From a virus, in IMG/VR virus record IMGVR_UViG_3300045999_003547, positions 1 to 21,539 of that record: a stretch of DNA of 21,539 nucleotides; one strand, given 5' to 3'. Numbering within the stretch: position 1 is the stretch's first letter; the number at the start of each line of letters is the position of its first letter. Both the position numbers and the translations under genes were made by a program. This document shows, in pieces, positions 1 to 21,539 of the stretch. The notes under the pieces are model-generated. The model saw only the letters and a list, made by a program, of their open reading frames with translations, made no database searches and was not told where the DNA came from.

Positions 1-61
1 AATGGTAATACCTTAGCCTTCCAAGCTAAAGCGAGGAGTTCGATTCTCCTCACCCGCTCCA
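1..61 (+). tRNA. tRNA-Gly(UCC), 5' end outside window
   Basis: The anticodon stem TTAGC/GCTAA encloses the loop CTTCCAA, giving anticodon TCC at 20-22. The T arm has a 5-bp stem and the canonical loop TTCGATT. The 3' acceptor strand CACCCGC is followed by discriminator T58 and an encoded CCA at 59-61. The 5' acceptor strand and part of the D arm lie before the window. It is probably the last member of an upstream tRNA block. Confidence 0.93.
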
Positions 62-83
62 TAAAAACTGAGAGGAGTATATC

Positions 84-578
84 GTGTATACCAGAATGAA
101 TGTTGACGCAGTGAAAGACTTCATCATGAATCAGTCTCCAGAGACAAAAGTCTACATTGGTGGAGACTCTGAGCGCATTATGATCAATGACGTTTGGTAT
201 GCCGATTATACTCTTGCTGTTGTTGTTCATATTGACGGAAAGCATGGCTGTAAAATCTTTGGTGATGTGCAGCGTGAAAAAGACTATGAGAAGAACAAGA
301 ACAGACCTCGAATGAGGCTCATGACGGAAGTCTACAAGATTTCCGAATTGTATCTCCAGCTTGCTGATGTCTTAGAAGACAGAGAAGTTGAAATTCACCT
401 GGACATCAACCCAGATGAAAGATACGGAAGTTCTTGTGTAGTGCAAGAAGCAATCGGATACATTCGCGGTATGTGTAATGTGGTGCCTATGGTAAAGCCA
501 AGAGCATTCGCAGCATCTTACTGCGCAGACAGACTAAAAGAGATCATAAACATGCAGCAAAACAAACTTGCAGCATGA
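84..578 (+). CDS. YkuK/DUF458-family RNase H-like protein
   Basis: This 164-residue protein resembles the YkuK (PF04308, 'RNase_H-like') family, predicted to adopt an RNase H fold; no reaction is established for the family. The first strand carries YIGGDSE (residues 24-30) with candidate metal ligand D28. An acidic helix follows (TEVYKISELY, E82), then HLDINPDE (about 105-112, D107/D111) and a C-terminal KPRAFAAS stretch, the usual order of acidic residues. Length fits the family. The GTG start is chosen because AGGAG lies 6 nt upstream; an in-frame ATG at 96 is the alternative. It sits 22 nt after a tRNA and just before a structured RNA and a Ro-like protein, which suggests an RNA substrate (inference). 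Confidence 0.75.
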   Translation: MYTRMNVDAVKDFIMNQSPETKVYIGGDSERIMINDVWYADYTLAVVVHIDGKHGCKIFGDVQREKDYEKNKNRPRMRLMTEVYKISELYLQLADVLEDREVEIHLDINPDERYGSSCVVQEAIGYIRGMCNVVPMVKPRAFAASYCADRLKEIINMQQNKLAA

Positions 579-579
579 C

Positions 580-608
580 TTGACAGGAAGACAATTTCCT
601 GTTACACT
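580..608 (+). promoter_or_regulatory. sigma70-like promoter of the ncRNA/TROVE operon
   Basis: TTGACA at 580-585, a 17-nt spacer and TACACT at 603-608 make a near-consensus promoter. Transcription should begin near 615. The sequence just after the -10, ATAGTCTGTTGATTGA, is shared with the cassette promoters at 6201, 6961, 8387, 12336 and 15580, so this unit belongs to the same regulatory class. The first start codon with a ribosome-binding site is at 1005, leaving an unusually long untranslated transcript. Confidence 0.8.
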
Positions 609-614
609 ATAGTC

Positions 615-963
615 TGTTGATTGAAAACTTAGGGTGATTACAGCAAACAAATTCTAACGCTAAGGAGAGTCTTTAATCGGAGGACCCGCGTAAGCGGTTA
701 CAAAGTAGACTAGGATGCACAATTGCCGAATCTTGTGCTAGTGCCTACGACATAGGATGACGCAGATAATTCTGATAGTTTGGGTGGGGAGAAGCACCTT
801 AGTTAGAACAACTGATCAAACACGAACCGAACACCCTGCTATATTTACGAGAATAGGTTCAGCAAATCAAATGACTTAGCGTGTAACGCGCTTCCGGTAT
901 GTTGGGGAGAACCCCGGCAAGGTGAGTTTCGAGTTCTCTCCTTCGGTTCAATTCCGAAAGACT
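615..963 (+). ncRNA. Candidate structured RNA with tRNA T-arm mimic (possible Y-like RNA)
   Basis: The 426 nt between the nuclease and TROVE genes have a strong promoter but no credible reading frame. A perfect T-arm mimic lies at 942-958: 5-bp stem TTCGG/CCGAA with loop TTCAATT, matching the tRNA T-loop consensus. Directly 3', AGACT (959-963) can pair with AGTCT (668-672), the position an acceptor-type stem would take. Other hairpins are 901-918 (7 bp, loop AGAA), 717-738 (GCACAA/TTGTGC), 744-756 (CCTA/TAGG) and 801-813 (AGTT/AACT). Long-range alternatives exist (657-664 with 875-882; 662-669 with 936-943), so the fold is not unique. Bacterial Y RNAs mimic tRNAs and lie beside Ro genes, hence the proposal. 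I cannot place a Ro-binding stem with confidence. A long structured leader or another phage RNA class are alternatives. Confidence 0.5.
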
Positions 964-1004
964 AAAAAGAAGAAAACTATTCTGTTGCATTGAAAGGAAA
1001 TATC

Positions 1005-2432
1005 ATGAACACTTTTGTTGACGCTGTTATGAATCAAGAAGCCCGCACTGAGAATGGAATGAAGGCGCGTAAGTCTACTTCCAATGCATGTGTGGATCTG
1101 TTTTTCAAGATCGGCGCATCTCGCGGCAAGAACATCCTGAAGGAGTTCATTGCTGCATACGTTGAGAACAAGGACCTTGCACTGCGCATTGCACAGTGGG
1201 CGCGTGATGCGCGTGGTGGTTCTGGTGAGCGCCAGGTGTTTCGCGACATCTTGGCATATCTGGAAAAGAATGATCCAGAATCCGCAAAGGCTCTTTTGCC
1301 TAAGGTGCCTACTCTTGGGCGTTGGGATGACATCTTTGTCTTCCAAACTTCCGAGTTGAAGTCTGCTGCATACAGTATGCTTGGTGATGCACTGCGCGAG
1401 AAGAATGGTTTGGCTGCTAAGTGGACTCCTCGCCAAGGTCCAATCGCAGTTGAGATCCGCAAGTTCTTCGGCATGTCTCCGAAGTTCTATCGGAAGTCTC
1501 TTGTTGAGATGACTAAGGTCGTTGAGCAACAAATGTGTGCTAAGGAATGGGATGAGATCAACTTCTCTCATGTTCCTTCTGTTGCACATGCGCGATACAA
1601 GAAGGCTTTTGGGCGTAACACTCCTAAGTACGCTGAGTACGTGACTTCCCTTGTTAAGGGTGACAACCCCGAAGTCAAGGTGAATGCAGGTGCAGTGTAT
1701 CCTTACGATGTGTTGAAGGGTGCGATCTCTCCTTACAATAGAGTTCAGTTTGACAAGACTGGGCTTGATCTGATGACTAAGCAGTGGGAAGCACTGGAGA
1801 ACTTCATCGGTGATGCAAGCGTGTTGCCTCTGGTTGACGTTAGCGGATCTATGACTATCCCTGTGGGTGGTCATGGTTCTAAGACTCAGTTGAATTGTCT
1901 GGAAGTTGCAGTCTCTTTGGGATTGTACTGTGCAGACAAGAACAAGGGTAAGTTCAAGGACACGTTCTTGACTTTCTCTGGTAAGCCAGAACTGTTGCAT
2001 CTTAAGGGTAACATCGTTCAGAAGATTGAGCAGATGACTTCCTCAGATTGGGGAATGAATACTGATCTGGTTTCAGCAATGAACCTGATCCTGATGACTG
2101 CTGTGAAGGGCAATGTTCCTCAAGAGGAAATGCCTGGAATGCTTCTGATCATGTCCGATATGCAGTTTGATCGATGCGCAAGTTTTGATGACTCCGCTAT
2201 GGAGACAATCAAGCGCAAGTTCACTCAGAACGGATATGAAGTGCCTGCGATTGTGTTCTGGAATATCAACTCAAAGGACAATGTTCCTGCGAAGTCTAAT
2301 CAGAGCAAGGTTGCGATGGTATCTGGTTTCAGCCCAGCTATCATGAAGTCTGTTCTGAGTGCTGACACTGAAAAGTTCACACCAGAAGGCATCATGTTGA
2401 ACACTGTGATGGTACCAAGGTACGATCTGTAA
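1005..2432 (+). CDS. TROVE/Ro60-like (DUF2828-type) protein with vWA domain
   Basis: This 475-residue protein has the two-part architecture of Ro60/Rsr relatives. The N-terminal helical-repeat part carries the family block ARDARGGSGERQVFRD (residues 66-81). A C-terminal vWA domain has a complete metal-ion-dependent adhesion site: DVSGS (278-282), the threonine of NTDL (T353) and the aspartate of MSDMQ (D385). Ro proteins bind misfolded RNAs in the ring cavity and Y RNAs on its outer surface, and the bacterial homologue tethers to exonucleases. The ATG at 1005 is preceded by AAAGGAAA; an in-frame TTG at 990 has no better site. The stop overlaps the next start (TAATG). DUF2828 and TROVE are related, and I cannot decide between them by eye. 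Confidence 0.85.
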   Translation: MNTFVDAVMNQEARTENGMKARKSTSNACVDLFFKIGASRGKNILKEFIAAYVENKDLALRIAQWARDARGGSGERQVFRDILAYLEKNDPESAKALLPKVPTLGRWDDIFVFQTSELKSAAYSMLGDALREKNGLAAKWTPRQGPIAVEIRKFFGMSPKFYRKSLVEMTKVVEQQMCAKEWDEINFSHVPSVAHARYKKAFGRNTPKYAEYVTSLVKGDNPEVKVNAGAVYPYDVLKGAISPYNRVQFDKTGLDLMTKQWEALENFIGDASVLPLVDVSGSMTIPVGGHGSKTQLNCLEVAVSLGLYCADKNKGKFKDTFLTFSGKPELLHLKGNIVQKIEQMTSSDWGMNTDLVSAMNLILMTAVKGNVPQEEMPGMLLIMSDMQFDRCASFDDSAMETIKRKFTQNGYEVPAIVFWNINSKDNVPAKSNQSKVAMVSGFSPAIMKSVLSADTEKFTPEGIMLNTVMVPRYDL

Positions 2433-3064
2433 TGATCAAGACAGATGTTGAAGCGTGGCAGAAATACCCGTTTCATAGAAGTTGGTTCAATAAATTGTGG
2501 GTAGCCGATACGTTCGGCTATCTATGTGGTCCCAATGCGGTGCCTGTGCCCGTAGAGGATAACTACATCGTAAAGCCAATTTACAACTTACATGGAATGG
2601 GAGCAGGAGCCAAGATTAAGCATCTTCGCCCAGAAGATGTTGATCATGTTCCTCCTGGATATTTCTGGTGCGAAAGATTCATCGGTGATCATTACTCCAT
2701 TGAACTTACATGGCGTAAGGGTCATTGGAATGTAGTCTCTGTCTTTCAGGGATTCCATTCCAATGAGCAAGAGTTGTTCAGATTTGTCAAATGGAAAAGA
2801 GTCTCGCCTGAGATTCATCTTCCTAAGAAACTTGATGAACTGTGGGACTGTGGATCTATCAATGTTGAAATGATAGACAACAAGATCATTGAAGTTCATC
2901 TCAGAGGTACTCCTGATCCAGTTGAGTACGATGAGTTGATACCAATTTGGAATGATACACCGGAATGTGTTGTCAACGAACTAAAAACCATGTATAATTT
3001 CATACATAGTGAAGACAAAGTTCTAAATTCGGAATTCTACAGAGTAGGATTCTTTGTAAAGTAA
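2432..3064 (+). CDS. ATP-grasp-like protein coupled to the TROVE gene
   Basis: This 210-residue protein shows the hallmarks of a compact ATP-grasp domain in the right order. YIVKPIYNLHGMGAGA (45-60) gives the nucleotide-binding lysine and a glycine-rich loop. WCERFIGDHYSIE (79-91) resembles the adenine-contacting Glu and following strand, and NVEMIDNKIIEVHLR (144-158) resembles the metal-binding acidic strand that usually ends E-x-N-x-R; here the Asn is His156. ATP-grasp enzymes join a carboxylate to an amine, thiol or similar nucleophile via an acyl phosphate; the substrate is unknown. The start codon overlaps the TROVE stop by one base, implying coupled translation. Similar proteins occur in other phages as hypotheticals (recollection). 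It ends one base before a tRNA gene. Confidence 0.55.
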   Translation: MIKTDVEAWQKYPFHRSWFNKLWVADTFGYLCGPNAVPVPVEDNYIVKPIYNLHGMGAGAKIKHLRPEDVDHVPPGYFWCERFIGDHYSIELTWRKGHWNVVSVFQGFHSNEQELFRFVKWKRVSPEIHLPKKLDELWDCGSINVEMIDNKIIEVHLRGTPDPVEYDELIPIWNDTPECVVNELKTMYNFIHSEDKVLNSEFYRVGFFVK

Positions 3065-3138
3065 GCGGGATTAGTTTATTGGTAAAACGAAACCTTGCCA
3101 AGGTTTAGTGACCAGTTCGATTCTGGTATTCCGCTCCA
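3065..3138 (+). tRNA. tRNA-Gly(GCC)
   Basis: Acceptor GCGGGAT pairs with ATTCCGC, discriminator T, CCA encoded at 3136-3138. The anticodon arm is AAACC, loop TTGCCAA, GGTTT, giving anticodon GCC. The T loop is canonical. It starts directly after the stop codon of the ATP-grasp-like gene, so it is probably cut from the same transcript. Confidence 0.93.
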
Positions 3139-3146
3139 GTAACAAT

Positions 3147-3221
3147 GGTGGCTATGGTGTAATGGAAGCACTCGACTCTGTGAAAGTCGTAGCCTGAGGT
3201 CGGTACTCAGTAGTCACCCCA
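3147..3221 (+). tRNA. tRNA-His(GUG) with encoded G-1
   Basis: Acceptor GTGGCTA (3148-3154) pairs with TAGTCAC, the extra G-1 at 3147 faces C73, and CCA is encoded. The anticodon arm CGACT/AGTCG has loop CTGTGAA, giving GTG. The G-1:C73 pair is the histidine identity element. The T arm (CTGAG/CTCAG) is paired but its loop is GTCGGTA instead of TTCRANY, losing T54 and A58. Confidence 0.88.
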
Positions 3222-3228
3222 ATTTAAT

Positions 3229-3304
3229 GCTGCTTTAGCTGATGTGGTCATAGCGGAGGCCTGAAGAGCCTTGGAACGTGGTTCGATCCCACGAGGCAGC
3301 ACCA
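3229..3304 (+). tRNA. tRNA-Phe(GAA)
   Basis: Acceptor GCTGCTT pairs with AGGCAGC (one G-T), discriminator A, CCA encoded. Anticodon arm GAGGC, loop CTGAAGA, GCCTT gives GAA. The T arm is CGTGG/CCACG with loop TTCGATC. Confidence 0.93.
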
Positions 3305-3312
3305 GAACAAAC

Positions 3313-3388
3313 ACGCCCTTGGTGAAACTGGAGATCACATAAGTCTACGAAATTTAAGTTGGGGATTCGAATTCCTCAGGGCGTACCA
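3313..3388 (+). tRNA. tRNA-Arg(ACG)
   Basis: Acceptor ACGCCCT pairs perfectly with AGGGCGT, discriminator A, CCA encoded. The D arm is GTGA/TCAC. The anticodon arm TAAGT/ATTTA (one G-T) holds loop CTACGAA, giving ACG, normally read as inosine at position 34 after host TadA modification. T arm GGGGA/TCCTC has loop TTCGAAT. Confidence 0.85.
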
Positions 3389-3393
3389 TTATT

Positions 3394-3485
3394 GGCGCTG
3401 TGGCAGAGTCCGGTTTATTGCAGCAGTCTTGAAAACTGCCGATCCCGAAAGGGGTCCGTGAGTTCGAATCTCACCGGCGCCGCCA
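3394..3485 (+). tRNA. tRNA-Ser(UGA)
   Basis: Class II tRNA: acceptor GGCGCTG with CGGCGCC, discriminator G and encoded CCA. Anticodon arm GCAGT/ACTGC has loop CTTGAAA, giving TGA. The long variable arm (GATCCC GAAA GGGGTC) and G73 are serine identity features. Confidence 0.93.
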
Positions 3486-3493
3486 GTAAGTAT

Positions 3494-3582
3494 AGTGAGT
3501 TGGATGAGTGGCTTAAATCGGCACCCTGCTAAGGTGTTGTTCGTAGAAATACGGACCGTGGGTTCGAATCCCACACTCACTG
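3494..3582 (+). tRNA. tRNA-Ser(GCU), CCA not encoded
   Basis: Class II tRNA: acceptor AGTGAGT pairs with ACTCACT, discriminator G3582. Anticodon arm GCACC/GGTGT (one G-T at its outer end) has loop CTGCTAA, giving GCT. A long variable arm is present. The three bases after the discriminator are CCG, so the tail must be repaired by a nucleotidyltransferase. It is the only complete tRNA here without an encoded CCA. Confidence 0.9.
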
Positions 3583-3588
3583 CCGTCA

Positions 3589-3617
3589 TTGACAAAGAAA
3601 TGATCTTCTGATAAAAT
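3589..3617 (+). promoter_or_regulatory. Promoter inside the tRNA array
   Basis: TTGACA at 3589-3594, a 17-nt spacer and TAAAAT at 3612-3617 form a near-consensus promoter between tRNA-Ser(GCU) and tRNA-Leu. The predicted start near 3624 is only about 3 nt before mature tRNA-Leu, so this promoter gives the last four tRNAs, and possibly the following hydrolase gene, a second transcript. Confidence 0.8.
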
Positions 3618-3626
3618 GTTTATGTT

Positions 3627-3703
3627 GCCCCGGTGATGGAACCGGTATACGTGTCGGATTCAAAATCCGAATTTTGAGGGTTCGAATCCCTCCTGGGGCA
3701 CCA
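3627..3703 (+). tRNA. tRNA-Leu(CAA) with short variable loop
   Basis: Acceptor GCCCCGG pairs with CTGGGGC, discriminator A, CCA encoded. Anticodon arm TCGGA/TCCGA has loop TTCAAAA, giving CAA (UUG codon). Only 5 nt (3671-3675) separate the anticodon and T stems, so this is a class I shape, whereas bacterial tRNA-Leu normally has a long variable arm. The D stem is short (ATG/CGT). Confidence 0.8.
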
Positions 3704-3714
3704 GAAGAAATAAT

Positions 3715-3789
3715 GCGCCTCTAGCTCAATGGGAGAGCAGAGCCCTCATAAGACTTTGGTACTTGGATCGAAACCAAGGGGGCGCACCA
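3715..3789 (+). tRNA. tRNA-Met(CAU) or tRNA-Ile2
   Basis: Acceptor GCGCCTC pairs with GGGGCGC, discriminator A, CCA encoded. The anticodon loop CTCATAA gives CAT; its stem GAGCC/GACTT contains a C-A mismatch. The T loop is ATCGAAA (A54 instead of T54). CAT can mean elongator Met, or Ile2 if lysidine-modified, and I cannot tell which. It lacks the three G-C pairs of an initiator anticodon stem. Confidence 0.78.
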
Positions 3790-3796
3790 AGAATTT

Positions 3797-3893
3797 ACCT
3801 CTATAGTTTAATGGCAGAACACCCGGCTTATAATCGGTTAAATGGCTCCGCGACGGGGGCGTAGTGTAGGTTCGAATCCTACTAGAGGTACCA
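3797..3893 (+). tRNA. tRNA-Ile(UAU) with a 27-nt variable region
   Basis: Acceptor ACCTCTA pairs perfectly with TAGAGGT, discriminator A, CCA encoded. D stem GTTT/GAAC. The anticodon loop CTTATAA gives TAT (AUA codon). The T arm GTAGG/CCTAC with TTCGAAT is canonical. The variable region 3839-3865 is 27 nt and can form a hairpin (GCTCC with GGGGC), which is unexpected for Ile. Either a class II-like isoleucine tRNA or a small insertion. Confidence 0.75.
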
Positions 3894-3895
3894 AT

Positions 3896-3973
3896 GCACC
3901 GGTGGCAGAGTGGTCAAATGCAACGGATTGCAAATCCGTAAAGTCGTCAGTTCAAATCTGACCCGGTGCTCCA
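3896..3973 (+). tRNA. tRNA-Cys(GCA)
   Basis: Acceptor GCACCGG pairs with CCGGTGC, discriminator T, CCA encoded. The anticodon arm ACGGA/TCCGT with loop TTGCAAA gives GCA. T arm GTCAG/CTGAC, loop TTCAAAT. U73 is a cysteine identity base. It is the last tRNA before the hydrolase gene. Confidence 0.92.
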
Positions 3974-4012
3974 CTCATTTTCATAAATACTTCCATTTGT
4001 AGAGGAAGTGTT

Positions 4013-4495
4013 ATGAACTATCAAGAAGTAAGAAGCATCGCTAAAGACGGCGATGTTCTCTTTTTCCATGTTGACAAGAGACGTTTCTTGTCTAGACTTG
4101 TTTCATGGTTTACTCAAAGCCCGCATACGCATGTGGGCTTTTTGTTTTGGTTCAAAGACAGATTGATGCTTCTGGACTCAGGAACAAAGGGTGGATCTAG
4201 AATCATTCTTGCATCCAAATACTTTGACAATACATTTGATCTTGTGCAAGCGCCTAGAGTGTGGAGCGATATTGAAGAGAAGGCTTTAGCTAGATCAGGT
4301 TCTGCGCACTATGGATGGTTTAGCGCAGGATACATTGGGCTGAGGGAGTTCATGTTCACGCACTTTGGTATTCGTCTACCTGCCAATAAAAACAACAGAA
4401 ACAAAGCGTGTTCGGAGTTCGTTGCGGAGATACTGGAACTTGAAGACGTTGACATTTCACCCGCCCTCTTGTATAATCAACTCCAACATCGGTAA
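4013..4495 (+). CDS. Permuted NlpC/P60 (YiiX-like) cysteine hydrolase
   Basis: This 160-residue protein matches the circularly permuted papain-like NlpC/P60 group (YiiX/YebB type). The catalytic His comes first, in SPHTHVGF (H40), and the nucleophile follows in NKACSEFVAEIL (C133). Members are predicted to cleave amide or ester bonds in peptidoglycan or lipids; the substrate here is unknown. No signal peptide or membrane segment is visible. The ATG is 6 nt after GAGGA. It follows the tRNA array by about 40 nt with no separate promoter visible. The codons for residues 35-45, including H40, form a terminator-shaped hairpin, so its expression may be attenuated. Confidence 0.72.
   Translation: MNYQEVRSIAKDGDVLFFHVDKRRFLSRLVSWFTQSPHTHVGFLFWFKDRLMLLDSGTKGGSRIILASKYFDNTFDLVQAPRVWSDIEEKALARSGSAHYGWFSAGYIGLREFMFTHFGIRLPANKNNRNKACSEFVAEILELEDVDISPALLYNQLQHR
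4116..4148 (+). terminator. Terminator-like hairpin inside a coding sequence
   Basis: AAGCCCGCAT (4117-4126), tetraloop ACGC and ATGTGGGCTT (4131-4140) form a 10-bp stem with one G-T pair, extendable by A4116-T4141. It is followed by TTTGTTTT. This is a textbook intrinsic terminator, but it lies in codons 35-45 of the hydrolase gene. It may end the tRNA transcript when the gene is not being translated. Confidence 0.65.
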
Positions 4496-4510
4496 CTATG
4501 GAGTTTTGTT

Positions 4511-4813
4511 ATGAGTGGTGGTCGTTTCAACTATGATCAAAACAGGATCGGATACATCGTAGATGAGATTGAGCAAATCATCGAACATTACAATCGTGAT
4601 GATGAAGATGATTGGGGTGGAAAGTATCGCGAACGCTACACCAAAGAAGAGATCGCAAAGTTCAAAGAGGGTTGCTTCTTCTTAGAGAAGGCGCAAATAT
4701 ACGCACAACGAATTGACTGGCTACTGTCTGGAGATGACGGCACAGACTCATTCTTCCGTCGGCTTGAACATGATCTAAATGAACTTGAGGAAATATATGC
4801 TAAAAGGGCTTGA
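4511..4813 (+). CDS. Conserved phage hypothetical protein (MSGGRFNYDQ family)
   Basis: A 100-residue acidic, mostly helical protein starting MSGGRFNYDQNRIGYIVDEIEQII. This start is recurrent in small phage proteins of unknown function (recollection, not searched). The centre is highly charged (HYNRDDEDDWGGKYRERYT) and the rest reads as amphipathic helices. No cysteine motif, signal peptide or membrane segment. The ATG follows a weak GGAG. The gene overlaps the next start by 17 nt and probably shares a transcript with the hydrolase upstream. Confidence 0.8.
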   Translation: MSGGRFNYDQNRIGYIVDEIEQIIEHYNRDDEDDWGGKYRERYTKEEIAKFKEGCFFLEKAQIYAQRIDWLLSGDDGTDSFFRRLEHDLNELEEIYAKRA

Positions 4814-5003
4814 AATTGACTATGAGGTTGCTGACAAGATCACTGTTCTCAACCTAAAGGATGCGCGTGAGACTTTGATCATTGAAAATAAGATGCTTGA
4901 GGCTCTTGAGCGAATGGAAGACTATCAGTTAGCCGATTTCGGATACAATCACAATCTGATCAATGCAATCGGCACTGTTCTTCATTACTACGGCGAAGAC
5001 TAA
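4797..5003 (+). CDS. Conserved small phage protein
   Basis: A 68-residue protein from the ATG at 4797, placed after GAGGAAA. An in-frame ATG 18 nt upstream lacks a comparable site. It reads MLKGLEIDYEVADKITVLNLKD, a start I recall from small phage proteins of unknown function, and ends NAIGTVLHYYGED. Helical and acidic, no membrane segment. It overlaps the previous gene and runs convergently into the leftward membrane gene, overlapping by 4 nt, so no room remains for a conventional intergenic terminator. Confidence 0.8.
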   Translation: MLKGLEIDYEVADKITVLNLKDARETLIIENKMLEALERMEDYQLADFGYNHNLINAIGTVLHYYGED

Positions 5004-5371
5004 ATTTCTAGACGATCTTCTTCTCTTCTCGTAAATTTTCTTTCTTTTCTACTCTTGATGTCATGGAATATCGTGTGAAAGAATAGAAAGACTACGATGG
5101 CGCAGAGATTGATGTTCACGATCATCTCACCGAAGTCGCCCATCATGAAGTGTGAAAACGGATGGTGTTGACCAAAGACCCATTCAACAACTATAGTGGA
5201 TGCAACAAAAAATGCACTCAAGCCAAGATACCAGATAGAGGTTGTTGCCCACTTTGGTAGAATTCTTGAGTGCATTGCTACGTAGAATCCACCTAAGAAG
5301 ACGAAGATGTAGCAGAAGAAGTTTATGATGTTTGAGTATGCGGCGACGCTAAACATAAATTCCGATATCAT
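5000..5371 (-). CDS. Three-TM membrane protein, possible second holin/antiholin
   Basis: A leftward gene for a 123-residue protein with about three hydrophobic segments (residues about 12-32, 43-64, 84-102) and a strongly charged C-terminal tail (DIKSRKERKFTRREEDRLEI). The start overlaps the stop of the upstream holin-like gene (ATGA), so the two are translationally coupled. No family is recognised. Small size, membrane topology, basic tail and coupling suggest a holin, antiholin or other lysis accessory role (inference). Confidence 0.7.
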   Translation of the reverse strand: MISEFMFSVAAYSNIINFFCYIFVFLGGFYVAMHSRILPKWATTSIWYLGLSAFFVASTIVVEWVFGQHHPFSHFMMGDFGEMIVNINLCAIVVFLFFHTIFHDIKSRKERKFTRREEDRLEI

Positions 5372-5757
5372 GATGATTCCTTGTCTTTTTCTATTACGAT
5401 GACTACCTTTTGTTCTTCTTTATTCTTGTCTCCGCCACCTTTTACCTCTTTTACAACTTCTACGATGTCTTTGGTCTGATACTTGACTAAGAAGTTTGCT
5501 ACCATACCAAGCACACCATAAGCAACAAAACCAACAATGAAACCAGCCATAGCTTGATTTTCCCAATTGGGATTCATGTTGATCAGGTCTAGAAGTGGCG
5601 TCGAGAATACTATAGCTGATCCTACAGATACTCCACCTCTCATGAATGCTTCTCCGATAGACTTCGGCCGAATGAATGTTAAAATTGCTGCACCACCTAA
5701 AAAGCCACCCACCATGGCTGCTATTTTTGCGCTGATGTAACTGATCGGTTCCGCCAT
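5368..5757 (-). CDS. Holin-like membrane protein
   Basis: A 129-residue protein starting MAEPISYISAKIAAMVGGFLGG. The start is set at 5757 because CAGGAG lies about 9 nt upstream; the frame remains open further upstream without a better site. Hydrophobic segments lie at about 8-27, 40-58 and 68-90, with glycine-rich helices. The tail is charged (KEVKGGGDKNKEEQK). This organisation and the MAEP start resemble holin-like proteins from betaproteobacterial phages (recollection). Holins form the membrane lesions that trigger lysis. It lies on the opposite strand to almost all other genes here and about 15 kb from the endolysin. Confidence 0.65.
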   Translation of the reverse strand: MAEPISYISAKIAAMVGGFLGGAAILTFIRPKSIGEAFMRGGVSVGSAIVFSTPLLDLINMNPNWENQAMAGFIVGFVAYGVLGMVANFLVKYQTKDIVEVVKEVKGGGDKNKEEQKVVIVIEKDKESS

Positions 5758-5846
5758 GTACAAATCTCCTGACAATAAAATCAGTTTATTTATGATTGCC
5801 AGTTTTTGTATTCCACTTTGAAATGCATTGTTGTGAGAATGCAACA

Positions 5847-5880
5847 TGTAAGAATAATGCTATATTTGTTGTAAGAATAA
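5847..5880 (+). repeat. Direct repeat pair, possible operator
   Basis: TGTAAGAATAA occurs at 5847-5857 and again at 5870-5880, a centre-to-centre spacing of 23 bp (about two helical turns). The repeats sit in the divergent region between the leftward holin-like operon and the rightward 5956 gene, flanking and overlapping the candidate leftward -10. Such an arrangement suits a dimeric regulator (inference). Confidence 0.5.
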
Positions 5881-5887
5881 GACACAA
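5859..5887 (-). promoter_or_regulatory. Candidate leftward promoter of the holin operon
   Basis: On the minus strand TTGTGT (5887-5882), a 17-nt spacer and TATAGC (5864-5859) resemble a weak sigma70-type promoter about 100 nt upstream of the holin-like start. It is the only plausible leftward promoter seen, and the -10 matches only four of six consensus bases. Confidence 0.4.
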
Positions 5888-5892
5888 TGGAC

Positions 5893-5921
5893 TTGACTTG
5901 AATGGTGATCCGTGATAGGAT
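5893..5921 (+). promoter_or_regulatory. Rightward promoter of the 5956 gene
   Basis: TTGACT (5893-5898), a 17-nt spacer and TAGGAT (5916-5921). The predicted start near 5928 excludes the upstream in-frame starts at 5902 and 5920, supporting the ATG at 5956. It lacks the repeated upstream cassette sequences. Confidence 0.65.
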
Positions 5922-5955
5922 GTGTTCAATTGATCATTTTGATGCGAGAAAAATA

Positions 5956-6141
5956 ATGGAAATTATAGCTGGAATCATTCTTGTTGGTCTTCCGATATGG
6001 TTGTTTGTTTTTTCATGGGTTATCACAAAGAGTTTGAGTGCACCGAAAAGCAATCCAAAAAAGGTTGAGTCTACAGAGCCGCCCGAGGATGACACACCTA
6101 GTGAAAAAAAGCATTCCTCAAAAAACTATGAATGGATGTGA
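5956..6141 (+). CDS. Single-span small membrane protein
   Basis: A 61-residue protein, MEIIAGIILVGLPIWLFVFS onward, with one hydrophobic helix (about 3-25). A polar, proline/lysine/acid-rich cytoplasmic-type tail follows (NPKKVESTEPPEDDTPSEKK). The start is chosen because earlier in-frame starts lie at or before the promoter -10. The ribosome-binding site is weak. The topology suggests an inner-membrane anchor or a small lysis accessory protein beside the holin pair, but no family is recognised. Confidence 0.6.
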   Translation: MEIIAGIILVGLPIWLFVFSWVITKSLSAPKSNPKKVESTEPPEDDTPSEKKHSSKNYEWM

Positions 6142-6150
6142 CAGGAAGCC

Positions 6151-6240
6151 GGAAAGTTGCGGAAATACAACAATAGTTGACTGATTTACTCAAGAATCTA
6201 TTGACTTCTGGCATCACTGTGGTATTATAGAGTCTGTTGA
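6151..6240 (+). promoter_or_regulatory. Repeated promoter cassette (copy 1)
   Basis: The -35 TTGACT is at 6201-6206, with a 16-nt spacer ending TGTGG and -10 TATTAT at 6223-6228. Upstream lie the cassette blocks ACAACAATA, GTTGACTGATTTACTCAAGA and ATCT. From 6175 to 6261 it is nearly identical to 15554-15640. Its upstream half (6151-6200) matches 6911-6960. Confidence 0.8.
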
Positions 6241-6256
6241 TTGATGAGGTGAAAGA

Positions 6257-6493
6257 ATGAACGAACGAATCAAAGAACTAATTCCCAGGCCATGGACATT
6301 TCCGTATCCCGACAGAGAAATGTATTCTAGAGAACAAATGGAACATCTCGCCAAGTTGATCATCAAAGAGTGCCTAGGTGATCTCAAAGAGCGTATCGCC
6401 CTACGATATCAAGGAAGCGAAAAAGACCGTGATATCGCCTACGGCATGGAGATCGTCTACATGGACATCGTTGACAAGTTTGGAGTTGAATGA
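6257..6493 (+). CDS. MNERI-family small phage protein (paralog 1)
   Basis: A 78-residue protein that begins MNERIKEL and ends VDKFGVE, with a central helix EQMEHLAKLIIKEC. This pattern of N-terminal MNERI, central F/L-A-x-L-I-I-x-E-C helix and C-terminal (E)HFGVE recurs in many phages as hypothetical genes. Related proteins here start at 6493, 17142 and 17381. It lies 6 nt after GAGGTGAAAGA. Function unknown. Its stop overlaps the next start (TGATG). Confidence 0.82.
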   Translation: MNERIKELIPRPWTFPYPDREMYSREQMEHLAKLIIKECLGDLKERIALRYQGSEKDRDIAYGMEIVYMDIVDKFGVE

Positions 6494-6753
6494 TGAACGA
6501 ACGAATCAGTGAACTTGCCAAACAGGCCGGGGATTATGTAAATGAAGTTTATACTCCCCCAGTTAGAAGTAAAACTCCTGGTAAGATTTGGGAAGATGGG
6601 CATGTGGGTTGGCATACACAATTTAATCAAAAGTTCGCCGAGTTATTGATTCAGGAATGTGCTGCTGTGGCTTGGTGGGCAGAACAATACCATATGGGCG
6701 ATGGTAAGCCAATATCTAAACAGATCACAGAACATTTCGGAGTTGAAGAATGA
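6493..6753 (+). CDS. MNERI-family small phage protein (paralog 2)
   Basis: An 86-residue protein, MNERISELAKQAGDYVNEVY onward, with a central KFAELLIQECAAVAWWAEQ helix and end EHFGVEE. An adjacent ATG at 6490 is possible, but 6493 matches the sibling starts and leaves better spacing from GGAG. It shares the paralog 1 pattern and follows it in tandem, suggesting duplication. The stop overlaps the next start (ATGA). Function unknown. Confidence 0.82.
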   Translation: MNERISELAKQAGDYVNEVYTPPVRSKTPGKIWEDGHVGWHTQFNQKFAELLIQECAAVAWWAEQYHMGDGKPISKQITEHFGVEE

Positions 6754-6944
6754 CAAAAATTCAAAAGTTGATGGTCGCCGAAGACTTGATTCGGAAACTT
6801 GGCTCTTACTGGATGTTTCAGAAGTCTTACACCGACGCTAGGCAGTTCTATGACATAGAAACCTCGCTAGAAATGGCACTGGAACAACAGGATTTGCTGC
6901 CTCAGTACCTGGAAAGTTGCGAAAAAACAACAGTAACTGAGTAA
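6750..6944 (+). CDS. Small hypothetical protein
   Basis: A 64-residue, mostly helical protein (MTKIQKLMVAEDLIRKLG...) with no recognised motif. It overlaps the preceding stop by 4 nt. Its 3' end, encoding ESCEKTTVTE, is built from the repeated cassette sequence (GGAAAGTTGCG, AACAACA) found in non-coding form at 6151-6175, so its C-terminus probably arose by fusion to the cassette. Confidence 0.65.
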   Translation: MTKIQKLMVAEDLIRKLGSYWMFQKSYTDARQFYDIETSLEMALEQQDLLPQYLESCEKTTVTE

Positions 6945-7006
6945 TTTACTCAACAATCTATTGACTCTTATGCCAACTGTGGTATTATAGAGTCTGTTCA
7001 GTGATT
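6911..7006 (+). promoter_or_regulatory. Repeated promoter cassette (copy 2)
   Basis: TTGACT (6961-6966), a 16-nt spacer ending CTGTGG and TATTAT (6983-6988), with upstream blocks GGAAAGTTGCG, AACAACA and TTTACTCAACAATCT. The first 34 nt overlap the end of the preceding gene. It drives the AAA+ gene. The initial transcribed AGAGTCTGTT is conserved. Confidence 0.8.
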
Positions 7007-7023
7007 GATTGATTGGAGAAGAG

Positions 7024-7890
7024 ATGCCTCGCGGAGTTCCAAAAGCTGGTTTTCGTATGACTAAGAACCGTGATGTTGCGCACTTTGTTGCTCCAGTTGC
7101 TACGGCTCCTGCTGCTGTCTCCAATGAGACTGAAGAGCAGATTCTTGCTCGGCTTGAGACTCGATTCTCCGCGATGGATCTGATGACTGAAGCAACCTGC
7201 TTTGGGTACAATCGGTCTCTGATCATCTCTGGTCCTGCTGGTCTTGGCAAGTCTTACGGAGTCATGAAGACTCTGGAAGCCGCAGAGAAGAAGGGCTACG
7301 TTCCGATCGTGATCAAGGGTTACATTCGCCCGACCGGTCTGTATAAGTTGCTCTACGAAAATCGCTTCAAGAAGTGCATTGTTGTGTTTGACGATGCTGA
7401 CTCCATCTTTAGTGACGATGTGTGTCTGAACCTGCTGAAGGCTGCGTGTGACATGACGGAGACTCGCCGTCTGCACTGGCTGACAGAAACCAAGATGGAA
7501 GATGAAGACGGTGAGCGTCTGCCACGTAACTTTGAGTTTGAAGGCTCCATCATCTTCATCACAAACTACGATTTTGATGATCTGATCGCGAAGGGTAACA
7601 AGCTGGCTCCTCACTTTGAAGCCCTGATCTCCCGGTCCCACTATCTTGATCTTGCTATGAAGACCAAGAAGGACTACGTGGTGCGTATCAAGCAGGTCGT
7701 TTTCGGCAAGGGTATGCTCCGTCGTGATGGGTTCTCCGCAGCGGATGAGAAGGAAATCGTGTCCTTCGTTGAATCCAACACCGACAAGTTGCGCGAATTG
7801 TCTCTGCGAATGGTTGTCAAGTTGGCAGGTTTGTTCCGAATGAACCGGGCTTCCTGGAAGGAACTGGCGGCTGTGACTTGCATGAGGTGA
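7024..7890 (+). CDS. AAA+ ATPase, phage type
   Basis: A 288-residue protein with one AAA+ module. Walker A is GPAGLGKS (70-77), Walker B IVVFDDAD (119-126), sensor-1 region IIFITNYD (176-183) and a candidate arginine finger is in LISRSHY (R204). The N-terminus PRGVPKAGFRMT resembles an AT-hook-like basic motif, and a linker leads into the ATPase. It should form an ATP-driven ring remodelling protein or DNA; the partner is unknown. The ATG at 7024 follows GGAGAAGAG; a TTG at 7009 is less likely. It is single-gene, with its own cassette promoter and a structured repeat immediately after its stop. Similar solitary ATPases are common in phages. Confidence 0.85.
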   Translation: MPRGVPKAGFRMTKNRDVAHFVAPVATAPAAVSNETEEQILARLETRFSAMDLMTEATCFGYNRSLIISGPAGLGKSYGVMKTLEAAEKKGYVPIVIKGYIRPTGLYKLLYENRFKKCIVVFDDADSIFSDDVCLNLLKAACDMTETRRLHWLTETKMEDEDGERLPRNFEFEGSIIFITNYDFDDLIAKGNKLAPHFEALISRSHYLDLAMKTKKDYVVRIKQVVFGKGMLRRDGFSAADEKEIVSFVESNTDKLRELSLRMVVKLAGLFRMNRASWKELAAVTCMR

Positions 7891-7897
7891 TAGGGAA

Positions 7898-7955
7898 GAC
7901 GCTCTGGAACGGTCCAGGAGCGTCTCCAGCACCTGGGTTGGTACTCTCCTATTGG
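7898..7955 (+). repeat. Palindromic element related to the 15456 hairpin
   Basis: GACGCTCTGGA (7898-7908) pairs with TCCA-G-GAGCGTC (7913-7924, one bulged G) around the loop ACGG. GAACGGTCCAGGAGCG (7907-7922) is the reverse complement of 15513-15528. CACCTGGGTTGGTACTCTCC (from 7929) closely matches CACCTAGGTGGGTACTTTCC in the big hairpin. No T-run follows, so it looks like a degenerate copy rather than a working terminator. Confidence 0.65.
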
Positions 7956-7991
7956 TCTTACTGAAAAAAACGCTGGTGGACCCGGCAATTC

Positions 7992-8064
7992 TGTTGTTTT
8001 GATGCAACAAATACCCACAAAATTTAGTCAACAATAGGCACAGTACCAAAAAACCAGATACACT
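7992..8064 (+). promoter_or_regulatory. Divergent promoter cassette with stem-loop (copy 3)
   Basis: Stem-loop TGTTG (7992-7996), loop TTTTGATG, CAACA (8005-8009), followed by TTAGTCAACAATAGG. A -10 TACACT lies at 8059-8064 before GGTTATGTTGAGTTGATAAG. The -35 position shows no good match, so this promoter may be weak or need an activator. Confidence 0.5.
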
Positions 8065-8090
8065 GGTTATGTTGAGTTGATAAGGTTGAT

Positions 8091-8351
8091 ATGACAAAAG
8101 TTTTCAAGCACTACTCCGATCCCGGTCATGGCTGGGTGGCAGTCAAGCGGGAACTGATTGAATCCCTGGGCTTGGCAGAAAAGATCACCGTCTATTCCTA
8201 TGCGAAGGGTAAGACTGTGTATCTGGAAGAGGATTTGGACGCTCCTACCGTGCTGGATGCTCTCACCCGACTTGGTGTGAAGTGGAAGACTGTGACTATC
8301 ATGCACGACAAAGGCACCCCGATTCGGTCGTATCCTCGGTTTGTTGCTTAA
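8091..8351 (+). CDS. Conserved small phage protein (DPGHGW family)
   Basis: An 86-residue protein with the pattern SDPGHGWVAVKRELIESLGL then ITVYSYAKGKTVYLEEDLDA, which I recognise as a widespread phage hypothetical family. The compact beta-rich core and conserved histidine/tryptophan suggest a small folded domain. No catalytic assignment. The ATG follows AAGG at 8 nt, after the weak cassette promoter at 8059. It is monocistronic between two promoter cassettes. Confidence 0.82.
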   Translation: MTKVFKHYSDPGHGWVAVKRELIESLGLAEKITVYSYAKGKTVYLEEDLDAPTVLDALTRLGVKWKTVTIMHDKGTPIRSYPRFVA

Positions 8352-8430
8352 AAACAACAATACTTGACTGATTTACTCAAGAATGCTTGACTTCCACAAC
8401 CACTGTGGTATTATAGAGTCTGTTGATTGA
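8352..8430 (+). promoter_or_regulatory. Repeated promoter cassette (copy 4)
   Basis: TTGACT (8387-8392), a 16-nt spacer ending ACTGTGG and TATTAT (8409-8414), followed by AGAGTCTGTTGATTGATGAG. Upstream is the half-hairpin AACAACAATA and a second TTGACTGATTTACTCAAGAA block. It drives the 8444-9151 operon. Confidence 0.8.
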
Positions 8431-8443
8431 TGAGGTGATTGAG

Positions 8444-8533
8444 ATGACGATTCTTGCTGTGATTCTTGTCGGTTTTACCGCCCTTGTGTTTGCCGGCTTT
8501 CTGGCTGGCGAGTCTGTAACTACCCTCGGTTGA
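8444..8533 (+). CDS. 29-residue transmembrane peptide
   Basis: The small gene reads MTILAVILVGFTALVFAGFL then AGESVTTLG: almost one hydrophobic helix. The ATG lies 8 nt after GAGG of a strong cassette promoter. Placement as first gene of the operon, a good ribosome-binding site and the start of the next gene only 12 nt after its stop argue that it is real. It could be a leader peptide or a membrane-acting small protein. Confidence 0.6.
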   Translation: MTILAVILVGFTALVFAGFLAGESVTTLG

Positions 8534-8544
8534 AAGGTAACAAA

Positions 8545-8787
8545 ATGACTATCAAGCGTTTTCCTGTGTCCCGCAAGTTCCGTGTGATCGTTGGTCCGGC
8601 TTGTTTCTACGCAACGGCGAAGCAAATTCGCTGGGGAGTCGGCGACTTAGGTCAGTGCAATGCAGCCGTTCAGAAGGCGCTTGATGCGCTTGAATTCACT
8701 CGGTCCGGTTCTGGCACGGCTGACCAATGTGCCGTCGGTATCGCCGGTACTTGGGAAGGTCTGAGCGTTCAACTGACTGCGGCTTGA
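8545..8787 (+). CDS. Small hypothetical protein
   Basis: An 80-residue protein, MTIKRFPVSRKFRVIVGPAC onward, with alternating beta-type segments and a central Ala-rich helix (NAAVQKALDALE). The ATG follows AAAGG. A TTG at 8530 in frame is rejected. No recognised family, signal or metal motif. Second gene of the short operon after the 29-residue peptide. Confidence 0.7.
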   Translation: MTIKRFPVSRKFRVIVGPACFYATAKQIRWGVGDLGQCNAAVQKALDALEFTRSGSGTADQCAVGIAGTWEGLSVQLTAA

Positions 8788-8789
8788 TC

Positions 8790-8951
8790 ATGATTCGCAT
8801 AATTCTTGGTGTTCTGATTCTTTTCGGCGTTGGTGGCGGTGTTGACAACATGCCGCCTAACCCATCTTTGTCTTACATCTGGGCTGTCATCACCTTGGTT
8901 GTGATCGGTCTTGGTCTTGCCCTCTGGGGTGTAAAGGATATTCAAAAATGA
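8790..8951 (+). CDS. Two-TM small membrane protein
   Basis: A 53-residue protein with two hydrophobic helices (about 2-17 and 29-47) separated by a short loop (GGGVDNMPPNPSLSY). It is reminiscent of small phage membrane proteins of unknown function. The ATG at 8790 nearly abuts the previous stop. Start sites further upstream would overlap the previous gene and add a non-membrane Arg-rich extension, so they are rejected. The stop overlaps the next start (ATGA). Confidence 0.68.
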   Translation: MIRIILGVLILFGVGGGVDNMPPNPSLSYIWAVITLVVIGLGLALWGVKDIQK

Positions 8952-9151
8952 CTTATCTCGCAATGCCTTCGATTTTCAATCGCAACAACTCTCAACAATT
9001 TCAGACTCTGAAAGAGGCTAAGAAGTTTCTTGATGAGAAGACTGAGTACACCATGAAGGCTGAAGAGTGGTGCATGATCGGAAAGATCATGAAAGTTGAC
9101 GAAAATGGTCAACTAATTCCCGCGCTTGACATTTCGAAAATTTCCGTGTAA
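8948..9151 (+). CDS. Small hypothetical protein
   Basis: A 67-residue protein, mixed helix and strand (LKEAKKFLDEKTEYTMKAEEW, then IGKIMKVDENGQLIP). Translation is coupled to the previous gene by a 4-nt overlap. The codons near its C-terminus (LDISKIS) contain the -35 and spacer of the next promoter. No family recognised. Confidence 0.68.
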   Translation: MTYLAMPSIFNRNNSQQFQTLKEAKKFLDEKTEYTMKAEEWCMIGKIMKVDENGQLIPALDISKISV

Positions 9152-9154
9152 CAT
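9126..9154 (+). promoter_or_regulatory. Promoter of the 9201 operon
   Basis: TTGACA (9126-9131), a 17-nt spacer and TAACAT (9149-9154), followed by ATAGTCTCATCAG-type initial sequence. It lies mostly inside the end of the previous gene. Unlike the cassettes it has no upstream stem-loop, and its -35 matches consensus. Confidence 0.75.
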
Positions 9155-9200
9155 ATAGTCTCATCAGTAGTGATTCGTTTGATCTAGAAAGGAAAATATC

Positions 9201-9656
9201 ATGAGTAAGCTGTCCCATCAAGCCAAGGTCTACAACATGCTTATGTCTGCCGGCGTTGGCAATCCCGTTGAAGTTGAGAAGTTGCTAGCCATTGAAGGTC
9301 TTCTGCCCTACAAGTTGTCTGCATATGTTCTGTATGCCAAGATTGACTACGGCGCGCAGATTCAGCCGATCCGCGAGGGTCGCAAGGTTGTTGCGTATCA
9401 AATGATGGGCGCTGGCACTGGCGTTCCTTCCCGAAAGACTGTAGCCACTCCTGTTGTGACTAAGGCAGTGAAGACTCCGAAGGTCGCAAAGACTCCTGTG
9501 AAGACTGTTCCTGTGATGACTGAATCTGAAATGAAGTCTGATCCCATCGTTCCTTCTTCCAAAAAGAAGATTGTTGATGTTCTTGACGAAATGGACACTA
9601 ATGTTATTTCGTTTGAGGACCGCGCTTTTGCGGAAGAATTTGTACGAAGTCTATGA
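9201..9656 (+). CDS. Hypothetical protein with Lys/Thr/Pro/Val-rich linker
   Basis: A 151-residue protein in three parts. The N-terminal segment 1-68 (LSHQAKVYNMLMSAGVGNPV...) looks like a small winged-helix-type fold. The linker 78-105 is a low-complexity Val-Thr-Lys-Pro stretch (KAVKTPKVAKTPVKTV), and the acidic tail ends FEDRAFAEEFVRSL. The linker resembles the basic Ala/Pro/Lys-type tails of nucleoid-binding proteins, so DNA binding is possible (inference). The ATG follows AAAGGAAA. It is first in its operon. Confidence 0.7.
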   Translation: MSKLSHQAKVYNMLMSAGVGNPVEVEKLLAIEGLLPYKLSAYVLYAKIDYGAQIQPIREGRKVVAYQMMGAGTGVPSRKTVATPVVTKAVKTPKVAKTPVKTVPVMTESEMKSDPIVPSSKKKIVDVLDEMDTNVISFEDRAFAEEFVRSL

Positions 9657-9673
9657 CCTAGAGAGAAGTTATC

Positions 9674-9826
9674 ATGTATGAAACGCTGAAGTATCATGTT
9701 CTAAAGGCTTGGTCGCTTGGCTTGTCTGGCGAAGAAGCGGTTCAATATGTCTGCGAATTCGCCAGTGTCAAGGCTTCAGATGTTTTAGAAACGATTGAGC
9801 GACTTTCTATGGAGATGTCTGAATGA
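9674..9826 (+). CDS. 50-residue hypothetical protein
   Basis: The protein reads MYETLKYHVLKAWSLGLSGE then EAVQYVCEFASVKASDVLET and IERLSMEMSE. It is helical, and the middle resembles a helix-turn-helix (LSGEEAVQYVCEFASVKASDV). The ATG has GAGAGAAG upstream and lies 17 nt after the previous stop, in the same operon. It ends before a strong terminator. A small regulator is possible but unproven. Confidence 0.68.
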   Translation: MYETLKYHVLKAWSLGLSGEEAVQYVCEFASVKASDVLETIERLSMEMSE

Positions 9827-9859
9827 ATGTATTCTCTCTAATACCACAATCCGTAAGCA

Positions 9860-9896
9860 CCGTGGAGTATGCTCTCCACGGATTTATTCTTTTTGT
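9860..9896 (+). terminator. Rho-independent terminator
   Basis: CCGTGGAG (9860-9867), loop TATGCT and CTCCACGG (9874-9881) form a perfect 8-bp stem, followed by a T-rich tract ATTTATTCTTTTTGTTTT. It ends the 9201-9826 operon. The HAD gene begins 13 nt later without an evident promoter of its own, so partial read-through is likely. Confidence 0.85.
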
Positions 9897-9908
9897 TTTG
9901 ATTATCCT

Positions 9909-10415
9909 ATGACAGTAAACATCAAAACCATATACCTAGATATGGACGGGGTCCTATGTGACTTTGACGCCAAATGGATTGAGATTTTTGCAGAAACACC
10001 AGCCGCTAGTCGGTCAAATAAAACAAAATCTCATCAATGGGACACATTTGTTCAGACTTCACAGTTTGAAGCACTTTCACCATTTCCCGGATGGATTGAT
10101 CTTCTGTCCGCAGTGAAGTCTTACAATGTCAACCTGGAGATTCTGAGTTCTAGCGGTGGGCAAAAGTATCACACCGAAGTCACTGCACAGAAGAAGAAGT
10201 GGCTCAAGGATCATGGCATTAACATTCCAGTGAACATTGTTCCTGGGCGTATGTTGAAGTCTAACTATGCAACTGCTAATTCGCTCTTGATTGATGACAC
10301 ACCCGATGTTATAATGGGCTTTCATGAGGCGGGTGGATATGGTATTCTCTATGATTCCGCCGAACGCGCAATCAATATGTTGAAGGGATTTTTCACAGAT
10401 GAGCACCTTTACTAA
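9909..10415 (+). CDS. HAD-superfamily phosphatase (5'-nucleotidase-like)
   Basis: A 168-residue HAD protein. Motif I is YLDMDGVLCDFD (nucleophile D11, acid/base D13), motif II is in LEILSSSGG (serines 80-82), the motif III lysine is in the KKKWLK helix (about 95-100), and motif IV is LLIDDTPD (D129/D130). The motif I form and size fit the 5'(3')-nucleotidase subgroup and phage homologues, suggesting nucleotide or polynucleotide dephosphorylation. The ATG at 9909 follows a terminator; no clear Shine-Dalgarno is visible, which is odd. The 3' end overlaps the nucleotidyltransferase gene by 17 nt. Confidence 0.82.
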   Translation: MTVNIKTIYLDMDGVLCDFDAKWIEIFAETPAASRSNKTKSHQWDTFVQTSQFEALSPFPGWIDLLSAVKSYNVNLEILSSSGGQKYHTEVTAQKKKWLKDHGINIPVNIVPGRMLKSNYATANSLLIDDTPDVIMGFHEAGGYGILYDSAERAINMLKGFFTDEHLY

Positions 10416-11037
10416 AAGGGAAACGGATGAGATTCTAGCAGTTAAGAATGATATCAGAGTCTATGTGGACCAGACTAAGATTCTTCACGAATGGGCGGAG
10501 AACATTTTTGTTTCTCCCGAAAACTTCTACATCACCGGTGGTGCAATCGCTAGTCTGCTATTGGCTGAGAGCCCCAAAGACTTTGATGTCTATTGCAGAA
10601 ATCAAACGGTTGGAGAGGCAGCCCACGGTTTGCTGATAAGCCAGTATCAACATAGCATCAAAGATGTTGATGAGAAGTATCGCGAAGTGGATTGCTGGAA
10701 AATTCCCGGCAAGATGGCGACTGAGAAGTCTGTCACAATGAGCAACAACATGTCCTTCATTGTAATGAACTACGGCCCGCCCGATCAAATCAAAGCCTCT
10801 TTTGATTTTCTACATTGCACACCGCACTATGACATTGGAGAAGACAAGTTGTACATCAGCCGTGCGCAGTACGATTCAATCAAAAGCAAAACACTGCTTG
10901 TTAACAATTCAGATCGAGTGACTTTCTGGCGAATGGAAAAATTCGTGAAGAGGGGTTGGAACGTATCTCAAGATGTGAAGAGTCTTGCTTTGCGTGTATC
11001 ATCAAAGTCTCCTAAGCCAGTGACGGTGAACTCATGA
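10399..11037 (+). CDS. Polymerase-beta-fold nucleotidyltransferase
   Basis: A 212-residue protein with the nucleotidyltransferase signature YITGGAIASLLLAESPKDFDVY: G47-G48 and metal ligands D61 and D63. A third acidic residue is D136 in ASFDFLHC. The arrangement resembles the head domain of tRNA CCA-adding enzymes and poly(A) polymerases, but the tRNA-binding neck/body of those enzymes is not recognised. It should transfer a nucleotide to RNA, protein or small molecule; the target is unknown. Because one phage tRNA lacks encoded CCA, a tRNA role is tempting but unproven. It overlaps the phosphatase gene and the next gene (ATGA). Confidence 0.72.
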   Translation: MSTFTKRETDEILAVKNDIRVYVDQTKILHEWAENIFVSPENFYITGGAIASLLLAESPKDFDVYCRNQTVGEAAHGLLISQYQHSIKDVDEKYREVDCWKIPGKMATEKSVTMSNNMSFIVMNYGPPDQIKASFDFLHCTPHYDIGEDKLYISRAQYDSIKSKTLLVNNSDRVTFWRMEKFVKRGWNVSQDVKSLALRVSSKSPKPVTVNS

Positions 11038-11198
11038 AACTCATCTGTGACGATAAAGTTCAGTCTTACTTTTGGGTTGATGATAAGGACGAAAAGAAAG
11101 TCATCAGCCCGCGCTTCGACTACATTGAAGACGCCATCAACTGGCGTAGAGATGTAGAGGAGAATCCGAGAAAAACATGGACGAAAACGACAGAATGA
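11034..11198 (+). CDS. 54-residue hypothetical protein
   Basis: A short acidic/basic protein beginning MKLICDDKVQSYFWVDDKDE and ending RRDVEENPRKTWTKTTE. It has alternating strand and helix and no recognised family. The ATG overlaps the nucleotidyltransferase stop by 4 nt, and the end overlaps the next start by about 20 nt, so it fits the operon's coupled pattern. Confidence 0.68.
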   Translation: MKLICDDKVQSYFWVDDKDEKKVISPRFDYIEDAINWRRDVEENPRKTWTKTTE

Positions 11199-11374
11199 AT
11201 CTGAAGTTTCTTCTAGACGCAAGTGAAGAAATTATAAAACATTGGTATCTTTCAGTTGACGAAGATGATCATACATATGCATCATCTCTTCTTACATTGG
11301 CATATTTGGAATTAACTGATGATTGCAAAGATACAGATATTACAGAACAGTATCTAAGGAAGTACAGACTATGA
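11177..11374 (+). CDS. Small helical hypothetical protein
   Basis: A 65-residue acidic helical protein (LLDASEEIIKHWYLSVDEDD...LAYLELTDD). The start is uncertain: ATG 11177 or ATG 11195, neither with a strong ribosome-binding site. The 4-nt overlap with the next gene supports reality. No family recognised; it may modulate or partner neighbouring enzymes, but nothing in the sequence shows this. Confidence 0.62.
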   Translation: MDENDRMNLKFLLDASEEIIKHWYLSVDEDDHTYASSLLTLAYLELTDDCKDTDITEQYLRKYRL

Positions 11375-11979
11375 GAAAAGACCTAGACATTAAGTTAGTT
11401 GAGAAGTATCCAAAACTCTTTGCGCAGAGAAACAAATCAATGCGGGAAACTGCAATGTGCTGGGGATTTGAGTGTGGATCGGGATGGTACAACATCATTA
11501 ATATGCTATGCGCAAACATCCAAGGGCACATTGACAACAAGAACAGTCAACGAAAATTCTGGATAGGATACAATCAGATGGTAGAAGACGTTCAGCGCGG
11601 TGACACTGAACTATTCAACGCACGATACAAAGGCTATCAACAAGAATATAAAGAAAAAATTCTAGCAGACATTCAAAGCGGTAGAACAAATCTCAAGCAA
11701 GACGTTGAAGAGGAGTTTCCTCAAGTTGAGGTGACGCAAGTCAAAGAGAAGTTTGGCACTCTTAGGTTCTACACATCCTTAGGCGATGATTACATCTACG
11801 GTGCAATCGCCATGGCTGAGTCTATGAGTGCAGTCACATGCGAAACATGCGGCAAGCCGGGAAAACTTTTTACTTACGGTTGGTGGCACGTAGCATGTGA
11901 TGAACACAAGACGCAAGATGATATTGAATGGGAAAAGAAGGAGTTGGAGAATGAGCATTTGGAAAACGACGCCAGTTGA
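11371..11979 (+). CDS. Conserved phage protein with CxxC zinc-type pair
   Basis: A 202-residue protein with a helical N-terminal half (residues 1-125) and a C-terminal conserved part: VKEKFGTLRFY (about 132-142), an AMAESMSAVTCETCGKPGK segment with CxxC, then WWHVACDEH. The Cys-x-x-Cys...Cys/His set suggests a bound zinc. The FGTLRFY + CxxCGxxG combination is familiar from a broad phage family of unknown function. The ATG follows AAGGAAG and overlaps the previous stop (ATGA). Confidence 0.8.
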   Translation: MRKDLDIKLVEKYPKLFAQRNKSMRETAMCWGFECGSGWYNIINMLCANIQGHIDNKNSQRKFWIGYNQMVEDVQRGDTELFNARYKGYQQEYKEKILADIQSGRTNLKQDVEEEFPQVEVTQVKEKFGTLRFYTSLGDDYIYGAIAMAESMSAVTCETCGKPGKLFTYGWWHVACDEHKTQDDIEWEKKELENEHLENDAS

Positions 11980-12292
11980 TCAAGTTCCGCACATCAAGTT
12001 GGCTTCATGGGGAATCTATGAGATTGTGTCAGAATTCTGGCCAGAAAAAACTCGGCACTTTGTTGGCTACAATCTAACAGAACGCGAAGGGCGCACCAGT
12101 TCTCCAATTGTCGAGTTTGATCCCATGACAAAACGTGGAGTCACTGAGTCTGGGCGAGTCTATGAACTTGTGGGAAGTGCTGGCCACAACAGTGACGGTA
12201 TCTATACCTTCAACCGCTGGTGTGAAATCAACGGAATCACGGAAATCGTGGATGTGACAGAAGAACTGATGCACACAAAAACATCTGTATAA
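11951..12292 (+). CDS. Conserved phage hypothetical protein
   Basis: A 113-residue protein starting MSIWKTTPVDQVPHIKLASW and containing FVGYNLTEREGRTSSPIVEF, SGRVYELVGSAGHNSD and WCEINGI. This pattern of strands recurs in many phage genomes. No enzyme motif is seen. The ATG at 11951 follows AGGAG at about 8 nt and overlaps the previous gene by 29 nt. It is the last gene of the 9909-12292 operon, followed by a stem-loop promoter cassette. Confidence 0.8.
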   Translation: MSIWKTTPVDQVPHIKLASWGIYEIVSEFWPEKTRHFVGYNLTEREGRTSSPIVEFDPMTKRGVTESGRVYELVGSAGHNSDGIYTFNRWCEINGITEIVDVTEELMHTKTSV

Positions 12293-12301
12293 AAATACAG
12301 T

Positions 12302-12382
12302 GTTGTTGTTTTGCAACAACGCAATAACACTACACTTGACTCAACTATTGATCTGTGGTAATATAGAGTCTGTTGAGTTGAT
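12302..12382 (+). promoter_or_regulatory. Promoter cassette with stem-loop (copy 5)
   Basis: Stem-loop GTTGTTG (12302-12308), loop TTTTG, CAACAAC (12314-12320); then TTGACT (12336-12341), a 17-nt spacer ending CTGTGG and TAATAT (12359-12364). The block AATAACACTACACTTGACTC and its continuation to TGTGGTA recurs with one mismatch at 12603-12640. Confidence 0.8.
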
Positions 12383-12391
12383 GAGGTTGTC

Positions 12392-12604
12392 ATGAAAGTT
12401 TATTCACTAGTTGGCGGTTGGGACTACGAAGGCGAGAACCTGCTAGGAGTGTTCGGCTCCAAGGAAGACTTGATGAAGTTCATAGAGCAAGGGCGGTCAG
12501 AGTGCCGCCGGCGCCCGGAAACGCTGGGCTATGACTCCTTGGGATTCGTGGAGTCTGAATTGGGTCAACCGATAGACTTTTGCGGCATGGTTGAGTGGCT
12601 GTAA
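12392..12604 (+). CDS. Small hypothetical protein
   Basis: A 70-residue protein, MKVYSLVGGWDYEGENLLGV onward, ending GQPIDFCGMVEWL. A beta-hairpin followed by a helix (KEDLMKFIEQGRSECRR) suggests a compact fold. The ATG follows GAGG at about 9 nt. It is a single gene enclosed by two near-identical promoter repeats, like an exchangeable cassette. No family recognised. Confidence 0.72.
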   Translation: MKVYSLVGGWDYEGENLLGVFGSKEDLMKFIEQGRSECRRRPETLGYDSLGFVESELGQPIDFCGMVEWL

Positions 12605-12668
12605 TAACACTACACTTGACTCAACTATTGTTCTGTGGTATACTGGTTTCACTGAGTTGATGAGGTTT
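12603..12668 (+). promoter_or_regulatory. Repeated promoter (copy 6)
   Basis: TTGACT (12616-12621), a 17-nt spacer and TATACT (12639-12644). The 38 bp 12603-12640 repeat those at 12323-12360 with one change (A to T in the spacer). There is no stem-loop in this copy. It drives the 12672-13456 operon. Confidence 0.82.
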
Positions 12669-12671
12669 CAA

Positions 12672-13013
12672 ATGTTGCACCAAAAGATCGGTTCTGACTT
12701 CGCCTTCGCTGTTGAAGACTATCTCCAACACATCATGGGCGACTATTGCTCCTGGAACAAGAATGACACCGAAGTCGGCGCACGGATGCGCGATGAGTTC
12801 ATTCTTGGTGTGCGAGTTGATCTCGGCAAAAAGTACGCCAAGGTTGTGACTCGCGGCTCCGCGCACTCCTTCATCGTGCTGCAAGACGGCGGCAAGTTCC
12901 GCAAGGGTGACATCCTGATGGCTGCGTCCTGGGCTGCACCTGCTACCAACTTCTCTCGCGGCAATGTGCTGACTAAGAACTACGGAAACACCACTTGGAC
13001 TGGTGCACGATAA
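12672..13013 (+). CDS. Hypothetical protein, beta-rich C-terminal half
   Basis: A 113-residue protein. The helical N-terminus (IGSDFAFAVEDYLQHIMGDY) is followed by strands (FILGVRVDLGKKYAKVVTRG, AHSFIVLQDGGKFRKGDIL) and a tail ending NYGNTTWTGAR. ATG 12672 is preceded by GAGG 6 nt upstream; upstream in-frame starts precede the promoter or lack sites. No recognised motif. First gene of a three-gene operon. Confidence 0.74.
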   Translation: MLHQKIGSDFAFAVEDYLQHIMGDYCSWNKNDTEVGARMRDEFILGVRVDLGKKYAKVVTRGSAHSFIVLQDGGKFRKGDILMAASWAAPATNFSRGNVLTKNYGNTTWTGAR

Positions 13014-13014
13014 A

Positions 13015-13167
13015 ATGAACATGACGATTGTTGTAAAAAAGCAACGCCCGCGCGACTACGTGGGCAAGGACCTGCGATCTCCGAAGTATCGGATGCGTGT
13101 CGTTGACGACAAGCGCCGTAAGGAAGCCAAGTACCCCAAGCAGGAGTTGATGTATGAGTTTTCGTAA
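13015..13167 (+). CDS. 50-residue basic protein
   Basis: A very basic small protein beginning MNMTIVVKKQRPRDYVGKDL and ending KEAKYPKQELMYEFS. The Lys/Arg-rich centre suggests nucleic-acid contact (inference). It starts 1 nt after the previous stop and overlaps the next gene by 14 nt. No recognised family. Confidence 0.66.
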   Translation: MNMTIVVKKQRPRDYVGKDLRSPKYRMRVVDDKRRKEAKYPKQELMYEFS

Positions 13168-13456
13168 CGGCATGGGGGAACGAGAATCAATCGCATCTGA
13201 ACTGAGCGAAACCGTCCTCTTTGGCGATCTGAAGCGGATCAAGGCTGCGCAGACGCCTTACAAACGCATCCAAACGGCTCAGGAGTCGTTTTATTTCGTT
13301 CCCTTTGGTAGATCCTCAGAGTTGTTTGGATTCGTCAAGGTGGTGACTCCTAAGAACATCGTGATCCGCTACCGTGTTTCTGAAAAAACGAAACAGAAAA
13401 AAGTCGGCAATCTGTACGAAGCCAAGCGGTTTCTGGTGCAAAATTTCGTCGTTTAG
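13154..13456 (+). CDS. Hypothetical protein
   Basis: A 100-residue protein, MSFRNGMGERESIASELSET onward. The first half is helical; the second has strands (ESFYFVPFGRSSELFGFVKVV, KNIVIRYRVS) and a basic KTKQKK turn. The ATG is 8 nt after AGGAG. Last gene of the operon; its stop is followed directly by the stem-loop of the next cassette. No family recognised. Confidence 0.72.
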   Translation: MSFRNGMGERESIASELSETVLFGDLKRIKAAQTPYKRIQTAQESFYFVPFGRSSELFGFVKVVTPKNIVIRYRVSEKTKQKKVGNLYEAKRFLVQNFVV

Positions 13457-13529
13457 TGTTGTTTTCACGCAACAAAGTTGACTAAAACACTCAAGAATCT
13501 ATTGTAATCCAGCCCGACTGTGGTATACT
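13457..13529 (+). promoter_or_regulatory. Promoter cassette with stem-loop (copy 7)
   Basis: Stem-loop TGTTG (13457-13461), loop TTTTCACG, CAACA (13470-13474), then GTTGACTAAAACACTCAAGA and ATCT, TTGTAA (13502-13507), a 16-nt spacer ending ACTGTGG and TATACT (13524-13529). The -35 is weaker than in other copies. It repeats almost exactly at 13997-14069. Confidence 0.8.
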
Positions 13530-13562
13530 GACTTCGTTGAGTTGATAAAGAAAGAAAAAATC

Positions 13563-13994
13563 ATGAGCAAAAAGACAGTCAAGCGAGAAGTCGAAATTGA
13601 AACCACTTACGGTACGATGACGTTCAAGACCCGGGCTGAAGCATTCAAGTTCGTTGAAACGATTGCTTCTTGGGCTGGTTTCACCAAGAAAACTCGCCCC
13701 ACATCGGTTGAACAAGCGGTTGAGTACCACCTTGCGTATGTTGAGGGTGGTTTTCCTGAAGTTCGCCGCGTTATGCGAGAGCGGCGCGAGCGTGAACGTG
13801 TTAAAAGTCTCAGTTGGTTCTATGGTGAAAGACCCAGTGGCGGCTGGATCGGAGAAAGATCCAGTCACGGATACGGTAGCCAAGGCTGCTATGGTTGCCA
13901 CGGTGGGCTTCCGCGTGAACTGTGGGGCATGCCGCCGGCGGTGATTGAAAAAGAGTGGGCAAGGCGTATGAGCATGGGCTACTACGGTTGGTGA
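13563..13994 (+). CDS. Hypothetical protein with Gly/Tyr/Arg-rich tail
   Basis: A 143-residue protein. The N-terminal part (MSKKTVKREVEIETTYGTMT...) forms strands and a helix; residues about 75-90 are an Arg/Glu-rich helix (VRRVMRERRERERVK). The C-terminal third is rich in Gly, Ser, Tyr and Trp, with HGYGSQGCYGCHGG containing a CxxCH pattern. That CYGCH resembles a haem-binding or zinc motif, but no signal peptide is present, so haem is unlikely. The ATG has no strong ribosome-binding site. The gene lies between two near-identical cassettes. Confidence 0.68.
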   Translation: MSKKTVKREVEIETTYGTMTFKTRAEAFKFVETIASWAGFTKKTRPTSVEQAVEYHLAYVEGGFPEVRRVMRERRERERVKSLSWFYGERPSGGWIGERSSHGYGSQGCYGCHGGLPRELWGMPPAVIEKEWARRMSMGYYGW

Positions 13995-13996
13995 CT

Positions 13997-14069
13997 TGTT
14001 GTTTTCACGCAACAAAGTTGACAAAAACACTCAAGAATCTATTGTCATCCAGCCCAACTGTGGTATACT
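13997..14069 (+). promoter_or_regulatory. Promoter cassette with stem-loop (copy 8)
   Basis: Stem-loop TTGTTG, loop TTTTCACG, CAACAA, then GTTGACAAAAACACTCAAGA, ATCT, TTGTCA (14042-14047), a 16-nt spacer and TATACT (14064-14069). It differs from copy 7 at only a few positions. It drives the 14099-15421 operon. Confidence 0.8.
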
Positions 14070-14098
14070 GAGCGTATCGATTGATTGAGAGGCAAGAA

Positions 14099-14473
14099 AT
14101 GCAACAGCAATATGACACCCGTTCCTTTGAAGAGATCCTGAACACTCCTATGACTGAACTGGAAGAACTGGAAAGCATCTATTGCGAGATGCACAAAGAT
14201 GTGTATGGCGTCAAGGCTCGGTGGTATCGTGCCGAGTCTGTTGAACAAGCCCGCGCAGACCTTGCGCGACTGGAAGCGGCTCTTGAAGTCGAGATGGCTC
14301 GGCAACGAGAAGCCGAGAACGAAGCCATCGCCGCCTTTGAGAAGTTGGCTACTCAGTACGGCTTCGACAACGCCAAGCGGTATCAGCATGACGCATATGA
14401 CACCCGCGGTGACGATGAGTACCTGTGCTATCACTTGGGGCTGCCCTACGGCTACTTTAAGAAGGTTGCTTGA
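14099..14473 (+). CDS. Coiled-coil hypothetical protein
   Basis: A 124-residue protein with a long acidic/Ala-rich helix (about 20-88: ELEELESIYCEMHKDVYGVK ... QARADLARLEAALEVEMARQ) likely to form a coiled coil, followed by an aromatic tail (YDTRGDDEYLCYHLGLPYGYF). The ATG follows GAGAGG. First gene of a five-gene operon. No family recognised; a structural or oligomeric role is inferred from the coil only. Confidence 0.74.
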   Translation: MQQQYDTRSFEEILNTPMTELEELESIYCEMHKDVYGVKARWYRAESVEQARADLARLEAALEVEMARQREAENEAIAAFEKLATQYGFDNAKRYQHDAYDTRGDDEYLCYHLGLPYGYFKKVA

Positions 14474-14634
14474 TGAAACCCTTTAGACAATGGTGCTACG
14501 AAAAGTGGCAAGATCACTGCGACGAAGTTGAAGCATGGACTGGCAAGCGAGTGCTTTATCTGAGTTCCGAATACTTCAGCAAGTATAAGTGGTGGCTGAA
14601 GCGGGAATATCGGTTTGAGATGAAGGAGAAATAA
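14473..14634 (+). CDS. 53-residue aromatic/basic protein
   Basis: The protein starts MKPFRQWCYEKWQDHCDEVE and continues AWTGKRVLYLSSEYFSKYKW, WLKREYRFEMKEK. It is rich in Trp, Tyr, Lys and Glu. The start overlaps the previous stop (TGATG) and a good AAGGAG for the next gene lies at its end, consistent with an operon member. No family recognised. Confidence 0.66.
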   Translation: MKPFRQWCYEKWQDHCDEVEAWTGKRVLYLSSEYFSKYKWWLKREYRFEMKEK

Positions 14635-14635
14635 C

Positions 14636-14830
14636 ATGTACACTTTTACACCCAACCAACTAGAAGAAATCCAGTTTGTCATGGAGGTCAACCACGAATT
14701 CGGTCCTCGTGCTGCGTTCAGGTTCTTCCATAAACTGGCTGAAGGTACTGCGATTCCCACGGAAGATGTGGAAGACTTCATCATAGCATTCATGACCCAG
14801 TACAACCGAGTTCACCCTAACACTTACTAA
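14636..14830 (+). CDS. Small helical hypothetical protein
   Basis: A 64-residue protein, MYTFTPNQLEEIQFVMEVNH onward, three predicted helices with acidic surface (EGTAIPTEDVEDFIIAFM). Strong AAGGAG 8 nt before the ATG; 1 nt after the previous stop. No recognised family. Confidence 0.72.
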   Translation: MYTFTPNQLEEIQFVMEVNHEFGPRAAFRFFHKLAEGTAIPTEDVEDFIIAFMTQYNRVHPNTY

Positions 14831-14838
14831 GGAATCAT

Positions 14839-15024
14839 ATGACTATTGATGTGCGAACGATGACAACCCATGAGATTGTGAAAAATCACTATCATGAGGT
14901 TATGCTTTCTGCTGAGTTTGTTGAGTCTACAGATCCGCGCAAAGTTCCTACCGTGCGGGACAATCTGCTGTGGCTGACGACAGTCTCGGAACTCTGGATT
15001 TCTGATTCTATGAATGGAGATTGA
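14839..15024 (+). CDS. Small hypothetical protein
   Basis: A 61-residue protein, MTIDVRTMTTHEIVKNHYHE onward, helical and acidic, ending SDSMNGD. AAGGAA is the ribosome-binding site. The next start is 1 nt after its stop. No recognised family. Confidence 0.7.
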   Translation: MTIDVRTMTTHEIVKNHYHEVMLSAEFVESTDPRKVPTVRDNLLWLTTVSELWISDSMNGD

Positions 15025-15025
15025 T

Positions 15026-15421
15026 ATGACAATGCCTGCTGGAACTTACTGGATCGGTGATCTGTGCTATGTCCTAGAGTCTGATGAGGAGTGGGACGAG
15101 GTTCTTGAACTTACACTTTCAGATGATCAGCCTTGGGCTTGTGGTGAGGGCGAATTCACGTTCAAGGATGGGCGCCGTTTCGCAATGTACAATACCAAGT
15201 ACGGCGACGGTACGTACAAAGACCAACATGGTTTTCAATACGGAGTCGATTCTGGATCCATTGGGTGCATTCGTCTAGAGGATATCCGTGGAGAAGTTTC
15301 TGCTAGTGGATCCGTTGTCGTTTTTGAGAATGATTTCACCACCCGAAATGGCGACGGGCTGATCCAGATCGGTCGCATCCGAATTGACACCGACCCAGAA
15401 GATGAGGAAGACGTATATTGA
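15026..15421 (+). CDS. Conserved phage protein (AGTYWIGDLCYV family)
   Basis: A 131-residue beta-rich protein. It starts MTMPAGTYWIGDLCYVLESD and contains EWDEVLELTL, GRRFAMYNTKYGDGTYKDQH and DSGSIGCIRLEDI. The AGTYWIGDLCYV opening is a pattern I recall from phage and bacterial hypothetical proteins. The cysteines do not form a metal motif. ATG 15026 is placed 6 nt after GGAG; ATG 15014 in frame is possible. It ends the operon before the large hairpin. Confidence 0.78.
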   Translation: MTMPAGTYWIGDLCYVLESDEEWDEVLELTLSDDQPWACGEGEFTFKDGRRFAMYNTKYGDGTYKDQHGFQYGVDSGSIGCIRLEDIRGEVSASGSVVVFENDFTTRNGDGLIQIGRIRIDTDPEDEEDVY

Positions 15422-15455
15422 GGCTCTGGAAGTCATCCGGAGAAGCCGAAATCCG

Positions 15456-15535
15456 GGTCCAGGAGCGATTTGTCACCTAGGTGGGTACTTTCCTATCAAC
15501 CTAGGTGACAAATCGCTCCTGGACCGTTCTTTTTT
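15456..15535 (+). terminator. 27-bp perfect hairpin terminator
   Basis: The arms 15456-15482 and 15499-15525 are exact reverse complements over 27 bp. The 16-nt loop is GGGTACTTTCCTATCA. It is followed by GTTCTTTTTT. The inner arm contains the palindrome CACCTAGGTG. It is far longer than usual terminators and is related to the element at 7898-7955. It closes the 14099-15421 operon. Confidence 0.85.
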
Positions 15536-15621
15536 GTTGTTTTCCTACAACAAAGTTGACTATTTTACTCAAGAATCTATTGACTTCTGGCATCACTGTG
15601 GTATTATAGAGTCTGTTGATT
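15534..15621 (+). promoter_or_regulatory. Promoter cassette with stem-loop (copy 9)
   Basis: Stem-loop TTGTTGT (15534-15540), loop TTTCCT, ACAACAA (15547-15553), then GTTGACTATTTTACTCAAGA, ATCT, TTGACT (15580-15585), a 16-nt spacer ending ACTGTGG and TATTAT (15602-15607). Nearly identical to copy 1 over about 85 bp although 9.4 kb away. Confidence 0.85.
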
Positions 15622-15635
15622 GATGAGGTGAATGA

Positions 15636-15863
15636 ATGAACGGCAATATGACTTTTATCCGTGTTCCTAAGAAGACTTTCACTCACGCTGATGCGAGTGA
15701 AATTCTTGATCACATTTCGGCTCGGTCCGTCAAGTTTTCAGGACAATCTTTGTCTCCATACGCAAAAGGATATCTTGTGTCCATGCTGACGAGGCTGGCT
15801 GAAGTCTCTCCGGCTGTCAAGCGCGAATTGCTGGCTGACGTTGAACACATCAAAGGTCTGTAA
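15636..15863 (+). CDS. Small hypothetical protein
   Basis: A 75-residue protein, MNGNMTFIRVPKKTFTHADA onward, with two to three helices (SEILDHISARSVKFSG, YLVSMLTRLAEVSPAVKREL). ATG 15636 lies about 7 nt after GAGG; ATG 15648 is an alternative. It is first in the 15636-16254 operon. No family recognised. Confidence 0.72.
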   Translation: MNGNMTFIRVPKKTFTHADASEILDHISARSVKFSGQSLSPYAKGYLVSMLTRLAEVSPAVKRELLADVEHIKGL

Positions 15864-15864
15864 A

Positions 15865-16089
15865 ATGACATATCAAGAAGTTTTGTGGCAAGGCAAGTAT
15901 GTGTGGATCACCGGCATCCTGTCCAAGAGCGGTCGTGTCCATATGCCACTTCGCAAGTATGTGGGCAAAGGCGGTATGGTCGTAGGCGAGAGCAAATGTG
16001 GGCGACTGCTGGTCCAGTTCTCCAATCACACTCGTGCTATCCCCTCAGGCTGTGTCACAGAATACGGCACAGTGAAGACCGTTCGTTAA
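15865..16089 (+). CDS. Small beta-rich hypothetical protein
   Basis: A 74-residue basic protein, MTYQEVLWQGKYVWITGILS onward. Repeated strands (VVGESKCGRLLVQFS) give it an SH3-like or small barrel look. The ATG starts 1 nt after the previous stop; an upstream TTG is rejected. Basic character may indicate nucleic-acid or protein binding (inference). No family recognised. Confidence 0.7.
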   Translation: MTYQEVLWQGKYVWITGILSKSGRVHMPLRKYVGKGGMVVGESKCGRLLVQFSNHTRAIPSGCVTEYGTVKTVR

Positions 16090-16098
16090 GGAAAAATC

Positions 16099-16254
16099 AT
16101 GGGTAAGATCAATTCTCTTCTGTCAGACATCCAAGAACAACTGGTTCGGAATGAACTTTCATTCTATGAAATCGCACGGATCTACAATGTTCCGTTGAGT
16201 TGGGTCAAAGAAGCATACGATGCGCTGGAAGAAGAAACTCCAGATCCTTATTGA
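16099..16254 (+). CDS. 51-residue helix-turn-helix-type protein
   Basis: The protein starts MGKINSLLSDIQEQLVRNEL and continues SFYEIARIYNVPLSWVKEAY, DALEEETPDPY. The segment LSFYEIARIYNVPLSWVKEAY (residues about 20-40) fits a helix-turn-helix, and the family is familiar from phages. It might bind DNA or act as a small adaptor. The ATG follows AAGGAAA. Confidence 0.76.
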   Translation: MGKINSLLSDIQEQLVRNELSFYEIARIYNVPLSWVKEAYDALEEETPDPY

Positions 16255-16259
16255 GCAGA

Positions 16260-16330
16260 AGTTGAGTAATTTACTCAAGAATGCTTGACATCTCCACCCA
16301 CTGTGGTATACTGACTATGTTGAGTTGATG
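16260..16330 (+). promoter_or_regulatory. Repeated promoter cassette (copy 10)
   Basis: AGTTGAGTAATTTACTCAAG and AATGC precede TTGACA (16285-16290), a 16-nt spacer ending ACTGTGG and TATACT (16307-16312). GAGTAATTTACTC is itself an inverted repeat (16264-16276). It drives the 16342-17145 region and perhaps beyond. Confidence 0.82.
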
Positions 16331-16341
16331 AGGTGAACGAA

Positions 16342-16545
16342 ATGGCTTTCGAAAAGATTGTTCTGAATGTTGTGAAGTCTGTGACTGAAGTTCCTGCGTA
16401 TTTTGCGTACGGCACTCTGTTCCTTGAGACACAAAATTCTTGGGTTGCTACTCAAGTCTTCACCGCCCTGTGCGATGAGTTGACATGCGCAGTGTCGTTC
16501 GGCAAGTGTGGCGAGTTCGAAACCTCTTACGATTTCAGGATCTAA
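16342..16545 (+). CDS. Small hypothetical protein
   Basis: A 67-residue protein, MAFEKIVLNVVKSVTEVPAY onward, with strands and a helix (WVATQVFTALCDELTCAVSF) and end ETSYDFRI. The ATG follows GAGGTGAAC. First gene after the cassette at 16285. No family recognised. Confidence 0.72.
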   Translation: MAFEKIVLNVVKSVTEVPAYFAYGTLFLETQNSWVATQVFTALCDELTCAVSFGKCGEFETSYDFRI

Positions 16546-16563
16546 TCTTCTGGAGTAAAAATC

Positions 16564-16977
16564 ATGGCTTACGTTTCTCAAGAGTTGAAGGCTTCCCTGG
16601 CTCCCGCCATCAAGGCTATCTGCAAAAAGTACGGCGTCAAGGGCACTCTGTCCGTTGGCGGGCACTCTACTCTGTGCCTGAACCTGAAGTCTGGCAAGAT
16701 TGACTTCATCGGTAACGGTAATCGTGTGTGTGGCGCTGATCACTATCAAGTGTCTCGAGGTTTCACTCCGAACACTTCTGGCTACGAAGATGTGAATACA
16801 TATCACTACAAGAGTCACTACGATGGCGAGGCTCTTGCGTTCCTCAATGAAGTGATCCCTGCGATGAATAACGGCAATCATGATAACTCTGACACCATGA
16901 CCGACTACTTTGACGTTGGCTGGTACATCCGTATCGGCATCGGTCGCTGGAACCAGAAGTACGTTATTGAGGCTTGA
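16564..16977 (+). CDS. Widely conserved phage protein (MAYVSQE family)
   Basis: A 137-residue protein matching a pattern common in large phages: MAYVSQELKASLAPAIKAIC, KKYGVKGTLSV, a basic turn, NLKSGKIDFIGN and the C-terminal TMTDYFDVGWYIRIGIGRWN. Function is not established. The conserved helix-plus-sheet pattern and invariant DYFDVGWY suggest a folded soluble domain. The ATG follows GGAGTAAAA. Its stop lies 3 nt before the next ATG. Confidence 0.85.
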   Translation: MAYVSQELKASLAPAIKAICKKYGVKGTLSVGGHSTLCLNLKSGKIDFIGNGNRVCGADHYQVSRGFTPNTSGYEDVNTYHYKSHYDGEALAFLNEVIPAMNNGNHDNSDTMTDYFDVGWYIRIGIGRWNQKYVIEA

Positions 16978-16980
16978 ATC

Positions 16981-17145
16981 ATGGAAAGAAAAATGATTGT
17001 GCTTTGTACCGAATGCTCAGAAGAGCATGATACAACAAAAGTTGAATTTGTGAATGTAGAAGAAGACATCTGTGGGCGAGATGTGATGTACTTCATCTGC
17101 CCGATCACAAAAACAGAAGCTAAGAGTTTGGTGTATAGAAAATGA
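16981..17145 (+). CDS. Small zinc-ribbon-type protein
   Basis: A 54-residue protein beginning MERKMIVLCTECSEEHDTTK and containing VEEDICGRDVMYFICPITK. Cysteines at 9 and 12 (CTEC) and 31 and 40 could bind zinc, though the second pair is widely spaced. It resembles conserved small phage proteins with CxxC...DVM...C. The stop overlaps the next start (ATGA). Confidence 0.72.
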   Translation: MERKMIVLCTECSEEHDTTKVEFVNVEEDICGRDVMYFICPITKTEAKSLVYRK

Positions 17146-17384
17146 ACGAACGAATTAAAGAACTATACCTCCTCGCCCACGGCACTCGGCACTACGATGG
17201 TGACCCTGCTCTTGATGGCAATCCTCCTACTGTATATTGGCAAGATGAGGTGAGTGCTAAACGATTTGCCGGATTGATCTACAATGACATCATTACCGTG
17301 GTGGCTGCTCACGCTTTGACTAACGATTCTGCTATGGACGTATTCAAAAACCTGACAAGAATTTATGAAGAAGAATGCAAATGA
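17142..17384 (+). CDS. MNERI-family small phage protein (paralog 3)
   Basis: An 80-residue protein beginning MNERIKELYLLAHGTRHYDG. Like the paralogs at 6257 and 6493 it has a central helix entering FAGLIYNDII, but the C-terminal EHFGVE is replaced by a run ending IYEEECK. It overlaps the preceding and following genes by 4 nt. Function unknown. Confidence 0.78.
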   Translation: MNERIKELYLLAHGTRHYDGDPALDGNPPTVYWQDEVSAKRFAGLIYNDIITVVAAHALTNDSAMDVFKNLTRIYEEECK

Positions 17385-17623
17385 GCGACAATATTAAGTT
17401 GCCCGCTCAAGAGTGGTTAGGCTATGATCCCGAACGAGGTGACATTCACGGGTACAGCTTTGAGCAGATGAGGGAATTTACCGAGTTGATCATACAAAAG
17501 TGCATCTCTCAGATTGCACTCATTGGTATTTCCAATTATCAAAACGATGACGTTATGTGGGCAACAGAAAAAGCAATAGATAACATCAGAGAACACTTTG
17601 GGATGAAAAATGAAACGAACTAA
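17381..17623 (+). CDS. MNERI-related small phage protein (paralog 4)
   Basis: An 80-residue protein, MSDNIKLPAQEWLGYDPERG onward. It lacks the MNERI start but retains the central REFTELIIQKC helix and the C-terminal NIREHFGMKN pattern of the family. ATG 17381 overlaps the previous stop (ATGA); ATG 17375 is possible. Function unknown. Confidence 0.76.
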   Translation: MSDNIKLPAQEWLGYDPERGDIHGYSFEQMREFTELIIQKCISQIALIGISNYQNDDVMWATEKAIDNIREHFGMKNETN

Positions 17624-17801
17624 AGTTTCAGTCAATCAAGTCATGAGTGATATGACGACAAATCCATTTTGGAAATCACTCAGAAGCAATCCGAACTATA
17701 CTAAGTTTGAGCAGACGATTGCCGAAACTCTGAGCAAAAAAGAAAAGTGCTGCAACGGCAACTGCAATCAAGTGCGCAACTGCACTCTTCGCAAATCATG
17801 A
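17610..17801 (+). CDS. Small Cys-rich-tail hypothetical protein
   Basis: A 63-residue protein, MKRTKVSVNQVMSDMTTNPF onward, ending EKCCNGNCNQVRNCTLRKS. Four cysteines in the last 17 residues could bind a metal, but the spacing is irregular. It overlaps neighbours by 14 and 4 nt. No family recognised. Confidence 0.68.
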   Translation: MKRTKVSVNQVMSDMTTNPFWKSLRSNPNYTKFEQTIAETLSKKEKCCNGNCNQVRNCTLRKS

Positions 17802-18019
17802 GATATTTCACATTCGTTCAACCAAAAGGCGAGACATCCGAACCAGAGTATGTTACAATGTCTGAAGAAGACATTAGGAAAGAATACTATCCGTACTGGT
17901 ATAAAAAGATGTGCGAGAAATACGAACAGTCTTATGTGGATGAACACCACTGTTTTGAAGACTGCCTTGAAGATTGGGTAATTATCCATTGGGCACAAGA
18001 GGAGAAGAACCATGACTGA
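17798..18019 (+). CDS. Conserved small phage protein (YYPYWYKKMC family)
   Basis: A 73-residue acidic/aromatic protein. SEEDIRKEYYPYWYKKMCEK and the following VDEHHCFEDCLEDWVIIHWA give a pattern recognised from phage hypothetical genes. The Trp/Tyr/Cys/His content could support a compact fold. Start overlaps the previous stop (ATGA). Its last codons (EEKNHD) and the next start form one copy of the direct repeat flanking the GC-rich island. Confidence 0.8.
   Translation: MRYFTFVQPKGETSEPEYVTMSEEDIRKEYYPYWYKKMCEKYEQSYVDEHHCFEDCLEDWVIIHWAQEEKNHD
18001..18019 (+). repeat. Left boundary repeat of GC-rich island
   Basis: GGAGAAGAACCATGACTGA spans the ribosome-binding site, start codon of the 18012 gene and stop of the previous gene. 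It recurs at 19499-19520 as GGAGAAGAACCAC plus CATGACTGA (3 extra nt). Both upstream proteins end in KNHD/KNHHD. Confidence 0.7.
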
Positions 18020-18437
18020 CCGCGAACTACTGGAGGCCGCTGCGAAGGCGGCGGGGATTGAGTTTGGATGGATTCATGACACGCCACGAATCCGCGCTGA
18101 AATGGGCTGGACTCCTTGGAACCCCCTCACCGACGACGGCGATGCGCTGCGGTTGGCGGTGAAGTTGGGGTTTACGGTCGGCCCGCACCTTGGTGCAACT
18201 TACGCGGGGGTCGCCCCGTGCCCTGACGACTTTGAAGACGGCAAGCTCCCGATCCGAATCGCACAGATGCACAACGGCGACCCCCTCGCCGCCACCCGCC
18301 GCGCCATCGTCAGGGCTGCGGCTGCGGCTGAGATTGGAAATGGCACAACCCAGAAGGTGTCAACTGACGACTTCCCGGAGGACAACTACTACAAGACGCA
18401 GGCCGAGGCCGAAGAATTGGGAAGGAACAAGGTATGA
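18012..18437 (+). CDS. GC-rich island protein 1 (Burkholderiales phage-like)
   Basis: A 141-residue protein: MTDRELLEAAAKAAGIEFGW, then WNPLTDDGDALRLAVKLGF and ATRRAIVRAAAAAEIGNG. This arrangement resembles a family common in phages and prophages of betaproteobacteria, function unknown. Codons favour C/G in third position, unlike the A/T-rich neighbours at 17142-18019, suggesting recent acquisition. AGGAG precedes the ATG. The stop overlaps the next start (ATGA). Confidence 0.78.
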   Translation: MTDRELLEAAAKAAGIEFGWIHDTPRIRAEMGWTPWNPLTDDGDALRLAVKLGFTVGPHLGATYAGVAPCPDDFEDGKLPIRIAQMHNGDPLAATRRAIVRAAAAAEIGNGTTQKVSTDDFPEDNYYKTQAEAEELGRNKV

Positions 18438-18688
18438 CTGACCTGATTACCCTGCCCCGCGCCGTCGTCCGGCAGGCACTGGAGGCGCTAGAGAACAGTT
18501 CGCCGGACCAGTACCCAGAAGACGCTGGCGTGTTCTACGATGCTAAGGACGCCCTTCGCGCCGCGCTTGCCCAGCCGCGCCAGTTCACCTCATTCGCGCC
18601 CAAGCCCCCGTCACCGCCGCCCGCGCCGGGTGGATACGACGGCACCGAGGCTGGCCTGCAACCTTTCTCATGGAGGGGAAATGAGTAA
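18434..18688 (+). CDS. GC-rich island protein 2
   Basis: An 84-residue protein, MTDLITLPRAVVRQALEALE onward, with an Ala-rich helical N-terminus ending AALRAALAQP-like (ALRAALAQPRQ) and a Pro-rich tail (KPPSPPPAPGG). This N-terminal pattern is frequent in betaproteobacterial phage hypothetical proteins. It overlaps the previous gene by 4 nt and the next start by 8 nt. Confidence 0.75.
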   Translation: MTDLITLPRAVVRQALEALENSSPDQYPEDAGVFYDAKDALRAALAQPRQFTSFAPKPPSPPPAPGGYDGTEAGLQPFSWRGNE

Positions 18689-19520
18689 CCTACGCGATCT
18701 GTTGAAGCGCATCCGTCAATGGGACGCACTGGACATCCCGGACAGCGACGGAGCGCACTGGAAGCGGGAGATTGACGCCGCGCTGGAGCAGCCGGAGCCT
18801 GATGCCATCGAACAAGTACTGGCGCACGCAGAAGCATTCAGCCGTGGGCACGATGCCGGCTGGCAATCGGCCATGCTCTGCGCCGCGCTGACGCAGGCGG
18901 AGCAGGAGCCGTTTGGATATATCTGGCCGACTGGGCGACATCCCGAGTTCCGCTACACACAGCAGATGCGAGACGGCGTTGCTGGCATGCCCCTCTACAC
19001 CAACCTACCCCAGCGTCCCGCAGAGCCGAAGCAGGAGCCGGTGGCCGATGCTATGAAAACCGTAATCAAAGCCATGCAGGCCGACCCCGACTATGCGTGG
19101 TCGTGGCACTGCAACGTGGCGATGGCTTTTGCTGATGCAGGCGGCGATCCATACACAGCCAACCAAGGCGCGGCGCGGTTTATGCGGTTGCTGGCAAACG
19201 TCGATCCAGCGCACGAACTCCCACCCCACCCACCTCGCCGCAAGCAGGAGCAGGAGCCAGTGGCGTGGGCATGCTTCAAGAACGGTGAGCTACAAACGGA
19301 ACTCGTCGGCACCGAAGCCGATGTCGACTTCTGGTGCGCATCGGACGAACCGGAGATGCAGGGCATGGTAAAGGGCGCCCTCTTTACCCACCCACCCCGC
19401 CGCGAGTGGCAGTTTCTTTCTGCTGAAGAACGCTACCGCATTGCAGATGAAAGCGCCTCAACAATTGTTGCTGTGCTGGCAACCGAGGCTGCGCTGAAGG
19501 AGAAGAACCACCATGACTGA
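18681..19520 (+). CDS. GC-rich island protein 3 with repeated QEP modules
   Basis: A 279-residue protein. Residues 1-70 (SNLRDLLKRIRQWDALDIPD..., ALEQPEPDAIEQVLAHAEAF) are helical. Then modules opened by QEP at 75, 118 and 191 follow: QEPFGYIW, QEPVADAM, QEPVAWACF, with PPRRKQE/PPRREWQ spacers. Such Gln-Glu-Pro-(V/F) modules recur in phage proteins, apparently by duplication. The start at 18681 follows GAGGGGA. It ends KEKNHHD, matching the end of the 17798 gene. Confidence 0.76.
   Translation: MSNLRDLLKRIRQWDALDIPDSDGAHWKREIDAALEQPEPDAIEQVLAHAEAFSRGHDAGWQSAMLCAALTQAEQEPFGYIWPTGRHPEFRYTQQMRDGVAGMPLYTNLPQRPAEPKQEPVADAMKTVIKAMQADPDYAWSWHCNVAMAFADAGGDPYTANQGAARFMRLLANVDPAHELPPHPPRRKQEQEPVAWACFKNGELQTELVGTEADVDFWCASDEPEMQGMVKGALFTHPPRREWQFLSAEERYRIADESASTIVAVLATEAALKEKNHHD
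19499..19520 (+). repeat. Right boundary repeat of GC-rich island
   Basis: GGAGAAGAACCAC plus CATGACTGA repeats 18001-18019 with a 3-nt insertion. Again it contains the ribosome-binding site and start of the following gene (19513) and the stop of the preceding one. Base composition returns to A/T-rich immediately afterwards. Confidence 0.7.
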
Positions 19521-19695
19521 AGAAAAATATGATGTTGTTATTGCAACACTACAAGAGACATATGATCGTCTTTGGAAAATGACTCAAGGAAATATGAATT
19601 CAGATTGCTTCAACATCATGGATACAATTCGCCTTGAACAGATGGATCAACTAAAAGATGCAATGGTGTGCTGGAAGAAGTACAAGCACGAATGA
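19513..19695 (+). CDS. Small helical hypothetical protein
   Basis: A 60-residue protein, MTEEKYDVVIATLQETYDRL onward, mostly two helices and acidic (IRLEQMDQLKDAMVCWKKY). It uses A/T-rich codons unlike the island just upstream, so it belongs to the resident genome. Its start overlaps the island's last gene by 8 nt, using the repeat's AAGGAG. No family recognised. Confidence 0.72.
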   Translation: MTEEKYDVVIATLQETYDRLWKMTQGNMNSDCFNIMDTIRLEQMDQLKDAMVCWKKYKHE

Positions 19696-19705
19696 GAAGA
19701 ATGAT

Positions 19706-19734
19706 TTGACTTTTGCATAAATTTGTGGTAGAAT
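19706..19734 (+). promoter_or_regulatory. Promoter immediately upstream of the 19741 ATG
   Basis: TTGACT (19706-19711), a 17-nt spacer ending TTGTGG and TAGAAT (19729-19734). The expected start falls at about 19741, the A of the ATG itself, and no Shine-Dalgarno is visible in GCACACATG. Confidence 0.7.
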
Positions 19735-19740
19735 GCACAC

Positions 19741-20322
19741 ATGAACATATTTTTTCTCGACCAATCCCCTAAAGTCTGCGCACAAATGCATCTTGATCGC
19801 CATGTGGTGAAGATGATCCTAGAGTATGCTCAACTTCTTTCTACTGCTCATCGTGTCCTCGATGGCGTTCATCATGTGGGTTTGTCTAAAAGTGGTAGAA
19901 AACAAACGCGATATGTTCTTTCAGATGATCGTGATGCTGTTCTGTATTCTGCTACTCATATCAATCATCCTTCGGCTAAATGGTGCCGGCATACTTCAGA
20001 GAACTACAAGTGGCTATACAGTCTCTTCATTGAGTGCATGACAGAGTACACACACAGGTATGGTAAAGTTCATGCATGTGACAAACTCAAGGATGTGTTG
20101 AGTCAACCACCGAAGAACATCCCTGTCGGTGAGTTCTCTGCACCATGGCGCGCAATGCCAGATGAGTTCAAAGTAGAGGGCGACACAATCCTATCCTATC
20201 GCAACTACTATGTCGGTGCAAAAGCAAATTTTGCAAAGTGGACCAAGAGAAATACGCCAGACTGGTTCACTTCTATGCTACATAGTAAGAACACTACAGG
20301 AGTAAATCGTGCCCACATATGA
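19741..20322 (+). CDS. Conserved phage protein (HxDRHVVKM family), possibly leaderless
   Basis: A 193-residue protein. Conserved blocks are QMHLDRHVVKMILEYAQLLSTA (residues about 15-36), ATHINHPSAKW, SENYKWLYSLFIECMTEYTHRY, and SYRNYYVGAKANFAKW with the end TPDWF. I recognise this as a widely distributed phage family; homologues are sometimes labelled pyrimidine-dimer glycosylase-like, which I regard as unproven. The several invariant His/Asp/Lys residues could be catalytic. The promoter -10 lies 6 nt before the ATG, so the mRNA is probably leaderless. The end overlaps the next GTG start by 14 nt. Confidence 0.75.
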   Translation: MNIFFLDQSPKVCAQMHLDRHVVKMILEYAQLLSTAHRVLDGVHHVGLSKSGRKQTRYVLSDDRDAVLYSATHINHPSAKWCRHTSENYKWLYSLFIECMTEYTHRYGKVHACDKLKDVLSQPPKNIPVGEFSAPWRAMPDEFKVEGDTILSYRNYYVGAKANFAKWTKRNTPDWFTSMLHSKNTTGVNRAHI

Positions 20323-20545
20323 CTTTAGACACAGAGAGACAGGTGAGATCGTTGAAAAGGTCATGAAGATCAGTGAGCGTGACGATTTCCTGCGTGACAA
20401 TCCACAGTATGAGTCAGTGATTTTAGGAGCGCCTTCAATTGGTGATCCTGTTCGGCTTGGGTTGAGAAAGCCAGATCAAGGCTTCCGTGAAGTTTTGCAG
20501 AAAGCTAAGGCAGCACATCCGTTAGGGAAAATAAACACCTTTTGA
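20309..20545 (+). CDS. FmdB-like small protein lacking zinc cysteines
   Basis: A 78-residue protein starting (GTG) MPTYDFRHRETGEIVEKVMK, ISERDDFLRDNP, ending GLRKPDQGFREVLQKAKAAH. The MPTYDF start and following pattern match the phage branch of the FmdB-type putative regulators. The usual CxxC zinc-ribbon is replaced by HRETGE, so zinc binding is lost. AGGAG precedes the GTG by 6 nt. It overlaps the previous gene by 14 nt. Role unknown. Confidence 0.75.
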   Translation: MPTYDFRHRETGEIVEKVMKISERDDFLRDNPQYESVILGAPSIGDPVRLGLRKPDQGFREVLQKAKAAHPLGKINTF

Positions 20546-20578
20546 GGGAGAAGATTACTTCACCGAAAAAAGGTAAAC

Positions 20579-21346
20579 ATGGCGACAAAACGACAACAAA
20601 CTGCACTGCAAAAGAGAGATGATGCGGTGGAAGGAGATGAATACAAGCATCAACATCAACCAGTTTCCAATGGGCTGAAGATAAAGCTAGATCATCTAAA
20701 GACATTCGACCCCCTCACCGATAATCAATCAAAGTTTTTTGAGATGTATCGAGGTGGGGGTTATTTCATTGGTCTGTTTGGAAGCCCAGGCGTTGGTAAG
20801 ACATTTCTTGCAATGTATCGTGCGATTGAAGAAGTCTTGGCAAAAGACAATCCATTCAATCAAGTTGTCGTTGTTAGAAGTCTAGTTCAACTCAGAGAGA
20901 TTGGGCACTTGCCAGGCAATCTAGAAGAGAAGCAAGAAATCTATGAGTTGCCATACAAAGAAATCTGCCACACATTGTTCGGAAGATCAGATGCGTGGGA
21001 CAGATTGAAAGAGCAAGGTCATGCACGATTCATTAGCACGACAGCAATTCGCGGCATCTCAATTGACGATTCTATCATCATCGTTGACGAATGCCAGAAC
21101 ATGAACTGGAGTGAAATCAATACAGTCATGTCGCGAGTTGGGCACAGATCAAAAATCATCTTTGCTGGAGACTTCAAGCAAACGGACTTGATCAAGAGCA
21201 ATCGTGACACAAGCGCATTCCATGATTTCAGAAGAATCGCAACTTCAATGAGTGCATTCCAAGAAGTCTACTTCACACCAGAAGACATTGTACGTAGCAG
21301 TCTAGTCAAAGACTGGATCATAGCCTGCGAAAAGAACGGATACTAA
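20579..21346 (+). CDS. phoH: PhoH-like ATPase
   Basis: A 255-residue P-loop protein. Walker A is FGSPGVGKT (67-75), followed by the PhoH block VVVRSLVQLREIGHLPG (97-113). Walker B is IIIVDECQN (166-174) and a sensor-type segment is IIFAGDFKQTD (193-203). PhoH-like ATPases resemble the helicase core of RecD-type/superfamily I proteins and have been linked to RNA metabolism; phage copies are common and not necessarily phosphate-regulated. The N-terminal 40 residues are polar. The ATG follows AAAAAGGTAAAC. Downstream endolysin starts 14 nt after its stop. Confidence 0.9.
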   Translation: MATKRQQTALQKRDDAVEGDEYKHQHQPVSNGLKIKLDHLKTFDPLTDNQSKFFEMYRGGGYFIGLFGSPGVGKTFLAMYRAIEEVLAKDNPFNQVVVVRSLVQLREIGHLPGNLEEKQEIYELPYKEICHTLFGRSDAWDRLKEQGHARFISTTAIRGISIDDSIIIVDECQNMNWSEINTVMSRVGHRSKIIFAGDFKQTDLIKSNRDTSAFHDFRRIATSMSAFQEVYFTPEDIVRSSLVKDWIIACEKNGY

Positions 21347-21359
21347 GAGGAGAACAAAC

Positions 21360-21539
21360 ATGGGATTTTCACTATCACAAAGATCACTAGACAGACTTCA
21401 AGGTGTAGACGAACGTCTAATTCAAGTTGTCCAGATCGCAATTCAAGTGTCCAACATTGACTTTGCAGTCACTGAGGGATTGAGAACTAGAGAACGTCAA
21501 CAGGAACTAGTCGCAAAGGGCGCAAGTCAGACGATGCTC
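21360..21539 (+). CDS. Endolysin, M15-type peptidase (partial)
   Basis: The first 60 residues are visible; the gene runs off the right edge. MGFSLSQRSLDRLQGVDERL, IQVVQIAIQVSNIDFAVTEG and LRTRERQQELVAKGASQTML match the N-terminal region of phage L-alanyl-D-glutamate (VanY/M15) endopeptidases of T5-endolysin type. The zinc-binding His/Asp residues normally follow shortly after this point and are outside the window. The ATG follows GAGGAG. It would cleave peptidoglycan after holin action. Confidence 0.85.
   Translation, partial: MGFSLSQRSLDRLQGVDERLIQVVQIAIQVSNIDFAVTEGLRTRERQQELVAKGASQTML

What the first reader, a model, noticed from the sequence alone, without database searches (positions are those of the whole stretch)
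580..2432. Phage Ro60-like protein with a structured RNA directly upstream on one transcript
Seen: one strong promoter, about 390 nt of non-coding, hairpin-rich sequence, then a 475-residue protein with the TROVE/DUF2828 block and a full vWA MIDAS. Known: in several bacteria and some phages Ro/Rsr genes lie next to Y RNAs that gate Ro. Inference: this phage encodes a complete Ro/Y-like RNP, possibly for RNA quality control or protection of its own tRNAs.
Basis: partly seen in the sequence, partly recalled or inferred. Interest (0 to 1): 0.88.

Follow-up and report, generated by a model that had tools for sequence, protein, structure and literature searches.

The report
Phage Ro protein with Y-RNA-like array
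This phage carries a ring-shaped Ro60-type RNA-binding protein gene behind two structured RNAs that share a docking motif; relatives show this is one case of a widespread, previously undescribed set of interchangeable Y-RNA-like units, many of which imitate whole tRNAs or only their anticodon arm.

Summary
The 475-aa protein (1005-2432) is DUF2828+DUF7788, has all MIDAS residues and a predicted Ro60 fold; the TROVE HMM itself does not match. The ~400-nt leader is not one RNA but two tandem units (631-837, 850-983). Each is closed by its own 5'/3' stem and carries a conserved box, stem-NNN-CAGCAA. Single-sequence folding is unremarkable (z -0.53), but comparative evidence is strong. Leaders of 71 related loci hold many units with orthogonal covarying stems. 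Contigs found by the unit alone carry the Ro gene in 36/50 cases, against 1/35 controls. The same box lies beside very distant DUF2828 genes in phages and in bacterial genomes (58 units against 1 on the control strand). Effector parts are swapped: circularly permuted tRNA mimics with capped acceptors (YrlA architecture), anticodon-arm mimics (U33 in 34/36), and large modules such as the window's two. TROVE-linked YrlA RNAs in Mycobacteriales share the tRNA-mimic plan but carry a GGUUA box. Best reading: a Ro/Y-like RNP with a DUF2828-specific box. Y RNAs in mycobacteriophages were known; the box, arrays and anticodon-arm class were not found described in the papers held. Ro binding, expression and function are inferred. 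New variant of a known kind.

The parts
580..608 (+). sigma-70-like promoter TTGACA-17-TACACT
   Evidence: 10/12 matches, extended TG; in relatives 25/178 units have such a promoter within 75 nt upstream against 1.5% of random positions
631..837 (+). RNA unit 1 ('type B', ~207 nt): closing stem AGGGTG (631-636) / CACCCT (832-837), box CAGCAA at 641-646, several internal hairpins
   Evidence: alignment A3 of 11 relatives: 91.7% of cells paired, 13 pairs with changes on both sides, 0/500 shuffles as good
850..983 (+). RNA unit 2 ('type A', ~134 nt): closing stem AGAATAG (850-856) / CTATTCT (977-983), box CAGCAA at 860-865
   Evidence: alignment A4 of 23 relatives: 98.8% of cells paired, covariation 0/500 shuffles as good; found by the strict scan
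921..941 (+). conserved type-A hairpin with T-loop-like UUUCGAGUU
   Evidence: invariant GTTTCGA in 23 relatives, stem covaries
942..958 (+). tRNA T-arm-like hairpin TTCGG-TTCAATT-CCGAA
   Evidence: sequence shows directly; comparable second hairpin in L002, L018
1005..2432 (+). Ro60-like protein, DUF2828 + DUF7788 (vWA), 475 aa
84..578 (+). PF04308 RNase H-like (YkuK-type) protein, frequent neighbour
   Evidence: 2.4e-16; homologue in 21 of 71 related loci; adjacent to the Ro gene in KVP40 and 1.081.O
3065..3973 (+). ten-tRNA array downstream; relatives also carry the Ro gene inside tRNA clusters

Best explanation
A phage Ro ribonucleoprotein with a small array of Y-RNA-like RNAs. The DUF2828 protein is a Ro60-fold ring with a vWA domain. 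It most likely docks on a box made of a short closing stem plus the single-stranded CAGCAA that follows its 5' strand. Each RNA of the array carries this box at its ends, with its own stem sequence so that it folds on itself, and presents an exchangeable effector part: the large structured type B and type A parts in this window; in relatives also circularly permuted tRNA mimics with capped acceptor stems, mimics of a lone anticodon arm, and box hairpins grafted into the anticodon stem of tRNAs. Most likely the array supplies tRNA-like adaptors or decoys on a Ro scaffold during infection, and a unit just upstream of the Ro start codon lets Ro regulate its own mRNA. Shown: the units, their folding, the tRNA and anticodon-arm mimicry, the Ro fold, the genetic association. 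Inferred: binding, processing into discrete RNAs, decoy/adaptor role, autoregulation.
For: Unit folding tested without choosing by pairing: 94/122 unique 5' sites pair 4/4 with the first downstream 3' site (mean 3.54; shuffled mean 2.30, maximum 2.59), 17 stem variants; pairing with the preceding unit's 3' site is full in only 4/54 against 43/54 with their own. Covariation of the window's two unit types. 219 units in the Ro loci, 4 on the reverse strand. Unit-only pattern scans: 36/50 contigs of 40 kb or more carry the Ro gene; 1/35 chance-pattern controls (after removing 3 contigs with real units). In Cronobacter phage S13 and Synechococcus phage BUCT-ZZ01 the units lie on the Ro strand within the tRNA/Ro cluster, with one spurious hit. 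Same box by DUF2828 genes of Listeria P100, Enterococcus EFDG1, Campylobacter CP30A, Bacillus FADO, Fusobacterium Fnu1, Aeromonas APT65 and LAh_9 and in bacteria (58 against 1). Permuted tRNAs: 16/85 medium units give a tRNA in doubled sequence, 0/85 in reversed controls; one of the 16 (L077 13-112) is a linear tRNA and some anticodon calls are unstable. Capped acceptors. Anticodon-arm mimics: 7-nt loops in 31/71 short units against 4.7 expected; U33 34/36, A37 34/36, 15 anticodons. Ro fold: the ten best structural matches are all Ro60/TROVE, Z 15.4-10.5, next 9.6 covering the vWA only; Foldseek 9l5y 1.7e-6, 2nvo 1.2e-5. A unit ends within 60 nt of the Ro start in 66/71 loci. TROVE loci in Mycobacteriales have tRNA-mimic RNAs of the same plan.
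Against: No RNA-seq or binding data. The protein does not match the TROVE HMM and the model is moderate (pLDDT 73.5). Several phage Ro genes have no unit in their immediate flank: Ahp1, BF, OC, Milchi, EniLVp02, XbC2, phiWae14, Felix O1-type, and KVP40 shows only half a motif. 14/50 unit-bearing contigs show no Ro gene, though they may be fragments. In Listeria phage cka15 the one highly transcribed non-coding region with published coordinates contains no unit. The window's own units are not full tRNA mimics.
Confidence: 0.72

Rival explanations
1. Leader-only: the units are cis-acting elements of the Ro mRNA (an autoregulatory operator or processing/stability elements) and do not act as free RNAs.
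For: A unit ends 13-56 nt before the Ro start in 66/71 loci, most often 17 nt; in DLP_6 and L081 the 3' strand of the stem runs straight into the Shine-Dalgarno sequence; no terminator between the RNAs and the ORF in the window.
Against: Units also lie far from Ro, between tRNA genes (L003, L029, L032, L041, S13, BUCT-ZZ01) and downstream of Ro in Krypton555; many have their own promoter; their tRNA and anticodon mimicry has no obvious leader role.
Confidence: 0.15
2. Mini-intron reading: the box is a ~40-nt intron. Where it sits in tRNA anticodon stems it is spliced out; where its halves flank a unit (permuted order) the unit is circularised.
For: tRNAs in S13, BUCT-ZZ01 and L032 carry the box hairpin in the anticodon stem and give a perfect 5-bp stem and 7-nt loop if it is removed; Rfam's tRNA model aligns across the insert.
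Against: 3' and 5' halves of neighbouring units do not pair (4/54); no RtcB in 20 records, Rnl1 in none and Rnl2 in 4 of 14 IMG/VR relatives, many of them fragments; acceptor stems of permuted units are often capped without CCA; insert tRNAs often duplicate a normal isoacceptor and one has a flawed T stem; TROVE-linked YrlA RNAs have the same topology with a different box.
Confidence: 0.08
3. The two RNAs belong to an unrelated large phage non-coding RNA class (ROOL/GOLLD type) that happens to neighbour Ro.
For: Type B is large, structured, and lies in a tRNA cluster as such RNAs do (established knowledge).
Against: No Rfam match at E<=5 nor in 20 related loci beyond tRNA/tmRNA; same box and closing stem as the small units; association with Ro.
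Confidence: 0.05

Closest known systems
YrlA Y RNAs with Rsr (Salmonella, mycobacteria, mycobacteriophages)
   Same: RNA gene beside a Ro gene, 5'/3' closing stem, in many relatives a tRNA mimic with D arm, T arm and capped acceptor; TROVE-linked examples recovered here in Mycobacteriales
   Different: TROVE-linked RNAs carry GGUUA (10/15), the DUF2828-linked ones CAGCAA; arrays of several units; lone anticodon-arm units; the window's type A/B parts are not tRNA mimics
Ro60/Rsr (1YVP, 2NVO, human 9NEN, Thermus phage phiLo 9L5Y)
   Same: predicted overall fold, vWA with MIDAS
   Different: no PF05731 match; DUF2828/DUF7788 sequence families; 11-16% identity over the aligned structure
Putative Y RNAs of Listeria phage CKA15 (PMC12282133)
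   Same: phage Ro homologue, and highly transcribed non-coding RNAs within 2 kb upstream that the authors suggest may be Y RNAs; that Ro protein was found in purified particles
   Different: the region with given coordinates (26,236-26,727) lacks the box; three box units lie at 25,291-25,551
rsr-yrlBA-rtcBA RNA-repair operon (PMC7790460)
   Same: Ro, tRNA-like RNA and tRNA damage are linked; its authors propose YrlA as a competitive inhibitor of an anticodon nuclease
   Different: no RtcB in the phage records searched; host operon, not an array

Membership tests
Ro60/TROVE superfamily (protein) | HEAT-like ring plus vWA fold | tested here: met
   AlphaFold model pLDDT 73.5; ten best structural matches all Ro60/TROVE, Z 10.5-15.4 over 323-383 residues
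Ro60/TROVE superfamily (protein) | complete MIDAS DxSxS...T...D | tested here: met
   D278, S280, S282, T353, D385 invariant in 22 homologues
Ro60/TROVE superfamily (protein) | match to TROVE HMM PF05731 | tested here: not met
   not listed in Pfam scan; no match at E<=1
DUF2828 (PF11443) | Pfam match over gathering score | tested here: met
   86.2 bits against 29, E 2.8e-24
Y RNA (generic plan) | 5' and 3' ends paired in a stem, gene next to ro | tested here: met
   units at 631-837 and 850-983 directly upstream of the gene
Y RNA (generic plan) | binds the Ro protein | not testable with these tools
   only genetic association: 36/50 against 1/35
YrlA | tRNA-like domain with D arm, T arm and acceptor | tested here: not met
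   window units show only T-arm-like hairpins (921-941, 942-958); full mimics occur in relatives
YrlA | same Ro-binding box as TROVE-linked YrlA | tested here: not met
   GGUUA in 10/15 TROVE-linked units against CAGCA in DUF2828-linked ones
split/permuted tRNA intron | halves of adjacent units pair to form a linear intron | tested here: not met
   4/54 full pairing upstream against 43/54 with own partner
split/permuted tRNA intron | excision and ligation of the RNA | not testable with these tools
   needs RNA

The most novel reading that the evidence does not exclude
A modular phage decoy system: Ro proteins of the DUF2828 type display, through a common CAGCAA docking box, an interchangeable set of tRNA mimics (whole permuted tRNAs with sealed acceptors, bare anticodon arms of many specificities, tRNAs with a grafted box) that absorb host anticodon nucleases or other tRNA-targeting defences while the phage's real tRNAs stay intact.
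Probability: 0.28. Interest if true: 0.88.

Novelty: new variant of a known kind. Interest (0 to 1): 0.72.

Why it matters
It gives a sequence handle, the CAGCAA box plus closing stem, that predicts the RNA partners of a Ro-like family found in 681 phage records and in bacterial genomes, and shows that Y-type RNAs come in arrays with swappable effector parts. The anticodon-arm units, whose loops obey tRNA rules, make a long-standing question testable: what Ro/Y particles do with tRNAs, and whether phages use them against tRNA-cleaving defences.

Tried and rejected
Minimum-free-energy stability of the leader as evidence: not significant. Rfam: no family for the units. A loose DNA pattern (GTAGAAAAC...TTCAGCAA) mostly returned chance hits and was used only as a control set. 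The mini-intron/circular-RNA idea, first favoured after finding box hairpins inside tRNAs, was demoted by the pairing test, the capped acceptors, redundant isoacceptors, patchy ligases and the YrlA parallel. Expectation that the published highly transcribed cka15 region would contain the units: not met. TROVE search in 395 Enterobacterales genomes to recover Salmonella-type YrlA: none; Mycobacteriales used instead. The Chen 2014, Wang 2018 and Sim reviews on YrlA are not held, so the published YrlA consensus could not be compared directly. PADLOC and NCBIfam: no match.

Full report
Observation. The window is a 21.5-kb IMG/VR virus record. A single sigma-70-like promoter (580-608) precedes a non-coding stretch and a 475-codon ORF at 1005-2432. 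Pfam gives DUF2828 and DUF7788; the TROVE HMM does not match. The MIDAS residues are invariant in 22 homologues down to about 33% identity. An AlphaFold model built on 25 relatives finds Ro60 first: the Thermus phage phiLo Ro60, D. radiodurans Rsr and human Ro60 by Foldseek, and ten Ro60/TROVE entries ahead of any single-domain match in the second aligner. So it is a Ro60-fold protein outside the reach of the TROVE HMM.

The leader is two RNA units. Folding the leader alone is uninformative (z -0.53). The loci of 80 relatives at 61-74% identity show why it is interesting: their leaders consist of units with the consensus 5' UUUAGG-AUNN-NNN-CAGCAA ... NNAU-CCUGUU 3'. The window has two, 631-837 and 850-983. 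A strict scan finds 219 units on the Ro strand of these loci and 4 on the other strand. That scan demands pairing, so pairing was tested separately: taking 5' and 3' sites by their fixed letters only and joining each 5' site to the first 3' site downstream, 94 of 122 pair at all four variable positions, mean 3.54 against 2.30 (maximum 2.59) for shuffled partners; the second base pair is G-C in 71 and A-U in 23 with no mixed case. The preceding unit's 3' site pairs fully in 4 of 54 cases. Units are therefore self-closing and mutually orthogonal. Alignments of the window's two types show covariation that no shuffle reaches.

What the units present. Insert lengths fall into classes. (a) Short units of about 50-65 nt: the best hairpin has a 7-nt loop in 31 of 71 against 4.7 expected, and among 36 such loops position 33 is U in 34, position 37 A in 34, position 38 A in 33, with 15 different anticodons: mimics of an anticodon arm. 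(b) Medium units: 16 of 85 become a tRNA only when the insert is read circularly (one of them, L077 13-112, is a tRNA lying linearly inside its unit), none in reversed controls. They fold as closing stem, anticodon arm, T arm, acceptor capped by 3-5 nt, D arm, closing stem; a few keep an ACCA end with a linker (L073, Cronobacter S13). (c) Type A (window unit 2), with an invariant T-loop-like hairpin, and (d) type B (window unit 1), 170-290 nt, no known family. (e) In S13, BUCT-ZZ01 and L032 the same box appears as a hairpin inserted in the anticodon stem of otherwise complete tRNAs with CCA ends; in the two complete genomes three of four such tRNAs duplicate a normal isoacceptor (anticodons read by eye).

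Association with Ro. Two scans of IMG/VR with a unit pattern alone returned 138 stretches; of the 50 contigs searched, all of 40 kb or more, 36 carry the DUF2828 gene. Of 38 contigs taken from chance hits of a loose pattern, four carry it, and three of those have real units. In named phages far from the window the box lies beside the Ro gene in Listeria, Enterococcus, Campylobacter, Bacillus, Fusobacterium, Aeromonas and, by eye and downstream of Ro, mycobacterial phages; it is missing from the immediate flank in about eight others. Bacterial DUF2828 loci, mostly Clostridia but also Mycolicibacterium, Breznakiella and a Methanobrevibacter bin, give 58 units on the Ro strand and 1 on the other.

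Link to Y RNAs. TROVE loci were fetched from Mycobacteriales. Upstream of them lie RNAs with the same permuted-tRNA plan and capped acceptors, as expected for YrlA, which is described as a closing stem plus a domain like the D, T and acceptor arms of tRNA (PMC8394870). Their 5' flank carries GGUUA in 10 of 15, not CAGCA. Two Ro subfamilies thus appear to use one RNA architecture with different boxes, which makes protein docking the simplest role for the box. This comparison also decided against an intron: the topology is that of a known Ro RNA. Y RNAs in mycobacteriophages were reported by Chen et al. 2014 (cited in PMC12282133; the paper itself was not readable here), so Ro/Y pairs in phages are not new. 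PMC7790460 raises the idea that YrlA may competitively inhibit an anticodon nuclease.

Function. Steps shown: two structured RNAs, a Ro60-fold protein, a common box, tRNA and anticodon-arm mimicry in relatives, strong association. Steps inferred: the box binds Ro; the units are released or act as discrete RNAs (25 of 178 have a promoter within 75 nt against 1.5% of random positions); the mimics serve as adaptors or decoys for tRNA-acting enzymes; the last unit, ending within 60 nt of the Ro start in 66 of 71 loci, gives autoregulation. The window's own effector parts, types A and B, are not tRNA mimics and their partners are unknown.

Limits. The record is a fragment. No transcript or binding data exist for this phage. 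In the Listeria phage cka15 the one highly transcribed non-coding region with given coordinates does not overlap the box units. Scans were regular-expression based and will miss diverged units; counts are lower bounds.

Noticed in passing
L078:4148-4534: A permuted tmRNA directly after the Ro gene, matching Rfam tmRNA_permuted and beta_tmRNA: a phage-borne tmRNA hinting at betaproteobacterial hosts.
   Followed up: partly
window:84-578: PF04308 RNase H-like (YkuK-type) gene just upstream; homologue in 21/71 related loci and adjacent to Ro in KVP40-like phages. A functional partner is possible.
   Followed up: partly
L235:3237-3728 (cka15 26,236-26,727): Published as one of the most transcribed non-coding regions of Listeria phage cka15; contains no CAGCAA unit and remains an unidentified RNA.
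   Followed up: partly
L076:447-557 and L077:124-235: Permuted tRNA mimics with a UCA anticodon, which would read UGA.
   Followed up: no
L008:1296-1476: Permuted tRNA mimic whose acceptor stem is extended into a long additional structured arm.
   Followed up: no
L234:966-1079 and L234:3715-3827: Two tRNAs of 113-114 nt in Aeromonas phage APT65, probably carrying inserted box hairpins.
   Followed up: no
L224:3118-3280: Felixounavirus record annotates tRNA-Pro and tRNA-Glu inside the Ro ORF; Rfam finds none there, so probably an annotation error.
   Followed up: partly
window:1-58: A tRNA cut off by the 5' end of the record; the tRNA cluster continues upstream.
   Followed up: no
window:10399-11037: Weak nucleotidyltransferase / poly(A) polymerase-like protein, perhaps an RNA-end repair enzyme.
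   Followed up: no

What the first reader, a model, noticed from the sequence alone, without database searches (positions are those of the whole stretch)
942..963. Perfect tRNA T-arm mimic at the 3' end of the candidate RNA
TTCGG-TTCAATT-CCGAA is a canonical T arm (5-bp stem, consensus loop with the closing G-C), yet no tRNA can be completed around it. The next five bases (AGACT) can pair with AGTCT at 668-672, where an acceptor-like stem would close. Bacterial Y RNAs carry just such a tRNA-like module.
Basis: partly seen in the sequence, partly recalled or inferred. Interest (0 to 1): 0.72.

Follow-up and report, generated by a model that had tools for sequence, protein, structure and literature searches.

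The report
Phage Y-RNA-like array with tRNA mimics
The T-arm look-alike is a real hairpin inside one of a series of small RNAs that phages and bacteria encode beside a Ro60-like RNA-binding ring protein; many of these RNAs imitate tRNAs or single tRNA arms, possibly to lure tRNA-handling or tRNA-cutting enzymes.

Summary
The T-arm hairpin at 942-958 is real, beyond chance, and conserved through compensating changes in three relatives. The proposed acceptor stem (668-672 with 959-963) is wrong: it joins two RNAs. The hairpin sits in its own module, 850-987, closed by GAATAG 851-856 / CTATTC 977-982. A second module, 630-838, precedes it. Both lie behind a sigma-70-like promoter and before a gene whose predicted structure is full-length Ro60.

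Related loci show a large, apparently uncatalogued RNA family. Its modules have a 6-8 bp closing stem of almost free sequence, an unpaired CNGCAA on the 5' side and UG after the 3' strand. Unselected tests give perfect pairing in 29 of 29 modules, and a Ro60-like gene directly downstream in 39 of 39. The same modules precede bacterial homologues.

Module interiors are often tRNA mimics: T-arm-like hairpins, circularly permuted tRNAs, tRNA bodies lacking an acceptor stem, and 45-75 nt modules showing one anticodon arm. All 82 such arms carry A or U at position 36; 54 match the tRNAs cut by the PARIS nuclease AriB. They work like Y RNAs but lack YrlA's signature. The decoy role is a testable guess, not shown.

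The parts
84..578 (+). upstream CDS, RNase H-like (PF04308, phrog_11311)
580..608 (+). sigma-70-like promoter TTGACA-17-TACACT, just upstream of module 1
   Evidence: 1 found, 0.7 expected; consensus only
630..838 (+). module 1 (type C): UAGGGUG 630-636 / CACCCUG 832-838 closing stem, CAGCAA at 641-646, conserved internal helix 668-672/707-711
668..711 (+). internal helix AGTCT 668-672 / AGACT 707-711 of module 1 (the homologous place of a helix that covaries in relatives)
   Evidence: in the window itself the script's best local helix is 674-679/695-700
850..987 (+). module 2 (type B): closing stem GAATAG 851-856 / CTATTC 977-982 (A850-T983 adds a pair), TGTTG 983-987
860..865 (+). CAGCAA, conserved single-stranded element 3 nt inside the closing stem
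921..941 (+). hallmark type-B hairpin GGTGAG-TTTCGAGTT-CTCTCC (one T-T mismatch in the window, paired in relatives)
942..958 (+). the reported T-arm-like hairpin TTCGG-TTCAATT-CCGAA, accessory second hairpin of module 2
964..976 (+). A-rich tag AAAAAGAAGAAAA before the 3' closing strand, typical of type-B modules
1005..2432 (+). Ro60-like ring protein, 475 aa: DUF2828 + DUF7788 (vWA), phrog_850
3065..3973 (+). array of ten tRNA genes downstream

Best explanation
The hairpin is part of a Y-RNA-like small RNA. A promoter at 580-608 probably makes one transcript with two RNA modules (630-838, 850-987) followed by the mRNA of a Ro60-like ring protein. Each module is closed by its own stem of near-free sequence; the constant parts (CNGCAA on the 5' side, UG after the 3' strand) would be what the ring protein grips, while the interior is the display part. 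In the window the display parts are a large structured RNA (module 1) and T-loop-type hairpins (module 2); in relatives they are permuted tRNAs, tRNA bodies without acceptor, or single anticodon arms. By analogy with bacterial Y RNAs, the ring protein would hold the RNAs and the displays would recruit or occupy enzymes that bind tRNA. Shown computationally: the modules, their covarying stems, the link to the gene, the Ro60 fold, the tRNA mimicry. Inferred: transcription, processing into units, binding by the protein, recruitment or lure.
For: Closing stem and motif: 131 hits in the window plus 80 loci, all 131 upstream of the gene, 2 on the other strand, 0-3 in each of 20 Markov shuffles. Unselected: 29 of 29 modules with all six pairs, re-dealt arms mean 7.2, max 14; 56 of 63 occurrences found by the 5' half alone have the complementary 3' strand, 6% with foreign 6-mers. 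Gene link: 39 of 39 loci found by RNA pattern alone have the gene start 35-365 nt downstream on the same strand. Same modules in 7 of 12 named phages and, by descriptor, in 57 of 80 bacterial homologue loci. Protein: Foldseek top nine are Ro60/TROVE/Rsr, E 7.5e-9 to 3e-7; VIA Z 19.1 over 406 residues. tRNA mimicry: 82 of 209 viral mini modules with anticodon-type arms; shuffle controls (38 of 104, mean 0.24; 18 of 35, mean 0.12); 32 modules with T-before-D order, 23 with a capped acceptor.
Against: No binding or expression data for the window. Window Rfam search empty, YrlA included. The motif differs from YrlA's Ro site. Five of 12 named phages with the protein show no clear module near it (L083, L084, L089, L092, L093), and 18 of 80 bacterial loci have no descriptor hit even with the relaxed core. 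Pfam assigns DUF2828/DUF7788, not TROVE, and the sequence-only PDB search is weak (best Ro/TROVE hit E 0.058). Folding of 600-975 as one piece is not more stable than shuffles (z -0.59). In CKA15 the most transcribed non-coding region (26,236-26,727) is not the array (25,216-25,589).
Confidence: 0.82

Rival explanations
1. Anticodon-arm and tRNA-like modules are decoys that tie up host tRNA-targeting immune nucleases (AriB of PARIS, PrrC and others), held on the Ro60-like ring.
For: Anticodon set UUU/UGU/GUU makes up 54 of 82 arm-bearing viral mini modules (10 of 28 distinct arms against 85 of 680 distinct tRNA arms in the same loci, Fisher p 0.002) and all 54 have U39; [quoted passage not shown] PMC7790460 already proposes that YrlA may competitively inhibit an anticodon nuclease (passage).
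Against: AriB also needs contacts outside the anticodon arm. 15 of 82 arms have A36 and so do not fit AriB; the W36-A37-A38 rule fits the substrates of the A37-modifying enzymes (t6A, i6A; recalled) as well. Related phages are not independent. Bacterial loci hold such modules too, and some of their arms have C36. The window's own modules carry no anticodon arm.
Confidence: 0.25
2. Cis-acting leader: the modules are operator structures by which the Ro60-like protein controls its own mRNA.
For: In the window the last module ends 18 nt before the start codon; the type-B tag lies 35-365 nt before the gene in 39 of 39 loci.
Against: Arrays of up to 5-7 modules, modules downstream of the gene among tRNA genes in the K-12 phage skuden, 27 of 65 occurrences without the gene in the stretch held, and elaborate tRNA mimicry that autoregulation does not need.
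Confidence: 0.15
3. DNA element: inverted repeats of a mobile or recombining cassette rather than RNA.
For: Short inverted repeats around variable cargo, in tandem, look cassette-like.
Against: Orientation fixed to the gene (131 of 131; 39 of 39 on the same strand), an asymmetric unpaired CNGCAA, and interior T-loops and anticodon loops readable on one strand only.
Confidence: 0.04
4. tRNA pseudogene, tmRNA or chance hairpin.
For: T-arm consensus; tRNA genes nearby.
Against: ARAGORN and Rfam negative; 0.03 expected by chance; homologous hairpins covary.
Confidence: 0.02

Closest known systems
Bacterial Y RNA YrlA (Rfam RF02553) with Rsr
   Same: RNA encoded beside a Ro60-fold protein, stem made from the two ends, tRNA-like interior; circularly permuted T arm - capped acceptor - D arm also occurs in relatives of the window. 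YrlA is known to mimic the D, T and acceptor arms and to tether Rsr to PNPase (PMC8394870, passage), and its tRNA match is a circular permutation (PMC11472068, passages).
   Different: YrlA's Ro site (GGCGA-AUGC / CUUG-UCGCC) is not the CNGCAA/UG motif; YrlA has no anticodon arm; here modules come in arrays, with anticodon arms, acceptor-less tRNA bodies, or non-tRNA RNAs.
Phage Y RNAs beside Ro-like proteins (Chen et al. 2014, recalled and seen only as cited by others; Listeria phage CKA15, PMC12282133)
   Same: Phage Ro-like gene with non-coding RNAs upstream; P100-like phages hold the modules found here.
   Different: Chen 2014 could not be read; the passage seen speaks of mycobacteriophages. 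PMC12282133 proposes Y RNAs from position and abundance and gives, in the passages read, no structure or motif.
Ro60 / TROVE proteins, including Thermus phage phiLo Ro60 (PDB 9l5y)
   Same: Same fold over nearly the whole chain and a vWA domain.
   Different: Different Pfam families (DUF2828, DUF7788), 12-18% identity in structural alignments.
Phage tRNAs that rescue or evade tRNA-cutting immunity
   Same: Anticodon sets overlap with targets of AriB and PrrC.
   Different: Those are whole, functional tRNAs; the modules here are arms or acceptor-less bodies that could not be charged (inference).

Membership tests
YrlA / bacterial Y RNA (RF02553) | covariance-model match over the curated threshold | tested here: not met
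   window 579-1004: nothing at E<=1. EFDG1 modules 43.2 and 34.2 bits against cut-off 69; weak matches that look like tandem tRNA genes also reach 30-42 bits with this model, so such scores are not specific
YrlA / bacterial Y RNA (RF02553) | encoded beside a Ro60-like gene | tested here: met
YrlA / bacterial Y RNA (RF02553) | stem formed by 5' and 3' ends | tested here: met
   29 of 29 and 56 of 63 unselected
YrlA / bacterial Y RNA (RF02553) | YrlA Ro-binding sequence at the base | tested here: not met
   true YrlA loci L183, L184 show GGCGAAUGC/CUUGUCGCC or close to it and no CNGCAA-UG stem
YrlA / bacterial Y RNA (RF02553) | tRNA-like T-acceptor-D domain | tested here: inconclusive
   absent in the window's modules; present in relatives (32 modules in T-before-D order)
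YrlA / bacterial Y RNA (RF02553) | binding to the Ro60-like protein and to an effector such as PNPase | not testable with these tools
   needs biochemistry
Ro60 / Rsr | full-length Ro60 fold (HEAT-type ring plus vWA) | tested here: met
   AF2 pLDDT 85; Foldseek and VIA
Ro60 / Rsr | Pfam TROVE (PF05731) match | tested here: not met
   DUF7788 and DUF2828 only
Ro60 / Rsr | vWA MIDAS DxSxS | tested here: met
   D278, S280, S282 invariant in 47 sequences
tRNA / tmRNA | cloverleaf or tmRNA found by ARAGORN or Rfam | tested here: not met

The most novel reading that the evidence does not exclude
Phages (and some bacteria) carry arrays of tRNA-part decoys: small RNAs, held by a Ro60-like ring through a shared CNGCAA stem motif, that display single anticodon arms and other tRNA pieces chosen to occupy host enzymes acting on the anticodon loop, above all tRNA-cutting immune nucleases whose target set (Lys UUU, Thr UGU, Asn GUU) matches the commonest displayed arms.
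Probability: 0.25. Interest if true: 0.93.

Novelty: new variant of a known kind. Interest (0 to 1): 0.76.

Why it matters
What Ro60-like proteins and Y RNAs do in phages is open. A shared, searchable stem motif makes the RNAs findable in phages already in culture, including coliphages of E. coli K-12 (skuden and related Felixounaviruses). The tRNA-piece displays give a concrete, testable idea: that phages keep decoys against enzymes that act on tRNA anticodon arms. It also links human Ro60 biology, bacterial Y RNAs and tRNA-based immunity.

Tried and rejected
One RNA spanning 600-975: the free fold is no better than shuffles and relatives show two modules. tmRNA, tRNA, Rfam families: none in the window's intergenic stretch. 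blastn of the intergenic region against named phages: no match. T-arm search upstream in relatives with a rigid 5+7 pattern mostly found what look like tRNA genes. A first module descriptor with free offsets gave chance hits inside genes and was replaced by the fixed register. Viral scan with the EFDG1 protein found no relative. TROVE search in five bacterial genomes was empty. Two proteins with internal stops (L105, L110) were left out of A2. L038 was dropped by eye from the helix set as a misfit, 9 of 44 tags had no CAGCAA within 260 nt and were not scored. L025, L027 and L029, without a strict hit, carry CNGCA variants by eye. In one search the script's best helix for the window and for L025 is not the homologous one. 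Mononucleotide shuffles were used, Markov-1. Paper searches for prior description; the key papers (Chen 2014, two Sim reviews) are not held, so earlier description of parts of this cannot be excluded.

Full report
Setting. The window is an IMG/VR virus record of 21,539 bases. The hairpin lies in the intergenic stretch 579-1004 between an RNase H-like gene and gene 1005-2432, upstream of ten tRNA genes.

The observation. TTCGG-TTCAATT-CCGAA is at 942-958. The T-arm pattern occurs eight times in the window, seven of them in tRNA genes or in the tRNA cut by the left edge, against 0.03 expected. No tRNA, tmRNA or Rfam family covers it. So it is real and not chance.

Relatives show what it belongs to. 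A protein search of viral contigs gave 122 relatives, 80 kept. Upstream of the gene these show repeated modules: a stem of almost free sequence, NNN, CAGCAA, a variable interior, the complementary strand, then UGUU. In the window plus 80 loci (528,529 bases) the fixed-register descriptor finds 131 hits, all upstream of the gene; 2 on the other strand, 0-3 in 20 Markov shuffles. Sliding the two strands out of register gives 0-5 hits, except when both slide together along the same helix: outward by 1 or 2 gives 133 and 153, so the helix extends to UAGG.../...CCUG; some other slides give 10-28. 67 of 70 sources with at least 300 nt upstream have a module; the other three carry CNGCA variants by eye.

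Because those hits were chosen for pairing, two unselected tests were made. With the type-B tag as the only anchor, 44 tags were found, 9 had no CAGCAA within 260 nt, and all 29 distinct modules among the rest have all six pairs (174 of 174 cells); re-dealt arms give 7.2 on average, 14 at most. With the 5' half as the only anchor in all viral contigs, 65 distinct occurrences were found; of 63 with room, 56 have the complementary strand followed by UG, against 6% for foreign 6-mers.

The link to the gene is tight. All 39 loci found by a type-B DNA pattern alone have the gene start 35-365 nt downstream on the same strand. For the 5'-half pattern, 37 of 65 have it downstream, 1 upstream, 27 have none in the stretch held. 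Seven of 12 named phages with the gene show clear modules: Synechococcus BUCT-ZZ01, Aeromonas LAh_9, Escherichia skuden, Campylobacter CP30A, Listeria P100, Enterococcus EFDG1, Bacillus FADO; five do not near the gene: Ci1, nt-1, Krypton555, DLP_6, OC. In skuden the modules lie downstream, among tRNA genes, and the stretch is found in 251 phage records.

The window's anatomy. Module 1 is 630-838, with stem UAGGGUG/CACCCUG and CAGCAA at 641-646. Module 2 is 850-987, with stem GAATAG 851-856 / CTATTC 977-982 and CAGCAA at 860-865. Inside module 2, with the closing stem set aside, folding gives four hairpins, among them 921-941 and the reported 942-958. The 921-941 hairpin (GAG-TTTCGANTT-CTC core) is the hallmark of type-B modules and its outer pairs covary; the window's copy has one T-T mismatch. 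The 942-958 hairpin has counterparts in 3 others of 60 distinct type-B modules, with compensating changes: CTGG/CCAG, CTAG/CTAG, TCCGG/CCGGA. The proposed long-range pair 668-672/959-963 is not supported: AGACT also occurs at 707-711, where the homologous strands of relatives pair with compensating changes. A promoter-like site lies at 580-608.

The protein. Pfam gives DUF7788 and DUF2828, PHROGs an RNA-binding family. A sequence profile finds Ro/TROVE entries only weakly. The predicted structure (pLDDT 85, pTM 0.85) matches Ro60: the first nine Foldseek hits are Ro60, TROVE or Rsr, VIA Z 19.1 over 406 residues to Ro60 (2i91), 15.1 to Ro60 of Thermus phage phiLo, 12.9 to Rsr of Deinococcus. 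The MIDAS residues are invariant. So it is a Ro60-fold protein outside the TROVE Pfam model.

The interiors mimic tRNA. Short modules often hold a single 5 bp/7 nt anticodon-type arm (loop YUNNNRA): 38 of 104 in one viral set (shuffle mean 0.24, max 2), 18 of 35 in a set found by the 5' pattern (mean 0.12, max 2; it shares some contigs with the first), 14 of 83 in bacterial loci. Pooled, 82 of 209 distinct viral mini modules have such an arm, 28 distinct arms. The stems change while loops such as CUUUUAA and CUUGUAA stay. Longer modules hold circularly permuted tRNAs (32 with T before D among 248 modules of 76 nt or more, 23 with a capped acceptor; T plus D arms in 1 of 4,960 shuffles), or D-anticodon-T bodies whose acceptor is replaced by the closing stem (L072, L069, L076; read by eye; the classifier counts 3 of order DAT). 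EFDG1 modules score 43.2 and 34.2 bits with the YrlA model, under its cut-off of 69; such scores are not specific, since weak matches that look like tandem tRNA genes reach 30-42 bits.

Which tRNAs are imitated. All 82 arms have A or U at position 36 (28 of 28 distinct arms; 442 of 680 distinct tRNA arms with the same loop type in these loci, p 8e-6), and 25 of 28 have A31-U39 (counted by eye from the list). Anticodons UUU, UGU and GUU make 54 of 82 modules (10 of 28 distinct arms, against 85 of 680, CGU counted too in both, p 0.002), all 54 with U39. The PARIS nuclease AriB cuts tRNA-Lys(UUU), Thr(UGU) and less Asn(GUU) and Thr(CGU), with U36AAU39 shared by them, but also needs contacts elsewhere in the tRNA (PMC12409363, passages). 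The arms with A36 do not fit AriB; the wider rule W36-A37-A38 also fits enzymes that modify A37 (recalled). Related phages are not independent samples, the short modules are AU-rich, and bacterial modules include C36 arms. So the decoy idea is a lead.

Known and new. True YrlA loci found here show a permuted T-acceptor-D domain and another Ro site. Papers read in passages say that YrlA mimics D, T and acceptor arms and tethers Rsr to PNPase (PMC8394870), that Y RNA superposes on tRNA by circular permutation (PMC11472068), that YrlA might inhibit an anticodon nuclease (PMC7790460), and that phage CKA15 has abundant non-coding RNAs upstream of an Rsr-like gene whose protein is found in virions (PMC12282133, passages and one section). 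In CKA15 the array found here is at 25,216-25,589 and unannotated; the one transcribed region with coordinates in the passages read, 26,236-26,727, is another one. I found no description of the CNGCAA motif, of arrays with anticodon arms or of acceptor-less bodies in the searches named under Tried and rejected, but the main 2014 paper could not be read. I therefore file this as a new variant of a known kind: it works like a Y RNA with a Ro60-fold partner, and is not a member of the YrlA family as defined by Rfam.

Noticed in passing
L090:65-415 (Enterococcus phage EFDG1): A tmRNA gene in a phage (Rfam RF00023, 140.6 bits), close to the Ro60-like locus.
   Followed up: no
L088:2372-3029 (Listeria phage P100): Non-coding stretch that, by distance, corresponds to the most transcribed non-coding region (26,236-26,727) of phage CKA15; no Rfam match at gathering score. 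A large abundant RNA of unknown kind.
   Followed up: no
window 630-838 and homologues (e.g. L004, L005, L007): Type C module: a long conserved structured RNA (GGAGG near its 5' side, a covarying helix) carried on the same closing stem; not tRNA-like, function unknown.
   Followed up: partly
window 3797-3893: tRNA-Ile(TAT) with an insertion of about 24 nt between anticodon arm and T arm relative to the Rfam model.
   Followed up: no
window 1-58: 3' part of a tRNA cut by the left edge of the record (Rfam tRNA 35.7 bits), so the tRNA set also extends upstream.
   Followed up: no
L103-L182: Relatives of the Ro60-like protein in bacterial (many Clostridia and Synergistaceae) and one Lokiarchaeota genome assembly, many with tandem modules, e.g. 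five in a row in L171:669-1063.
   Followed up: partly
L088:6738-8021 and L085:9100-9383: Phage RNA-repair genes (tRNA splicing ligase in P100, RNA ligase 2 in LAh_9) within a few kb of the Ro60-like gene, reminiscent of bacterial rsr-rtcBA operons.
   Followed up: no
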